The notes under the pieces: generated by a model
Told to the model about the DNA's origin: nothing
The model's database searches: none
The model's input: the letters and a program-made list of their open reading frames with translations, nothing else
Made by a program: the position numbers and the translations under genes
Part shown: piece by piece, positions 1 through 64,000 of the stretch
How the letters are laid out: every line of letters begins with the position of its first letter
Numbering within the stretch: the stretch's first letter is position 1
Assembly: GCA_021781475.1 (NCBI GenBank)
Contig: JAJXWT010000003.1
Coordinates: forward strand, 1-64,000
Length of the DNA stretch: 64,000 bases
Reading direction: 5' to 3'
Source of the DNA: a bacterium
GTDB taxonomy: Bacteria; Patescibacteriota; Saccharimonadia; Saccharimonadales; Saccharimonadaceae

Positions 1-2
1 TA

Positions 3-581
3 TCGCCGCGGCGGCACACCACAAAAACGAATTTACGGGTCCAAGTGCTCCCGAGCGGCCCTGGCTATTCCGATGAAAATAACTTAAAAGTTTTTACCGC
101 ACTTTTTTATGCAGCGCAAAAGACAATTACGATTGTGAATCCGTATTTTGTACCAGATAGTGTGCTGATTACCGCACTGGTGAGTGCAGCGCGGCGTGGT
201 GTGCAGGTCGCAATTATCAATTCGGCGGCGGTCGACCAGTTTTTTGTGGCGCACGCACAGCGCTCGTATTATGAGCAGCTTTTGGCGGCCGGTGTGCATA
301 TTCATTTGCACCGTGGCCCCGTTTTGGTCCATTCAAAATTTATCATCGTTGATGAACAAGTGTCTATGGTCGGTTCAAGTAACATGGACATGCGCTCGTT
401 CGTGCTCGATAGCGAGCTGACAATCATGGTGTATAGTGAACAGTTCGCAACAAACTTGCAGGCTATCGCCGACACCTATTTGGCAGACGCTCGCATGATT
501 GACCTTGCGTCATGGCAGGCGCGCCCAGCCGCACATAAGATATTTGACACAATCGCACGTCTTACCGCTACAATTCAGTAA
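3..581 (+). CDS. Phospholipase D/cardiolipin synthase-like protein, 5' end outside window
   Basis: HSKFIIVDEQVSMVGSSNMDMRSF = HKD motif; frame open to window edge. Confidence 0.85.
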   Translation, partial: SPRRHTTKTNLRVQVLPSGPGYSDENNLKVFTALFYAAQKTITIVNPYFVPDSVLITALVSAARRGVQVAIINSAAVDQFFVAHAQRSYYEQLLAAGVHIHLHRGPVLVHSKFIIVDEQVSMVGSSNMDMRSFVLDSELTIMVYSEQFATNLQAIADTYLADARMIDLASWQARPAAHKIFDTIARLTATIQ

Positions 582-1366
582 TGGATGAGTTTCACGATAC
601 AATCTGGGGGTATTACCGTACGCATGCTCGCCCGATGCCTTGGCGCGATGCGCCGACATTTTATAATGTGCTTATCAGCGAGCTTATGCTGCAGCAAACC
701 CAGGTGTCTAGGGTTGAGCCTAAGTTTGTGGCATTTACGCAACGGTTTCCTTCGATGATTGAGCTCGCACAGGCGCCACTTGCCGATGTAATGAGCCAAT
801 GGGTTGGGTTAGGCTATAATCGGCGGGCGAAGTATCTCCACGAAGCCAGTAGGCTTATCGTAAAGAACGGGCAACCGCGCGGTGTTGCTGAACTAGTAGC
901 CTTGCCTGGTGTCGGTAAAAATACCGCAGCTGCGATCATGAACTATGCCTACAATAGTGCGACACCCTTTGTCGAAACGAATATTCGCACCGTGTATATC
1001 GAATCCTTTTTTAAAGGCAAGGTTGACATCACTGACCGGCAGATTCTTGACCTGGTAACTACGACAATTGATTATGAGCACCCCAGGGAGTGGTTTTGGG
1101 CATTGATGGATTATGGAGCGCACCTTAAGGCGAGCGGTCTGGCAAATACGGCATCGAGCCACCACTATCGGCGCCAAACGCCGCTTGCTGGTAGCGTGCG
1201 GCAGATGCGCGGCTGGATTGTCCGGGCGCTGGCAGGGGGCGCTTTGAGCCGTGCCCGGCTTACGCGCCAGTTCGGCGACGATGCGCGCTTTACGGGAGCG
1301 CTTAGCGCTCTGCAGTCTGAAGGGCTCGTAACTGAAACTAATGGCACGCTCCATTTGACCAAATGA
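581..1366 (+). CDS. mutY: A/G-specific adenine glycosylase-like HhH-GPD protein (MutY family), no FeS-cluster Cys motif
   Basis: SELMLQQTQV, LPGVGKNTA HhH, VETNIRTV; C-terminal winged-helix-like tail. Confidence 0.8.
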   Translation: MDEFHDTIWGYYRTHARPMPWRDAPTFYNVLISELMLQQTQVSRVEPKFVAFTQRFPSMIELAQAPLADVMSQWVGLGYNRRAKYLHEASRLIVKNGQPRGVAELVALPGVGKNTAAAIMNYAYNSATPFVETNIRTVYIESFFKGKVDITDRQILDLVTTTIDYEHPREWFWALMDYGAHLKASGLANTASSHHYRRQTPLAGSVRQMRGWIVRALAGGALSRARLTRQFGDDARFTGALSALQSEGLVTETNGTLHLTK

Positions 1367-1391
1367 AACAGACGCGAGATAATAAAGAGAC

Positions 1392-1928
1392 ATGAAATAT
1401 ACGCGCGTGTTCGCTGTTATCGTTGCTATAGTGCTGCTGGCCTCGCCACGCACTGTGCTTGCTGTGAGTCAGCAACCAGCTCCGCTGACCAGCAGTCAAA
1501 TCGAGCATATACGCAACAACTGTGGTGATACGCAGACTGCAATTAGTAGCGTGAGCGCGACCGATGCGGTGGCTTTCGTGAACATTATCCAGCAGCTCGA
1601 CCCCCTGTCTAACCGGCTCATGGCACCAATGAATAGTCGCGTTGCCCTTAATAAGCTCGACAGTGTGGCGCTGACAAAAACAACCGTCGACTTTAACGCA
1701 GAGGCTACCAAATTCCAGTCGCTGTATCGGGATTATGTCAAAAGCGTTAATGCGACCACTGTGATGGGGTGTTATAACCAGCCAGTTGAGTTTTACGATA
1801 ACCTAACCTTACTATTACAAAAGCGCGCCCTTGTACGCGCGTCGTACGAGCGGCTTATGAGCTTGATGGCGCAATATCGCAGCCAAGTGCAAGTAGTTGA
1901 AAAAAATGCGCTCAGTGGGGCTCAGTAG
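1392..1928 (+). CDS. Secreted hypothetical protein with signal peptide
   Basis: N-terminal hydrophobic signal; promoter TTGACC-N17-GATAAT directly upstream. Confidence 0.65.
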   Translation: MKYTRVFAVIVAIVLLASPRTVLAVSQQPAPLTSSQIEHIRNNCGDTQTAISSVSATDAVAFVNIIQQLDPLSNRLMAPMNSRVALNKLDSVALTKTTVDFNAEATKFQSLYRDYVKSVNATTVMGCYNQPVEFYDNLTLLLQKRALVRASYERLMSLMAQYRSQVQVVEKNALSGAQ

Positions 1929-1930
1929 TC

Positions 1931-2314
1931 ATGAATGTGCTCGACGAACTTCGCAAAGAGGCGGCTCTTCGGGGGCGCTACGAACGCAACAAGTTTACGT
2001 TCATGCTAGGGGGTGTTGTAGTTATCTCGCTTTTGCTCGTGTCAATCGCAATGGGCGTGTACAACACCAGCGAAGCCGCGCAGCTTGACCTGAGTGGGCC
2101 ACGCTATGCTGGCGTGCGTGACCAAGTTGTGCAGAATAAGGCGCTTTCTACCTACCCCTCAAGTGGCACGTTCGACCAGCAGTCATTTGATGATTTTTAT
2201 AAGGCCTATGACCAGCACGTCCAGGCAATGCAGCAAGTGAATGGCTACGACCCTGCCGCAGTGAACAATGACTCATTTAACCTGATTGCGCCGACTGCCA
2301 CGCCAAGCCAGTAA
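1931..2314 (+). CDS. Single-TM hypothetical protein
   Basis: ORF with one TM, follows previous gene by 2 nt. Confidence 0.6.
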   Translation: MNVLDELRKEAALRGRYERNKFTFMLGGVVVISLLLVSIAMGVYNTSEAAQLDLSGPRYAGVRDQVVQNKALSTYPSSGTFDQQSFDDFYKAYDQHVQAMQQVNGYDPAAVNNDSFNLIAPTATPSQ

Positions 2315-2370
2315 GTGTCGGTGGCCTACGTGCACCGTATTGGTGCCATAACTACGTTATAATTGCAAAA

Positions 2371-3021
2371 ATGCCAGAATTTATTGACCCAAACCAGTTT
2401 ATTATTTCGCGCAAACGTAAGAAATATCGTTTTGCACGTTTTCATAATAACCCCTTATGTTTTGAGCTCTATGAATGGAGCGCGCGCCCGGTTGACTACA
2501 TTGAAATTGGCGCTGGCAACGGCATGTTTGCGGTTGAGCAGGCGGCGGGTGCACCGGAGCGCAGCTTTGTCGCTGTTGACGTCAAGGGGGACCGATTGCA
2601 AATTGGTGCCCATGCGGCGGTTGCGCGCGGCCTTACGAACGTTTATTTTGTGCGGGCTCGTGCAGATCAAATCGCCGAGCTCGTTCCCGGCCACTCCGTT
2701 GGCGCTATGTGGCTTAACTTTTCCGATCCATACCCTAAAAAACGTTCCGCAGGCAGGCGCCTCACGCACCCGTATTTCCTTAATCGCTACGCACAGGTAC
2801 TCCGGCCGGGCGGCAGTCTTTATATCAAGCACGACAACCCTCAATTTTTTTCGTGGAGCCTTGAGCAGCTAGTGGCAAGCCATTGGTCACTTAAAGAGCT
2901 GAGCTTCGACCTCCATGACTCGCCGCTAGATGTGAGCTATAAAATTATGACTGCGTACGAGCAAAAATGGCTTGCGCAAGGCTTACCGACACAATTTGTA
3001 CATGCTACAATAAATACATAA
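2371..3021 (+). CDS. trmB: tRNA (guanine-N7-)-methyltransferase
   Basis: IEIGAGNGMFAVEQA SAM site, NFSDPYPKKRSAGRRLTHPYFL. Confidence 0.9.
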   Translation: MPEFIDPNQFIISRKRKKYRFARFHNNPLCFELYEWSARPVDYIEIGAGNGMFAVEQAAGAPERSFVAVDVKGDRLQIGAHAAVARGLTNVYFVRARADQIAELVPGHSVGAMWLNFSDPYPKKRSAGRRLTHPYFLNRYAQVLRPGGSLYIKHDNPQFFSWSLEQLVASHWSLKELSFDLHDSPLDVSYKIMTAYEQKWLAQGLPTQFVHATINT

Positions 3022-3036
3022 AGAATTGAGTCAATT

Positions 3037-3732
3037 ATGGTACGTAAATCATCTGTGAAAAACGATTATCAAAAATACATACTGAGTCAATTAAGGACAA
3101 GCCAGTTTGCGCGTTTTTCAGATATAAAGCCGGAAAATATCAACTCAAACTCGTTTAGCTACCACCTAAAGGAACTACTCAAAGGTGGATGGATTACTAA
3201 AAGTGCACAGGGTTATAGCCTTGGTCCTTCGGGGCTTGCCCATGCGGCACGCGACACAGAGGAAAAAACTGTTCGTATGCAACCAAACCTTATGATTGCG
3301 CTCCTTATTCAAGATCCCGAGGGTAACGTGCTACTGCACAAAAAGAGCGAACAACCCTATATCGCAACCTGGGAGCTCCCTTCGGTTCCCGCTGCAGTTG
3401 CGGATACAAGTATACGCGATGCGGCCGAATGGGCAGCGCGTAAGCTGCTACACATCACACCAGACAATCCCCGCCATGCGGGCGATTGCTATGTGCGTGT
3501 TCATAGGGGGAAAGTGGCACTGACCGCAACCATGTTCCACATTATTCGCTTTGCCGTCGGGGCCTACGAGGCGCCAACTAATTTTATGTGGGTTGACCCG
3601 TTAAAGATTGCGGCACTTTCGCATGCGCCGGCTCTTGACCAAATTGTTGCCCGGGCGTTCTTTAACGATCCGTACTTTTTCGAAGAATATACTGTGCAGT
3701 ACAGTATCCAAGCGCCGCTTGTGGCGGAATAA
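3037..3732 (+). CDS. N-terminal winged-HTH plus degenerate Nudix-fold protein
   Basis: wHTH-like N-term (FSYHLKELLKGGWITKSAQGYSL), Nudix-like LLIQDPEGNVLLHKK...ATWELPS with eroded REUxEE box. Confidence 0.65.
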   Translation: MVRKSSVKNDYQKYILSQLRTSQFARFSDIKPENINSNSFSYHLKELLKGGWITKSAQGYSLGPSGLAHAARDTEEKTVRMQPNLMIALLIQDPEGNVLLHKKSEQPYIATWELPSVPAAVADTSIRDAAEWAARKLLHITPDNPRHAGDCYVRVHRGKVALTATMFHIIRFAVGAYEAPTNFMWVDPLKIAALSHAPALDQIVARAFFNDPYFFEEYTVQYSIQAPLVAE

Positions 3733-3734
3733 TC

Positions 3735-4988
3735 TTATGCCGCCAGCTGCTGGCGTAACCAGCTGTCAATGGAGCCGGCACCCATAACCAGCACCAGATT
3801 GCCGAGCGCTCGTTCGCGCTGTATATCTGTCCATAATTGGCTATTGAGGTCGCGGTACTCAACAATGTTTCGGTTCGTAAGGTTTTCGGTCAGTTGCTCG
3901 GGTTGTAAAACTGGAAGGTTTGGATTCTCGCGGGAAAGATAGGTGGGCAACCAATAAATTTTTTGTGCGGATTTCATACAATCTGCGTACTGGGCGCGCA
4001 CCTGGTACTGGCGTGTGTTTTGGTGCGGTTGGTATACTACGACAATATGGTCGGAAAGCTCGTGTGCAAGTTGGAGCGTCGCGGCAATTTCGGTGGGGTG
4101 GTGTGCATAGTCGCTGTATAAGTTTGGGCCAAGCTGTTCAAAGCGCCGGCTTGTCCCCGGGAACGTATCAATCGCCGCCCGTACTTCGTCGTAGGTGCCA
4201 AGGCTAAGGTATTCGCTGGCGTAGGCGATAAGGGTTGCGTTTTCGCGGTTATGGGTACCGACAAGGTGGAACGGCATCGTATCTTGCATGTGGAGCAAGG
4301 TATTGTCCGGGCGGAGTGTCAACCCGCGCTGGGCCTCGCGCTCCCACATAATGGTGTGCGCTGAATGGTCTATAAACTGCTGAAAAGCTGCAAAATAGTC
4401 AGCGGGGGTAGGGTAGGTGTCGGCGTGGTCGTAGTCAACACTGGTAATAAGTGACAGGTAGGGCGAAAAGTGCAAAAAATTGCGATCGAACTCATCGCAC
4501 TCGTACACAAAATATTGCGAATTTTCGTCATAGCGACCGCTGGGGCCAAAGCTAAGCGTTGAACCCACTGAATAGCTGACGGGTATTTTAAGCTGTTTTA
4601 GTGTCCACACAAGCATGCCGGTGGTCGTCGTTTTACCATGAGTGCCAGCAACGGCGATTAGTTTTAAGTTGTGTTCACGGATAATATCGCTAATCAGTTC
4701 ATCGCGTTTGCCGGTTTTAATACCAAGCGCCCGTGCCTTGGTGAGCTCTGGGTGATCCGCGGCCATGGCTGCGGTGTAAATCAACCAATCGAGTGGGTGC
4801 GCGGCGTGCACTTGCTCCAAAAAGCTGCCATCTTGCGTATAGGCAATCTGCACTCCCTTGGCCTCAAGCTGGTAGGTAGTGGGGCTTTTTGCTGTGTCCG
4901 ATCCAGCAACGTAGTGCCCGGCATCACTTGCAATTTCGGCGAGTGGCCCAATGCCCACGCCCCCAATTCCAGCAAAATATATATTCAT
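3735..4988 (-). CDS. murC: UDP-N-acetylmuramate--L-alanine ligase-like
   Basis: MNIYFAGIGGVGIGPLAE; GTHGKTTTTGML P-loop; YAHHPTEI. Confidence 0.9.
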   Translation of the reverse strand: MNIYFAGIGGVGIGPLAEIASDAGHYVAGSDTAKSPTTYQLEAKGVQIAYTQDGSFLEQVHAAHPLDWLIYTAAMAADHPELTKARALGIKTGKRDELISDIIREHNLKLIAVAGTHGKTTTTGMLVWTLKQLKIPVSYSVGSTLSFGPSGRYDENSQYFVYECDEFDRNFLHFSPYLSLITSVDYDHADTYPTPADYFAAFQQFIDHSAHTIMWEREAQRGLTLRPDNTLLHMQDTMPFHLVGTHNRENATLIAYASEYLSLGTYDEVRAAIDTFPGTSRRFEQLGPNLYSDYAHHPTEIAATLQLAHELSDHIVVVYQPHQNTRQYQVRAQYADCMKSAQKIYWLPTYLSRENPNLPVLQPEQLTENLTNRNIVEYRDLNSQLWTDIQRERALGNLVLVMGAGSIDSWLRQQLAA

Positions 4989-5033
4989 GTGCTTATGGTA
5001 CAATAAAACCGGTAACGTGGGCAAAAAATAGAC

Positions 5034-6242
5034 ATGCTGCAGTGGGCAATCAGTCTAATCTTTCGCAAGCGCCATTACTGGCGCCACGCTTCGTTTGGTG
5101 AAGTTTCTGAGCTGTACGTTTCGCGGTTGCTTATGACGTTCGCAACGAACAGCATCGGCCTATTTATTGCACTCTATCTGTATACCTTGGGGTACAGCCT
5201 CCAGTTTATTATTATGCTGTACGCGGTAATGTTTTTGCTCAAGCTGCCTTTTGGGTTCTTTGCAGCAAAATATATTGCCCATTTTGGCCCAAAACACGGT
5301 GTGCTCATGGCAAACGTGCTGCGGGTCCCAAGTTTAATCGCCATGTTCGCTGCGCCACAGTATGGTATTGCTGCGGTATTAACTTTTAGTCTGTTTCAAA
5401 ACATGGCGGCAACACTTTATAACGTAAGCTATATGGTTGATTTTTCTAAGGTCCGGCACGAACTCCATACTGGCAAGGAGCTTGCCACGATGCAGATGAT
5501 TGAGCGCTTTGCTCGGGTGGCCGCACCGCTTATTGGCGGTATCCTTGCAACACTTTTCGGCCCAGCGGTCGTGATACTTGTCGCATCGTTACTCTTTAGT
5601 GTATCGTCGTACCCGTTGTTCCGCACAATTGAGCCAGTGCCGATTCGCATGAAGCTTAAATTCCGGGGCTTTCCTTGGTCACTGGCGCTCGGCAGCTTTA
5701 TTAGCAGCTCTGCCATGGGGTTTGACTGGACAGTGAGCGGCATGGTTTGGGTTCTGTTCACGGTCTTTGTTGTGTTTAGTACGCTTGGCGGGGGTGTATA
5801 CGCCATGCTTGGCCTATTGTTTTCGATTGGCGTCATGGTTTCGATGGCCGCAGCCTGGCTGTTTGGGGTGATTGTCGACAAAAGAAAGGGCGACTGGTTG
5901 TTTACAAGTGGTGTTATTGCGAACTCGCTCATCCATGTGATGCGGCCGTTTGTCACGACCGTGGCGGCCGTGGTGGGGGTAAACGCCGCGAAAGAAACAG
6001 CGACGGTGGCCTATTCGTTGCCATGGACGCGGGCTGTCTTTGAGGTCGGGGATATGTCAGGGTACCGGGTGGCTTACTTTATGCTTTTACAAATGTGGTC
6101 CGATATCGGCTCAGCAATCGCGTGCGTGGTTGCTGTTGGACTCATTTGGACGTTTGGGCTCGTGCTCGGCATGCAGCTGTTTTTTGTGTGTGCAGGTATG
6201 CTTGAACTTGCCATGATGGCGGGCCGTAAATATACAAAATAA
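5034..6242 (+). CDS. MFS-like integral membrane transporter
   Basis: 12-TM pattern, polytopic hydrophobic ORF. Confidence 0.65.
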   Translation: MLQWAISLIFRKRHYWRHASFGEVSELYVSRLLMTFATNSIGLFIALYLYTLGYSLQFIIMLYAVMFLLKLPFGFFAAKYIAHFGPKHGVLMANVLRVPSLIAMFAAPQYGIAAVLTFSLFQNMAATLYNVSYMVDFSKVRHELHTGKELATMQMIERFARVAAPLIGGILATLFGPAVVILVASLLFSVSSYPLFRTIEPVPIRMKLKFRGFPWSLALGSFISSSAMGFDWTVSGMVWVLFTVFVVFSTLGGGVYAMLGLLFSIGVMVSMAAAWLFGVIVDKRKGDWLFTSGVIANSLIHVMRPFVTTVAAVVGVNAAKETATVAYSLPWTRAVFEVGDMSGYRVAYFMLLQMWSDIGSAIACVVAVGLIWTFGLVLGMQLFFVCAGMLELAMMAGRKYTK

Positions 6243-6280
6243 CCCCGCCTTGCTATACTGGGCGTAGCTAGGTGGGCGTT

Positions 6281-6904
6281 ATGGCAGCTGATTCCAGTAA
6301 TATACGAAAAACAATTTATATGATGCACCGCGTAAAAACGTGGCAACTTTTAGTGATACTGCTGCTGATGGCCTTTGTTGCTGTCACGCTGCTGCGCTTA
6401 AATAATATCGGAATGGTGCAGCGCCGTGATGCCGCTATAAAGGCGACCGACCCAAGTGACGCCAGGGCGCGCCTGGCTGATTTGCAAGCATATTCTATGG
6501 GCCACATGAACGCTGATACCGGGGTGTTTTACCTTGAAGGCCTATTTGGCCATGATGCCCAGGTAATAACAAACGAAATTCAGCAGGCAACGGGTACCTC
6601 GGCAACGGTTGACGCCCGAGCGGATGCAATTTGTAAGCCGCTTTCCAATGGCTACACCAGGGAATACCAGGATTGCATGATTCGCGAAATTACGAAGGGC
6701 GGCCAGGTGGTTGACCCCCTGACCCTGCCAAAATACCCGAACCAATCGCTCTATCGATATTCGTTCTTTTCGCCGCTCCTTTCGTTCGATTTTGCTGGTC
6801 TCGCGGTTGTTGCGTGTTTCGTGATTGCCCTAATTATTGTCGTGCGATCGGTGAGTCTTGTGGTGCTAAAACTCCTGTTAAAACACTACTACAGGGGTGT
6901 ATAG
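6281..6904 (+). CDS. Two-TM hypothetical membrane protein
   Basis: Start at first ATG after TATACT; TM near each end. Confidence 0.55.
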   Translation: MAADSSNIRKTIYMMHRVKTWQLLVILLLMAFVAVTLLRLNNIGMVQRRDAAIKATDPSDARARLADLQAYSMGHMNADTGVFYLEGLFGHDAQVITNEIQQATGTSATVDARADAICKPLSNGYTREYQDCMIREITKGGQVVDPLTLPKYPNQSLYRYSFFSPLLSFDFAGLAVVACFVIALIIVVRSVSLVVLKLLLKHYYRGV

Positions 6905-6972
6905 GTGTTGACAAGGGTTGCTCCCCGGTATAACCTAATCAATGTAAGATACTAATAGGAGGTATAACCAAT

Positions 6973-7182
6973 ATGGCTTACAGTCACACTAACTCTAAAG
7001 GCGTCAAATACTACTTGCACAAGACAGAAGTCACTCTACGCGGTGGCAAACCACAAACAATCTACTTTTTCGCTAAGGTAGAAAAGAACGCAAAGGGCGC
7101 TCCTTGCGACCTACCAGAAGATCGCGTTGTCAAAGAAAACCCACGCAACGGCTTTTTGACCGTTTCGAAAAAAAGCAAATAA
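6973..7182 (+). CDS. Small (69 aa) conserved-looking basic protein
   Basis: AGGAGG SD at 6957-6962, own terminator at 7205; MAYSHTNSKGVKYYLHKTEVTLRGGK. Confidence 0.8.
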   Translation: MAYSHTNSKGVKYYLHKTEVTLRGGKPQTIYFFAKVEKNAKGAPCDLPEDRVVKENPRNGFLTVSKKSK

Positions 7183-7204
7183 GGTATAACATACCAACAA
7201 ACCA

Positions 7205-7236
7205 GCCCCGCATATTCTGCGGGGCGTTTGTTTTTA
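7205..7236 (+). terminator. Rho-independent terminator
   Basis: GCCCCGCA-tattc-TGCGGGGC followed by T-rich tract. Confidence 0.85.
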
Positions 7237-7289
7237 TAAAATACTTGCGCTTTTATGCCAATTGGGGTTATGCTAAAAACACAAACAAA

Positions 7290-7350
7290 CAGGTGCCAAA
7301 AAAGCCCCCATTGCCGGGCACCTGTGTAGGTTGCTTGGCGGGGGGCTTTT
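7290..7350 (+). ncRNA. Candidate structured RNA/attenuator with pseudoknot topology
   Basis: Stem A 7290-7297/7317-7324 (8 bp) interleaved with stem B 7300-7309/7341-7350 (10 bp, ends CTTTT); TTGCGC-N18-TATGCT promoter-like at 7245-7274. Confidence 0.45.
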
Positions 7351-7354
7351 AATA

Positions 7355-7383
7355 TTGACTTTATTTTACTTTTGTGCTATAAC
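7355..7383 (+). promoter_or_regulatory. Sigma70-type promoter TTGACT-N17-TATAAC
   Basis: Direct match; 10 nt before ATG 7394. Confidence 0.75.
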
Positions 7384-7393
7384 AAAAGTAATT

Positions 7394-7810
7394 ATGACAC
7401 TGCCGGATTTTTTGCCTAATCAGCCATCGATCACTTCAGACGGTGAGGTTGGCGCCACAGTGAAAGACATAACGACACAGATAGAGAACCTGCTTTTGCA
7501 GTGCGCAAAGATGGAAGCCGAGGCGAGGCTGAGACGTGGGCGTAAGCAGTACAGGTCTGCTCAAGAGCTTCGCGCGGACGCAAAGAATCTTGGAAACGAA
7601 GCGAATAGACTTATAGCGAGGTACCTAGGGCTTGGCGAGTATAACCCTAATGACTCAGCTAACGTGTCGGCAGTTGCCCAAGAACGCTTAGCCAGGCGCC
7701 AAGTGGCACTTGGGCGAGGGGCTACAGAACAAGCACTTCAATCGAGTGAGCCCGAAACACTCAGCCCAATTGAGCGCGCTGCTGGTTGGGGTGATTTGCG
7801 CAACCAGTAA
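7394..7810 (+). CDS. Hypothetical protein
   Basis: ORF with strong promoter immediately upstream (MTLPDFLPNQPSITSD). Confidence 0.6.
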   Translation: MTLPDFLPNQPSITSDGEVGATVKDITTQIENLLLQCAKMEAEARLRRGRKQYRSAQELRADAKNLGNEANRLIARYLGLGEYNPNDSANVSAVAQERLARRQVALGRGATEQALQSSEPETLSPIERAAGWGDLRNQ

Positions 7811-7963
7811 CTGGCTTAACTTATCGTAGGGGCCGCTAAACCTTCAGTGGCTGGGGCGTATAGTGCCCCGTTGTGGTTATGCCTATATTGTATTTCTACA
7901 CCCCCTGTTGTTAAATAAGGACAAATGGGTAAGTGGGTAACAAAAACGACACGACGGGACAGT

Positions 7964-10330
7964 ATGGCTCAAACGAAAACACTTTGGCGCGTAGTAGCGC
8001 CGGTTGCAAAAACAGTACGATTGGTTCTGGCGGCATTGCTTGCAGCTGCGTTTATGGTCGCACCGGTGGCCAGCGCAACATCAACGTATACATGGTCGCG
8101 GACGGCGTCTATACAAGGTTCTTCGTATTCATGGTATTGGATTACTGCCAGTTCTGATGGCTCGCATGCGTATGCAGTACAGGGCACGGGCGGCGGCATT
8201 TACGCTTCGACTAACTATGGCGCAACGTGGGCGAAGACTAGTGCGCCGAGTGGCTCGTGGGAAACCATTACGACATCGGCAAGCGGCACAGTTATCTACG
8301 CCGTGCAGCATAGCGGCGGTATTTACATGTCAACCGACAGCGGCGCCACCTGGACCCAAACCAGCGCGCCGAGTGGGCCATGGTGGTCTGTCGCGACTTC
8401 GTCGACTGGCGCGGTTGTATATGCGACCCAAAGCACGGGCGGTATTTACATGTCAACCGACAGCGGCGCCACCTGGACCCAAACCAGCGCGCCGAGTGCT
8501 CAGTGGTATAGTATTGCAACATCACAGGACGGCACTCATGTGTACGCCGCCCAGTCTAGCAGCGGTGGCGCCATTTATGCCTCAACCGACAGCGGCGCCA
8601 CCTGGACCCAAACCAGCGCCCCTATGGTTGCGAATACATTTTGGGAGGGTGTAACAACATCACTTGACGGCACGCATGTATACGCGGCACTGTACGGGGG
8701 TGGTATTTACGCTTCAACCGACAGCGGCGCCACCTGGGCACTTACGAGCGCTCCAAGCTCAACAGCGACACAGTGGGACGGCATTACCACCTCCGGCACG
8801 GGCACCTACGTATACGCAACTGATAGCGCAAATGGTATTTACGCTTCAACCGACAGCGGCGCCACCTGGGCACTTACGAGCGCCCCAGCGAGTGACCCAA
8901 ACACTGGGTCGGCGTGGCAAAGTGGTATTGTAACATCGCAAAGCGGCGCCTATGTGTATGCGGCGCAGTATAGCGGTGGTATTTATGGGTCTTCGGATAG
9001 TGGCGCCACCTGGAGCCAGCTAGCCGCTCCAGATCCCTCTACCTACTGGGCGTCTATGGCAACCTCACAAGACGGATCGCACACCTATGCCGGACGCGAC
9101 GGTGGTGGCGTGTACGCAACGACCAATGGTGGATCTAGTTGGGCACTCACAAGCGCCCCAAGCTCCTCGAGCCTGTATTGGGAGGGGATGGCGACATCGG
9201 CAAATGGTGCGCATGTTTATGCATCGCAAAGTGGCGGGAGTATTTACATTTCGAGCGACAGCGGTGTTACCTGGACACAGGCCACTGCGCCAACAGGCGC
9301 GTCGTGGAAGGGCATGGCAACCTCACAAGACGGCAGCCGTGTATACGCGGTGCAAAGTGGCGGCGGCATTTATACCTCTGGTGATAGTGGGTCAACCTGG
9401 AGTAAAACGACAGCGCCAAATGGCAGCTGGTATGCAGTTGCAGCGTCGCACGACGGCACGACAGCATATGCGGTGCAAAACAGCGGTAGCATTTACGTAA
9501 CGCACGATAGTGGCGCCACCTGGACCCAAACTACTGCACCAACATCGACCGCCTGGGAAGGCGTTGCGACATCGTACTACGGCCAAACCGTCTATGCTGC
9601 AAAATATGGTGGTGGTATTTATAAATCAACTGACAGCGGTGCAACGTGGGTACTCACAAGCGCTCCGACCGCTAACTGGGATGCGCTCGCAACAACCCAA
9701 GACGGCACTCACGCAGTCGCTGGCGCGTGGGCTGGGGGTGTGTATACATCTGCCGACACTGGCGCAACCTGGGCTGCTGCCTCTATACCAGCAACGAGTG
9801 CGAGCCCGCAGTGGGCAGTCGCGGCATCATCGGCCGATGGCGCGAACGTGTATGTAGCTAACTACAGCGGATCGATATGGAAAGCCGCTATGCCGGCAAC
9901 GGCACAGCCAGTGGTCGGCTCAGTTACGACAACGTCGGTTGCCGTAGCAGGCACAGTAACGCCAAGCAACGCAGTCACTGCGGTGTTCCCTAATTACAAC
10001 ACCGCATCAACAAGCTCGACAAGTGGTGGCACCTTTAGCATTGGAATCCCAAGCAGTGTTACCCTTACGGCGAGCGACCAGGTGGTGGTGTATGCAACCT
10101 CACCAACAACTGGCCTTTCGAGCATTTTTGCATCAGTACCAGTCACAACCGCAACAACTGGGGGCGGGGGTGCGACAACGACCACACCAACGACCACAAC
10201 GACAGCTACGCCGATGCTTGCAAGTACTGGCGAAAACGAATACCTCTACATGGTGGGGGCTGCGGCCGCGGTGCTCGTGGGCGCCGGGTTGCTTGTTCGT
10301 TCCCGCGATTGGTTTGCCATAGCAAAATAA
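7964..10330 (+). CDS. Secreted BNR/Ycf48-like repeat surface protein with LASTG C-terminal sorting signal
   Basis: Signal peptide; more than 12 copies of IYxSTDSGATWxxTSAP; C-term LASTGENEYLYMVGAAAAVLVGAGLLVRSR. Confidence 0.8.
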   Translation: MAQTKTLWRVVAPVAKTVRLVLAALLAAAFMVAPVASATSTYTWSRTASIQGSSYSWYWITASSDGSHAYAVQGTGGGIYASTNYGATWAKTSAPSGSWETITTSASGTVIYAVQHSGGIYMSTDSGATWTQTSAPSGPWWSVATSSTGAVVYATQSTGGIYMSTDSGATWTQTSAPSAQWYSIATSQDGTHVYAAQSSSGGAIYASTDSGATWTQTSAPMVANTFWEGVTTSLDGTHVYAALYGGGIYASTDSGATWALTSAPSSTATQWDGITTSGTGTYVYATDSANGIYASTDSGATWALTSAPASDPNTGSAWQSGIVTSQSGAYVYAAQYSGGIYGSSDSGATWSQLAAPDPSTYWASMATSQDGSHTYAGRDGGGVYATTNGGSSWALTSAPSSSSLYWEGMATSANGAHVYASQSGGSIYISSDSGVTWTQATAPTGASWKGMATSQDGSRVYAVQSGGGIYTSGDSGSTWSKTTAPNGSWYAVAASHDGTTAYAVQNSGSIYVTHDSGATWTQTTAPTSTAWEGVATSYYGQTVYAAKYGGGIYKSTDSGATWVLTSAPTANWDALATTQDGTHAVAGAWAGGVYTSADTGATWAAASIPATSASPQWAVAASSADGANVYVANYSGSIWKAAMPATAQPVVGSVTTTSVAVAGTVTPSNAVTAVFPNYNTASTSSTSGGTFSIGIPSSVTLTASDQVVVYATSPTTGLSSIFASVPVTTATTGGGGATTTTPTTTTTATPMLASTGENEYLYMVGAAAAVLVGAGLLVRSRDWFAIAK
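8315..8498 (+). repeat. Exact 61-nt tandem-type repeat copies (8315-8375 and 8438-8498)
   Basis: Identical GGCGGTATTTACATGTCAACCGACAGCGGCGCCACCTGGACCCAAACCAGCGCGCCGAGTG. Confidence 0.9.
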
Positions 10331-10397
10331 TTCCTGTAGCCACAAAATCGCACCGCGTACGATACGTATGCGGTGCTTTGTTTAAAACTCATTAGTA

Positions 10398-10473
10398 TGG
10401 TGGGGGTGGATGGGATCGAACCATCGACCAACAGGTTATGAGCCCGCTGCTCTAACCCCTGAGCTACACCCCC
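10398..10473 (-). tRNA. tRNA with CAT anticodon (possibly Ile2, or elongator Met), CCA encoded
   Basis: Reverse complement GGGGGTGTAGCTCAGGGGTTAGAGC...CTCATAA...TTCGATC...CACCCCCACCA. Confidence 0.9.
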
Positions 10474-10532
10474 GAGGCTACTTGGGTATTATAGCCCATT
10501 TAACCCTTTTAGGCTATAATAAGATAACGCAT

Positions 10533-10985
10533 ATGGTTAGCATGCAAAAAATAAAAGTAACCTATTACCGCTTTAAGCACACCTACTTCACAATGAACAA
10601 TATCGTGGTGGTGCTTGCTCTTTTAATCGCCGCTGGCTGGGCATGGGGGTCGGTCACGATGATGCAGCGAAATTATGCGCTGCAGCGGAGCGTTGACGAC
10701 CAAAAGCAGCAAGAGCAGCTACTGCAGTTACAGGTTGCGACCATGCAGTACCAACAAAATTACTACAAAAGTACCGAATACCAAGATTTAGCCGCGCGTG
10801 AACACCTTGGGCTCGCCAGCCCGGGCGAAAAAGAGCTGATTTTGCCGCCCAATAGTGCCGCTGCCAAGCAAGAGCAGCAACCAGCGGTGCAAAAGGCCAT
10901 AAGCCAGCCGCCAAGCAATTTTAACCAGTGGGTGAGCTTTTTGGTTGGGGCGAGTGCCGCCGGAAGCCAAGCGTTGCAAAAGTAG
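10533..10985 (+). CDS. FtsB/DivIC-like septum formation initiator
   Basis: One TM followed by coiled coil; LGLASPGEKELILP tail motif; TATAAT at 10515. Confidence 0.7.
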   Translation: MVSMQKIKVTYYRFKHTYFTMNNIVVVLALLIAAGWAWGSVTMMQRNYALQRSVDDQKQQEQLLQLQVATMQYQQNYYKSTEYQDLAAREHLGLASPGEKELILPPNSAAAKQEQQPAVQKAISQPPSNFNQWVSFLVGASAAGSQALQK

Positions 10986-11014
10986 GCTGATTTTGCTACA
11001 ATAGCAAGTTGTAA

Positions 11015-11285
<271 letters not shown>

Positions 11286-11288
<3 letters not shown>

Positions 11289-11326
11289 AGTAAAGGGTCG
11301 GTCCTAAGGACCAGCTTTTTACTTGG
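11286..11326. terminator. Bidirectional terminator-like hairpin
   Basis: CCAAGTAAA...TTTACTTGG with inner GGTCC/GGACC. Confidence 0.65.
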
Positions 11327-12698
11327 CGAGTTTACTAGCGGCGACGCGCACCGCTTCGCTCCAGCTCAAAAAGGCATGCGGTGTGGTGGCAAGTTGACTG
11401 GCAGTGAGCCCAAGGCGTACGGCGAGGCTCAGCTCGGCAATCATATCAGGAGCATCGGGGGCGACAATTGTGCCGCCTAAAATAACCCCTTTCTTGTCGG
11501 CGATTAACTTTACAAAGCCATCTTTAAAATCGCTCGTGTTGCTGCGCGCAATAATACTGAGTGGCGCGAGCGCAGTGTCAACATGAAGGTCACGCTTTAA
11601 ACAATCGTCTGCCGATAAGCCAACCGAAGCAACTTGTGGAGCGGTAAACACAACGGTGGGTGTGCCGGCATAATCAGGGGTGACCCGCCCTTTGTGGAGG
11701 ATATTATAGGCGGCCACGCGGCTTTCAAGGAGCGCAGTATGGGTGTGGTGGTTTGTCCCAAGCACATCCCCGGCGGCGTAAATGTGTTTGGCGCTTGTTT
11801 GCAGGGTGGTATCGGTGGCAATACCGGCTTGCGTGTAGTTGACGTGTGCGTTTTCGAGGCCAAGATCAATCGCCGGTAGGCGGTTCCCGGCAACTAAAAT
11901 TGCCTCTGCTTTGAGTGATTTTTCCGTTTCGCCGCGCGAATAGGTGATTTTATACCCACCAAGGCTATCTTTTACAACCGAAATAGTCCGGGCATGGGTG
12001 AGCACTGTCACACCGGCTTTCTCGGTGAGTAGTTGTGCAATCAGGTCGCCTGCTTCTTCGTCTTCGTGTGGCAAAAGTCGCCCGGCAATTTCGGCGATAT
12101 AGACTTTTGTGCCGAATGTTGCCATAAGCTGGGCAATTTCTACGCCCACGCCACCACCACCGACAATATACAGGCTGCGCGGTGGCTTAAGCTGCTCAAG
12201 TATGCTGCGCGGTGTTAGGTAGGGCAGCTTATCAAGGCCGATAATCGGGGGGCGCTCCCATTCAGAACCGGTGGCAATTAAAAAGTGTTCTGCGCTAATA
12301 TGGCGCCGGTTGACAGAGATTTCATTTGGGCTTAAAAAGTGCGCTTTGCCTTCAAAGGTATCGATACCTTGGCTATGGTAAAAGGCGCGGTTGCCAGCGG
12401 TACCGGTGCGCTCAACGGCGAGGTCTTTCCAGGCGCGTAGGCTTGGGTAATTGTAGCCAACAGTGTTTGTGCGGAGGCCAAACCGTGAACCCTGGCGGGC
12501 GGTATCATATAGCTGCATGGCCTGCAAAAAGGCGTGCATTGGGACGTCGCTCCAGTTGGGTGAGTTACCGCCAAACTTGTCGGCCTCAACAACAGCAACC
12601 TTTTTACCTTCTTTTGCGACGATTGTTGCTGCTGCGCTTCCACCGGCGCCACTACCGACAACAATGAGGTCGTAATCAAATGGGTGTTTTTTAGCCAT
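11319..12698 (-). CDS. FAD/NAD(P)-dependent disulfide-oxidoreductase-fold protein lacking the redox Cys pair
   Basis: DYDLIVVGSGAGGSAAA; GGNSPNWSDVP in place of GGTCxNxGCxP; LYIVGGGGVGVE; Pyr_redox dimerisation tail. Confidence 0.85.
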   Translation of the reverse strand: MAKKHPFDYDLIVVGSGAGGSAAATIVAKEGKKVAVVEADKFGGNSPNWSDVPMHAFLQAMQLYDTARQGSRFGLRTNTVGYNYPSLRAWKDLAVERTGTAGNRAFYHSQGIDTFEGKAHFLSPNEISVNRRHISAEHFLIATGSEWERPPIIGLDKLPYLTPRSILEQLKPPRSLYIVGGGGVGVEIAQLMATFGTKVYIAEIAGRLLPHEDEEAGDLIAQLLTEKAGVTVLTHARTISVVKDSLGGYKITYSRGETEKSLKAEAILVAGNRLPAIDLGLENAHVNYTQAGIATDTTLQTSAKHIYAAGDVLGTNHHTHTALLESRVAAYNILHKGRVTPDYAGTPTVVFTAPQVASVGLSADDCLKRDLHVDTALAPLSIIARSNTSDFKDGFVKLIADKKGVILGGTIVAPDAPDMIAELSLAVRLGLTASQLATTPHAFLSWSEAVRVAASKLAK

Positions 12699-12716
12699 GA
12701 TGTGTCCTGGGGCTCC

Positions 12717-12992
12717 TTACATGATTGTTTTATAATTTTTGTATATGAATGCAGCGTCGGGGTGGAGTGGTTCTAGCGCTTCGGCAGCCTTACGACGCAG
12801 GTCGTGAGCGGTTACTTCGTGGCGGCCCAATAGCCACTGTTCGACACGGTCACACACGGCGCGTGCGGTATCTTCGGCCTGACCGGCGGGCGCTTTTACA
12901 CTGTGGAGCGCGGCTTGTAGGCTGTGCTCGAGTTTTGCTCGGTTGTATGGTTCGGTAGCGCGTTTTCCGTCCCGCTTTAGAATATCAGTCAC
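12717..12992 (-). CDS. Standalone ATP-cone domain protein (GTG start)
   Basis: VTDILKRDGKRATEPYNRAKLEHSLQAAL; GTGA overlap with upstream gene. Confidence 0.7.
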   Translation of the reverse strand: MTDILKRDGKRATEPYNRAKLEHSLQAALHSVKAPAGQAEDTARAVCDRVEQWLLGRHEVTAHDLRRKAAEALEPLHPDAAFIYKNYKTIM

Positions 12993-13711
12993 GATGCTAC
13001 CCCCCGCAGTGCAAGCTGTGCCACCACAATATTGGCATACACGTAGTACCCAAGTACGAGTAGTGCGGTGCCCCCGGCAACTTGCAAAAAGCGTTTGTTG
13101 TTTTCGCGCCACTTTTGAATGCGGCTGATTTTGTGGCCGCCACCAATCAGCATGGTAATAACAACAAGCGGCAGGGTTGCAACCAACACGTAACTTACCA
13201 CACCTAACGCCTGGAGGGAGCGAGGGAGCTCTGCGAGCGAAAGGCTAGCGGCAATAAGTGGCCCGGCAACAAATATAATTTCTGCGACGACACTGGTAAG
13301 GCCAAGGCTAAACGATTCGGCGGCAAAACCTGTTGATTTGACGCGCGTGTAGAGCATGGCGGTAATCGGCCGCGGCATCCACAAGGCAGTGCCCGCGCCA
13401 CGGCGGTAGTAGAACACCCATACGGCCACGCCAATGCCTGCTAAAAGGCCGCTTGTAACTGCCCACACGAGCGCCGGGACTGTCGTGCCGTAAAAAACAA
13501 CCGCGGCGTAGGCGAATGAACAGAGTAGGAGCGCGGTCATAGTGGCAGCGCCGAGCGTAAAGCTGCCCGTTAGGCTCAAGAGTTTTCGGTGGCGAGATTT
13601 GGCGCCAAGCGAGTGCCCACTCAGTAGGGTGAGCAAACTAATGCCGAGCTGAAAACTCGCGTGAATGAGTGCGGCGAGCATAATGATAGCAAAAAGGTTG
13701 AGTGCGGTCAT
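12989..13711 (-). CDS. Polytopic membrane protein (LysE/CcdA-like)
   Basis: 6-TM pattern. Confidence 0.6.
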   Translation of the reverse strand: MTALNLFAIIMLAALIHASFQLGISLLTLLSGHSLGAKSRHRKLLSLTGSFTLGAATMTALLLCSFAYAAVVFYGTTVPALVWAVTSGLLAGIGVAVWVFYYRRGAGTALWMPRPITAMLYTRVKSTGFAAESFSLGLTSVVAEIIFVAGPLIAASLSLAELPRSLQALGVVSYVLVATLPLVVITMLIGGGHKISRIQKWRENNKRFLQVAGGTALLVLGYYVYANIVVAQLALRGVAS

Positions 13712-13792
13712 GTTTGTGTTAATACCCTTACCGATAGTTATACCATAAGCAAGATAAAAATGTAAAGTGATGACGCATTCCGTGACACACTA

Positions 13793-13821
13793 TTGACAAA
13801 AAACAAAGCTTATGATAATAT
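13793..13821 (+). promoter_or_regulatory. Promoter TTGACA-N17-TAATAT
   Basis: Sequence match upstream of small ORF 13866. Confidence 0.6.
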
Positions 13822-13865
13822 CAAAGCATAACAGCAACAAAAACAAAAAAAGGAACGTTAACAAT

Positions 13866-13967
13866 ATGGAACGGATTGACACCTGGAATGTTGAGCGAAC
13901 AGCAGAACAGCTTGGTAGTTTTGTCGCCCGCTTGAACGACGAACGCTTTACTGGCGTTGAGCTATAG
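13866..13967 (+). CDS. Small ORF, 33 aa MERIDTWNVERTAEQLGSFVARLNDERFTGVEL
   Basis: Promoter and AAAGGA SD upstream; below ORF-track cutoff. Confidence 0.5.
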   Translation: MERIDTWNVERTAEQLGSFVARLNDERFTGVEL

Positions 13968-13995
13968 TCGCTGCGGTTTTGTGAAAAAAATCCTA

Positions 13996-14032
13996 TATAC
14001 CCCTGGTGTACCACGATACAATCAGGGGTATA
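13996..14032 (+). promoter_or_regulatory. Perfect 10-bp inverted repeat upstream of 14051
   Basis: TATACCCCTG-N17-CAGGGGTATA. Confidence 0.6.
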
Positions 14033-14050
14033 ACAATAAGGAGAGGCAGC

Positions 14051-14455
14051 ATGGATGAGTCAGAACAAACAGTCGAAGAGCACCAGGTAGTGACAGATAG
14101 CGGCGATAATATACAGCGTAGGCGGTCAGTAACCACTGGCACTTCAACGGCTGATTCACGGATTGTGGCGCGTCGTGTGGTGTGGTACGTGGCCGGATTT
14201 ATTATTGCCTTTTTGGCCTTGCGGGTAGTTTTGCTGCTGTTTGGCGCAAATCGCGGCAGCGGTTTTGTTGATTTTGTGTACGCGGTTTCGGGTTTTTTTG
14301 CTGCGCCGTTCATTGGTATTTTCCCAGCGCCAACCTACGGGCAGTTCTTTTTTGACACAGCAAGCATAATTGCAATTATTGTGTATGCGTTGATTGCCTG
14401 GGGTTTAGCCCGGTTGTTTACACTGAACACGCCAACGCGCGCGAGCGGTGTATAA
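14051..14455 (+). CDS. Membrane protein, YggT-like
   Basis: Two/three TM, SD AGGAGAGG. Confidence 0.55.
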   Translation: MDESEQTVEEHQVVTDSGDNIQRRRSVTTGTSTADSRIVARRVVWYVAGFIIAFLALRVVLLLFGANRGSGFVDFVYAVSGFFAAPFIGIFPAPTYGQFFFDTASIIAIIVYALIAWGLARLFTLNTPTRASGV

Positions 14456-14504
14456 AGTTTAGTGCAGCCAGCAGAAAAGTCGTTGGTCTGAGCTGTGAGG
14501 CTTA

Positions 14505-14545
14505 CCAAAGTAAAAAGGCCACAATGCGTGACCTTTTTACTTTGG
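14505..14545. terminator. Bidirectional terminator including tRNA CCA
   Basis: CCAAAGTAAAAAGG / CCTTTTTACTTTGG 14-bp stem. Confidence 0.75.
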
Positions 14546-14619
14546 TAGCACCAGGTGGGCTCGAACCACCGACCTTAGGCTTATGAGTCCTACGCTCTAA
14601 CCAGCTGAGCTATGGTGCC
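14543..14619 (-). tRNA. tRNA with CAT anticodon (likely elongator Met), CCA encoded
   Basis: GGCACCATAGCTCAGCTGGTTAGAGC...CTCATAA...GGTTCGAGCC...TGGTGCTACCA. Confidence 0.9.
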
Positions 14620-14957
14620 GTGAATGGAGACAAACCCGTGGTTTTTCTCGTGCTCTTTTCCCTTGGCGCGGAACTGAACTTACATGATTATAGCAGGGGT
14701 AGCGGAATATTTAAAGAGTCGCCGCGAATGGCGCCTTGGCTGGCATAAAAAGTTACAGTTTTGCCACATGCAGGAACAGCGCACTTTTGCTATAATAAAG
14801 TTACTTCCAGGTGATACTCACTACTCGTTTCGAGCAAGCGTCCCTCGCCAATGGATCATCAGTTGTCTACGGACGAATCGCCAGGGAACGGGGCGAGGGG
14901 ACGGGCAACACATTTTAAGCACACGTTCTCTAATATGCATATTGGAGATTACTTGAA

Positions 14958-15098
14958 ATGAATGATGAATCTAAGCCGTATATTGAAACGCCGCGGACTT
15001 GTCGCCGACCAGAGCGGATTGATAGTTTATTAAAAAAACGTATGCAAGAATTTTTGCTGAAACGACAGCAGCAGGCCTGTCGGCTAAAGGCTAAGTAA
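14958..15098 (+). CDS. Small ORF 47 aa (MNDESKPYIETPRTCRRPERIDSLLKKRMQEFLLKRQQQACRLKAK)
   Basis: First ORF of dinB-type operon, intergenic gap 1 nt. Confidence 0.5.
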   Translation: MNDESKPYIETPRTCRRPERIDSLLKKRMQEFLLKRQQQACRLKAK

Positions 15099-15099
15099 A

Positions 15100-15363
15100 A
15101 TGAACGACGAACTCTTTTTAAATGAGCGCGTGGAGGTGGTGGCCGCATTTGGCGAAGGTATAAACCCTTGTCGGCCGGTAAAATTTCGGCGGGCGGGGGG
15201 TCGGGAAGTTGTGATTACGGAAATTGGCCTGCGCCACCCCACTCACCCGGGTCGCCGCATGGTGCATGTATTTGATGTGACGGATGATCAGGCGGATTAC
15301 CGCCTGGAATTTGATAGTGAGCGCCTAGCGTGGCGCCTGACGCGCGAAGGGGATAGGGGATGA
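15100..15363 (+). CDS. Small hypothetical protein upstream of Y-family polymerase
   Basis: ATGA overlap with next gene. Confidence 0.65.
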   Translation: MNDELFLNERVEVVAAFGEGINPCRPVKFRRAGGREVVITEIGLRHPTHPGRRMVHVFDVTDDQADYRLEFDSERLAWRLTREGDRG

Positions 15364-16643
15364 AAGGCGAGGGCGAGTACTCCCCTGCCCGCCCGCTGGT
15401 CATGCATATCGACCTGAATAGCTGTTTTGCAACTGTGGAGCAGCAGGCGCGCCCCCGTTTACGCGGCCGGCCGATTGCAGTTGTAAACCGGCGCACGGAA
15501 CATACTGCCATTGTCACGGCGAGTTACGAGGCAAAAGCAATGGGCGTAAAAGTTGGCATGCGGCTGAAAGACGCGCAAAAACTGTGCCCGGGTATTATTG
15601 GTGTTGAAAGTGACCCGCCAAAATATCGCTATGTGTACCATAAGCTCATGGCGATTATGCGCGATTACAGCCCAAGCGTTGCCATGAAAAGTATTGACGA
15701 GGGTGTGATTGATTTTAATCGCACGACAGCAGCAATACGGTCGCGGTCGATGTGGGAGGTTGGCCAGGAGATTAAGGCGCGCCTGAAAAATGAAATAGGG
15801 AGCGTGATGCGTTGTAACGTTGGTATTGGGACGAACCGATTTTTGGCAAAAACCGCGGCGGGGTTGCATAAGCCGGATGGCATGGATGAGTTAACGTCGC
15901 ACAATATAAGGGACATTTTTTTGGGGCTGCAGCTCACTGACCTTACGGGTATTGCGTACCACAATGAGCGCCGCTTAAACGCAGTGGGTATCTATACCCC
16001 ACTGCAGTTTTTGGATGCCGATGCGGAGCTTTTGGCGAAGGTGGTGTTTAAGAGCGTGGTTGGCTACCAGTGGCACCAGCGCCTAAGGGGCTGGGAAGTT
16101 GACGACGAGCCCCATGAGCTCCAGACGTGTGGTCGGCAGTATGTCATGGAGGGCCGGAATGTGCCGCGCAGCGAGGTGGTGGCCCGGCTCCATACGCTTA
16201 CCGAGGCAACTGGCGCGAAATTACGGGGCCAGGGTAAGTGCGCGCGTGGCGTCGGGGTGTATGCCCGAATCGAGGGCGTCGCGGGGTTGGGGGAATCAAA
16301 CGGGCGATGGGGGCGCAAGGGGAATTACTGGCACCAAAAGTACCTTGCTCCCCTGCCCTTTTTTAGCGACCAGGCTATCTGGGCTATCATAAGCCAGCTG
16401 TTTGCGTCGGCACCGGCTGGTGTCGTGCGGGAAATTGGTGTTCATGCGTACCACTTGCATGATAGCCTTGGCGATCAGCTTTCGTTCTTTGGCGATGCGT
16501 TAGCGCGCGATCGGCGGATAAGCGGTGCGGTTGATGAGATTAACCAGCGGTACGGTGAATACACAATCCACAGCGCCCATACGCTTGCGTCGCATGCAAT
16601 TGTGAAAACAAAAATTCCCTTTGGGAGTACTCGGTACCTGTAA
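15360..16643 (+). CDS. dinB: Y-family DNA polymerase (DinB/Pol IV-like)
   Basis: HIDLNSCFATVEQ...RGRPIAV; YSPSVAMKSIDEGVIDF; TGIAYHNERRLNAVGI. Confidence 0.88.
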   Translation: MKGEGEYSPARPLVMHIDLNSCFATVEQQARPRLRGRPIAVVNRRTEHTAIVTASYEAKAMGVKVGMRLKDAQKLCPGIIGVESDPPKYRYVYHKLMAIMRDYSPSVAMKSIDEGVIDFNRTTAAIRSRSMWEVGQEIKARLKNEIGSVMRCNVGIGTNRFLAKTAAGLHKPDGMDELTSHNIRDIFLGLQLTDLTGIAYHNERRLNAVGIYTPLQFLDADAELLAKVVFKSVVGYQWHQRLRGWEVDDEPHELQTCGRQYVMEGRNVPRSEVVARLHTLTEATGAKLRGQGKCARGVGVYARIEGVAGLGESNGRWGRKGNYWHQKYLAPLPFFSDQAIWAIISQLFASAPAGVVREIGVHAYHLHDSLGDQLSFFGDALARDRRISGAVDEINQRYGEYTIHSAHTLASHAIVKTKIPFGSTRYL

Positions 16644-16688
16644 TATTTGGTGTGGGCGTGTGTTGCCCCAGGCAGTATAATGGGGTGT

Positions 16689-16868
16689 ATGAGTATAAAA
16701 ACATGGGTCATGATTGGCATGTTTGTTGGCACCACTGTTGGTAGCTTGTTGCCCTTTTTGTTTCCCCTGAGCCAAAATGGAAAAGTCGGCTGGTCGATTG
16801 TTGGGAGCGTTGTCGGCGGTATACTGGGTGTTTGGGCTGGGTACAAAGCGGGTAAGGCGCTTTACTAG
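16689..16868 (+). CDS. Small glycine-rich membrane protein
   Basis: TATAAT 7 nt upstream of ATG; two TM. Confidence 0.55.
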   Translation: MSIKTWVMIGMFVGTTVGSLLPFLFPLSQNGKVGWSIVGSVVGGILGVWAGYKAGKALY

Positions 16869-16869
16869 T

Positions 16870-17715
16870 GTGGCGCGATATATTGCGGCCGTAAGTGGCG
16901 GCGTCGATAGCGTCGTATTGCTCCACATGCTAGTAAAGGGTGGGCACGATGTCATTGTTGCGCATGTCGAGCATGGCATCCGCGATGACAGCGCCGAAGA
17001 TGCCCGGTTTGTGCACGCGCTTGCCGCTTTGTACGGTTGCCCCTATGAGCAAACGTCATTGGACCTGGGGCCTAATGCCAGCGAGCTACGGGCGCGACAA
17101 GGGCGATACGATTTTTTGTTTACAGTGGCACGGCGCTACGGTGCCGATATTGCAACCGCCCACCACGGTGATGATCTTGCTGAGACGATTGCGATTAATA
17201 TGGCGCGCGGCACCGGGTGGCGCGGCTTGGCCGTACTGAGCCGACCAGGCCTGTATCGGCCACTCCTCGGGTACGCAAAGGCCGACCTGTATCAATATGC
17301 ACTCCGTGAGCACCTTGAGTGGGTTGAGGACAAGACAAACCGTGATTTGCGCTATTTACGCAACCGGGTCCGTGCCCGGCTACGCCCACGCCTGCAGGCC
17401 AAAGATCGCACAGAGCTATTGCGTTTACGGAACCGACAGGTCGAGCTGCGGGCGCGTATCGCACAGGAAGCCCGCGGTATTTTGAGTCAAAACGATTCTG
17501 TGCGGTATCTTTTGACACATATTGAGCAAGATTGCGCAGTTGAGCTACTTGGACAATATATTGAGTATGCGGGGGGCGCCCGGCTACAGCGGCCACAATT
17601 AGAACGAGCGCTGATTGCGGTCAAAACCGCGCAAGCTGGTAGCCATTATCATGCCGGGGGCAAAATTGTCTTGTGCTTTGCTACTCGTGATTTCTCAGTG
17701 AAAGTGCTACAATAA
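16870..17715 (+). CDS. tilS: tRNA(Ile)-lysidine synthase
   Basis: AVSGGVDSVVLLHML PP-loop; AHVEHGIRDDSAEDARFV; GTG start. Confidence 0.9.
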   Translation: MARYIAAVSGGVDSVVLLHMLVKGGHDVIVAHVEHGIRDDSAEDARFVHALAALYGCPYEQTSLDLGPNASELRARQGRYDFLFTVARRYGADIATAHHGDDLAETIAINMARGTGWRGLAVLSRPGLYRPLLGYAKADLYQYALREHLEWVEDKTNRDLRYLRNRVRARLRPRLQAKDRTELLRLRNRQVELRARIAQEARGILSQNDSVRYLLTHIEQDCAVELLGQYIEYAGGARLQRPQLERALIAVKTAQAGSHYHAGGKIVLCFATRDFSVKVLQ

Positions 17716-17779
17716 GCAATATATATAGTAGATAGATTTTATGTCTGACTGCCGATAACGAAAACGAGGATACTTGACT

Positions 17780-19633
17780 ATGGCTAAGCAACCACCAAAG
17801 AAAAAGATTGCCAATTCGCTCCGCTTTACTGTATTTTGGGCGATAATTATTTTTATTGGTTTAGGGATTTGGGCGGCGCTCAACCCGCAGACAAACCTCC
17901 AAGATAAGCCAATCAGCGAGGTCGTGCAAATGGCGAACTCGGGCGATATCTCAAAGCTGATTGTGCAAGGGAACGATGTTTTAGCAGTTAAAAAAGGCGA
18001 GGACAAACCAACAATCCATGCCATAAAGCAGGATGGATTGTTGCAGGACCAAGGGCTCCAGCCAAACAAGACACAAATAGACGTACAGCCGGTTTCGCAA
18101 ACGAGCTCAATGGTGTGGACCGTGCTGGGCACGGTGGTACTGCCAGTCTTGCTTATTGGGGGCTTGTTCCTGTTTATGATGCGCCAGGCTCAAGGGCAAA
18201 ATAACCAAGCGATGGGATTTGGCAAAAGCAAGGCAAAGCTATACGGGCTCGACAAAGAGCGCGTGACCTTTGCAGATATTGCCGGCAATGACAATTCTAA
18301 GCAAGATCTCGAAGAAGTGGTTGATTTTTTGAAGCACCCAAAAAAGTATGAAAGCCTTGGCGCTAAGATTCCAAAGGGCATATTGCTGGTTGGGCCTCCG
18401 GGGACCGGCAAAACTATGTTGGCGCGTGCTGTTGCCGGTGAGGCAAATGTGCCGTTCTTTAGCATTAGCGGTAGCGAATTCGTAGAAATGTTCGTTGGCG
18501 TGGGTGCGAGCCGTGTACGCGACTTGTTCCAAAAAGCCAAAAAGAACGCGCCATGCATTATCTTTATTGACGAAATTGACGCCGTTGGGCGTCGCCGCGG
18601 CAGCGGTATGGGCGGTGGCCACGATGAGCGCGAACAGACGCTGAACCAAATACTGGTAGAGATGGACGGTTTTGAAACCGGGACGAATGTTATTGTCGTT
18701 GCGGCGACCAACCGCGCTGATGTGCTCGACCCTGCCCTTTTGCGCCCAGGGCGTTTTGACCGGCACACCACGATTACACTGCCGGAGCGCAAGGACCGCG
18801 AGGAGATTTTACGGGTACACTTTAAAAATAAGCCAATCGACAGTGCCGCCGACCTTGATAGGCTTGCTGCAAAAACGGCCGGCAGCAGTGGTGCTGACCT
18901 TGCTAATATTGCGAATGAGGCGGCAATTATTGCGGCTCGCCGTAATTCAAAAATTATTTCGAACAAAGACATTACCGAAGCATTCGAAAAAGTTGCGATT
19001 GGTCCTGAGCGAAAAGCGAAGGTGATGAACGAAAAAGAAAAGTCGCTTACCGCGTACCACGAAGCTGGCCACGCCATTGTGGGCCACGCGCTCCCAGATA
19101 GCGACCCGGTGCACAAGATCACAATTATCCCGCGCGGGGGTACCGGTGGCGTGACATGGTTCTTGCCACCCGAAGACCGCAGCTACACAAGCGTGTATCA
19201 GTTCAAGGATATCCTATCGCGCGCGATGGGTGGCCGTGTCGCCGAAAAAATTATTTATGGCAACGACGGCATTACAACGGGTGCTGGTAGCGACCTAAGA
19301 AATGCAACGGATATCGCACGTGATATGGTGATTGAACAGGGAATGGGGAGCAAGCTGCGCGACCAGGTGTTCCATGCCGAAAACGCGGCGAATGTATTTG
19401 ATAAGATTACCCATGATCGCCCCTACAGTGATGCAACCGCAAAGGAAATCGACCTTGAAGTCGCTGCGCTGATTAAAGAGGCTGATAAGCGTGCGGAAAT
19501 TGTACTAAGGGCAAACCGTGCGGCACTCGAAAAGTTGAAAGACGTGTTGCTCCAGCAGGAAACAATCGAAGAAGATGAGGCGGCCGAACTATTGAAAGAT
19601 GTTGTTGTGCCAAAGGAGGCTATGCTTTATTAA
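17780..19633 (+). CDS. ftsH: ATP-dependent zinc metalloprotease FtsH
   Basis: [28 protein letters not shown]. Confidence 0.98.
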
Positions 19634-19655
19634 CTAAAGCATAGGGCACGTTGGT

Positions 19656-21299
19656 ATGGCGGCACGGCGCAATAGGGTAAAGCAGGCGGTTGCGATTGTT
19701 AACAGTAAGCTGTCGGTTAAGTGGGCAGCCATGCTGCTGTCGGGCTCGACGCTGTTCGCGAGCCTGTTGGGCTTTTATCGCGACCGCTTATTAAACCGTA
19801 TGTACTACGGTAACTATAAGATCGGGCTCGATGCCTATACCACCGCCTTTTTAGTGCCTGATTTCATGTACTTTTTGCTGGTGAGCGGTGCACTCAGTGT
19901 GTCGTTTATACCAGTATTTAACGAAAAGCTTTCCAAGGGTAAGTGGAAATCGGCATGGGAGCTCAGTTCGAGCTTAATTAACTTTATGGCGCTCATCACG
20001 CTCATTGCCAGCATTTTGATTATGGTATTTGCTGACCCGTTGGTGCGAGCGATCGTGCCAGACATGAGCGAATCAGGCCAGGCGCTTGCGATTAGCATGA
20101 TGCGCGTTATCGCTATCAACCCATTCTTGTTCGCTATTGCGACGGTAATTGCCAGTATGCAGCAGGCAGTTGGCCGCTTTACGTTTTATGCCATGGCGCC
20201 TGCGCTGTATAACATTGGGATTATCATTGGCGCGCAGTTCTTTACGGGCGGCATTAATATTTTTGGCTGGCAGGTGTTTGATGGTGGCATTATGGGCGTC
20301 GCGCTCGGTGTGGTGCTTGGGTCAATTTTGCAGCTATTAGTGAGCGCAATTGGCCTTATGGGGCTTGGGTTTGATTACCAATTTAAGATTTACTGGAAAA
20401 ACACCGGGTTCCGCCAAGTGTTACGATTGTTGCCGGCGAGGTCCCTTGACCAGGGGCTGGATTATATTAACGGGCTTGTTGAGACTAACCTTGCTTCCGG
20501 CATGGCGGCTGGGACAATCCGTGCCTTTCAGCAGGCCTCAACATTAGCACTTTTGCCAGTCAACCTAATTGGCGTGAGCGTGAGCAACGCCTTTTTCCCG
20601 AGTATGTCTGACGCGGTTGCAAATAAGGACACGCAGCGTCTTCGTACTGAACTGCGCCGTATTATCCGCATGATTATTTGGATTGCGTTACCGGTTTCGG
20701 TGGTTATGTTTTTTGGTCGTGGTTACTTATCGCGCTTTTTGGTAGAAGATGGCGCGCCACTCATTGCAGGAATCCTGGGCGCCTTAATTGTGGCAATGTT
20801 ATTCCGGACTATGTATCACATTGGCGCCCGCACATTTTATGCGCACCAAGACACGCGCACGCCACTTTACGTATCGTGTTTTTCGATTTTCTTTAACATT
20901 GTTCTTGCCATAGTCTTTACCCGAGTACTCGGTTTTGGGGCGTACGGGTTGGCGTGGGCACAGTCAATTATGGCGGTGTTCGAGGTTGTGATTTTATATG
21001 TGCTGATGGGCCGCAAGGTGCCGGGGCTATTCGATTTTCAGTTTGTCCATGCCGTTGGGCGCATGCTGGGCGCCACTCTGCTTACTGCGGTGGTGACGTA
21101 TATCGGCGTGAGGACGTTTCAGATTCAAAGCAACGATAGTGGCTTTTGGTCGATATTCCCTAAGTTTGCTCTGATTAGTTTTATTAGCTTTGCCTTTTAT
21201 GTGTGGGTGAGTCACCACCTAAAACTGGGCGAGGCAACACCGGTGATTGAACGAGCGAGAAAGATTTTATTTGGGCGGGCTGGAGTCAAGGGCCGCTAA
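19656..21299 (+). CDS. murJ: MurJ/MviN lipid II flippase
   Basis: 14-TM MviN pattern, SGSTLFASLLGFYRDRLLNRMYY. Confidence 0.9.
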   Translation: MAARRNRVKQAVAIVNSKLSVKWAAMLLSGSTLFASLLGFYRDRLLNRMYYGNYKIGLDAYTTAFLVPDFMYFLLVSGALSVSFIPVFNEKLSKGKWKSAWELSSSLINFMALITLIASILIMVFADPLVRAIVPDMSESGQALAISMMRVIAINPFLFAIATVIASMQQAVGRFTFYAMAPALYNIGIIIGAQFFTGGINIFGWQVFDGGIMGVALGVVLGSILQLLVSAIGLMGLGFDYQFKIYWKNTGFRQVLRLLPARSLDQGLDYINGLVETNLASGMAAGTIRAFQQASTLALLPVNLIGVSVSNAFFPSMSDAVANKDTQRLRTELRRIIRMIIWIALPVSVVMFFGRGYLSRFLVEDGAPLIAGILGALIVAMLFRTMYHIGARTFYAHQDTRTPLYVSCFSIFFNIVLAIVFTRVLGFGAYGLAWAQSIMAVFEVVILYVLMGRKVPGLFDFQFVHAVGRMLGATLLTAVVTYIGVRTFQIQSNDSGFWSIFPKFALISFISFAFYVWVSHHLKLGEATPVIERARKILFGRAGVKGR

Positions 21300-23081
21300 A
21301 TGGACCAATCGCACATACGTAATTTTTGCATTATTGCTCATATCGATCACGGCAAAAGCACCCTTGCCGACCGCATGATGGAGCAGACCGCAACCGTCGA
21401 TAAACGTGACATGAAAAGCCAACTGCTGGACAGCATGGAGCTTGAGCGAGAGAAGGGTATTACCATTAAGCTCGCGCCAGTACGTATGCGCTACCGTGAT
21501 TGTGATTTGAATTTGATTGATACGCCGGGCCACGTCGATTTTAGCTACGAAGTCAGCCGCAGTTTACAGGCTTGCGAGGGCGCGGTGCTGGTCGTTGATG
21601 CGAGCCAAGGCGTCCAGGCGCAAACGCTGGCGAACGTCTACTTGGCGCTTGAGCAAAACCTGGTGATTATTCCTGTGTTAAATAAGGTTGATCTGCCCGC
21701 GGCCGATGTGCCACGTGTGAGCAGGGAGGTGATTAATCTGCTTGGCTGTGCCGAAAGCGACATAATAAAAATAAGCGCAAAAACTGGTGAAAACGTGGAC
21801 CAGGTACTCGACGCTATTGTTGAACGAGTGCCCGCCCCGGCGGGCGGGGCTGATCGGCCGACGCGGGCCTTAATTTTTGACAGCTACTACGACGATTACC
21901 GTGGTGTGATTCTGTATGTTCGCGTCGTTGATGGCAGTATTGGCAAAGATAACGCAATCCATATGCTGGCTACTGGCGCACATAGCCTTGCGCTCGAAGT
22001 GGGCCATTTATCGCCCAAAATGTCGCCTGACCCTGCGCTTGAAGCTGGCGAAATCGGCTATATTGTGACAAACCTTAAAACTACGCGCGATGCCAATGTG
22101 GGCGATACAATCACGGTGCGCGGCGCGCAACAGTCAGAGCTAGCGCTGCCTGGCTATAAAAATGTTCAGCCATTTGTGTATGCCGGCTTTTTCCCGGTGA
22201 GCAACGAAGATTACCAAGACTTAAAAGACGCGATTGAAAAACTAAGCCTGAGCGACTCAGCGCTGCAGTTCGAACTGGAAAATTCCCCCGTACTTGGCTA
22301 TGGCATTCGGATTGGTTTTTTGGGACTGCTCCATATGGATATTGTGCGCGAGCGACTTGAGCGTGAATACGACCTTGATTTAATTGTGACAAATCCAAGC
22401 ACCGACTACCATGTTTCGTTAACGAGTGGTGAAAAACTGGATATTAAATCGGCGAGTGAGTTGCCCGACCGCAGTATGGTATTGGATATCGCTGAACCAT
22501 GGATCCGCGGCGAAATTGTCGTGCCCAAAGACTACATTGGTGCGGTGATCCAGCTGATTGTCGGCAAGCGTGGCCAGCAAAAGAACCTAAGCTACATTGA
22601 CGAGCGAGCGCTCATTAGCTTTGAGGCGCCCCTTGCAAACTTGCTCACTGATTTTTATGATCAACTAAAAAGTGTCACCAGCGGATATGGTAGCTTTAAC
22701 TATGAGCTCGATGGCTACCGGATTGAAGATTTGGTGCGAGTTGATTTTTACGTGTCGGGCGAAATAATTGATGCGCTCAGTATTATGTGCCACCGCAGCG
22801 AGTCGCTGGCACTGGGGCGTGAAGTCACAAAAAAGCTCAAGGATGTGGTTCCGCGCCAGAGTTTTGAGGTAAGTTTACAGGCGGCAATTGGGGGCAAGTT
22901 TATTGCGCGCGAAGATATCGGCGCCTACCGCAAAGACGTGACCGGCTACCTGTACGGTGGTGATGTGAGCCGTAAAAAGAAGCTGCTTGCCAAGCAGGCG
23001 CGTGGCAAAAAGCGGATGAAACGGTTTGGTAAAGTGGATATCCCAAGCGAAGCATTTACGGTGATGCTCAGGCGTGAATAG
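21300..23081 (+). CDS. lepA: Elongation factor 4
   Basis: [50 protein letters not shown]. Confidence 0.98.
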
Positions 23082-23161
23082 GCGCCCTGCTGCCTTGCTT
23101 TTTAGGGATAAGCGGTTTACTATATACTAAACAATGTGTAACTAACAAGGAGAAGGTGCAT

Positions 23162-23338
23162 ATGCCAGATATAGGCGTACCAGAGTTGATTCTTATCTTA
23201 GTCATTTTATTGCTGCTCGTCGGCGCGAAACGACTGCCCGAGCTTGCCCGCAGCCTTGGTCGTTCTACCAAGGAATTTCGCGATGCATTAAAGGACGGCG
23301 ATGAAAAAACTGATACAAACAAAGACAAAAAGGCATAA
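23162..23338 (+). CDS. tatA: Twin-arginine translocase TatA
   Basis: [36 protein letters not shown]. Confidence 0.92.
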
Positions 23339-24353
23339 AGCTACTCGCACAGAATCCATTCCCGTTACATTCCTTGAACATGTGCACGAGCTCCAGGTTA
23401 GGCTGACCTGGGTTGCTGTTGCCTTTTTGCTTGCGTCGGCCGCAGCGTACCCTTTTTTTGATCAGATTGTTGCGGTGTTGGTTAAGCCGTTGGGCACCAA
23501 GCATCAACTGGTCTACCTGACCCCGGCCGGGGCATTCGGCTTTATTATGCAGGTCTGCATGTACGTTGGGTTTATTGCTGCGCTGCCGGTGATCATATAC
23601 CAAATTTATCAGTTTATTATGCCTGCTATGCAGCGGGTCGAGCGTAAAAAAGTCGTTTTGTATACCAGCCTGTCATTCATATTAGCGCTTGTTGGCGTGT
23701 CGTTTGCGTACTTTGTTGTGCTGCCCGGCGCGCTGTATTTTTTGACAGGCCTTAATTTATACCATATTAACCCAATGCTCACGATTGATTCGTACCTTTC
23801 ATTCGTGATGGCTTATATTATTACGGGTGCGCTTTTGTTCCAGCTGCCGCTCGTACTGCTGCTTATTGATTCCGTGACACCGCTCAAGCCCTCAAAATTA
23901 ATGGGGTTACAGGGGCATGTCATACTTGCCGCATTTATTATTGCCGCCATTGCTTCGCCAACACCAGACGTCGTAAACCAGACATTGCTCGCTATGCCGA
24001 TTGTTATTATGTACCAGTTTGGCGTTGTACTTGTGTGGTTAAAAAGCCGTGCCCGTAAACAGCGTGCGGCGGCACAGCAGGAGCACCCGTTGGCGCTTGA
24101 TTTGCCAGATTTTGTTGACACGGGGGCGCCGGCCTCGCCACCTACTGCTGCACCTGCGCCGCCGCGGGCCGCGCCAGCACCGCAGGTACGCCCCGGCTTG
24201 CGCAGTATGGACGGCATACGGGCAGCCAGGGCTGGGAACACCGAAAGACGCCGGGTGGCTGGGCAGACTGCGGACCGCCCACTGCCGCGCCTCGCGGTGC
24301 GTACGCAGCCGCCGCGGCAGGGCACCATCGACGGCATTTCTGTACGGGGGTAA
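23301..24353 (+). CDS. tatC: Twin-arginine translocase TatC with Pro/Ala/Arg-rich tail
   Basis: [12 protein letters not shown]...; 6 TM; overlaps tatA by 38 nt. Confidence 0.92.
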
Positions 24354-24417
24354 TATACTTGCGCTTTTTATGGCGCTTATGCTACACTATGCGCAATAAC
24401 AGAACCACATACAAACA

Positions 24418-24630
24418 ATGAAAATCAATCATTACGTCGCCGACATATTTGAAAAATCAATGACCCGCAAAGAATTTTTGCAGCACATTGGCATTGCTGC
24501 GGTTTTATTGTTGGGTGGTGGCTATATATTAAACTTATTTACTGCCTTTGACCGCAAGCCAACAAGCCAACGGAGCGGTTACAGCTCGGGGTCATATGGT
24601 GGCGGCACCGAAAATACACTCCACCGTTAA
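24418..24630 (+). CDS. 70-aa protein with Tat-like N-terminal TRKEFLQHIG segment and TM
   Basis: Immediately downstream of tatC. Confidence 0.6.
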   Translation: MKINHYVADIFEKSMTRKEFLQHIGIAAVLLLGGGYILNLFTAFDRKPTSQRSGYSSGSYGGGTENTLHR

Positions 24631-25540
24631 TTGGTGGCGCAGGGGCAGGCTATGGCTTTGTGCGGCAGCAATGGGGGCTGCGGTAGCAAGTTGCGCGCCA
24701 GCCCAGCTAGCATTTGCCGCTCCAAAGCAAACGCTGACAATTAGTCCGGTCTCTGCTGCGCTATCACTCAACCCGGGCGCTCGCTACCAGGGCACCATGA
24801 CAGTCGCCAATCAGGGTAATAGCCCTGCCACGATGACATTTTATGTGAGCCCCTATTTTGTGACAGGGGAACAATATAGCCCAATCTTTTCGCACGTTGA
24901 CCAAGCCGTGCGCGCCGATACGTGGGTGCATGTGACGCCACAGGCTGCTACGGTAGCGCCACAAGGTGTTGTCACGCTGAACTATACAGTGTCGCCACCC
25001 GCTAATGCCCGCCCCGGCGGGTACTATGCTGCCGTGTTCGCCCAGGCGAGCAGCGGTGTTGCGGGGGGTGGCACGGTCGGCTTTAGTCAACGGGCTGGCG
25101 AAATCTTATATATTACCGTAAACGGGCCGGCAACCTATGCGGGCGATGCGCAGTTTTCGGGCCTACCCGCCCTTGTGTCATCGGTAACCCTCAGCTCAAG
25201 TATTAGCGTACACAATGCGGGGAGCGTGCATTTTCAGGCGCAAGAGCAATGGAGTGCGGCGCCAATTTTTGGCGGGCTGGTAGACAGCATAAAAAAAACC
25301 GTGTACGTGTTGCCTGGGACGACGCGCCAGGTAACTGCGGCCCTGTCGCTCCGCCCCTATTTTGGGGTTGGTGTGTACAAGGTCACGCGCACGGCAACCT
25401 TTTTGAACAGAACAACACAGAATGCTGCGTTGGTAGTGGCTATCAACCCGGCATGGGCGCTGATTCTAACGGCTGGTATCATAGCAAGCCTTTTGATACG
25501 ATATAAGCATGTACGTCATGCACGGGGCCGCCATGTATAA
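24596..25540 (+). CDS. Secreted/anchored DUF916-like Ig-fold protein
   Basis: Signal peptide, ISPVSAALSLNPGARYQGTMTVANQG...ARPGGYYAAVFA, C-term TM. Confidence 0.6.
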   Translation: MVAAPKIHSTVNWWRRGRLWLCAAAMGAAVASCAPAQLAFAAPKQTLTISPVSAALSLNPGARYQGTMTVANQGNSPATMTFYVSPYFVTGEQYSPIFSHVDQAVRADTWVHVTPQAATVAPQGVVTLNYTVSPPANARPGGYYAAVFAQASSGVAGGGTVGFSQRAGEILYITVNGPATYAGDAQFSGLPALVSSVTLSSSISVHNAGSVHFQAQEQWSAAPIFGGLVDSIKKTVYVLPGTTRQVTAALSLRPYFGVGVYKVTRTATFLNRTTQNAALVVAINPAWALILTAGIIASLLIRYKHVRHARGRHV

Positions 25541-26132
25541 ACGGTTTGTCGCTAGCCTAGCTGCCGCAGGCGCGCTTGCCTTGGCATTCGGTGCGCCCGC
25601 GCATGCCTTAACCTACGGGGCCGGTACGTATGGCACCTGCCAATATGGCACGTGTAGCATTAGTATCACCTCATCGGCCGCAGTCAACTTGGTGGTGAAC
25701 CCAGTGCCGGGCTCGGTGCGCTGCACAGTTGCCAGCAACCAAGTCGATGTCTCAACCGAAGCCAGCACGGGCTTCACCCTGACACAGTCAAGCACAACAG
25801 CGCAAACAGCGCTCGGTGACGCAGGCGGTGCGACAATACCAATTGTTGGTGGCACTGTTGGTGCACCAGTTGCGCTTGCTGCTAACCAGTGGGGTTTCCG
25901 TGTAGATAGTGGTGCATTCGGCACAGGCCCGACTTCGGCTGTGAGCGACAGCACTATCCCTTCGCTCACTTTTGCCTCTATTGGCGCATCAACCACTCCG
26001 GCGCTGGTTGCCACCACGGCAGCAGCCGCAACGCCGGCCACGACTATGGTGTGGTATGGGCTATGCGCTGACATGCAGCAGCCCGCAGGCAGCTACACGG
26101 GTAGCATTTTATATACGGCGGTAACCAACTAA
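25533..26132 (+). CDS. Secreted Ala/Thr-rich hypothetical protein
   Basis: Signal peptide MYKRFVASLAAAGALALAFGAPAHA. Confidence 0.6.
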   Translation: MYKRFVASLAAAGALALAFGAPAHALTYGAGTYGTCQYGTCSISITSSAAVNLVVNPVPGSVRCTVASNQVDVSTEASTGFTLTQSSTTAQTALGDAGGATIPIVGGTVGAPVALAANQWGFRVDSGAFGTGPTSAVSDSTIPSLTFASIGASTTPALVATTAAAATPATTMVWYGLCADMQQPAGSYTGSILYTAVTN

Positions 26133-26194
26133 TGGCGCATAGGGCTTATGCTATAATAGCTTTTGACAACAATTCCATAGGAGGGAATATATAA

Positions 26195-26671
26195 ATGACG
26201 GCGCGTTTGCCAATACCGGGGAGCGATGACGGCCTGTGGGGCAACCTGCTGAATACTTTTTTGTCGGTAGCCCATAATGCTGACGGCACACTAATGGCGA
26301 GTGCTGTGCAGGCGGCCAGCCGGGCCCAAACTTTGCCGTATTCGTATAGTGGCAGTCTGTCGGTCGCAACTGGCGCGATACGCCTATACAACGATACAGC
26401 GAGTGCCTGGACGATCACTGGTGTGCGTGCCAGTGTCGGTACGGCGCCAACCGGGGCGGCAGTAATTGTTGATATTAAATTAAATGGTACGACAATCTTT
26501 ACTACACAGGCAAATCGGCCGACAATTGCCGTCAGCACCAATACATCTGGGAACGTCACAAATATGGATGTGACATCGGTTGCTGTTGGGGGCTACCTGA
26601 CGGTTGATATTGCTCAAGTTGGCTCCACCATTGCGGGGTCAGATTTAAGCGTACAAGTGGAGGTGCAGTAG
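26195..26671 (+). CDS. Phage tail-fiber-like protein
   Basis: LPIPGSDDGLWGNLLNTFLSVAHNADGTL motif; TATAAT 26152 and AGGAGG 26179 upstream. Confidence 0.6.
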   Translation: MTARLPIPGSDDGLWGNLLNTFLSVAHNADGTLMASAVQAASRAQTLPYSYSGSLSVATGAIRLYNDTASAWTITGVRASVGTAPTGAAVIVDIKLNGTTIFTTQANRPTIAVSTNTSGNVTNMDVTSVAVGGYLTVDIAQVGSTIAGSDLSVQVEVQ

Positions 26672-26675
26672 GGCT

Positions 26676-27662
26676 ATGGCGCTGTTTTTTATAGAGGGTT
26701 TTGACACGGGTGACTTTAGCAGGTGGTATGAAAACGGGTTTGGCTCGATTACAACCACGCGTTTCTCTTCGGGCAGGTCTGCGTCAATTGGCAGCAATGT
26801 ATCTACGGTCGGTTTTAGCCCCGTGGCGCAGCTTTTCGCGGGGTTTGCCTTTAATTCGAATGCGGGCACGCGATGGACCAACGATATGCTTAGGTTGTTT
26901 ACTGATGCTGGCGCCACACTGCAGCTCTCGCTCTCTATCAAGAGTGCCGGGGTGCTTAGCCTTTATCTGGGGGGAAATGGCGGTGGTACGCTGCTGGGAA
27001 CCGCAACAATTCCATCGACTGGGTGGATGTATCTAGAGGTGTCAGCCACTATTAATAGTACGGGGGGAGCTGTAGTTGTCCGGCTCAATGGGGTAACGGT
27101 CATTAGCTATACCGGCAATACAAAAAACGGGGGCACGAGCACATCAATTGATACCATATCATTTTCAGGATCAATCAACAATTATTATTTTGATGACCTT
27201 TACATGTGTGACGCAACCGGTACCACGAACAATACTTTCCTCGGTGACGTGCGCGTACAAACCCTGATGCCGAATGGCGCGGGTAGCTCTACCCAGCTTA
27301 CGCCAACAGGCTCCGCAAGTAATTATGTAAATGTATCCGAAATACCTGATAATACGGCGACCTATAACTCATCGAGTACAGTCGGCCAACGGGATACGTA
27401 CGCGATGGCGGATTTAGTGGCAACAACGAACACCATTTATGGCATCCAGAATAATATTGTGGCCTGGAAATCAGATGCTGGTACTGCCGGTATTAAACCT
27501 TCCGTACTGACAAACTCAACCTTGTACTATTCGCCAACAATCATGTTATCTGCATCACCGTACAGTTATGCAAGCCCTGTGCTTGAGAGCAACCCGGTTA
27601 CGGGTGTGGCGTGGACTGCGGCCGACGTAAATGGGGCTGAGTTTGGTGCCGAGGTCGCCTAG
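26676..27662 (+). CDS. Phage-structural/lectin-like protein, paralogue 1
   Basis: YYFDDLYMCDATGTTNNTFLGDVRVQTLMPNGAGSSTQLTPTGSASNYVNV pattern. Confidence 0.65.
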   Translation: MALFFIEGFDTGDFSRWYENGFGSITTTRFSSGRSASIGSNVSTVGFSPVAQLFAGFAFNSNAGTRWTNDMLRLFTDAGATLQLSLSIKSAGVLSLYLGGNGGGTLLGTATIPSTGWMYLEVSATINSTGGAVVVRLNGVTVISYTGNTKNGGTSTSIDTISFSGSINNYYFDDLYMCDATGTTNNTFLGDVRVQTLMPNGAGSSTQLTPTGSASNYVNVSEIPDNTATYNSSSTVGQRDTYAMADLVATTNTIYGIQNNIVAWKSDAGTAGIKPSVLTNSTLYYSPTIMLSASPYSYASPVLESNPVTGVAWTAADVNGAEFGAEVA

Positions 27663-27663
27663 C

Positions 27664-28644
27664 ATGGCGCTAGTGTTCACGGATGGGTTTGACGCCAAGG
27701 ATTACGCAAGAAAATGGGCCTATAATCTAGCGGCGACTACAAGCACGACAACGCGCTATGGCGCAGGTGCATCGCTTGCGTTTACATCGAGCAACGGGTA
27801 TATATTCCGTACGTTTTCCCCAATTACCGATATGTATGTTGGCTTTGCGTTTATGTTCACCAGTAGCTCCGGGTATGATATTGTCCGACTGTACGGGGAT
27901 TCAAACCAAACAGAAAATATCCACATTACGCCTGAGTCGTATAGCGGTTCAAACAAAATCGGCGTTTATCGGGGTCTGAATACGCTCGGAACATTTACGC
28001 TACAATATAATGTTTGGTACTACATTGAAATCTACGCGAAAATAGACGCCACCGCAGGCGCGCTCCAGGTGAATGTGAACGGCGCGAATGTAGTATCGTA
28101 CAGCGGCAACACTTTAAATGGCACCAATACGAGTACCGATGGGTTGTGGTTATTGCAATCCGGTACGTGCTACTTTGACGATTTATATGTGTGTGACAAC
28201 ACTGGCACGACGAACAACACCTTTTTGGGTGAAGTGCGCGTGCAGTTGCTCCTGCCGAATGGTGCGGGCACGACCACCCAACTTGCGCCAACAGGCTCGG
28301 CTACCAACTACGTGAACGTGAGTGAGGTGCCCGATTCGACAAGTACGTATAATTCTTCGGCCACAACGGGCCAGCGCGATACGTACGCTATGAGCGACGC
28401 GCTCGCCGCCGACACGACAATTTTGGGGGTGCAGCAAAATATGGTTGCGGCAACGGCTGGCAGCGGCCAGGGGCCGTTAAAGTCGGCCTTGCAGCTGAAT
28501 GGGACGTTGTATTATGGGCCCACGGTACTGCCCAGTACATCGTTTGCGTGGTACGGTAATATGTACCAGCAAAATCCAAATACTGCCGCCGCCTGGACGG
28601 TCGCAGACGTTGATGGCCTCGAAGCGGGCGCGGAGGTGGCATAG
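27664..28644 (+). CDS. Phage-structural/lectin-like protein, paralogue 2
   Basis: Clear paralogue of preceding gene (CYFDDLYVCDNTGTTNNTFLGEVRVQLLLPNGAGTTTQL). Confidence 0.65.
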   Translation: MALVFTDGFDAKDYARKWAYNLAATTSTTTRYGAGASLAFTSSNGYIFRTFSPITDMYVGFAFMFTSSSGYDIVRLYGDSNQTENIHITPESYSGSNKIGVYRGLNTLGTFTLQYNVWYYIEIYAKIDATAGALQVNVNGANVVSYSGNTLNGTNTSTDGLWLLQSGTCYFDDLYVCDNTGTTNNTFLGEVRVQLLLPNGAGTTTQLAPTGSATNYVNVSEVPDSTSTYNSSATTGQRDTYAMSDALAADTTILGVQQNMVAATAGSGQGPLKSALQLNGTLYYGPTVLPSTSFAWYGNMYQQNPNTAAAWTVADVDGLEAGAEVA

Positions 28645-28646
28645 CT

Positions 28647-29576
28647 ATGTCATACGCGAGCACTGTTCTTGCGGACTCACCTGTCATATTTTTGCAACTC
28701 GACGAAACATCGGGGACAAGCGCGGCAGATAGTGGTTCAAATGGCGTCGCCTGGACCTACCAAACTGGTGTTACCCTTGGTGTCACAGCGCCATTTTCAG
28801 TTGGCGGTACCGCCATTAACCCCCCGGGCACGACGCCAGCTGCCGTGCTCTCAACCCCACCAGCATCGGTAGCGAGCCCGCGCGGCACGTCGATTGAAAT
28901 ATCGGTCAATATCCCAACAACATCGCTAAAGGGTGAGTTTGTTGACCTTGGCAACGGAAGTAACGGGTGGAGCGTCGGTGTTGGTAGTGGCTCATTTGAC
29001 ACGGTAGGCAATAACCTTATTGTGCTGCAAGAGGGCGCCGGTTGGTACGACACGGGCGTGCAAATGGGCACGGGCCCGCACCACGTGATTGTTACCAATA
29101 GTACGGCCGGAACCATTAGCTGCTACTTGGACGGCACGCTCGTCAAAACCTTTACCAATGCGGGGTCGCCGTCAACGGCAACTTCGTTTAACCTTGCCGG
29201 CGTAGGGACGCGCACGCTACCTGCCACAATTACGGTGGACAACCTGGCCGTTTATGCGGCCGTGCTAACTCAAACACAAGTGACCGCCCACTGGGACGCT
29301 ATTTATGTCACGTTGCCATATGTGGCGGCAGAATTAAGCCAGCTGACGCTCGAAGTGGTAAGCACGAATCCGTCCCCGCAGCGTGACCTAAGCAGTGTGT
29401 CAATGCTTACGCTCACGGCTTCCACGTCGCCACCACGACAACTCTCATCGGCTGACATGCAGGTGCTGACATCCTCAAACCCGCCACGGGTTTTGTCATC
29501 TGTTTTCACAGAAGTTCTCACTCCGTCATACCCAAAGCCAAAGTTTATTGGCTGGGGCCTACCAATCTCGCAATAA
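28647..29576 (+). CDS. LamG/concanavalin-like protein with C-terminal repeats
   Basis: LDETSGTSAADSGSNG...; LAVYAAVLTQTQVTAHW; LSSVSMLTL/LSSADMQVL/LSSVFTEVL repeats. Confidence 0.65.
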   Translation: MSYASTVLADSPVIFLQLDETSGTSAADSGSNGVAWTYQTGVTLGVTAPFSVGGTAINPPGTTPAAVLSTPPASVASPRGTSIEISVNIPTTSLKGEFVDLGNGSNGWSVGVGSGSFDTVGNNLIVLQEGAGWYDTGVQMGTGPHHVIVTNSTAGTISCYLDGTLVKTFTNAGSPSTATSFNLAGVGTRTLPATITVDNLAVYAAVLTQTQVTAHWDAIYVTLPYVAAELSQLTLEVVSTNPSPQRDLSSVSMLTLTASTSPPRQLSSADMQVLTSSNPPRVLSSVFTEVLTPSYPKPKFIGWGLPISQ

Positions 29577-29601
29577 TCCTGGGGTAGGGTATAATCTACC
29601 T

Positions 29602-30180
29602 ATGGAAAGCAGCACGAAAAAACATATCATTACAATTTCCGGCATGCTTGGGGCCGGTAAATCCACCAGCGCTCGTAAAATTGCCGAAGAGCTTGGCTAT
29701 ATGCATTTTTCGTCGGGCGACTTAATGCGTGCAATCGGAAAAGAAAATGGAATAGACGACATTCGGCAGGTTAACCTAGAAAACGAAAAAGACCATAAGT
29801 TTGATTATATGGTCGATGAACGCTTACGCGAGATTGGCGCGAACGAGGATGGGGTGGTGATTGACTCGCGGATGGCGTGGCACTGGATTCCGCAGGCATT
29901 CAAGGTTTTTTTGAATATTTCGTTAGATGATGCCGTGCCACGAATTTTGGCTAATGTCAGCCCGGAACGGCGTGCTACCGAGCATATCCCGAATGACCCC
30001 ATGGAATACAAGCGTTTACTGCAGGAACGTATGGATAGCGAAAACCGGCGGTACGACAAACTATACCACGTAGACATATATAACCTTTCGCATTATGATT
30101 TTGTCATCGATACAAAAGATAAGCCGTTTGACATAGTAGTCGCCGAAGTGCTTGATGCCTATCGCCGCTGGCTTGGCTAG
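29602..30180 (+). CDS. Cytidylate/AMP-type kinase
   Basis: ITISGMLGAGKSTSARKIAEELGYMHFSSGDLMR. Confidence 0.85.
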   Translation: MESSTKKHIITISGMLGAGKSTSARKIAEELGYMHFSSGDLMRAIGKENGIDDIRQVNLENEKDHKFDYMVDERLREIGANEDGVVIDSRMAWHWIPQAFKVFLNISLDDAVPRILANVSPERRATEHIPNDPMEYKRLLQERMDSENRRYDKLYHVDIYNLSHYDFVIDTKDKPFDIVVAEVLDAYRRWLG

Positions 30181-30203
30181 CACTCAACTTGCGTGAGTGC
30201 CAA
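30177..30203 (+). promoter_or_regulatory. CIRCE operator of hrcA
   Basis: CTAGCACTC-N9-GAGTGCCAA. Confidence 0.9.
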
Positions 30204-30223
30204 ATACACGATATAATACGACT

Positions 30224-30934
30224 ATGAGTGATAGGCAGCGCGCAATTTTACGTGCAATTGTAGAAGATTACGCCGAAACGGCAAGCCCGGTTGGCAGTGT
30301 GACGCTGGCCAAACTTTTTGGGGTCAGCAGCGCCACTATCCGTAGTGAAATGTCACACCTTGAGGAACTTGGGTACATAGAAAGCCCGCATACGAGCGCG
30401 GGGCGCATACCCACCGACAAAGGATACCGTGAATACGTGAACGCCATTACGGAGGTGACTGAACAGCCGCAGGCTCGGCTTGGAGACCGCAGTATGCATG
30501 CCTTAAATGCTCGGGTAAAATCAAGCGGCGAGGTCGCTGACCGGGCAATTCGCGGCGCCGTAGATAGCCTTGTCGAGCTGACAGGTAACCTTGGGCTCGC
30601 AACTATTGGCGACCAATTGTACATGAATGGCATGAGCAACCTGTTCAGCCAGCCGGAATATTTGAGCGGCCGGCACGTGCAGGCGGTGGCGCAATTATTG
30701 GACAATATCGAGCCGTGGCTGCGTGAAGTGGCGCCGAATAAGCCGCTGAATGTATTTATTGGCAGCGAAAACCCGATTGGCAAAAGTAGCGGCGCAACGC
30801 TGATTATCAGCAAGTTCCGCTCGCCCTACAGTGACACCAGCTATATTGGCGTGCTTGGCCCTACCCGGCAGGATTATGCCCGGGTAATGCAGCTAGTGCG
30901 CCACGCGGGTGCTACGCTTGAAGATATTTTATAA
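30224..30934 (+). CDS. hrcA: Heat-shock repressor HrcA (compact)
   Basis: MSDRQRAILRAIVEDYAETASPVGS...SSATIRSEMSHLEELGYIESPHTSAGRIPTDKGYR. Confidence 0.93.
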   Translation: MSDRQRAILRAIVEDYAETASPVGSVTLAKLFGVSSATIRSEMSHLEELGYIESPHTSAGRIPTDKGYREYVNAITEVTEQPQARLGDRSMHALNARVKSSGEVADRAIRGAVDSLVELTGNLGLATIGDQLYMNGMSNLFSQPEYLSGRHVQAVAQLLDNIEPWLREVAPNKPLNVFIGSENPIGKSSGATLIISKFRSPYSDTSYIGVLGPTRQDYARVMQLVRHAGATLEDIL

Positions 30935-30960
30935 ACCCCATTAGCGTTAAAGGAGTATTG

Positions 30961-31428
30961 ATGGCAGACAAAAAACCCCACACCACAAAGCATGACCAGC
31001 AAGTTGCTGGCCTAACGCAAGACCTACAGCGCACACGTGCCGATTTTGAAAACTATCGTAAGCGCGTTGAAATTGAAAAAAAGAATGCCGCCGATATGGG
31101 CGCCACCAAGGCTGTTTTGCAGTTGCTCCCTGTCATTGACACGGTGGAGCGCGCAACGCTCGCCATACCAGCGGACATTGCTGAGCACCAGTGGGTCAAA
31201 GGTGTGGCTAGTATGATTAAGCAACTGGATAAAGCTTTGGTTGATATGGGCCTAAAGCGGATTGATGCCACTGAGGGTGTGGTGTTCAACCCAGAGCAAC
31301 ATCAGGCAATCCAGTTTGACGATGAGGCCGAAGGCGACAAAGAGGTGATTGCCGCCGAATTGCAGCCCGGCTATATGCGCAATGGCGCCGTCATTCGCCC
31401 CGCGCTCGTAAAAGTAACGCGTAGATAA
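30961..31428 (+). CDS. grpE: GrpE nucleotide exchange factor
   Basis: TRADFENYRKRVE...LLPVIDTVERA; GGAG SD. Confidence 0.93.
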   Translation: MADKKPHTTKHDQQVAGLTQDLQRTRADFENYRKRVEIEKKNAADMGATKAVLQLLPVIDTVERATLAIPADIAEHQWVKGVASMIKQLDKALVDMGLKRIDATEGVVFNPEQHQAIQFDDEAEGDKEVIAAELQPGYMRNGAVIRPALVKVTRR

Positions 31429-31447
31429 TTAGCTTAAAAAGGCGAAA

Positions 31448-31483
31448 GGGCCGGACTCCTACATAGGAATCCGGCCCATTTTC
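31448..31483. terminator. Bidirectional terminator
   Basis: GGGCCGGA...TCCGGCCC. Confidence 0.75.
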
Positions 31484-31490
31484 GCACCCA

Positions 31491-32216
31491 TCACACACGG
31501 TACCTCCGCTCGTAGATGAAGAGCCACGAGTAGAGCGAAAACACGACTGCTACCATGAATAGTGTCGCGTTCACGATGTCGAAGGCGATTCTTGTGGTGC
31601 CGGTGAACCCAGCCGCCGCAGTCAGAATGACCAGCGATGCCCCAGTCATGACGCACGCCGTTTTCACCTTGCCACTATTGTCGGCGGCAACGGACCCACT
31701 CGGATATGCCACCTTGTAGCGGTTTCGAACAACGGTTACTCGGTAGTCCCGGTAAGCATAGACGGCCCACAATGCGAGATAGCTTGCAAAGTAGGTGGTG
31801 GTCCCAAGTGCCGGGCTGAACGGCATGATGTGCACGAGTATGAGGCCGAGCAGACCGGGGATCGTGAGCGCCTTGTCAGCCACTGAGTCCCAGTACTTTC
31901 CATAGTCGCTCACGTGACCCCATGCTCGCGAGGACAGTCCATCCAGGTGATCGGTGGTGATGGCAAGCAACCAGATCGCAAGTGCGCCCCACATCAATGG
32001 ATGGTGGAATGCCCCAAGGACCAAGAGTATCAGGAAAAGTGGGGCGAGCAGTAGTCGCAAATGCGTCAAGGCGTTTGGCACCTGGCGCGTTGATTTTGCG
32101 AGTTGGAGCTTGCGGCCCCAGGGCGCGTAGTAAAGCGCGGCAATGACCACGACCATCCCGTAACGGCGATGGTCGTGCAGCCTTTGCGCAGCTCTGGGCG
32201 GGCTAACCGTAGACAT
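31491..32216 (-). CDS. CDP-alcohol phosphatidyltransferase family protein
   Basis: DHLDGLSSRAWGHVSDYGKYWDSVADK motif. Confidence 0.8.
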   Translation of the reverse strand: MSTVSPPRAAQRLHDHRRYGMVVVIAALYYAPWGRKLQLAKSTRQVPNALTHLRLLLAPLFLILLVLGAFHHPLMWGALAIWLLAITTDHLDGLSSRAWGHVSDYGKYWDSVADKALTIPGLLGLILVHIMPFSPALGTTTYFASYLALWAVYAYRDYRVTVVRNRYKVAYPSGSVAADNSGKVKTACVMTGASLVILTAAAGFTGTTRIAFDIVNATLFMVAVVFSLYSWLFIYERRYRV

Positions 32217-32341
32217 GCGCCTCCAATCGGTTGTTTGAGGTGCGAATAACCCGCAAGGGGTTAGACCGCGCCTTGTGGATAATAGGCAAACTATAGCATT
32301 TATTAGTGTGCGGCGCAAACGAAAGGGGTTGAATACGTGTG

Positions 32342-32368
32342 TTAGCACTCTTGACATGCGAGTGCCAA
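32342..32368 (+). promoter_or_regulatory. CIRCE operator 1 of dnaK
   Basis: TTAGCACTC-TTGACATGC-GAGTGCCAA. Confidence 0.95.
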
Positions 32369-32389
32369 CTGGGTAAAATTAGGGCAGAG

Positions 32390-32416
32390 TTGGCACTAAT
32401 ATGGAGTGAGTGCTAA
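32390..32416 (+). promoter_or_regulatory. CIRCE operator 2 of dnaK (imperfect)
   Basis: TTGGCACTA-N9-GAGTGCTAA. Confidence 0.75.
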
Positions 32417-32466
32417 CATAAGTAAAAGAAATTCTGCACAATTTATAACGAAAGGATAGGAAACCT

Positions 32467-34350
32467 ATGGGTAAAATTATTGGTATCGACCTTGGTACCA
32501 CCAACAGCGCATTTGCGTACCTTGTAGCAGGCAAGCCAGAAGTTATTACCAACGCCGAAGGCAACCGCACCACCCCGAGTGTGGTAGCGGTTAATAAGAA
32601 TGGCGAGCGCCTAGTGGGCCAAGTGGCTCAGCGCCAACGCGTTACTAACGCAAAAAATACCATTTATGGCGTTAAGCGATTAATCGGCCGCAAGTTCGAC
32701 GATGTTGAAGTTCAAAAAGATATCGACATCATGCCCTTTAAGATTGTGAAAAAGGGTGCCGGCGTGGCTGTAGAAATGGGCGGTAAAGATTACACGCCAG
32801 AAGAAGTGAGCGCCATGATTTTAAGTAAAATCAAAGCCGACGCCGAAGCCTTTTTGGGCGAAAAGGTCACCGAAGCAGTTATTACGGTGCCAGCCTACTT
32901 TGACGACAGCCAGCGCCAGGCGACCAAAGATGCTGGTAAAATTGCTGGTCTTGAAGTCAAACGCATTATTAACGAGCCAACCGCAGCTGCTTTGGCCTAT
33001 GGCCTTGACAAGGGCAAGGGCGACGAAACAATCGTGGTCTTTGACCTTGGTGGTGGTACCTTTGACGTCAGCGTACTGGAACTTGGCGACGGTGTGTTTG
33101 AGGTAAAAAGTACCAACGGTGATACCCACCTAGGTGGTGAAGACTTTGACAACGCAATTGTAAATTACTTTTTGGACGAATTTAAAAAGACCGATGGTAT
33201 TGACCTGCGCAAAGACAATGCTGCGATGCAGCGCCTAAAGGACGAAGCTGAAAAGGCCAAAAAAGAGCTGTCATCGACCACCGAAATCGAGGTCAACATC
33301 CCATTCATTACTGCCGATGCCGATGGTCCAAAGCATTTTGAGGTAAAGTTGACCCGCGCCAAGCTAGAAGATTTGGTAAAAGACTTGCTTGACCGCGTTG
33401 ACGGCCCGGTTGAAAAAGCGCTTAAAGACGCCAAGCTGAACAAAAGCGACATTAACGAAGTGGTGTTGGTCGGTGGTATGACCCGCATGCCCGCCGTTGT
33501 TGAACGCGTTAAAAAGCTGTTTGGCAAAGACCCAATGCAGGGCGTGAACCCCGACGAAGTTGTGGCCGTGGGCGCAGCTATTCAGGGTGGCGTGCTGAGT
33601 GGCGACGTAAAAGACGTGCTGCTTTTGGATGTGACGCCACTGAGCCTTGGTATTGAAACCATGGGCGGTGTAAGCACTAAGCTTATTGAGCGCAACACGA
33701 CCGTGCCAACCAGTAAAAGCGAGACCTTTAGTACCGCCAGCGACAACCAGCCGCAAGTGGAAATTCATGTGCTACAGGGCGAGCGCGAATTCGCAGCTGA
33801 CAACAAAAGCTTGGGCCGCTTTGTGCTTGATGGTATTGCGCCCGCTCCACGTGGCGTACCGCAAATTGAAGTCACCTTTAACATTGACGCAAACGGTATT
33901 TTGAACGTGACCGCCAAAGACAAAGGCACCGGCAAGGAGCAATCTATTACCATTCAAAACAGTGGTAACATGAGCAAAGATGACATTGAAAAGGCTCAAA
34001 AAGAGGCCGAAATGCACGCCGATGAGGACAAAAAGAAGCGTGAAGCCATTGACCTAAAGAACCAGCTTGAAAATGCGATTTACCAGGCAAAAAAGATGCC
34101 CGATGAGTTTAAAGACAAGATTAGCGATGAGGACAAAAAAGTAATCGCCGCTGCCGTTGAGGTAGCCGAAAAGCACAAAGAGGCAACCGATAAAGATGAA
34201 ATCGAAGCGGCATTAAAAGCTTTGAACGACGCGATTATGCCGATTGGTGCCAAAATGTACCAACAGCAAAGCGATGCGCCAAAAGATGGTGATACAGGCG
34301 ACAAAAAGCCCGACGAGCCCGTTGAAGGTGAAGTCGTCGACGAAAAATAG
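32467..34350 (+). CDS. dnaK: Chaperone DnaK
   Basis: [34 protein letters not shown]. Confidence 0.99.
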
Positions 34351-34364
34351 GGTAAAGCGCGCAC

Positions 34365-34404
34365 TATAACAAAAACACCCTATCGCTAGGGCGTTTTTGT
34401 TATA
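34365..34404. terminator. Bidirectional terminator between convergent genes
   Basis: TATAACAAAAACACCCTA-TCGC-TAGGGCGTTTTTGTTATA. Confidence 0.85.
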
Positions 34405-35512
34405 AATCAAGGTAGAGCACACACCACAGCATACCAGGGTCGCCGCGGTAAAAAATAGCGTAATACCAATTGCCTTCAGGTGTGAGCATTTCGGGCCAGG
34501 TGCCGTAGCGCTCGATCATGCGGCTAAAGCGGGCGTGCATTTCAGGGTAGCGGTGGTCGTTGTAGTGCTTTAACAGCCGCAAATAAAACACGCCATGCCA
34601 GCTCCAAATTGCGCGGTCTTGGTAATCGGGCATAATTGGCGCTTGCATTGTCATGCGGTGCTTAAATGGCTTGCCACTAACGGCGTACTTGAGCGGGTAG
34701 GGCGAGTTTAACTTGTGGTCGTCGATATATTGGAATGTTTTTTCGGCCATGTCCTTGTCGTCGATAATTCCCAGGTAAAAAGGGAACAGGGCGCATTCGG
34801 AACTGTAGGCGGTGTTATTGTAGGCGGCATTAAAGTAGCGGCCGTTCCAGTAGTGTTCTAAAAGCAAGTCGTGGTACATGCGCGGGCTATACAAAAAGGC
34901 GTCGAGACCAAGTTTTTCGGCGCAGCGGGCCATGCGCGCGACCATAGTTACGGCGTAGGCGCTGCGGTCGTACAGCACACCGTCGCGCATTTCGGCAAAG
35001 TGGATGTGCGGCTTGATATACCCTGTTTTTTTATCCAAGAACTGCCGGCTAAACCGCCTAAGTTGCCGATTTAAAAAGTCACGTTCGGCCGCGTTTAGTT
35101 CGTAGTGGCTCACCCAAATACTGTGGAGCAGCCACGGTAGGCTATCGATTGCCTTGTGGCCGGCCGGCGCATCAAAAGCGACCCCAACGCTGTCAATCGA
35201 GGTCGTTACGGCGCCACTGCGGCGAAAGCGTGTGAGCGCCCACCGGATATTATGGTGCACGTTCGCGGTGTGACCGGCATGGACCAATGCGGCGCAGGCT
35301 GTGCCAAAATCGCGGGTCCAAAAGTAGTCATAGTGGCCAAGGCTGGTGCGGTAATAGTTTTTGTCCCACAATTGGTCAACGATTTGCTTGCAGATTTGTT
35401 GCGCATCACCATCAAAGCGCTCCATCTTGCCAAAGTAGCGGCCATATACCTGTAGGGCAAACGCGTGGAGGTTGCCTAAAATACGGCCAATGACACGAAA
35501 AAATGGCTCCAT
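34400..35512 (-). CDS. Glycoside hydrolase-like (alpha/alpha)6 barrel (GH15/amylo-1,6-glucosidase-like)
   Basis: YDYFWTRDFG...; GTWPEMLTPEGNWY. Confidence 0.6.
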   Translation of the reverse strand: MEPFFRVIGRILGNLHAFALQVYGRYFGKMERFDGDAQQICKQIVDQLWDKNYYRTSLGHYDYFWTRDFGTACAALVHAGHTANVHHNIRWALTRFRRSGAVTTSIDSVGVAFDAPAGHKAIDSLPWLLHSIWVSHYELNAAERDFLNRQLRRFSRQFLDKKTGYIKPHIHFAEMRDGVLYDRSAYAVTMVARMARCAEKLGLDAFLYSPRMYHDLLLEHYWNGRYFNAAYNNTAYSSECALFPFYLGIIDDKDMAEKTFQYIDDHKLNSPYPLKYAVSGKPFKHRMTMQAPIMPDYQDRAIWSWHGVFYLRLLKHYNDHRYPEMHARFSRMIERYGTWPEMLTPEGNWYYAIFYRGDPGMLWCVLYLDL

Positions 35513-35653
35513 TTAGGCTAACGTTGCTCCGTTTTTTGTTACCGCCTGTTCACGGTATACGCAGTGCGGCGTATGGTTGGTTTGTTTCATGATGCCCCTT
35601 TTCTGGTATCATCATAAATCACGCGTATGTGTATGGCAAGTTGGTGGGGTTGG

Positions 35654-36022
35654 CTAGGCACTGACAAGTTCGATGTCAAACACAAGGTCGCTATTGGCTG
35701 GAATGTTGCGCGCCGGGCTGGCGCTCCCGTAGGCCTGCGCCGCCGGGATAATTAAGCGTCGCATGCCGCCAACCTTCATGCCGGGCACGCCGTCGGTCCA
35801 GCCCTTAATGACCTGGGTAAGCCCAAAGGTGATTGGCTTGCCAAAGTCGTGGCTGCTCTGAAAAATAATACCGTTTTTACAAAGCGCGCCGGTGTAGTGC
35901 GCGGTGATAGTCGCGCCAGGCTGCACAACGGCGCCCGTGCCCTGCTGCAAGTCGATAATTTGTAGTTCGGTGACCGTGTCAATTGGGGTAAAGTCGGTGA
36001 GTTTTGTGCCTTCATATTTCAT
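35654..36022 (-). CDS. FKBP-type peptidyl-prolyl isomerase
   Basis: GATITAHYTGALCKNG...VIKGWTDGVPGMKVGGMRRLIIPAAQAYG. Confidence 0.92.
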   Translation of the reverse strand: MKYEGTKLTDFTPIDTVTELQIIDLQQGTGAVVQPGATITAHYTGALCKNGIIFQSSHDFGKPITFGLTQVIKGWTDGVPGMKVGGMRRLIIPAAQAYGSASPARNIPANSDLVFDIELVSA

Positions 36023-36059
36023 CCCTTGGTTATACCATGCCGGGCCGATGGGCCGCAAC

Positions 36060-36086
36060 CTAGCACTCTTGCACCATGAGTGCTAA
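36060..36086 (+). promoter_or_regulatory. CIRCE operator of dnaJ
   Basis: CTAGCACTC-TTGCACCAT-GAGTGCTAA. Confidence 0.93.
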
Positions 36087-36107
36087 GCGGGTATACTATT
36101 TAAAGAT

Positions 36108-37181
36108 ATGGCGAAACGTGATTATTACGAAGTGCTAGGCGTGAGCAAAAGCGCCAGCGATGATGAAATAAAAAAGGCTTACCGTAAGCTGGCTATTCAA
36201 TATCACCCCGACAAAGAGGGCGGTAGCGAAGAAAAGTTTAAAGAAATCGGCGAGGCCTACGAGGTACTAAAAGACAAGCAAAAACGTCAACGCTATGACC
36301 AGTTTGGACATGCGGGCGTAGGCGGTGCGGCCGGCGGCGGCGCAGCGGGTGGCGGTCCGTTCGAGGGCTTCGATTTTGGTGGTTTTGGCGGCCAAAACGT
36401 CAACTTTGACTTTGGTGACATATTTGGTCAGTTTTTTGGCAACGCACGCCAGCAGCAAAACGGTCCAACGCATGGTCGCGACGTTGAAACCGATTTGACA
36501 CTCACGTTTGAAGAGGCAATATTTGGCAAGGATATCAAATTAAAAATTAACCTTGACGACGAATGCAGCCACTGTAAGGGAACCACCGTTGAGCCTGGCT
36601 ACAGTATGAAAACCTGTGATACCTGCAAGGGCGCTGGTTACACAATTCACACCATGAATTCGCTGTTCGGCCCCATTAAGCAGCAGGTGCAATGCCCAAC
36701 CTGCCATGGCAAAGGCAAGGTTCCCGAAAAGCAGTGCACGCGCTGTAGGGGCACTGGGGTAGAGCGAAAAAACCGCGACCTAACCGTGAAAGTGCCGGCT
36801 GGGATTGATGATGGTGCAACAATTCGCCTGCGCGAACAAGGCGAGGCCATTGCTGGCGGCGCAAAGGGTGATTTGTACGTGCATGTGCGCGTAAAGCCGC
36901 ACAAAAAGTTCACCCGCGAAGGCGACTTGATTTTAAGCGAAGAGCACATCAGCATGGTGGATGCCGCGCTTGGCACCGAACTGGACGTTGAAACCGTTGA
37001 CGGTATCGTGACCATGAAAATCCCCGCCGGCACGCAAAGTGGCACCGACTTTAAGCTCAGCGGTCACGGCGTGCCCCACCTAAACCGCACCAGCCGTGGC
37101 GCCCACATTGTGAGCGTGATTGTGGATACTCCAACAAAGCTCTCCAAGCGCCAAAAAGAACTGCTTGAGCAGCTGCGGTAG
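36108..37181 (+). CDS. dnaJ: Chaperone DnaJ
   Basis: J domain HPD, four CxxCxGxG. Confidence 0.98.
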
Positions 37182-37301
37182 CCCACACTGAGCAGTGCTA
37201 TAATGGGCATAACCAGTTAGGGCAAAAATAGACAACTCGCACCAGGTCAATTATAACCAACCCGAAGAAATGGCGATCATGGGTTTTAGCGGCCATCAGG
37301 A

Positions 37302-37330
37302 TTGACTTTTACAGCCTAAAATGGTATAAT
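37302..37330 (+). promoter_or_regulatory. Promoter TTGACT-N17-TATAAT
   Basis: 6 nt before ATG 37337. Confidence 0.85.
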
Positions 37331-37336
37331 GAAAAG

Positions 37337-38683
37337 ATGATATTGAAGAGAAAAACCCGCGTGAAGTCTGCCCCTAGTATCCTTGGGAACAAGGCATACG
37401 TTGATCTGCCAACGCTTAACGCGCATAAGGTGCTGGCGAAAATCGACACAGGCGCCGACTCTTCAACCATATGGGCAAGCGAAGTCGTTGAGCGTAACGG
37501 CACGTTAACTTTTAAACTCTTTGGCAAAAACTCAGTACACTACACGGGCGAAACTGTTACAACAAAAAGTTTTTCTCAGACTTCAGTGAAGAATTCTTTT
37601 GGCGAGGTGCAGATACGCTACAAAGTGGCGCTCAAGACACTCATCAACGACAGGCTTATAAAAGTAAACTACACGCTTTCTAACCGGGAAAACAACTCAA
37701 CGCCAATCCTAATTGGTCGTAAGACACTGAGTGGCAAGTTTTTAATTGATGTTGCAAAACAAGCGGAAGAACGGCCGCAGCGGGTGCTCGTTGTGAGCAA
37801 AATCCGTAGCAGTGAGGTCGCAAATTTTGTGGAGGACGTCGCGCAAGAGCTCGCAAACACGACTATCGATTATGCAACGTATGATGATATCGTCGTTAGC
37901 TTTAAAGATGGTACTATGAGCGCTTTTGTCGATACGTTTGGCGCCGACCTAGCTAGCTATGATATTGTACATTTTAAGACTTCCACAAAGCGTGATATAA
38001 CATCATCGCTTGCTCGATACGCCCAAAGCAAGGGTGCGACGGTGCTTGATTTTGCTGCAATTGCTGGCTTTCCAACAATGAGTAAGCTGTATGAATATAC
38101 GCTGCTCACATTAAACAATATTCCCATTCCCGACTCAGTCTTTGTCACACCGCAAAAAGCCCCTGCCGCATACAAACAATTTGCGAGTCAACTTGGGTTG
38201 CCCTTTGTCCTCAAGGATATCCACGGGAGCAAGGGCAACTACAACCAGGTCATCCACAACGAGGGGGAATATCAGGCAATGCTCCAGAGTGTGCAGTCGC
38301 AAGATATTTATCTGATTGGCCAAAAGTTTACGCCGAACGACGGTGATTACCGCGTGCTAGTCATGGGACACCATATAGAACTAGTAATTTACCGTAGCCG
38401 CGCCGACAATTCTACCCACCTTAATAATACGACTCAGGGCGGCCGGGCGACGCTTTTAAAGGCTACTGATTTACCGCCAGCGATACGTCGCTCGAGCCTA
38501 TTGGCGGCCCGCTTGATGGGGCGAGACATCGCAGGTGTAGATATGGTAAAAGATAAGGTGGATGGCAAATGGTATTGTTTTGAAGTCAATGACGGTCCTC
38601 AAATTGTTACGGGCGCGTTTTTAGAACAAAAGCGTACTGCCTTCGCTGCGTACATTAAACGAGTATTGGAGAAACGTATATGA
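37337..38683 (+). CDS. Retropepsin-like (RimB/ATP-dependent zinc protease family) domain fused to ATP-grasp (RimK-like)
   Basis: KIDTGADSSTIWA...ILIGRKTL N-term; C-term FVLKDIHGSKGNYN...FEVNDGPQI ATP-grasp. Confidence 0.82.
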   Translation: MILKRKTRVKSAPSILGNKAYVDLPTLNAHKVLAKIDTGADSSTIWASEVVERNGTLTFKLFGKNSVHYTGETVTTKSFSQTSVKNSFGEVQIRYKVALKTLINDRLIKVNYTLSNRENNSTPILIGRKTLSGKFLIDVAKQAEERPQRVLVVSKIRSSEVANFVEDVAQELANTTIDYATYDDIVVSFKDGTMSAFVDTFGADLASYDIVHFKTSTKRDITSSLARYAQSKGATVLDFAAIAGFPTMSKLYEYTLLTLNNIPIPDSVFVTPQKAPAAYKQFASQLGLPFVLKDIHGSKGNYNQVIHNEGEYQAMLQSVQSQDIYLIGQKFTPNDGDYRVLVMGHHIELVIYRSRADNSTHLNNTTQGGRATLLKATDLPPAIRRSSLLAARLMGRDIAGVDMVKDKVDGKWYCFEVNDGPQIVTGAFLEQKRTAFAAYIKRVLEKRI

Positions 38684-39591
38684 AAATTGCAATACTATCA
38701 AACGGCCCGGGGAACTATTCCACAAAACGCCTAAAAGAGGTGGCGAGGGCACGTGGTCACGAGGTAAAAATTATTAAATACCGCGAATGTTACGCTTCTA
38801 TCGAAAAAGATAACCCAACTATCAGTTACCGCGGTGAAGATTTGGGTGGCTACGACGCGGTGATTCCCCGCATTGCTAGTTACATGACCCGTTACGGCAC
38901 GGCTATGGTGCGTCAGCTGGAAATGCAGGGTGTGTATACTATTTCAAGCAGCATCTCCATTAGCCGTTCGCGCGACAAGTTGCGTAGCATGCAGCTTTTG
39001 GCAAAAGCCGGGGTTGATATCCCTAAAACGGTCTTTAGCCGTAACTCGGTCGATATTGATGGCCTGATTGAAAAACTTGGCGGTACGCCAGTGATTATTA
39101 AGCTGGCACGCGGTACGCACGGTAACGGTGTTGTTTTGGCAGAAACCAAAAAGGCCGCCAAGTCCGTTTTGCAGGCGTTTTATTTGCAGAACGAAGATGG
39201 CACGAACATTTTGGTGCAAGAATATGTACAAGAAAGCGCCGGTACCGACATTCGCGCCTTTGTGGTTGGCGGCCGCGTGGTTGCCAGTATGAAACGCCAA
39301 AGTTTGGACGATGACTTTAGGAGTAATTTGCATAAGGGCGGCGAAGGCACCAAGATTAAGTTGACCGACGAAGAGCGCAAAATGGCCGTTAAAGCTGCCA
39401 AGGCAATGGGCTTAAATGTTGCCGGTGTCGACCTTATGCGCAGCGCCCGCGGGCCACTCGTGCTCGAGGTGAACGCTAGCCCTGGTTTTGGCATTGAAAA
39501 GGTGACTGGCCGCGATGTAGCCACGCCGATTATTGAGTATGTGGAGCAAAACGCCAAGCGTCGCCACAAAAAAGACCGCGTCGGTGCGTAA
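38680..39591 (+). CDS. rimK: RimK-family ATP-grasp ligase
   Basis: PRIASYMTRYGTAMVRQLEMQGV; RDKLRSMQLLAKAGVDIPKT; VLEVNASPGFGIE. Confidence 0.9.
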   Translation: MKIAILSNGPGNYSTKRLKEVARARGHEVKIIKYRECYASIEKDNPTISYRGEDLGGYDAVIPRIASYMTRYGTAMVRQLEMQGVYTISSSISISRSRDKLRSMQLLAKAGVDIPKTVFSRNSVDIDGLIEKLGGTPVIIKLARGTHGNGVVLAETKKAAKSVLQAFYLQNEDGTNILVQEYVQESAGTDIRAFVVGGRVVASMKRQSLDDDFRSNLHKGGEGTKIKLTDEERKMAVKAAKAMGLNVAGVDLMRSARGPLVLEVNASPGFGIEKVTGRDVATPIIEYVEQNAKRRHKKDRVGA

Positions 39592-39614
39592 ACCGCTAGT
39601 GCTATACTAGTAGT

Positions 39615-40094
39615 ATGACATTCCTGATTGTTCTAGGAATCTACTTTGGCATATTGTTCGCGTTTGCTTTCTTAAGCCGGCGGATGGTGGCAATAGCTAG
39701 CCTTGTGTTGTGCGCTGGTGCCGAGTTGGCTCGGCTGTGGACGAATGACCTTACGCCATTGGTTGCGCAATCGGGTGTGACAATTATTAGCCCGCCGCTC
39801 AGCAGCATTGTTGCCGTTGCGCTCACGTTGTTACCAGCCATATTGGTGGTTGCAAAGAGTCCAAAAGGTAAGGGCGCCAAGCAACTGGTCAGCGCCCTTG
39901 TGTTCGCAACGCTTGGCGTCATGCTCACCTACGGTGCATTTAGCAACGCCGTTATTTTGGACAGCCAAAGCCGGGCTATTGTGCAGTCTATTTTGGCGAA
40001 CGAACGCTGGATTTTGACGGCCGGCATTGTGGCGGCGCTCGCTGAGGTGCTATTGCTACACAGGCCGCACCACGGTAATGAGAAATCCAAGTAA
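39615..40094 (+). CDS. Membrane hypothetical protein
   Basis: About 5 TM; TATACT 6 nt upstream of ATG. Confidence 0.55.
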   Translation: MTFLIVLGIYFGILFAFAFLSRRMVAIASLVLCAGAELARLWTNDLTPLVAQSGVTIISPPLSSIVAVALTLLPAILVVAKSPKGKGAKQLVSALVFATLGVMLTYGAFSNAVILDSQSRAIVQSILANERWILTAGIVAALAEVLLLHRPHHGNEKSK

Positions 40095-40127
40095 AAAGAC
40101 CTACAGAGTGTAGGTCTTTTTACTTGG
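40087..40127. terminator. 19-bp perfect hairpin terminator ending in tRNA CCA
   Basis: CCAAGTAAAAAGACCTACA-gag-TGTAGGTCTTTTTACTTGG. Confidence 0.85.
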
Positions 40128-40201
40128 AGGGTCCGATGGGGCTTGAACCCATGACACCCTGCTTAAAAGGCAGGTGCTCTAACCAGCTGAGCTACGGACC
40201 C
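40125..40201 (-). tRNA. tRNA-Lys(TTT), CCA encoded
   Basis: GGGTCCGTAGCTCAGCTGGTTAGAGCACCTGCCTTTTAAGCAGG...CGGACCCTCCA. Confidence 0.95.
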
Positions 40202-40273
40202 GCACGTGGTGCGACTTAATAAAACATACACCTAACAGATTAAAAAGTCAACCAGGCATGTTATGATACATGC

Positions 40274-41707
40274 ATGCAATGGCTAAAACAGAGGGTACAT
40301 GCAAGCTGGTTTATTGCCGCAGGCTGTATTGGCGTACTCGTGGGGGTTGCGTTGTCGCGCGCGGTAGGGCCAGTAGGGGTGGTGTTTTTAGCCACCGGCA
40401 GCTTTGCGCTCGTATTGGGCATGTGGCGGCGAGAGCTGTGGATGGGCGCGCTAGTTGTGACCGGTGGTTGTATGGTGGGTATGTGGCGGGGAGGCCTCGC
40501 AGTGGAAGCGCTGAATGTTTACCCGCAGCTTATTGGTAAATCTCTCACCATTTCGGGGCGGGTGTCTGCTGATCCGCAACCAGCTCGCGGTGGCGTAGCG
40601 GTTGCATTAAACGGTATCCATACCGTGGGCCATGACATAGCAGGCATGATATATGCAGTGTTGCCAAACGAGGTGAGCGTGCGCCGCGAAGACACCATAA
40701 CGGTACGCGGTGTGCTAGCGCCAGGCTATGGCACCTACGCAGCAAGTATGTACACCGCTGCGTTGCAGCAAGTTGTTCGCCCCAAAAATATATTTTTAGA
40801 TATGCGGGACACGTTTACTGCTGCTGTTCGGCGGGCAATCCCCGAGCCAATGGCAAGCCTGGGGATTGGTTTTTTGGTTGGTCAAAAAAGTGAGCTACCA
40901 ACCGATTTTAGCGAAGCACTAAAGATTGCGGGGCTCACGCACATTGTGGTGGCGAGCGGTTATAATTTGACAATTTTGGTCCGTGTCGCTCGGCGATTGT
41001 TCGCAAAAATCAGCAAATACCAGGCGGCGCTATGGAGCGTTGCCATGATACTGGGATTTATGGCGATAACTGGGTGGAGCGCAAGCATGACCCGCGCCGG
41101 GCTTGTGGCGGGCCTTAGTTTATGGGCGTGGTACTATGGGCGAGCGTTTCACCCCGTGACATTACTGGCGCTTGCGGCATGCGTGACGGCGATGGTGTAC
41201 CCACCATACGCATGGGGCGATATTGGCTGGCTGCTCAGTTTTGCTGCGTTTGCTGGCGTGATTATTTTAGCCCCATTACTACAGGCGTATTTTTACGGTG
41301 CGCAAGTGGCAAGTGGTATGGCGCGCATTTTGCTCGAAACGCTCTCGGCACAGCTTGCGACATTACCAATTATGCTGAGCGCGTTTGGCCAGTTTTCGGT
41401 GATTGCGCTACTAAGCAATATAATGGTGCTTTCGCTTGTGCCCATTGCTATGGCGCTTACGGCGATTACGGGTATAAGCCAGCTATTGACGCCGGTTATC
41501 GCACCTTTAATCGCGTGGCCGGCGCACATACTGTTGAGTTACATGGTGTGGGCGGTAAACTGGACGGCTAGTTTTAAGTGGGCGCAAATTACCTGGCTGG
41601 TTCCGTGGTGGGGCGCGCTCATTTGCTACATACTGCTTGTTGGGGTTGTTCTGTATTTGCGCCGCATCACGGGTTACCAGCTGCAGCAAGTGAACGTGGT
41701 TGAGTAA
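40274..41707 (+). CDS. comEC: ComEC/Rec2 competence channel, without MBL domain
   Basis: ALKIAGLTHIVVASGYNLTILV; TRAGLVAGLSL. Confidence 0.85.
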   Translation: MQWLKQRVHASWFIAAGCIGVLVGVALSRAVGPVGVVFLATGSFALVLGMWRRELWMGALVVTGGCMVGMWRGGLAVEALNVYPQLIGKSLTISGRVSADPQPARGGVAVALNGIHTVGHDIAGMIYAVLPNEVSVRREDTITVRGVLAPGYGTYAASMYTAALQQVVRPKNIFLDMRDTFTAAVRRAIPEPMASLGIGFLVGQKSELPTDFSEALKIAGLTHIVVASGYNLTILVRVARRLFAKISKYQAALWSVAMILGFMAITGWSASMTRAGLVAGLSLWAWYYGRAFHPVTLLALAACVTAMVYPPYAWGDIGWLLSFAAFAGVIILAPLLQAYFYGAQVASGMARILLETLSAQLATLPIMLSAFGQFSVIALLSNIMVLSLVPIAMALTAITGISQLLTPVIAPLIAWPAHILLSYMVWAVNWTASFKWAQITWLVPWWGALICYILLVGVVLYLRRITGYQLQQVNVVE

Positions 41708-41767
41708 CCCCTGTTAATCTGCTATAATGGCTGTAACGAAAAGCAACTAACTACCTGGAGGTGTTTT

Positions 41768-42493
41768 ATGTCAGGTCATAGTAAATGGGCAACAACCCAC
41801 CGTCAAAAAGCTGTTGTAGATGCAAAGCGCGGCGCTGTGTTCACCAAAATCGGCAACATGATTGCCGTTGCCGCAAAGGGTGGCAGTGACCCGGCGATTA
41901 ATTCCACATTGGCGCTTGCAATTGAAAAGGCGCGCGCCGCCAACATGCCAAAAGACAACATTCAGCGGGCGATTGACCGTGCCGCCGACAAAAATGCCGC
42001 CATTATGGAAGAAGCGACCTACGAGGCCTATGGCCCGGGCGGTGTCGGCATTGTCATAGAGGTTACAACTGATAATAAAAATCGCACCTACCCACAGGTG
42101 CGCACCGCGCTGACCAAAAACGGCGCCACTATGGCCGACGGTGGCAGCGTGCTGTTTCAGTTCGCACGCAAGGGCGTGGTGATTGTCAAGGAAACAGGCG
42201 AAGACGCCCTGCTTGCCGTGCTCGACGCTGGCGCCGAAGATGCCATTGAAGAAGATGGTGAAATTGTGGTGTATACCGACCAAAAAGATTTGGCAAAAGT
42301 CCGCACGGCGATTGTCGCGGCAGGGCTAACAGTACTTGACGCGGAATTGCAGTATGTGCCGAATGCAAAGGTTGCGGTTACCGACCCAGAAATTGCCCGC
42401 AAGCTTATTAGGATTTTTGATGCGATTGACGAAATCGACGAGGTTATGAACGTGTTTTCGACCGCCGACCTACAAGTTGAAATCGAAGAATAG
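41768..42493 (+). CDS. YebC/PmpR family protein
   Basis: MSGHSKWATTHRQKAVVDAKRGAVFTK. Confidence 0.97.
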   Translation: MSGHSKWATTHRQKAVVDAKRGAVFTKIGNMIAVAAKGGSDPAINSTLALAIEKARAANMPKDNIQRAIDRAADKNAAIMEEATYEAYGPGGVGIVIEVTTDNKNRTYPQVRTALTKNGATMADGGSVLFQFARKGVVIVKETGEDALLAVLDAGAEDAIEEDGEIVVYTDQKDLAKVRTAIVAAGLTVLDAELQYVPNAKVAVTDPEIARKLIRIFDAIDEIDEVMNVFSTADLQVEIEE

Positions 42494-42584
42494 TTGTAAA
42501 ATTTACGTAAACAAAATGCCTATGTTTGCCTGAATTGTCTAGCTGGGCTAATCTGAAATACATTAGTAAATCAGAGGGGTAACA

Positions 42585-44081
42585 ATGCAAAAGTTGTTAG
42601 TATTTTTGGTGTGCGCAGTTTTGTTTGGCGGTGCCACACCTGCGCGGGCATTAGAGTTAACAAAAACACCAAGCAGCGAATTTTTGCCGACTGCGCCAGT
42701 GTTGATTACAGGCTATCAAACGGCAGGCGCAGCAACAACACTGCGGGCGCTCGAGGTGTATAACGCGAGTGATGTGCCAGTTAGTCTAGGCGACTGGGCA
42801 GTATCGGTCGTGCTGCAAGATGGTACGAGCCATGATATCGGTGCGTCAACTGTGTACCGCACCTGGCTGTTGCCGCGTAGCCATGTGGTGTATTCCACCA
42901 GCCCTACTACAACGTATCAGTTGAGCGATGACACTCAGCCAGGCGCTATCGCGAGCATACAGCTCCGGTATACCGCTGATGCGAACACGAGCTATAAGGT
43001 CGCGAGCGCAATAGTCAAAGACACGACTGACGCTGCTGTTTTCCGAACGTATACAACCACGGGCTACAGCACGGCGTCGCAACCCTTTGCCGCCACGCCG
43101 ATACGTGCATTTTACGATGATGGGCTGTATAGCGCGCCACAAACTGCTGGTGATGTGCAGATAGTTGAGGTTTACCCTTATAGCAGCGACTGCGCACCGA
43201 ATGATACGAGCGTGCTTTGCAGCGATTACGTAAAGATTACAAATATGGGTAGCAGTGATATTTCGCTTGATGATTATGTTTTGCGAACTGACAGTAATTC
43301 AACGTCGCCCACTAGCTCGAACACCTTTACGCTGGCTGGAAAACTGGCTCCAGGAGATTTTATGGTTATTCACCAAACAGATACTGGCCAGCCAATGTCG
43401 CTTACAAACAGTGGGGGGTACGTATGGCTCGAAGACGCATGGGGTTTTGCGCGGTACGATGCCACGCTTACAAAGTATGCGGCGGCCACAAGCAGCGAGC
43501 AGGGCCTTAGCTACGCGGTTGCGGCGGATGGAACGTGGGCATGGAGCACGACGCCCGAACCGCTTGGCGCGAACGTGATTACGCCACCGGTTGTGGCCAT
43601 TGCTGAGTGCCCGGCGGGTAAATATCGCAACCCCGACACCGGCCGCTGCCGTACAATCGAAGAAACCATGAATGAGCTAAGCGCCTGCGACGAAGGCTAC
43701 GAGCGCAACCCAACCACAAACCGGTGCCGCAAAATCGCTACTGTTGCTGCAACACTGACACCGTGCCTTGAGGGCCAAGAGCGCAACCCGGTCACAAACC
43801 GCTGCCGTTCGATTGCGAGCGCAGTTGCAGAATTGCTGCCGTGTGACGAAGGCTACGAGCGCAACCCAACCACCAACCGGTGCCGCAAGGTGGCCGCAAC
43901 CGATATGCCGGCTGCGGCATTCCCCGTTACGCCAGTGCAGCCGACAGCGGCTGACACTGCCGGCTGGGTGGCATTCGGTGTCGTTACGTCACTTGCGCTC
44001 GGCTACGGTGTGTGGGAGTGGCGCGTGGAAATCGCAATGCTCGGGCGGCGGCTTTTGGCAATATTTACTCATTCAAAGTAA
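42585..44081 (+). CDS. Secreted/anchored lamin-tail-domain protein with four Cys repeats and TM
   Basis: Two LTD-like segments; CxxGxxRNPxTxRCR x4; C-term TM. Confidence 0.7.
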   Translation: MQKLLVFLVCAVLFGGATPARALELTKTPSSEFLPTAPVLITGYQTAGAATTLRALEVYNASDVPVSLGDWAVSVVLQDGTSHDIGASTVYRTWLLPRSHVVYSTSPTTTYQLSDDTQPGAIASIQLRYTADANTSYKVASAIVKDTTDAAVFRTYTTTGYSTASQPFAATPIRAFYDDGLYSAPQTAGDVQIVEVYPYSSDCAPNDTSVLCSDYVKITNMGSSDISLDDYVLRTDSNSTSPTSSNTFTLAGKLAPGDFMVIHQTDTGQPMSLTNSGGYVWLEDAWGFARYDATLTKYAAATSSEQGLSYAVAADGTWAWSTTPEPLGANVITPPVVAIAECPAGKYRNPDTGRCRTIEETMNELSACDEGYERNPTTNRCRKIATVAATLTPCLEGQERNPVTNRCRSIASAVAELLPCDEGYERNPTTNRCRKVAATDMPAAAFPVTPVQPTAADTAGWVAFGVVTSLALGYGVWEWRVEIAMLGRRLLAIFTHSK

Positions 44082-44091
44082 AATAGTACGT

Positions 44092-44574
44092 ATGAGAATC
44101 ATTGGCATTGACCCGGGCACTGGCCGGATGGGGTTTGGAATTATCGACGCACACCGTGGTACGCTCACGCTAGTTGACGCCGGTATCATTACGACCCCTG
44201 CACATACGCCAACGAATGAGCGGCTCGAAGATATTTTTGATAACCTTACGCAGCTTGTTGCTGATTTGCGCCCTGATATGATGGCGGTTGAAAAGCTCTT
44301 TTTTGCCCGCAATGTCACCACTGCCATGAGTGTGGCAGAAGCCCGTGGGGTGGCGCTATTGGTCGGGCAAAAGGCAAAGTTAATAATCGAAGAATACACG
44401 CCAATGCAAATCAAGCAAAGCATCACCGGCTACGGGGGCGCTGACAAAAAACAGATGCAAGAGATGGTCCGCTTGCAGCTTGGGCTTGCTACCGTGCCCA
44501 AACCAGACGATGCGGCCGATGCTCTGGCTGCCGCCATAATGTGTGCGGCTTTGCACAGGGGTGATTCGCAGTAA
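44092..44574 (+). CDS. ruvC: Holliday junction resolvase RuvC
   Basis: MRIIGIDPGTGRMGFGII; VEKLFFARNVTTAM. Confidence 0.97.
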   Translation: MRIIGIDPGTGRMGFGIIDAHRGTLTLVDAGIITTPAHTPTNERLEDIFDNLTQLVADLRPDMMAVEKLFFARNVTTAMSVAEARGVALLVGQKAKLIIEEYTPMQIKQSITGYGGADKKQMQEMVRLQLGLATVPKPDDAADALAAAIMCAALHRGDSQ

Positions 44575-44595
44575 CAATCGCGCTATAATAGTGGC

Positions 44596-47070
44596 ATGCC
44601 ACAACGAAAGCAACCTGTCCGCTTGGGCAGATATACCAACCTAGCCGGCAAGAAACCAGCGCCAAGCGAGCAAAAGGCGCGACCCCGCCGAAAGCGTAAG
44701 GTAAAAATACTACAGCGCCGCTACATGGCCCCGGTCGTATGGTTTTTGCGTTTAAGCTGGCCCCGCCGTATTGGGGTTGTTTTTGGCTTGGGCGCGCTAG
44801 TGCTGGTGCTTATAGCCGTTGTCACCTACATTACATTTGCGCGTGACATTAGCGACCCGCAGCGCCTGATGAACCTGAACAATACTGGGATTGTGTTGAT
44901 GGATATGAACGGCAAGCCCTTTTATACGGTGGGGCGCGCCGAACACCGGGTAATGGTGCCGCTTTCGGATATTTCTAAGAACATGCAAGATGCCCTGATT
45001 GCAAGTGAGGATAAAGACTTTTATAAACATGGCGGTTTTGATTTGCTCAGTATCTTACGGGCAGCGGTGACAGGCGTGGGTGGCGGCTCCACGTTAACCC
45101 AGCAACTTGCAAAAAATACGCTGTTAAACGACCAAAAAACGCTGCTCCGTAAGTGGCAAGAGCTGGTAATGTCGGTCGCCATTGAACAAACCTACAGTAA
45201 AGACCAGATTTTAGATTTTTACCTTAATTCGGTTTATTTTGGCGATAATACGTTTGGCATAAAAGATGCCGCCAACACCTATTTTGGGGTCCAGCCAAAG
45301 GACTTAACGCTTGCGCAGAGCGCAATGTTGGTTGGCCTGTTGCCAGCACCAAGTGCGTATTCGCCCATTACGGGCAATAAAACATACGCCAAGGAGCGCC
45401 AAACGACCGTTTTATCGCGCATGGTCACCAATGGTTATATTACCGAGGCACAAAAAACTGACGCCCTGAACACGCAGCTTACCTATGCGCCACAAACTAA
45501 CCCCCCCGATGGTCAGGCCCCACACTTTGCCCAGGCCGTGCTAGCGCAGTTGGTCAACCAGTTTGGCGAAGAGCAGGCGCTCAGGAGTGGCTACCAGGTG
45601 ACTACGACGCTTAACCTGGATACTCAAAAAATTGTACAGGATAGCATGGCAGCCAACATGCCCAACATTAACCGTAACGGTGGCACAAACGCGGCGGCGA
45701 TTGTAATTGATCCAAAAAATGGCGATGTCCGTGCCTATATTGGGAGCGCCGACTGGAACAATGCCCAATGGGGCCGCGTTGATATGGTACAGGCGGCTCG
45801 CCAGCCAGGCTCGAGCTTTAAGCCGATTTACTATTCGGCCGCACTTGGCGATGGCGTGATTACGGCAAGTAGCATGTGGAAAGACGAGCTCACTGATTTT
45901 GGTGGGGGGTATGTGCCACTTGACGCCGATAGGTTGTGGCATGGTACGGTAAGCACGCGCAGCGCGATTGCAATGTCGCTCAATGTCCCCAGTGTTAAAA
46001 TCATGCAAAAGTTTGGTATCAACAATGCAATTCAGGCCGCAAAAAACCTTGGCATTACAACGATTGATAGCAGTAAGCAATATGGCCTATCGCTCGCACT
46101 CGGGAGCGCCGAGGTGCCGTTGCAACAAATGACAAACGCGTATGCTGCATTCGCAAATCAAGGCCAGCAGTACCCAGTCACGTATATTACATCTGTAAAA
46201 GATAAATTTGGGCATACGATTTACACGCCAAATAATCAGCCAAAGCAGGCTGCGAGCAAAAATGGTGCGTATCTTATATCTAACATTTTGAGCGATAATA
46301 ACGCGCGTGCACCTATGTTTGGCAATTCTTTGACCATTAGTGGCCATACGGTCGCGGTAAAAACAGGAACCACAAATGATAACCGCGACGCTTGGACGAT
46401 TGGCTATACACCAACGGTCGCCATGGGGGTGTGGGTTGGCAATAATGACAACGCGCCAATGGCAAATGGTGGGGTGGGCATGGCCGGCCCAATTTGGCGT
46501 AACGCCATGACAAAAATGCTGAGCGGTACCCCCAATATACCGTTTATACAGCCGAGTAGTATTGTGGAGCGGACCGTGTGTTACAGTAACGGAGGCCTCG
46601 CGCTACGGCCCGGGAGCGGCACGTACACGGAATACTTTATGGCGGGCGCACTCCCAACAAATACCTGTACGCCCACGCCAATTATGATTCAGGTATGTAA
46701 CTTGCAGACACAGCAGGTGGAATCGATTGATGAATCAACGTATAACAGCACGGCCTATAGTAAGGATTTAACAAAATGTCCACAAAAAGTAAGCGTATGC
46801 GACTTAAGCTCGGGCCAGGTTGTTTCGATCACCAAAGATCAGTACAATAGCAACCCCTCAGCTTATTCTACCGATACTACAAATTGCCAAAAACCCCCGG
46901 CCCCCAGCAGCCAGACTCCGGCTATGGTAACGGTGTGTAACCTAACGACCACACCACCAAGCAAAACAAGTATTACACAGGACCAGTACAATAGCGCGCC
47001 GCCAGGGACATATACAATTGACTTATCAAAGTGTTCTACCAGTAGTACCGGTTCACAAACTACACCGTAG
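44596..47070 (+). CDS. Class A penicillin-binding protein with C-terminal Cys-flanked repeats
   Basis: SEDKDFYKHGGFD...GGSTLTQQLAKN; RQPGSSFKPIYYSAAL; KTGTTNDNRDAW. Confidence 0.95.
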   Translation: MPQRKQPVRLGRYTNLAGKKPAPSEQKARPRRKRKVKILQRRYMAPVVWFLRLSWPRRIGVVFGLGALVLVLIAVVTYITFARDISDPQRLMNLNNTGIVLMDMNGKPFYTVGRAEHRVMVPLSDISKNMQDALIASEDKDFYKHGGFDLLSILRAAVTGVGGGSTLTQQLAKNTLLNDQKTLLRKWQELVMSVAIEQTYSKDQILDFYLNSVYFGDNTFGIKDAANTYFGVQPKDLTLAQSAMLVGLLPAPSAYSPITGNKTYAKERQTTVLSRMVTNGYITEAQKTDALNTQLTYAPQTNPPDGQAPHFAQAVLAQLVNQFGEEQALRSGYQVTTTLNLDTQKIVQDSMAANMPNINRNGGTNAAAIVIDPKNGDVRAYIGSADWNNAQWGRVDMVQAARQPGSSFKPIYYSAALGDGVITASSMWKDELTDFGGGYVPLDADRLWHGTVSTRSAIAMSLNVPSVKIMQKFGINNAIQAAKNLGITTIDSSKQYGLSLALGSAEVPLQQMTNAYAAFANQGQQYPVTYITSVKDKFGHTIYTPNNQPKQAASKNGAYLISNILSDNNARAPMFGNSLTISGHTVAVKTGTTNDNRDAWTIGYTPTVAMGVWVGNNDNAPMANGGVGMAGPIWRNAMTKMLSGTPNIPFIQPSSIVERTVCYSNGGLALRPGSGTYTEYFMAGALPTNTCTPTPIMIQVCNLQTQQVESIDESTYNSTAYSKDLTKCPQKVSVCDLSSGQVVSITKDQYNSNPSAYSTDTTNCQKPPAPSSQTPAMVTVCNLTTTPPSKTSITQDQYNSAPPGTYTIDLSKCSTSSTGSQTTP

Positions 47071-47087
47071 TGTGAGATACTAAAGGT

Positions 47088-47660
47088 ATGATTGCACACG
47101 TAGTAGGGCGAGTAGCGGAAAAGTTTGGCACGGCAGTGATTGTCGACGTGCATGGTATTGGCTACGAAGTGAACGTACCGATCACCGACTATGATGCCGT
47201 GCTGATTGATAGTGATGTTAAGTTTTACACGTACCACCACATACGCGAACAAAGCGAAGAACTATTTGGCTTTAGTACGCTTGCAGCAAAAAAAATGTTT
47301 GAGCTATTAATTAGCGTGCAGGGTGTGGGGCCTAAAGCCGCCCTTGCGATTTTAAGCTTAGGCCAAGCAGAACACGTGCGCAATGCGATTGCGAACAGTG
47401 ACAGTGCCTACATAAGTAAAGCTAGCGGTGTGGGCAAAAAGACTGCCGAACGCGTGGTTGTGGATTTGAATGACAAAGTTGGGTTGCCAGTGTACTACGC
47501 ACAGGGTGCACCAGTACAAACTGAGCTCGCTACCAATGACGAGGCGCTTGAGGCATTAATGGCCCTTGGCTACACGCTGGCCGATGCGTCTAAGGCACTT
47601 GAAGGCATTGACTCGAGCCTGAGTACATCACGCCGCGTCATGGAGGCACTAAAGCGGTAA
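47088..47660 (+). CDS. ruvA: RuvA
   Basis: [41 protein letters not shown]. Confidence 0.95.
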
Positions 47661-47661
47661 T

Positions 47662-48663
47662 ATGGCGATTGAACGAATTATTGACACCAAGGTTGACGAT
47701 GGCGACCCCGAAGAGCAGTTGATTGAGTTAACGCTGCGCCCTCAGACGTTTGCCGAGTACGTGGGGCAGGAGCGATTAAAGCGGAACTTGGGGCTGGCGA
47801 TTGAAGCGGCGAAAAAACGCGGCGAGCCGATTGATCACGTGCTTTTGTATGGTCCACCAGGGGTTGGTAAAACTACTATGGCAACGGTGATTGCCAACGA
47901 GATGGGCAAAGCAATTCGGGTGACGAGCGGCCCGGCCGTTGAGCGTGCCGGTGATTTAGCGAGTATTTTGACGAACCTACAAGATGGTGACATTTTATTT
48001 ATTGACGAAATTCATCGCCTTAACCGCGCGGTCGAAGAGGTGCTATATAGTGCCATGGAAGATTACAAGCTTGATATTGTGATTGGTAAGGGCCCGGCCG
48101 CGCGCAGTGTGCGGTTAGACCTGCCTAAGTTTACTGTGATTGGTGCCACCACTCGCACTGGCAGCTTGGCAGCGCCGCTAAGGGACCGTTTCGGCCACAT
48201 TTATCGGTTAGAGTTTTACACACCCGCTGAAATTTCACAAATTATACGGCGCAGTGCTAATATTTTGCAAACTGGCATTGACCAGCAGAGCGCAGAAATG
48301 CTGAGCACACGAGCCCGCCTGACGCCGCGTATTGCGAACCGCCTGTTAAAGCGAGTCCGTGATTACGCCGATGTCAACGGCGACGGCATTATTGATGTCC
48401 GGCACACACAGGCTGCTTTGGGCCTACTCGAAATTGACGAGCTAGGGCTTGATCCGGCAGACCGCAACATGCTGCGGGCAATGATTGATAACTACGGCGA
48501 TAACCCAGTTGGTGTGACGACGATTGCCGCCTTAACCGGTGACGAAGTATCAACTATCGAAGATTTTTACGAGCCATATTTGCTCCAAATTGGTTTTATT
48601 GAAAAAACGCCTCGCGGCCGCAAGGTGACTGCGAAGGCAAAGCGCCATTTAAGTGAAAATTAA
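47662..48663 (+). CDS. ruvB: RuvB
   Basis: [39 protein letters not shown]. Confidence 0.98.
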
Positions 48664-48699
48664 TATATAATTACCCCTGTTTTGCGGTATACTGATGGC

Positions 48700-49476
48700 A
48701 TGGATCAGGATGTCCCCCCAGTGTCACCACGACCAGTCGCGTACGACGCGGAGGGTCAACCATTGTATTCAAACCCGAACGGCGCCGATAGCGCACCCGC
48801 CGCGCCGGTTGATGCACCGCGCCCAACGGTTGTCCATATGGCGCGCGCGCTAGAGCCAATCATGGAAGAAATTTCCCCCGAGCTCCATAAAAAACATGCT
48901 ATTTCGGTAGAAACCTACCCCAAGCTGGACTTAGGCGAGCATGAGTATGTGGTGCTTTGTGTCCGGCGGCACCCGATAGGTCTTTTTGGCCCAGTGGCGG
49001 GCATTATATTCTTAGTGTGCCTTGTATTCACCTTTATTATTTTATTGCCCGATATTACCGCACGATATGTAACAGTTCAGCCAATGTCTGATTTGCTGTT
49101 GCTGGCGGGGATATGCCTGGCATTACTTTTAATAGGCGGCGGCTACATGCTGTTTTGGATTTACAGTAATAATACGTTTTTTTTAACAAACCAAAATATC
49201 ATTGAAAAAACCCAGGCGACCTTGTTTGCAAGTAATGTTAAATCCGTGAGCCTTAGCGATGTCGTTGATGTCAGCTACAGCCAAATTGGTATCCTACAGA
49301 CAGTCCTTGGGTATGGCACCGTGCAAATCGGCACCAAAGACGAAGAAGTCCCGTATATATTCAACTATGTACGGGATCCAAAAGATCAGGCATCAAAAAT
49401 AAAAGATGCCGTGACTGCCTATAAAAGCGGCCGTGGGTTTGGCGGCGATGTTGACCTGAGCGGAATGATAGGCTAA
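48700..49476 (+). CDS. Bacterial PH-domain membrane protein
   Basis: Two TM then NTFFLTNQNIIEKTQATLFA...VSLSDVVDVSYSQ. Confidence 0.75.
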   Translation: MDQDVPPVSPRPVAYDAEGQPLYSNPNGADSAPAAPVDAPRPTVVHMARALEPIMEEISPELHKKHAISVETYPKLDLGEHEYVVLCVRRHPIGLFGPVAGIIFLVCLVFTFIILLPDITARYVTVQPMSDLLLLAGICLALLLIGGGYMLFWIYSNNTFFLTNQNIIEKTQATLFASNVKSVSLSDVVDVSYSQIGILQTVLGYGTVQIGTKDEEVPYIFNYVRDPKDQASKIKDAVTAYKSGRGFGGDVDLSGMIG

Positions 49477-49483
49477 CTAGCTG

Positions 49484-49879
49484 CTAGTTGCGGCTTTTCT
49501 TGACGTACTCGGCTTCGCGTTCCATAGTGCTCTTGAGCGTGTAGCTTGAGCATGCTCCATCGGTCGTGCAGCCAGTTGGTTCATATTGAAAGTCCGAGCC
49601 GGCCGTGCCAATCTTGACGCCTTTGGGGTCCATAAACAGTTTAGGGTCAACCGAACGGAGCACTTTGCTGTCGACAGTTGCTGGGTAGGAATGGTGCTCG
49701 GGGTAGTAGACTTCCTCGAGCGCATAGTACATTGCATTAATTGAAACTTTGCGCGCGGTGTCTCGCTCGGCTTGGTTAATTTGGTTGCGTTCTACAAAAA
49801 AAAGTGTGCCAGCGGCGACAATGACGGCAATTGCTACCAACAACTCAATAACCGTGAACCCTTTTACTCGTTGTGTCAT
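49484..49879 (-). CDS. Type IV pseudopilin
   Basis: KGFTVIELLVAIAVI prepilin motif. Confidence 0.9.
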   Translation of the reverse strand: MTQRVKGFTVIELLVAIAVIVAAGTLFFVERNQINQAERDTARKVSINAMYYALEEVYYPEHHSYPATVDSKVLRSVDPKLFMDPKGVKIGTAGSDFQYEPTGCTTDGACSSYTLKSTMEREAEYVKKSRN

Positions 49880-49960
49880 ATACGCTTATTGTACCAGATT
49901 TCATAGTGCTATGCAGGGGTTTACGTTATAATAAAAGCATTAGTAATAGAGGGAGAGTAT

Positions 49961-51001
49961 ATGGCAAAAAAGTCCGAGGATAAGACATTGGCCGAAAAAC
50001 CGGTTGCCAGCGAAGATAAGCTGCGAGCACTTGGCCTTGCAATGCAACAAATCACCAAAGAATTTGGGGATGGCAGCATCATGAAGTTGGGTGACGCGCA
50101 CCACGCAAATGTTGAGATGATATCAAGCGGCTCGTTGAGCTTAGATATCGCGCTTGGTGGCGGGTACCCAAAAGGCCGCATCATTGAGATTTACGGCCCG
50201 GAAAGCAGCGGTAAAACAACCCTGACTTTGCATGCGATTGCCGAAGTCCAAAAGCGCGGCGGGACCGCAGCATTTATTGATGCCGAACACGCCCTTGACC
50301 CGGCATACGCCAAACGTTTGGGCGTCGATACCGAAAACTTACTTGTCAGCCAGCCCGATAATGGCGAACAGGCGCTTGAAATCGTGGAAACGCTCGTTCG
50401 GAGCAACGCGGTTGACATCGTTGTTATTGACAGCGTTGCCGCATTGGTGCCACAGGCAGAAATTGATGGTGACATGGGTGACGCGCACATGGGTCTCCAA
50501 GCTCGTTTGATGAGCCAGGCCCTTCGCAAGCTAACCGGCATTATTGATAAGAGCAAAACGACGGTGTTCTTTATTAACCAAATACGTATGAAGATTGGTG
50601 TTATGTTTGGTAACCCGGAAACAACGACGGGCGGGAACGCACTAAAGTTTTATGCGAGTGTCCGCGCCGACATTCGCCGCACTGGCCAAATCAAAGAAGG
50701 CGAAGAGATTACTGGCAACCGTACTAAGGTTAAGATTGTAAAGAACAAAATTGCGCCGCCGTTTAGGACTGCCGAGTTTGACATTATGTATAACCAAGGC
50801 ATTAGCAAGACGGGCGACGTGCTTGACCTGGGCGTGCTGTACAACGTGGTAGAAAAGTCGGGTGCCTGGTTCGCCTATAACGGTGAAAAAATCGGTCAAG
50901 GCCGCGAAGCCGCAAAAAAGTATCTGGCTGCAAACTCAAATGTACTTGATGAAATAGACGCGAAAGTCAAAGAGATTGTCAAGCAAGCGGAAGCAGTGTA
51001 G
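49961..51001 (+). CDS. recA: RecA
   Basis: [17 protein letters not shown]. Confidence 0.99.
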
Positions 51002-51035
51002 CGAGCTCGGGCTCCCCATGCGCGAGGGTGCGTAC

Positions 51036-51671
51036 ATGAAAATCACGAGTATCACTGCACAAGCTAGGAACGCCAATCGCGTCAACGTGAGTGTCGATGG
51101 CAAGTATCGGTTTAGCCTTGATATTTACCAAGTGGCTGAACTTGGCATACGGGTAGGGAAAGATTATAGCGAGCAACAGCTTACCGAGTTGGAAACTGAA
51201 AGCCAGTTTGGCAAGCTGTACGCGCGCGCCCTGGAATATACAATGCTTCGCCCACACAGTGGCAAAGAGGTACGGGACTATTTATTTCGGAAAACCCGGC
51301 CACGTATGAATAGGGAAGGCGAAAAAAGGGAAGGCTACTCCCCTGCCCTTACCAGCCGTGTGTATGACCGGCTGCTCGAAAAGGGCTATATTGATGATGA
51401 AAAATTCGCACGCTTTTGGGTCGAAAACCACCATCGCGCTAAGGGTGCTTCCCTGCGCAGATTGGCAGCTGAACTCCGGGCGAAGGGTGTTGCGGCAGAC
51501 GTAGCGGGGCCCGTACTTGCTGAGTCCGATCGCACCGATAGTGATGAGCTCAAAAAAATTATCGCTAAAAAACGGAGCCGTTACCCAGATGAGCAAAAGC
51601 TTATGGCGTATCTCGCCCGTCAGGGATTTAGCTATGACGATATTAAAGCTGCGCTTATGGGTGACAATTAG
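51036..51671 (+). CDS. recX: RecX family regulator
   Basis: LLEKGYIDDEKFARFWVENHHRAKGASLRRLAAELRAKG. Confidence 0.9.
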   Translation: MKITSITAQARNANRVNVSVDGKYRFSLDIYQVAELGIRVGKDYSEQQLTELETESQFGKLYARALEYTMLRPHSGKEVRDYLFRKTRPRMNREGEKREGYSPALTSRVYDRLLEKGYIDDEKFARFWVENHHRAKGASLRRLAAELRAKGVAADVAGPVLAESDRTDSDELKKIIAKKRSRYPDEQKLMAYLARQGFSYDDIKAALMGDN

Positions 51672-52256
51672 CTAATTTGGCAGCGCATTAGATTCCGATG
51701 CAGCTTCTGTTGGTTTACGGAACGGGTTGATGTAGCTCCCTGTGACTTCTGCTCGTTCTGGCTCTGGCGCTTTTGCCTCTGAGTGGACGACGATTGCCTC
51801 GTTGTTAATCTCAATAATTTGGGTGCGGTGTATGATAAGCTCTGTGTCGGTGAGGCTACTCATTAGCGGGCGTTTTACGACGAGCTGTTGAATGTAATAA
51901 CTGGCGACGTCGATCGTAAAGTCCCCGACCTTACCAAGCTTTTTACCGCGTTCGTCTTGCACGCGCATGCCAACAAGGGTAAACCGCAGGCTCAGGATAG
52001 TATCGAGGGCAACCACATCGCCAGGCGCAACAAGCTCATCCGCTGAATCGACAATAAGGCCCATATCGCTGAGTTCGCGAATGTCCTGGGTAAGTATATA
52101 ACTTGGTTGCTGGCCGGTGATTGCCCCGGTGATTTCGTAGGCGATAATTGTTAACTTGGCAGGGTCAATAATTGGCCGGCTGGTCGTTCCGATCACACCG
52201 CCAGTTTGGATGCTGACGGCTGATGCACGTTGGAGACTTGAGCCAAGGAGTATCAT
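51672..52256 (-). CDS. PRC-barrel domain protein
   Basis: GMRVQDERGKKLGKVGDFTID. Confidence 0.7.
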   Translation of the reverse strand: MILLGSSLQRASAVSIQTGGVIGTTSRPIIDPAKLTIIAYEITGAITGQQPSYILTQDIRELSDMGLIVDSADELVAPGDVVALDTILSLRFTLVGMRVQDERGKKLGKVGDFTIDVASYYIQQLVVKRPLMSSLTDTELIIHRTQIIEINNEAIVVHSEAKAPEPERAEVTGSYINPFRKPTEAASESNALPN

Positions 52257-52262
52257 GACTCA

Positions 52263-52544
52263 TTACTCCGTGAATGGGTTATTACGCTGATTTGTCGGTA
52301 GAGGAACTGTATAGTTCGGTGTGTTACTGAGCTGTTGCACGCGTTTAATAGTGGCTTGGTCAAAGACCGCTGCCTGCCCGGTTTGGCTGCTCCCGACGGT
52401 ACCGCTCGATTGGTTGGCGATACCAAGCAGTGAGTAAATCGCTAGGCCGGTGCCAGTCGCAGCGATAGTTATGAACATTAGCAAGTGATAGCGCCAAAAG
52501 AATCGCTTAATTTTTGTTGTTGGTGAACCCATTGCGTTGCTCAT
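52263..52544 (-). CDS. Single-TM hypothetical protein in pilus operon
   Basis: ORF in operon, one TM. Confidence 0.6.
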   Translation of the reverse strand: MSNAMGSPTTKIKRFFWRYHLLMFITIAATGTGLAIYSLLGIANQSSGTVGSSQTGQAAVFDQATIKRVQQLSNTPNYTVPLPTNQRNNPFTE

Positions 52545-53167
52545 TTCATGTATACTCCCAGGGTCAGCGAATCACAGCTTACAAGTGTTTTGCCATCTTT
52601 GGATACGCCAGTGCCCGTAATACTCACTTTTGATACTTGCATGGACATCGTGTTTTGTTCAATGTAGTGCAAGAACAGAATCAGATTATCGTACGGTAAT
52701 GGGGATGCGAGCGTAATACTCACCTGTTTCATTGTCACACCACCAGGTATTGTAATCGGAGCCGCAGCTCCGCCAGCTGCACTCGTTGGGGGCGGCGTTG
52801 AGGTGCCGGTTGCCGCTACCGCGCTTGTAAAGTCGATATTTGTGATAGATACGTTTGCAGAGCTTGCGATTGCCTTAAGCGCAGTCACGACCTGGTCCTG
52901 ATAGGTGTATTGCAGGTTCGAAGCAAGCATGTCTTGCACTTTTTTCTCAACACCTGCGTTGGCCTTTAACTCGGCTTGTTCTTGCTTTAGGGCATTAATT
53001 TTTTCATTGCTATTCGCGCTTTCTGTCGTGACCCGTGCAGTTTCGTCGGCCTTTTGAACCAGCAGGCCGTGTACATACAAAAATCCGGCTGTTGCGCCTG
53101 CAATAATAAGCAAAAGGCAGGCAATAAGGATTGCGCTCACGACGGGGGCTGATATTTTAGCACGCAT
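52541..53167 (-). CDS. pilO: PilO-like pilus assembly protein
   Basis: TM plus coiled coil, follows pilN; ATGA overlap. Confidence 0.7.
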   Translation of the reverse strand: MRAKISAPVVSAILIACLLLIIAGATAGFLYVHGLLVQKADETARVTTESANSNEKINALKQEQAELKANAGVEKKVQDMLASNLQYTYQDQVVTALKAIASSANVSITNIDFTSAVAATGTSTPPPTSAAGGAAAPITIPGGVTMKQVSITLASPLPYDNLILFLHYIEQNTMSMQVSKVSITGTGVSKDGKTLVSCDSLTLGVYMK

Positions 53168-53172
53168 TCCGA

Positions 53173-53736
53173 TTACGCTCCTTTTTTAATGGTTACAACA
53201 AGCTGTGCATTGACGGGATACGCTGAACCAGCTTGCTGGTTTGTGCTATTACTGAGCGTCAGCGAAAGGAAGTGAACGTCACTAAACAAGGGGGAGCTTT
53301 GGAAGCTTTGCTTAAGGGCAATTGCGTCTTGTTCGGTTTTTGCATTCACTTGTAGTGACATAGGCGTGCCGTAGGTAGATTCGTCGAGGGTAATATTGTT
53401 CAGCGTGGTGCCGGGGGTCATAAGGCTCGTGATTTTTAGGAGTGTATCGGTGTAATGTGTTTGCTGGTCAAGAATGGCTTTTGAGACCGCAAGGTTGGTG
53501 CGAAACGCATCTGCTCGCTGTTGTATGCCGGAAAGGTTGCTGACACTTGCAAGGTTTTCGTTGATACGTGTCTGGGCAGATTGCTTAATCACGTCTAGCG
53601 TTACAGAGGTAAATGCCGACAAAATACCAATTAGGCCGCACAATAACAGCGTGATCCAAATGTAGCGTATAAGCATTGAATTGAGCCGACCAGCCGCAAA
53701 ATGTCGCTTTGCTTCGGGTGGTAAAAGGTTAATCAT
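53173..53736 (-). CDS. pilN: PilN-like protein
   Basis: MINLLPPEAKRHF motif. Confidence 0.85.
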   Translation of the reverse strand: MINLLPPEAKRHFAAGRLNSMLIRYIWITLLLCGLIGILSAFTSVTLDVIKQSAQTRINENLASVSNLSGIQQRADAFRTNLAVSKAILDQQTHYTDTLLKITSLMTPGTTLNNITLDESTYGTPMSLQVNAKTEQDAIALKQSFQSSPLFSDVHFLSLTLSNSTNQQAGSAYPVNAQLVVTIKKGA

Positions 53737-54791
53737 GAGAGCACCTCTTCGCGCGCGACACTTGCGAGGCCGGCGACTGATATATAGCGTGGGCGGAACT
53801 GCTTGCTTGGTTCTTTGAGCTTACCAAAATTAAGCTGCTGCCAGGGGCTTGCGACGCGTGCTGGCATAACGAGGGCGTTCGTAAAGTAGTCACCAAGCCC
53901 AGGGACGTTGCTGCCGCCACCGACAATAAGGACTTGCTCAATTTTACGCTCCTGGTTTAAGCGCTCGTTGTAGTAGCGGATGACCTTTTTTGACTCAGAA
54001 ATAATTCGTTCGAGTGACGGTTTGAGCGCGTGCGTAATTTTGGCTTGGCGCGGGCTAAGGGTGAGGCCGTTAATGACTTTAAACTGATGGGCAGATTCGA
54101 GTGTGATATCAAGCTTGTTGGCAATATCAAGCGTAAAGGTGTTGCCGCCAATGCCAACGCTCCCGGTAACGCGTATTGCCCCACCTTCGAGCACCGCAAT
54201 GTCGGTCGTTGCTGGCCCAACATCGATAATAAGCGTGGAAAGGTTGCCTTGTTCGGTTAATTCAAGGACCCGTGCCACTGCGTCAATACTCGGGACAACC
54301 ATAACAGGCACGAGGTTTGCGTTTTCTGCAGCCTTTGTGCACGCATCGACAAGAACTTTTGGCACGGCAGTCATGGCGATTGTCAGTGTGTCTTTAGTGT
54401 GTTCAATAATTTGATAGTCAACGTACAGCGAGCTCATGGGGATAGGAATGTACTGCTCAACCTCTATTTCGAGGGCGCTTTTAACGTGGGCCGATTCTTT
54501 TGCTGGTAGGGTAAAGGTGCGCGAAAATGTTCGCCCAGTGGGCACGCCAATAACCGCGTAATTGCTGCCCAAGTTGCCGATTATGTGGTCTTTTAGGAGC
54601 GATGCGATATTATCGCTTAGGTATGTATCGTCGGGGTTGTCGAGCGACTTTTGGATAGCTGCCGGATCGAGATCGACTGACCCATACCCAAGCACGTGCA
54701 GCTGCGCGGCATCAATGGACATAACCTTGATACCCGTTAAGCTCACGTCTAGGCCAATAACCGGTTTGCTTTTATAAAATAATTGTCCCAC
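53733..54791 (-). CDS. pilM: PilM-like ATPase
   Basis: PVIGLDVSLTGIKVM; EIEVEQYIPIPM; LIIDVGPATTDIAV. Confidence 0.92.
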   Translation of the reverse strand: MGQLFYKSKPVIGLDVSLTGIKVMSIDAAQLHVLGYGSVDLDPAAIQKSLDNPDDTYLSDNIASLLKDHIIGNLGSNYAVIGVPTGRTFSRTFTLPAKESAHVKSALEIEVEQYIPIPMSSLYVDYQIIEHTKDTLTIAMTAVPKVLVDACTKAAENANLVPVMVVPSIDAVARVLELTEQGNLSTLIIDVGPATTDIAVLEGGAIRVTGSVGIGGNTFTLDIANKLDITLESAHQFKVINGLTLSPRQAKITHALKPSLERIISESKKVIRYYNERLNQERKIEQVLIVGGGSNVPGLGDYFTNALVMPARVASPWQQLNFGKLKEPSKQFRPRYISVAGLASVAREEVLS

Positions 54792-54849
54792 TAACGAATG
54801 CCCATACCTTTAATCTGTTTTCAGTATACCATAAGCGCCATGTATAGCG

Positions 54850-56079
54850 TTAGTTCTTAATGTTTTGCGACAGGTTTGCGATTGGGATCATAACGCTCGC
54901 GGCAATGAGCCCAACCAGGCCACCCATTATGACAATCATGACTGGTTCGATAATGGCGCTCACGCCTTCAATGGCCGCATCGACTTCTTCGTCATAAAAG
55001 TCGGCAACCTTCACCAGGACCACGTCGGTTTGGCCGGTTTCTTCGCCAACGGCAAGCATCTGCGACACAATTGGCGGGAACAAGGTGTTTTTTTCAATCA
55101 CGACTGATAGGTTTTTACCGTTTTTTACTTCTTCGGCGGCATCGAGCAGGGCTTGCTCATACACGACGTTGCCAACGGCGTGCGCTGTAACGGTGAGCGC
55201 TTCGAGCACAGAAACCCCTGCCCCCATAAGGGCAGAGAAGGTGCGAGCAAACCGGGCCACTGCCACTTTGACGATGATAGTGTTAATTGCCGGAACTTTT
55301 AATACAAAAGTGTGGAAGTGCTTTTTGCCTTTTGGCGTTTTAACGTAACGCAGTAGTAGCACGATACTACCGATAATTGCTGGGATAATCCATAATATAT
55401 TGGCAGTTAAAAACGCGCTAATGCCAAGCATTACCTGTGTAAGTGCCGGTAGTTGCGCGTCTGGGCCACCCAGATCTTTTACGATCTTACCAATTTGCGG
55501 AATAATGAAAATCATCAGCCCAAAAAAGGCAATGGTCGTGATGGTCATAAGGACAACTGGGTAGCTCATTGCGCTCTTAACTTTTTTGCGAATGCTGGCA
55601 CTTTTTTCTTGCTGCAGTGCAAGCCGCTTTAAAATATCGTCTAAGATACCTGCTGCTTCGCCGGCGCGCACCATATTGACGTACACATCAGAAAATGCGT
55701 TGGGATACTTTACCAAGGCATCGGCAAGCGTTGCGCCCGCTTCGACATCTTTTATCACGCCTTCAATTACGTGCCGCAGATTGCCGCTTTCGGCATGGTC
55801 GTGGAGTGACGATAACGCACGCAGAATAGGCACGCCGGCGCTTACCATGGCGGAAAGCTGGCGGGTAAACAACACCAACTGGTCGGATTTTACTTTATCT
55901 TTCCCAAAAAAATCACTGGTGCTAAAGATACTTTTCTTGCCGTCGCCTTCGCGAATGCTGATTGGTTTAAGGTTTTGGCGGCCCAACGATGCGAGCGCGC
56001 CCGCCCGGTCTACGGCTTCGAGTGTCCCTGTTTTTGAGTTGTTATTTTGATCAACTGCTATGTAATAAAAAAGTGCCAT
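54850..56079 (-). CDS. pilC: Type II secretion/type IV pilus inner-membrane protein (GspF/PilC)
   Basis: LVLFTRQLSAMVSAGVPILRAL; FARTFSALMGAGVSVLEAL. Confidence 0.95.
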   Translation of the reverse strand: MALFYYIAVDQNNNSKTGTLEAVDRAGALASLGRQNLKPISIREGDGKKSIFSTSDFFGKDKVKSDQLVLFTRQLSAMVSAGVPILRALSSLHDHAESGNLRHVIEGVIKDVEAGATLADALVKYPNAFSDVYVNMVRAGEAAGILDDILKRLALQQEKSASIRKKVKSAMSYPVVLMTITTIAFFGLMIFIIPQIGKIVKDLGGPDAQLPALTQVMLGISAFLTANILWIIPAIIGSIVLLLRYVKTPKGKKHFHTFVLKVPAINTIIVKVAVARFARTFSALMGAGVSVLEALTVTAHAVGNVVYEQALLDAAEEVKNGKNLSVVIEKNTLFPPIVSQMLAVGEETGQTDVVLVKVADFYDEEVDAAIEGVSAIIEPVMIVIMGGLVGLIAASVMIPIANLSQNIKN

Positions 56080-56080
56080 T

Positions 56081-57862
56081 TTATTCTTTCGTTACCCTTA
56101 GTACCTCTGCAATTGTTGTCACACCCCTCAGCGCCTTAATGGTGCCGTCGGTTTGCATAGTCGTCATTTTTTCGGCAATGGCTTGGTCTTGGATTTGGTT
56201 GCTCGTGGCGCTGGCCATAATGAGTTTTTGGACTGCAATAGAATTAGCAAGCGCTTCGTAGATACCAATGCGCCCCTTGTAGCCAGTATGACTGCACTCA
56301 TCGCAGCCACCTTCGTGGGCCCGCCACAGCGTGGTAACGGCCTGGTCAGTGGTGCCAAGTGGCACGTCGTTGCCGATACCGTCACTCAGCGCACTTTCGT
56401 TGAGGCTATGGATGTAGGTGAACGACTGATCTGGTTTTAAGTTAAACAGGCTAGCTACTTCGGCGGCTTCGGCTTCGGTCGGCGCAAAGCTTTCACGGCA
56501 GACCTTGCACAGGCGGCGCACTAGGCGCTGGCCAACGACTGCTTTTACGGTACTAGCGATTAAAAATGGCTCCACGTTCATATCCAGCAAGCGTGGTAGG
56601 CAGGTTGCTGCATTATTGGTGTGCAAGGTGGAAAGCACGAGGTGCCCAGTTAGGGCGGCCTGCACCGCTAGGTCGGCGGTTTCACTGTCGCGAATCTCAC
56701 CAACCATAATGATGTTTGGGTCTTGGCGCAACAGGGCTCGTAGGCCGTTGGCGAATGTCATGCCGGCCTTTGAGTTGGTTTGCGTTTGGTTGACGCCTGG
56801 AATTTTATACTCGACTGGGTCTTCAACTGTCGAAATATTGACTTCGGGTTTATTTAAAAGGGTCAGCACCGAAAACAAGCTTGTTGATTTACCGCTCCCG
56901 GTTGGCCCGGTAATCAAAATCATGCCGTCTGGTTCGAGCATGGCTTGCTGCATTACGTGGAGCGAGTGGCCCCAGTAGCCAAGATCTTGTAGGGTGACGG
57001 CCTGGTTTGATTCATCCAGAACGCGCATCACTACTTTTTCGCCATCAGCGATTGGTAGCGTGCTGACACGCAGCGCATACTGGCGGCCTGCAACACGAAT
57101 TTTAAATCGACCATCTTGCGGTACGCGGCGTTCGTCAATTTTCAGGTTGGACATAATTTTAATACGGCTCACGAGCGCACCAAGCACGCTGCGCGGCACG
57201 CGGTTTACTTCGTGGAGCACGCCGTCAATGCGGTAGCGGATTTGCACAAAATCCTCACGTGGCTCGATGTGGATGTCGGATGCGTTTGAGCGAATGGCAT
57301 ATTCTAGCAGTAGGTTCACCGTTTGGGCCACCGGTGAATCTTCGGCAATATCGGCGTCAGAAACCTGCTGTGCCGAGCCGTCGTCTTCGCGCTGAATGTC
57401 AATAACCTCTTTTAGCTCTTGGTTGACGTCGCCGCGGTAATTTTCGAGTACCGCAAGGATATTGTCGTGTGGCGCGATATATAATTTTATGTTTTCGCCG
57501 ATTTCTTTTTTAATGAAATCAAGGGCCTGCACATCATCGGGGTCGTCCATTGCCAGGTGAACGGTGTCATTGGCATCAACGTTGAATATAACGGCGTTAT
57601 ATTGCCGGGCAATCCGCTCGGGGATGCGCTGCATAATTTCGGTCGGGACTTCTTTAGGATCGAGCTCGATGTAGGGAATATCCGCGTAGTCGGCGAATAA
57701 CTTTGTCAGGGTTGGCTCATCGATAATTTTATTCGCAATCACCAGCTCTTGCAGCTGCCGGTTTGAATGTTCGCCCTCTTCCTTAAGGGATGCGATTTGT
57801 TCATCGGTCGCTAAACCGCTTTGGGAAAGTAGCTTTAAGACGGTGTTATCAGAAATTCTCAT
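56081..57862 (-). CDS. pilB: Type IV pilus assembly ATPase PilB/GspE
   Basis: GPTGSGKSTSLFSVL; ASDIHIEPRED; LRQDPNIIMVGEIRD. Confidence 0.97.
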   Translation of the reverse strand: MRISDNTVLKLLSQSGLATDEQIASLKEEGEHSNRQLQELVIANKIIDEPTLTKLFADYADIPYIELDPKEVPTEIMQRIPERIARQYNAVIFNVDANDTVHLAMDDPDDVQALDFIKKEIGENIKLYIAPHDNILAVLENYRGDVNQELKEVIDIQREDDGSAQQVSDADIAEDSPVAQTVNLLLEYAIRSNASDIHIEPREDFVQIRYRIDGVLHEVNRVPRSVLGALVSRIKIMSNLKIDERRVPQDGRFKIRVAGRQYALRVSTLPIADGEKVVMRVLDESNQAVTLQDLGYWGHSLHVMQQAMLEPDGMILITGPTGSGKSTSLFSVLTLLNKPEVNISTVEDPVEYKIPGVNQTQTNSKAGMTFANGLRALLRQDPNIIMVGEIRDSETADLAVQAALTGHLVLSTLHTNNAATCLPRLLDMNVEPFLIASTVKAVVGQRLVRRLCKVCRESFAPTEAEAAEVASLFNLKPDQSFTYIHSLNESALSDGIGNDVPLGTTDQAVTTLWRAHEGGCDECSHTGYKGRIGIYEALANSIAVQKLIMASATSNQIQDQAIAEKMTTMQTDGTIKALRGVTTIAEVLRVTKE

Positions 57863-57928
57863 AATGCTTATGTATCAGTATACTAAATACACTTATCAAT
57901 CGCCAGGGATTACGCTATACTAAAGCGC

Positions 57929-58387
57929 ATGAAACGGGAGATATCATCGGTCCAGCAGATGTTGGAGTTTGGCGAGGCACTTGGTGCCGTGCTTGGCGGT
58001 GGCGAGGTAATCGAGCTTGTCGGTGATATTGGCGCTGGGAAAACGACGCTCACCAAGGGGATCGCGCGTGGCCTCGGTATCGATGAGGATGTGCAGAGCC
58101 CAACCTTTACTATCAGCCGGGTGTATGGGGCGCGTGATGGCTTAGAGCTTGCTCACTACGACTTTTACCGCCTAAGCGACCCCGGTGTACTCCGCATGGA
58201 GGTCGACCAAACGGCGCACGATGCGCGAACAGTGACGATTATCGAATGGGGCGGTATTGTTAAGGGTGTATTGCCAGATGATCGGTTAAAGATCACTATC
58301 ACTTCGCCAAGCGAGACAACCCGCCACCTCGAGGTTGAGGCAAGCGGTCCCCTGTCGCAAAAGGCGCTCGGAGTGTTCATACAATGA
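57929..58387 (+). CDS. tsaE: tRNA t6A synthesis ATPase TsaE
   Basis: GDIGAGKTTLTKGIARGLG; SPTFTI. Confidence 0.93.
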   Translation: MKREISSVQQMLEFGEALGAVLGGGEVIELVGDIGAGKTTLTKGIARGLGIDEDVQSPTFTISRVYGARDGLELAHYDFYRLSDPGVLRMEVDQTAHDARTVTIIEWGGIVKGVLPDDRLKITITSPSETTRHLEVEASGPLSQKALGVFIQ

Positions 58388-58770
58388 TACTGTTATTTGA
58401 TAGTTCAGATATGCGCGTACATACCACGCTAATTGACGGCGAGGTGACCCAGGCGTATGAGTGGGAGGCTGGGCGCACACTGGCCCGCGACATGCTTGCC
58501 TACTTACGGGACCGCCTGGCTGAACACGGGCAAGGCTTTGACGCATTGTCGGGTATTGGGGTGTACCAGGGGCCGGGGAGCTACACAGGGCTCCGTATCG
58601 GGCTTTCGGTGCTCAACACGCTTGCCGAATCAGTTGGCGTCCCGATTGTTGGCGCAACGGGTGATACCTGGCAGCAGCAGTGTCTCCGCCGGCTTTTAAA
58701 CCACGAAAACGACTCGATAGTGATGCCATTTTATGGGGGCGAAGCGCATGTGACCGCGCCGCGGAAATAA
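58384..58770 (+). CDS. tsaB: TsaB-like protein, N-lobe only (128 aa)
   Basis: LFDSSDMRVHTTLIDG; GPGSYTGLRIGLSVL. Confidence 0.85.
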   Translation: MILLFDSSDMRVHTTLIDGEVTQAYEWEAGRTLARDMLAYLRDRLAEHGQGFDALSGIGVYQGPGSYTGLRIGLSVLNTLAESVGVPIVGATGDTWQQQCLRRLLNHENDSIVMPFYGGEAHVTAPRK

Positions 58771-58943
58771 TGTCGCTAAAATTTGTTGCACGATTATTAC
58801 ATATACCGCTACAATGTAAGTAGTCTAGAAATAGACCTTTATGATAATTTTTTGAGCATTCCGATTGTCAGTGTGCGAACAATAACCGTTTGCAATCGAC
58901 CTGTTATGGAATCTGCATAGGGGCAGTCGAGAAAGGAACAACA

Positions 58944-60434
58944 ATGTTAGAGGCACTATTAGCCGCCGCAGCCGGACTATTATTCGGGGTAGGTGGGCGT
59001 TACGCCTATGAAAAAAAGCAAATCGCTGACGGCAAAACTAAAGCCGAGAAAGAAGTCGCGAACGCACATAAAAGGGCAAGTGAAATTTTGCTAAAAGCAA
59101 AAGATGAAGCCTTGCAGCTTGAGTCAGAGCGCCGAAAGGAAGTAAAGCGGACAGAGGATCGTTTAGCGGAGCGCGAATCGAACCTCGATCGTAAGCTTGA
59201 TGAGCTGGACCGCCGTACTGAAAAACTGCGTGCGCAGGAGGTAGAAGTCGAATCCCTTAAAGACGACATTAGGGACCTGCGTAGCAAGCAGCAGGAAAAA
59301 CTTGAAAAAATCGCTAAGCTAAATAAGACCGAGGCGACTGACAAGCTCATGCAAATGACTGAGCGGGATATTAAAGAGGACCTAGTTGGGCTTGTTGGTA
59401 AATTGCAGCGTGACGCGATGCATGACGCCGAGGAAGCCGCGCAAACCATTTTGGTTACGGCGATGGAGCGTATGAGTAGCGAAGTGACTGCCGAGCGCAC
59501 CGTGACCGCCCTAAAATTGACCGACGATGAAATGAAGGGGCGGATTATTGGCAAAGAGGGCCGCAATATCCAGGCCCTGCAGCGCGCCACCGGTGTCGAT
59601 ATTTTAGTCGACGACACACCAGGCATGATTGTGCTCAGTAGCTTTGACCCAATCCGCCGCCAGGTCGCTCGTTTGGCGCTCGAAGCCCTCATGAAAGACG
59701 GCCGTATCCACCCAGGGCGGATTGAAGAGGTTGTTGCAAAAGCGGAAAAGCAGATTGAAAAAGAGGTTATTCGTGCCGGCGAGGACGCGGCGCGTGAAGT
59801 TGGCGTAACTGGTATCCCGCACGAAATGATTGAGTTGCTGGGCGAGCTCAAATACCGTACTAGCTATGGGCAGAACGTACTGATGCATAGCACCGAAATG
59901 GCACACATTGCCGGTATGATTGCCGACGAGATTGGTGCGGACGTGCGTATTACAAAAATCGCCACCCTGTTGCACGATATCGGCAAGGCCGTTACCCACA
60001 AGGTGGAAGGCAAGCACCACCATATTGGCGCCGAACTTGCACGTAAATATGGTATGGATGAGCGAATTGTGCACGCAATTGAGGCACACCATGACGATAT
60101 AGAGGCAACTACCCCCGAGGCATTGATTGTGCGCGTGTGTGATGCCGCAAGTGCGGCTCGCCCCGGCGCGCGCAACATTAGCTCCGAAAACTTTGCTGAA
60201 CGCATGCGCGATCTCGAAAATATTGCAACGAGCTTTAAGGGGATTGATAAGGCCTACGCAATTAGTGCCGGCCGGGAAATCCGTGTGATTGTTCGGCCAG
60301 AATCTGTTGATGACCTGAGCGCCATTAAGGTCGCCCGCGATATTGCCAACAAGATTGAAAGCACTATGCAGTACCCGGGTACAATAAAGGTGAACGTCAT
60401 TCGCGAAACACGTGCGATTGAGTTTGCAAAATAG
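58944..60434 (+). CDS. rny: Ribonuclease Y
   Basis: KH domain GRIIGKEGRNIQAL and HD domain; coiled coil N-term. Confidence 0.97.
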   Translation: MLEALLAAAAGLLFGVGGRYAYEKKQIADGKTKAEKEVANAHKRASEILLKAKDEALQLESERRKEVKRTEDRLAERESNLDRKLDELDRRTEKLRAQEVEVESLKDDIRDLRSKQQEKLEKIAKLNKTEATDKLMQMTERDIKEDLVGLVGKLQRDAMHDAEEAAQTILVTAMERMSSEVTAERTVTALKLTDDEMKGRIIGKEGRNIQALQRATGVDILVDDTPGMIVLSSFDPIRRQVARLALEALMKDGRIHPGRIEEVVAKAEKQIEKEVIRAGEDAAREVGVTGIPHEMIELLGELKYRTSYGQNVLMHSTEMAHIAGMIADEIGADVRITKIATLLHDIGKAVTHKVEGKHHHIGAELARKYGMDERIVHAIEAHHDDIEATTPEALIVRVCDAASAARPGARNISSENFAERMRDLENIATSFKGIDKAYAISAGREIRVIVRPESVDDLSAIKVARDIANKIESTMQYPGTIKVNVIRETRAIEFAK

Positions 60435-60478
60435 CGTTCATTATTTTGATCCGCATAGCCCCGCAGGAAACTGTGGGG

Positions 60479-61087
60479 CTATTGTGTTGTGGTGACGGCA
60501 ACCTGGCCAAGGCGCTCGGCCTGTAACACAAACCGGTCGCTCGTAACGCCACCAAGGCCACAGCTGTAAAGGGTGAGGGTTGGGCTTTTAGTGCGGGCTT
60601 CGATAGAGACTTGCGTGGGCTGTGCGGCAAATTCTTTATTAATTTGGTAGGCGTAGCGCTTGCCAAGGTAGTCAACAAGAATTTTATCGCCATCTTTCAT
60701 TTCATCAATATGATAAAACGGTGATTTTATGATTGTCCCCATTGGGGTTGGCTGAATGCTAAATCGGTGTGCCGCAATCACAAAGTTACCGCCATCAGCT
60801 GGGTTGCCGCTGCTAGGCGATCGCCACTCGGCCCCACGGTCAAGTGCGGCTGCGCCGGTGGCATACGCGATATCAATACCAAGCTTGGGAATAATCAGCC
60901 GGTTATCACTTACCTTTGGCGGGGGCAAGGACTGTATGTTAATGGGTTTTGTCACAAGCAAGGGCGCAATCGCTGGGGCCGCAACAAGGCTTAGCGTGTA
61001 CAGGCCGCCCACTAAAATTGCCACAGCAACGGTGCCAAGAGCAATGCGTTTTTTGGGAACGGTGCGTTTATAATCGATTGCTAACAT
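60479..61087 (-). CDS. Sortase
   Basis: VIAAHRFS, LTLYSCGLG, SDRFVLQA catalytic H/C/R. Confidence 0.85.
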   Translation of the reverse strand: MLAIDYKRTVPKKRIALGTVAVAILVGGLYTLSLVAAPAIAPLLVTKPINIQSLPPPKVSDNRLIIPKLGIDIAYATGAAALDRGAEWRSPSSGNPADGGNFVIAAHRFSIQPTPMGTIIKSPFYHIDEMKDGDKILVDYLGKRYAYQINKEFAAQPTQVSIEARTKSPTLTLYSCGLGGVTSDRFVLQAERLGQVAVTTTQ

Positions 61088-61140
61088 ATATCCCTAAATG
61101 TAGCTACATTGTAGCATAGTGTGCGTATGCTTTGCAGCCG

Positions 61141-62967
61141 CTACTTACTAAATAACAGGTAACTGGCGCTTTGGTTGTCACCTGATTGCGCGGTTCCCCA
61201 CCACTCGCCATACCCGAGCGTACTGCCGGGCCAGTGCCACCCTGTAGAGCCGGTTGCACTCGCCTTTTGGTACGGAAGGTAGCGTTCAAAGCCGGTCGAG
61301 GATTCTGTCCAGTGGACAGTGCAGTAGGTGCTCGCAATGATAGTGCAGCCCGAAGAAAGCGTATCGGCACTAGTAAACATGTGTTCAGACTGGTAGTTGC
61401 CAGTTTGGTCGAGCATGGGCGCAGATGACTGAGATTGCAACGACTCGGCGACTGTTGCGGCTTGTGCGGCGTCAACAATCCCGTGGCCGTACTGTGTGGT
61501 GTAGTTCGCCCCCTGCATGGTAGCGGGCTTTCGGGCGGTGGCCATAATAAGGGCGTTGACATCATCGATGGTACTCGTGGGCCGAATGGACCGGATAAGC
61601 GAGGCGACGCTTGCCACCATGGGTGAGGCGAATGACGTGCCAGCCAGCGAGCCCGAGTACGCGTTGGTGTAGTTGAACGGTGTCGTTGTTGTGTCAACGA
61701 GTGGCGAAATCATTGTGCCGTCACCAGGTGCCATAATATCAAGGCCGCGACCATAGCTTGAAAAACTTGCCCGAGTATCATTTTGGTCGGTCGCCCCCAC
61801 TGCAATCACGTGTGGGTATAGGGCGGGGTACAGCATTTGCCCGGGTTGCGCGGGGTCACAGCCCGCTTCTGTGCCGGTGCCACAGTTGCCGGCGGCGGCT
61901 ACCACGACTACATTGTGTTGGTAGGCGTAGCTAATTGCTGACTGCAAGGTAGGGTCGTTAGAAGCGCCACCTAAGCTCATATTGATTACTTGGGCGCCAT
62001 TATCAACGGCATAGTGAATTGCTTGCGCAATCTCGCTTGTCCAGCCGGTTCCATCGTCACCAAGGGCCTCGAGCGGCATAATTTTTGTATTCCAGTTGAC
62101 CGCGGCGATACCAATGCCATTATTAGTCGTTGCACCAACAAGGCCGGCGGTACTGGTGCCGTGCGATATTGCCGCGTAGGGGTTGCCGGGGTTAGTCCCG
62201 GTGCAGGTTTGTTGTTCTTGGTAGGCGATGTCGTCGCCGGACTGCCCGGCCTGTGGGTTATTGTTCTGGACATAGGTGCCCAGGCCGTTTGGCCCGCATG
62301 GGTTTGCGGTTGGCGTGTAACGCCCGTAAAAGTTCCACCCACGCCAGTCATCGACGTACCCATTGCCATCGTCATCGCAGTTATTTGTGGCTTTGTTTTC
62401 GGGTGTGCCTGTCCAGCACCGGTCGCCAGGCTGTGTCATACCGGTTTCGCCTGGGTTGGTGTACCAACTACTTTGCAAGTCTTCGTGCTGCAGCGCAAAG
62501 CCCGTGTCGATATCTGCAACAATCACCGGTGCGCCAGTTGTAATTGACCAGGCGGCCGGTGCGTTTACCTTTTGCAACTGCCACAAGTTGGGGTAGTACG
62601 TATCGTTTGGGGTTGCCCCAAGGGCGACATATTTATGTTCAACGACTGGTGCGGCCGCGGGTGAGTGTGGGGTCGCTGATGGGGCATTTTCGGGGGTAGT
62701 CCGAGCGGCGAATTGCTGCGGTGTCATAATCGCCGCTGCGGTTCGGGCGGCTACCGGAGTACCCGGCTGCGTTGTGGCAGAGCTTGTGGTGGCGGGTGTC
62801 GGCGCGCTTGCTCGTTCGGGCACGCCGCCAGTCTGTTGGGAATGGGATATAGCAGTTGTTGGTATAAGCGCTGGCCGCTCCGGCGTGCGGTACCACAACT
62901 TCATTACCGCAATAATTGCGATAATCCCAATGACACACAGGGCGATCTTATATTTATTTTTGATCAT
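61141..62967 (-). CDS. Subtilisin-like S8 serine protease
   Basis: VIVADIDTG, HGTSTAGLVGA, GTSFASPMVASVA. Confidence 0.95.
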   Translation of the reverse strand: MIKNKYKIALCVIGIIAIIAVMKLWYRTPERPALIPTTAISHSQQTGGVPERASAPTPATTSSATTQPGTPVAARTAAAIMTPQQFAARTTPENAPSATPHSPAAAPVVEHKYVALGATPNDTYYPNLWQLQKVNAPAAWSITTGAPVIVADIDTGFALQHEDLQSSWYTNPGETGMTQPGDRCWTGTPENKATNNCDDDGNGYVDDWRGWNFYGRYTPTANPCGPNGLGTYVQNNNPQAGQSGDDIAYQEQQTCTGTNPGNPYAAISHGTSTAGLVGATTNNGIGIAAVNWNTKIMPLEALGDDGTGWTSEIAQAIHYAVDNGAQVINMSLGGASNDPTLQSAISYAYQHNVVVVAAAGNCGTGTEAGCDPAQPGQMLYPALYPHVIAVGATDQNDTRASFSSYGRGLDIMAPGDGTMISPLVDTTTTPFNYTNAYSGSLAGTSFASPMVASVASLIRSIRPTSTIDDVNALIMATARKPATMQGANYTTQYGHGIVDAAQAATVAESLQSQSSAPMLDQTGNYQSEHMFTSADTLSSGCTIIASTYCTVHWTESSTGFERYLPYQKASATGSTGWHWPGSTLGYGEWWGTAQSGDNQSASYLLFSK

Positions 62968-62973
62968 ACGAAA

Positions 62974-63005
62974 TAACCGATAGCATTATTATATACTATC
63001 GGTTA
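62974..63005 (-). promoter_or_regulatory. 10-bp perfect inverted repeat enclosing TATAAT of subtilase gene
   Basis: TAACCGATAG-N12-CTATCGGTTA. Confidence 0.65.
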
Positions 63006-63024
63006 CTCTTTGCAAACACAGGAT

Positions 63025-64000
63025 TTAACGGTTAAACGGTGCAGCGATAACAAGTTGTGGCGCTGCTTCACTGATGCGTAAAAGCTCATTGTATTTTGCG
63101 ACCCGGTCGGTGCGGCTTAAGCTGCCTGTCTTAATCTGCCCGCAGTTTAGGCCAACTGCAAGGTGCGCAATGGTCGAATCTTCGGTTTCGCCGCTACGGT
63201 GGCTCATGACAGTATTAAATCCAGCGGCCTGCGCCATTTTAACGGCGTCAATTGTTTCCGTAAGGCTCCCAATTTGGTTTGGTTTAATCAAAATTGCGTT
63301 CACTGCTTTTTCGTCGATAGCACGCTGCAAAAGCTTGGTGTTAGTCACCAGTAGGTCGTCGCCAACAAGCTGGATGCGGTTGCCGATACGCTCAACGAGT
63401 AGCTTCCAGCCATTCCAGTCATCTTCGGCAAGGCCGTCTTCGACTGAAACAATGGGGAACTCTTGCACAAGTTCTTCAATCCAGTCAACCATTTCTTCAG
63501 AACTTAGTACGCGGTCCTCGCACTTTAGGTAGTAGGCGCCGTCTTGGTAAAATTCACTTGCTGCCGCGTCGAGGGCAAATACAATGTCGGTGCCGAGTTT
63601 GTAGCCGGCGTTTTTGACAGCTTCGCTTAGTAGTTCAAGCGGTTCACGGTTGCCGTTCTTAACGCGTGGCGCAAAGCCGCCTTCGTCACCAACGGTGGTT
63701 GGGTAGTTTTTTGCTTTCAAAACCTTTGAAAGCGAATGAAAAACTTCGGTACCCATTTGGAGCGCTTTTTCAATGCTGTCCGCGCCTTTGCATATAATCA
63801 TAAATTCCTGAATATCCGTCGCGAATGCGGCGTGTGCGCCACCATTCATCACATTCATCATAGGGAGTGGCAGTGTCTGCGCTTTTGTAGCTGTCATGTC
63901 GGCGACATAGTGCCAAAGCGGCAGCTTTTTAGCCTTTGCAGCGGCATGTGCGGCGGCAAGGCTAATTGCCAAAATAGCGTTGGCGCCAAGGTTTGATTTG
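63025..64000 (-). CDS. eno: Enolase, N-terminus beyond window edge
   Basis: [60 protein letters not shown]. Confidence 0.98.

Follow-up and report, generated by a model that had tools for sequence, protein, structure and literature searches.

A probable Tat-linked display system for phage-type fibre proteins in Saccharibacteria

The locus described here lies in the window, that is, the whole stretch of 64,000 nucleotides that was analysed, from a Patescibacterial draft genome (809 kb, 30 contigs) whose named relatives are Saccharibacteria. It is probably one instance of a Patescibacterial system in which phage-type fibres are displayed by means of the twin-arginine translocation (Tat) pathway. 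In the mechanism that we propose, fibre proteins lacking a signal would fold in the cytoplasm, and the bare N-terminus of such a fibre, a module here called MOD, would bind the YGxSxYGG tail of a small carrier, TatX. TatX would be recognised by TatA/TatC, the complex would be translocated in the folded state with the fibre as a hitch-hiker, and TatX would be kept in the membrane via its uncleaved signal; alternatively, the fibre may be passed on to secreted or membrane-anchored YG proteins. The displayed fibre would serve as an adhesin, probably gripping surface glycans or host cells. MOD and YG together would be the plug that phages use for fixing fibres to tails, with the YG dock relocated in Saccharibacteria onto a Tat signal. 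A wider reading, which we favour with somewhat less confidence, is that MOD and YG form a plug and socket common to phages, Patescibacteria and DPANN archaea, and that the Patescibacterial socket on a Tat signal represents a new surface display class for folded phage-type fibres, which would be what Saccharibacteria chiefly use Tat for.

All genes of the locus are on the + strand. It opens with tatA (23156-23338; Pfam TatA_B_E, 1e-17) and tatC (23301-24353; Pfam TatC, 4e-50), followed by tatX (24418-24630; profile A2, 6e-20), the proposed carrier and dock. An Ig-fold-like envelope protein, membrane-anchored through a C-terminal hydrophobic stretch and a proposed accessory, is encoded at 24596-25540; it appeared DUF916-like by eye, with all Pfam matches sub-threshold, and has relatives near further Tat/fibre loci (L110, L125, L085, L124). 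The product of 25509-26132 is a secreted protein in which a signal peptide is followed by YGAGTYGTCQYG (25614-25649), and it is a possible second YG dock that could receive the fibre from TatX; it matches NCBIfam CPR_Pam_pilin_C weakly (4.5e-4, below cut-off) and has relatives in L238, L243, L217 and L110. The flanking genes examined encode MurJ, LepA, TatA, TatC, a cytidylate-kinase-like protein, HrcA, GrpE and DnaK. As the preliminary description had reported, no phage structural genes were seen nearby: the gene neighbours at the locus are housekeeping genes, with no virion or lysis genes among them. Sheath, tube or baseplate genes of a contractile injection system (eCIS) were not noticed in the window either. 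Elsewhere in the window (49484-57862), a series of genes looks by eye like those of a type IV pilus, with pilin-, PilM-, PilC- and PilB-like products. The lepA gene, intact in the window, is broken into two ORFs by at least one foreign ORF in L092 (3639-4736 and 7698-8657, as an example), L093, L094, L098 and L103, the genomes concerned being G012, G009, G011, G022 and probably G003.

Four consecutive genes at 26195-29576 encode the fibre-like proteins, and none of them starts with a signal peptide, both as first described. ORF1 (26195-26671; 158 aa; phrog_27064, 8e-22) consists of MOD, its proposed N-terminal docking module (26195-26311; profile A1, E 6.6e-21), and a beta domain that is also present in phage proteins and other MOD proteins. 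Its AlphaFold model is poor (pLDDT 58.6, pTM 0.25) except for a helix predicted within MOD at residues 14-26. ORF2 (26676-27662; 328 aa; phrog_2448, 2e-38) and ORF3 (27664-28644; 326 aa; phrog_2448, 3e-37) are phage-type two-domain lectin-like proteins that match the PHROG profile over nearly its full length (positions 2/3-333 of 335); at 49% identity to each other, they bear out the reported tandem of lectin-like paralogues. The open reading frame list offers an earlier ATG for ORF3 at 27631, and we set its start at 27664 because the paralogue and the phage homologues begin with MALVF. ORF3 matched 131 phage records at below 60% identity, with homologues located among minor tail proteins, as in Brevundimonas phage Delta; its predicted structure (pLDDT 70) reached TM 0.81 against phage models and gave weak PDB matches to carbohydrate-binding beta-sandwich folds. 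ORF4 (28647-29576; 309 aa) carries the LamG domain (PF13385, Laminin_G_3, 5.6e-9) and C-terminal repeats noted before, and is homologous to the beginning of a YG-tailed protein that adjoins MOD in the viral contig L172. Neither ORF1 and ORF4 nor the MOD profile matched any PDB sequence, and a collagen family search across the window's own genome likewise gave nothing.

Phage relatives thus exist for all four products, and the suggestion of a tail-derived module is upheld by the PHROG matches of ORF1-ORF3 together with the phage records and fold match of ORF3. The TATAAT at 26152 and the AGGAGG at 26179 that had been cited as strong expression signals are both present; "strong" holds for the ribosome site only, because TTGACA lies 3' of TATAAT and no two-hexamer promoter was called. 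Within the proposed mechanism ORF1 would be the docked protein and ORF2-ORF4 glycan-binding parts riding along, which is the least certain step: these three have neither MOD nor an export signal, and the mechanism leaves their export unexplained.

MOD is a module of about 38 residues with the pattern M-A/S-RLPxPGxDxGxWGxxLNxFL. An alignment of 33 sequences had 11 invariant columns, including R4, L5, P6, D11, W15, G16, L19 and N20. Across Saccharibacteria it heads dozens of signal-less fibre-like proteins, with up to 20 copies per genome, whose C-terminal parts are collagen-like, beta-helix-like or of other kinds. It stands at the N-terminus, within 4 residues of Met, in nearly all of the 158 distinct cases with the start present, and since it begins at residues 2-4 in nearly all of these proteins, the cargo has no export signal of its own. 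Carriers with names are almost all Saccharibacteria; matches labelled Rhizobiaceae, Pseudonocardiales and Chloroflexi (L234, L209, L227, L246) were left out because their binning is doubtful.

The distribution of MOD follows that of Tat closely. Among 245 genomes of the class, MOD was found in 67 and TatC in 69, with 65 genomes having both, 2 MOD only (G186 and G274, the MOD match of the latter being marginal), 4 TatC only and 174 neither (Fisher p 9e-52). When 24 order-level genomes were compared, one per family, the MOD and TatC sets were identical (10/24, p 5e-7). Fisher values overstate significance, as genomes share ancestry; the comparison with one genome per family is the fairer of these. 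In 380 genomes of the phylum, TatC was present in 21/21 MOD genomes vs 13/359 others; the six MOD carriers of this sample that fall outside the class all had TatC, and four had the whole cassette. Genuine MOD occurred in 21 of 60 relatives, all 21 with TatC, while TatC alone was found in 2 more. One of these 2, G006, has a contig that ends beside tatX, so the MOD gene may be missing from the draft; G015 was excluded from the MOD count, its match falling outside the module and containing two stops.

Gene order points the same way. The order tatA-tatC-tatX-MOD recurs in many genomes, and in the window, as in its genus-mates G003 and G005, tatC and tatX precede the MOD gene, near lepA/hrcA. TatC was present in all 65 class genomes with a credible tatX, and in 50 of these tatX lies within 1.5 kb of tatC. 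The module had been called an orphan that merely sits downstream of tatAC, a description that does not hold, since the Tat genes look like members of the system. The majority of MOD genes are distant from tatX, so one carrier would have to serve many fibres in trans, and fibres scattered over a genome would share a single TatX.

TatX, a small gene that the preliminary description overlooked and that is central to the proposed system, encodes about 60 residues (~45-80) with a [STD]R[KRQ]xF[LI] motif, a single hydrophobic stretch and, at the C-terminus, a tail resembling YGxSxYGG. The window copy carries TRKEFL as its Tat-type signal, a single hydrophobic stretch and the tail YSSGSYGGG (24580-24606), a motif common to phage genes that adjoin MOD. 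Motif and hydrophobic stretch were found in 15/15 aligned TatX; compared with the Tat consensus S/T-R-R-x-F-L-K, R and F are invariant and the second residue is mostly K, sometimes R or Q. The TAT signal family TIGR01409 matches 3/15. Given that TatB_1 (NF038009) matches all 15 aligned members, although the window copy scores 36.4 bits (4.4e-9) vs a family cut-off of 100 bits, and that tatX adjoins tatC, TatX could instead be a TatB-like translocase component, with MOD recognised by TatC or another factor and no hitch-hiking on TatX. We consider this unlikely. It would leave aside the Tat-type signal motif itself, the recurrence of the YG tail in phage genes beside MOD, where Tat is absent, and the presence of several tatX copies in some genomes. 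TatX-like leaders also front beta-helix-looking proteins of about 400 residues in G231 (L285, L286), a genome with Tat and without MOD, and in G139 (L290). These fusions are apparently direct Tat substrates, which speaks for the leader being a Tat signal and against its being a part of the translocase. Tandem copies bear on the same point: in the non-Saccharibacterial Patescibacterium G473, the order tatX-MOD-tatX-MOD was observed (L275, 3890-7969), with identical tatX copies.

Outside bacteria, MOD keeps company with YG peptides. On IMG/VR contigs, counting loci with a callable MOD gene (L161/L163 and L158/L166 being near-duplicates), a YG motif (YGxGxY) lay near the C- or N-terminus of the adjoining gene in 14/21 loci vs 1/291 other genes (p 4e-13), and was absent from the adjacent genes in the remaining 7/21. 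In the Streptomyces phages BRock and GiJojo (L252, L253), MOD proteins lie inside a tRNA-rich region, with no YG motif in the 16 kb examined. On contigs of DPANN-type archaeal MAGs (L223, L244, L250), a Sec signal peptide is followed by MOD with no gap; the mature end would therefore be S/A-RLP, as in bacteria after removal of Met. Secreted YG proteins are encoded immediately after MOD in L223 and L244 and one gene further along in L250; those of L244 and L250 have a terminal hydrophobic stretch. YG peptides therefore accompany MOD in phages, bacteria and archaea alike, and Tat joins the pair only in Patescibacteria, a pattern consistent with binding of MOD to YG.

The archaeal arrangement, with secreted YG proteins beside or near MOD, also lends itself to another reading, in which the real surface dock would be a pilin-like or C-terminally anchored YG protein exported by Sec, and TatX a transport escort only. 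Sec-exported or membrane-anchored YGxGxYG proteins adjoin many tat operons, in many genomes beside tatA, and the product of 25509-26132 is a case in the window. Such proteins are not universal, however, and the strict tie to Tat holds for TatX only, so that we regard this reading as rather improbable, and a little more so than a TatB-like role; it is compatible with our main model, in which TatX both carries and docks the fibre, and does not exclude it.

Least probable is that phage or a tailocin left these fibre genes behind, unexpressed or with cytoplasmic products, and that the Tat link is a coincidence of mobile cassettes: the phage relatives of all four products speak for it, as does the absence of ORF2/ORF3 from all other 60 relatives compared, so that their acquisition was probably recent, but the reading frames are intact, the copies many and scattered, the co-occurrence with TatC near-perfect across families, the neighbours at the locus housekeeping genes, and a closed genome, Saccharibacterial T. 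rhizospherense (CP025011), carries MOD (L186) and is reported to have no integrated phage (PMC6031116). We rejected a prophage remnant on the flanks, the scatter of copies and the TatC co-occurrence. The interpretation first offered thus stands in part: a domesticated adhesion apparatus was the better half of the guess, while a defective-prophage or moron remnant is not supported, as the module occurs alongside Tat at dispersed positions in numerous genomes, and also in the closed T. rhizospherense genome.

If the proposed system is real, it would give Saccharibacterial Tat a purpose and suggest how these parasitic cells may grip others. Host attachment and host choice by episymbiotic Patescibacteria, as well as the role of their Tat, would gain a mechanism in swappable phage-type fibres on a common dock, and the system would supply a genomic marker and a small tag-and-plug pair. 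Our literature search on fibres and Tat in Saccharibacteria or Patescibacteria, whose scope left out preprints and most subscription journals, returned no paper that joins the two. According to the description of T. rhizospherense (PMC6031116), no other Saccharibacterium known at the time had a complete Tat system, and four unrelated candidate Tat substrates are given for it. A freshwater survey recorded TatA/TatC in some Saccharimonadia, Microgenomatia and Paceibacteria, the portion at hand naming no dedicated substrates (PMC9166423).

Set against these accounts, which as far as their available text goes give Patescibacterial Tat few or no dedicated substrates (PMC6031116; PMC9166423), MOD fibres accompanied nearly all Saccharibacterial occurrences of Tat examined here. 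TatX-like proteins are already in NCBIfam as TatB_1 (NF038009, twin-arginine translocation system-associated protein), where they are classed as TatB-like and given no role, whereas we propose that they are carriers combining a Tat signal with a docking tail. The closest functional likeness is to hitch-hiker export by Tat in E. coli, as in HybO-HybC and PaoABC (PMC4273604), where a signal-less folded partner crosses with a partner that has the Tat signal. Those cases concern cofactor enzymes with a dedicated partner, while here a peptide-tagged carrier of about 60 residues would serve many interchangeable fibres and may stay as a membrane anchor. The likeness to the N-terminal anchor domains of phage tail fibres is that MOD stands N-terminally on phage fibre-like proteins, beside a gene whose product bears a YG motif at one end; the dock in phage fibre anchoring is a virion protein, whereas in Saccharibacteria it would be a protein with a Tat signal.

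Follow-up and report, generated by a model that had tools for sequence, protein, structure and literature searches.

A RimB-like retropepsin fused to a divergent RimK-like ATP-grasp domain is paired with rimK in a Saccharimonadaceae genome

The window analyzed here, a stretch of 64,000 nucleotides from a genome of the Saccharimonadaceae, carries on its forward strand a two-gene operon preceded by a sigma-70-type promoter (TTGACT-17-TATAAT, positions 37302-37330) that a consensus scan matched at 11 of 12 positions. The first gene (37337-38683) encodes a protein of 448 aa in which a RimB-like retropepsin domain (aa 15-142, 37379-37762) is followed by an ATP-grasp domain that we call X (aa 146-448, 37772-38680), an order abbreviated below as B-X. 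The second gene (38680-39591) encodes RimK, the ribosomal protein S6 poly-glutamate ligase, with 303 aa. Both reading frames lie where the original prediction had placed them and share an ATGA at 38680-38683 as their 4-nt overlap; the near-ideal promoter and the arrangement in one operon, which it had also claimed, hold as well. Since the -10 box ends only 6 nt upstream of the fusion ATG, the mRNA may be leaderless. Of 55 ORFs, 10 have a box resembling a -10 element that ends 4-8 nt ahead of the start, as against 23 of 330 control positions (Fisher p 0.015), with examples at 37325-37337, 39604-39615, 44596 and 57929, among others. This suggests that leaderless transcripts are frequent in the source genome.

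Upstream of the fusion lies a gene judged by inspection to be dnaJ, and the ORF next after rimK (39615-40094) had no Pfam match above the cut-off. No RimA (c-di-GMP phosphodiesterase) was detected among the neighboring genes examined. On the reverse strand, the ORF at 34400-35512 (370 aa) had no Pfam match at E 1 and looks by eye like an (alpha/alpha)6 glycoside hydrolase. Across the whole genome of 0.81 Mb, matches to PF05618 and PF08443 were restricted to the locus described here. An assembly artefact was excluded as the origin of the fusion, since 25 further genomes carry the identical architecture.

The 303-aa protein was matched along its whole length by the Pfam domains Rimk_N and RimK, and solved RimK homologues matched it at E 5e-99. 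It scored 350.6 bits against the NCBIfam S6-glutamate-ligase equivalog PRK10446 (cut-off 331), which confirms the second complete RimK-type ATP-grasp gene that had been predicted. From homology to the Pseudomonas enzymes we infer the activities of both this RimK and the RimB domain encoded upstream of it.

A domain search of the kind suggested with the original prediction placed PF05618 (Zn_protease/RimB; E 5e-12, 46.3 bits, cut-off 27) at aa 15-142 of the fusion and PF08443 (RimK ATP-grasp; 40 bits, cut-off 21) at aa 250-423. Against the NCBIfam RimB equivalog NF052261 the fusion reached 47.7 bits, below the cut-off of 200, as do known RimBK hybrids; by its profile matches, the protease domain is a distant relative of RimB. 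The DTGAD catalytic motif (aa 37-41, 37445-37459) is intact, and an alignment of 23 RimB domains revealed that D37, G39, A40, R94, R117, and G127 are invariant and that Lys35 is kept as Lys or Arg. The profile derived from this alignment retrieved the RloA structures 9g59 and 9g58 and the Legionella structure 2pma (E 1e-14 to 7e-12). The full-length fusion modeled without an alignment had a pLDDT of 33, and the RimB domain (aa 1-150) was modeled alone instead, together with 17 relatives from viral contigs, yielding a pLDDT of 83 and a pTM of 0.75. A Foldseek search with the latter model placed RloA (E 3e-8) at the top, followed by HIV-1 protease (E 4e-4, probability 1.00). The PF05618 match, the intact motif, and the likeness of the model to these two proteases bear out the aspartic-protease-like N-terminal domain as a retropepsin fold, and a different fold for this part of the protein can be set aside on the Foldseek result. 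Since retropepsins act as dimers, the fusion should be a dimer carrying two X domains.

In a model of RloA, basic residues touch poly-Glu (PMC12239564). By alignment and spacing, three of these contacting residues correspond to Lys35, Arg94, and Arg117 of the fusion, so its RimB domain likely cleaves poly-Glu. Contigs classed as viral in IMG/VR (L146-L166) also encode RimB-like retropepsins (177-342 aa), of which many have an N-terminal extension of approximately 110 aa and none carries an X domain.

The original prediction had mentioned S6 as the target in the RimABK precedent. The S6 protein of the source genome ends in ENEESSEE, and S6 is a plausible target of the 303-aa RimK. Where a genome has B-X or some other arrangement of X, a terminal Glu was seen in 20 of 30 S6 proteins and a terminal Glu-Glu in 16. 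However, acidic S6 tails are present too in genomes without rimB or rimK, so that S6 is not specifically tied to the system; as a predictor of rim genes the tail did not discriminate, and it looks alike with and without X. Natural RimB substrates in the form of genes ending in four Glu codons (pattern GARGARGARGARTAR, with TAA or TAG stops only) were absent from the genome. Pup was rejected as a partner of X in the class of the host, as only one of 30 X-carrying genomes had a Pup-family gene over the cut-off, on a contig other than that of the fusion. A clear Pup gene (G373:C6:24343-24534; E 5e-18) was seen on a different contig in the genome with the closest B-X fusion and may be contamination of that assembly.

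Two ATP-grasp ligases had been predicted, and both are present, but the fused one is not a normal copy of RimK. Domain X scored 24.5 bits against PRK10446, versus 379 bits for the RimBK hybrids of Aureibacter and Thioclava, and in a tree of 54 ligase domains (from which the RimBK of Desulfotalea psychrophila was left out) the X domains, fused or free, were split from RimK and RimBK with a support of 100/99. By score and phylogeny, X is a divergent subfamily of RimK-like ATP-grasp domains. In the numbering of the 303-aa RimK, K100, K141, R192, D251, E263, and N265, which on general knowledge of ATP-grasp enzymes we take to be the ATP/Mg residues, are kept in all 34 X sequences from the class of the host, while S14, R64, and H218 are altered in most or all of them. 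The RimK motif S-N-L-H-x-G-G (NLHxGG) is absent from X, and many X sequences have N-N-T-x-x-G. In Pseudomonas RimK, S14 and R64 touch the poly-Glu chain and R189 and N262 touch the terminal Glu; the arginine and asparagine matching the latter pair are retained in X. With its ATP/Mg residues kept and its acceptor residues altered, X is probably an active ligase whose acceptor is unlike that of RimK, the point about the acceptor site being a moderate one because the N-terminal half of X aligns poorly and the mapping of RimK residues there is uncertain. Two writers of the same tail are therefore not established, and the coupled addition and removal of tails envisaged at the outset is suggested by the gene linkage and the fusion. 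We hypothesize that X works with RimB as a ligase on a different acceptor.

TIGR02291 was not among the profile matches of the fusion ORF, unlike other fusions of Patescibacteria. In the latter (L021, L024, L028, L029), an RloA-like retropepsin domain lies C-terminal to a TIGR02291 (alpha-L-glutamate ligase-like) domain in proteins of approximately 430-510 aa, a type that spans several families of the phylum and to which a further ATP-grasp part is added in L018 (921 aa). A quick search of small ORFs beside X for a conserved precursor peptide, as in graspetides, yielded no convincing candidate, and conserved small ORFs downstream of the fusions were rejected as precursors since they lie inside rimK in other frames.

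A survey of the fusion architecture, as the original prediction had suggested, recovered 26 B-X fusions with a patchy spread within the class of the host, along with X-B and B-K forms. Eleven came from the 394 genomes of the host's family, with rimK immediately next in each, and 15 more from other families of the class, with rimK next in 14 of the 14 whose contig continues; thus rimK lies directly downstream of all 25 checkable B-X genes. Sister genomes usually have rimB as a free-standing gene of approximately 165 aa directly upstream of rimK, and where this order holds the RimK proteins share 64-85% identity with the 303-aa RimK. Many genomes of the family have rimB-rimK alone. Elsewhere, X, B, and K are three separate adjacent genes (L099-L101); a reverse-order X-B fusion precedes rimK in four loci (L108, L111, L195, L196) and occurs in two others (L110 and L113); X adjoins rimK in a locus with no RimB match (L135); and a B-K fusion sits beside X in another (L197). 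A scan of genome contigs with the fusion returned solely one archaeal fragment (L087).

A single origin of B-X was not rejected (p 0.145), and X-B takes at least two changes on the tree. The X domains of the fusions and the rimK genes give discordant trees: genomes G373 and G419 have sister fusions, a grouping of their rimK genes was rejected (p 8e-159), and a grouping of the fusions of three genomes from the window's own genus was also rejected (p 4e-5), these values being guides only because the groups were picked after seeing a tree. B-X seems, from these topologies, to move or be replaced while its position before rimK stays fixed. Divergence is much faster in domains X and B than in RimK.

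We tentatively interpret the locus as a three-part peptide-tail module encoded by two genes, in which RimK writes, RimB trims, and X is a second ligase, and place the chance of this reading a little short of even. RimK would add a poly-Glu tail, probably on S6, and the RimB domain of the fusion, as a retropepsin dimer, would shorten tails and probably tune the ligases. Both steps follow by homology from characterized enzymes: Little et al. 2025 (PMC11957791) showed RimB to be a retropepsin, able to take Glu off RpsF and to stimulate RimK. On our hypothesis, built on the conserved catalytic residues, the fusion, and the linkage, X would add an amino acid or peptide to another acceptor and stay beside the protease responsible for trimming or controlling what it makes. 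As the published RimBK showed no S6 ligation, a ligase in such a fusion does not necessarily write tails. A bolder form of the three-part reading, which we regard as possible though distinctly less probable, is that X is the founder of a distinct subfamily of ATP-grasp ligases with a protein acceptor of its own and that X, RimB, and RimK have been shuffled and fused in several orders in Saccharibacteria-like Patescibacteria, one retropepsin editing the products of two chemically different ligases.

Somewhat less probable again, and in our judgment unlikely, is that X and RimK share an acceptor, with X priming, capping, or varying the S6 poly-Glu tail and RimB trimming it. The constant linkage to rimK would fit a common tail, as would the conservation in X of the residues that contact the terminal Glu in RimK; however, X does not conserve those that hold the remainder of the poly-Glu chain, rimB-rimK alone suffices for many genomes of the host's family, and S6 tails are similar with and without X. 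We are more doubtful still of a module that produces and recycles poly-amino-acid chains in free form, its RimB both stimulating their synthesis and cleaving them, since no storage or osmotic gene was recognized beside the operon and the cost in Glu and ATP may be beyond a reduced genome of 0.8 Mb. A comparably low probability, if anything a shade lower, falls to X as a non-catalytic scaffold or regulator that keeps RimB near RimK. RimK is a known binding partner of RimB and is stimulated by it (PMC11957791), B-X is tied to rimK, and the fast divergence of X and B relative to RimK agrees with such a role, but a scaffold would have no need of the ATP/Mg-binding residues kept in 34 of 34 X sequences. 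Finally, we consider it very improbable that the locus is no more than the published RimBK hybrid accompanied by an additional rimK. That combination exists in 0.9% of rim-bearing accessions (PMC11957791), and the domain order and length of B-X are those of the Aureibacter and Thioclava RimBK; nevertheless, the ligase of the latter is canonical by its PRK10446 score, that of X is far lower, and the tree contradicts the equivalence by placing X in a separate clade.

RimBK hybrids have been described by Little et al. 2025 (PMC11957791), so the general idea of a protease-ligase fusion is not new. The hybrid of D. psychrophila (DP2392) resembles the fusion in having an N-terminal RimB retropepsin and a C-terminal RimK-type ATP-grasp domain in approximately 450 aa; it was proteolytic on poly-Glu, and the RpsF tested was not glutamylated (PMC11957791). 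To the extent that prior characterization was named as grounds against the original prediction, a RimBK hybrid is indeed published with its protease activity, but the ligase of the two hybrids analyzed here is RimK and not X. Genes for rimBK were present in 12% of rim-bearing accessions, mostly of Flavobacteriales and Rhodobacterales (PMC11957791). The plasmid-borne hybrids of Thioclava (P0006; Rhodobacterales, an order named in that study) and Aureibacter (P0005; Cytophagales, Bacteroidota) match B-X in domain order and length and differ in that their ligase is a canonical RimK, whereas the source fusion has X and a separate RimK in the operon. B-X is a real variant of the published RimB-RimK hybrid theme, and what is new here is the distinct ligase subfamily X, the constancy with which it is paired with rimK, and the fact that the three parts have been shuffled repeatedly. 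In the published RimBK, poly-Glu was cut, S6 ligation was not seen, and the role of the protease-fused ligase was left open; with the fused ligase and RimK being separate parts of one operon, two small proteins suffice to tell these roles apart. Should X have an acceptor of its own, tailing with poly-amino acids in bacteria with tiny genomes would extend beyond S6 glutamylation, and the recurrence of B-X, X-B, and B-K fusions would mark protease-ligase coupling as a general design instead of a Pseudomonas oddity.

In the Pseudomonas rimA-rimB-rimK system (PMC7343187, PMC11957791), a RimB retropepsin and a RimK S6-glutamate ligase are likewise encoded together, but in the source locus RimB is fused to X. 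The RloA-RloB-RloC system of Pseudomonas aeruginosa (PMC12239564) also combines a retropepsin and an ATP-grasp protein in one operon, and of the solved folds that of RloA comes closest to the protease domain of the fusion; however, RloA is a separate, secreted protein and RloB a membrane protein, and X is not a TIGR02291-type ligase. In plasmid and phage collections, the closest relatives of X outside the class are two ATP-grasp proteins of Streptomyces plasmids (30% identity over 263 aa, E 6e-36). Their genes (L140:5534-6810 and L141:5704-6948) lie directly downstream of those for Pup-like proteins ending in VQKGGQ or VQKDGQ, one of which passes the Pup model TIGR03687, and the stretch read shows no retropepsin or RimK annotation. 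Identity between the two ATP-grasp proteins is 39%, and several catalytic residues have been lost from the second. By analogy, these Pup-like neighbors hint that protein tails can be substrates of X-type ligases.
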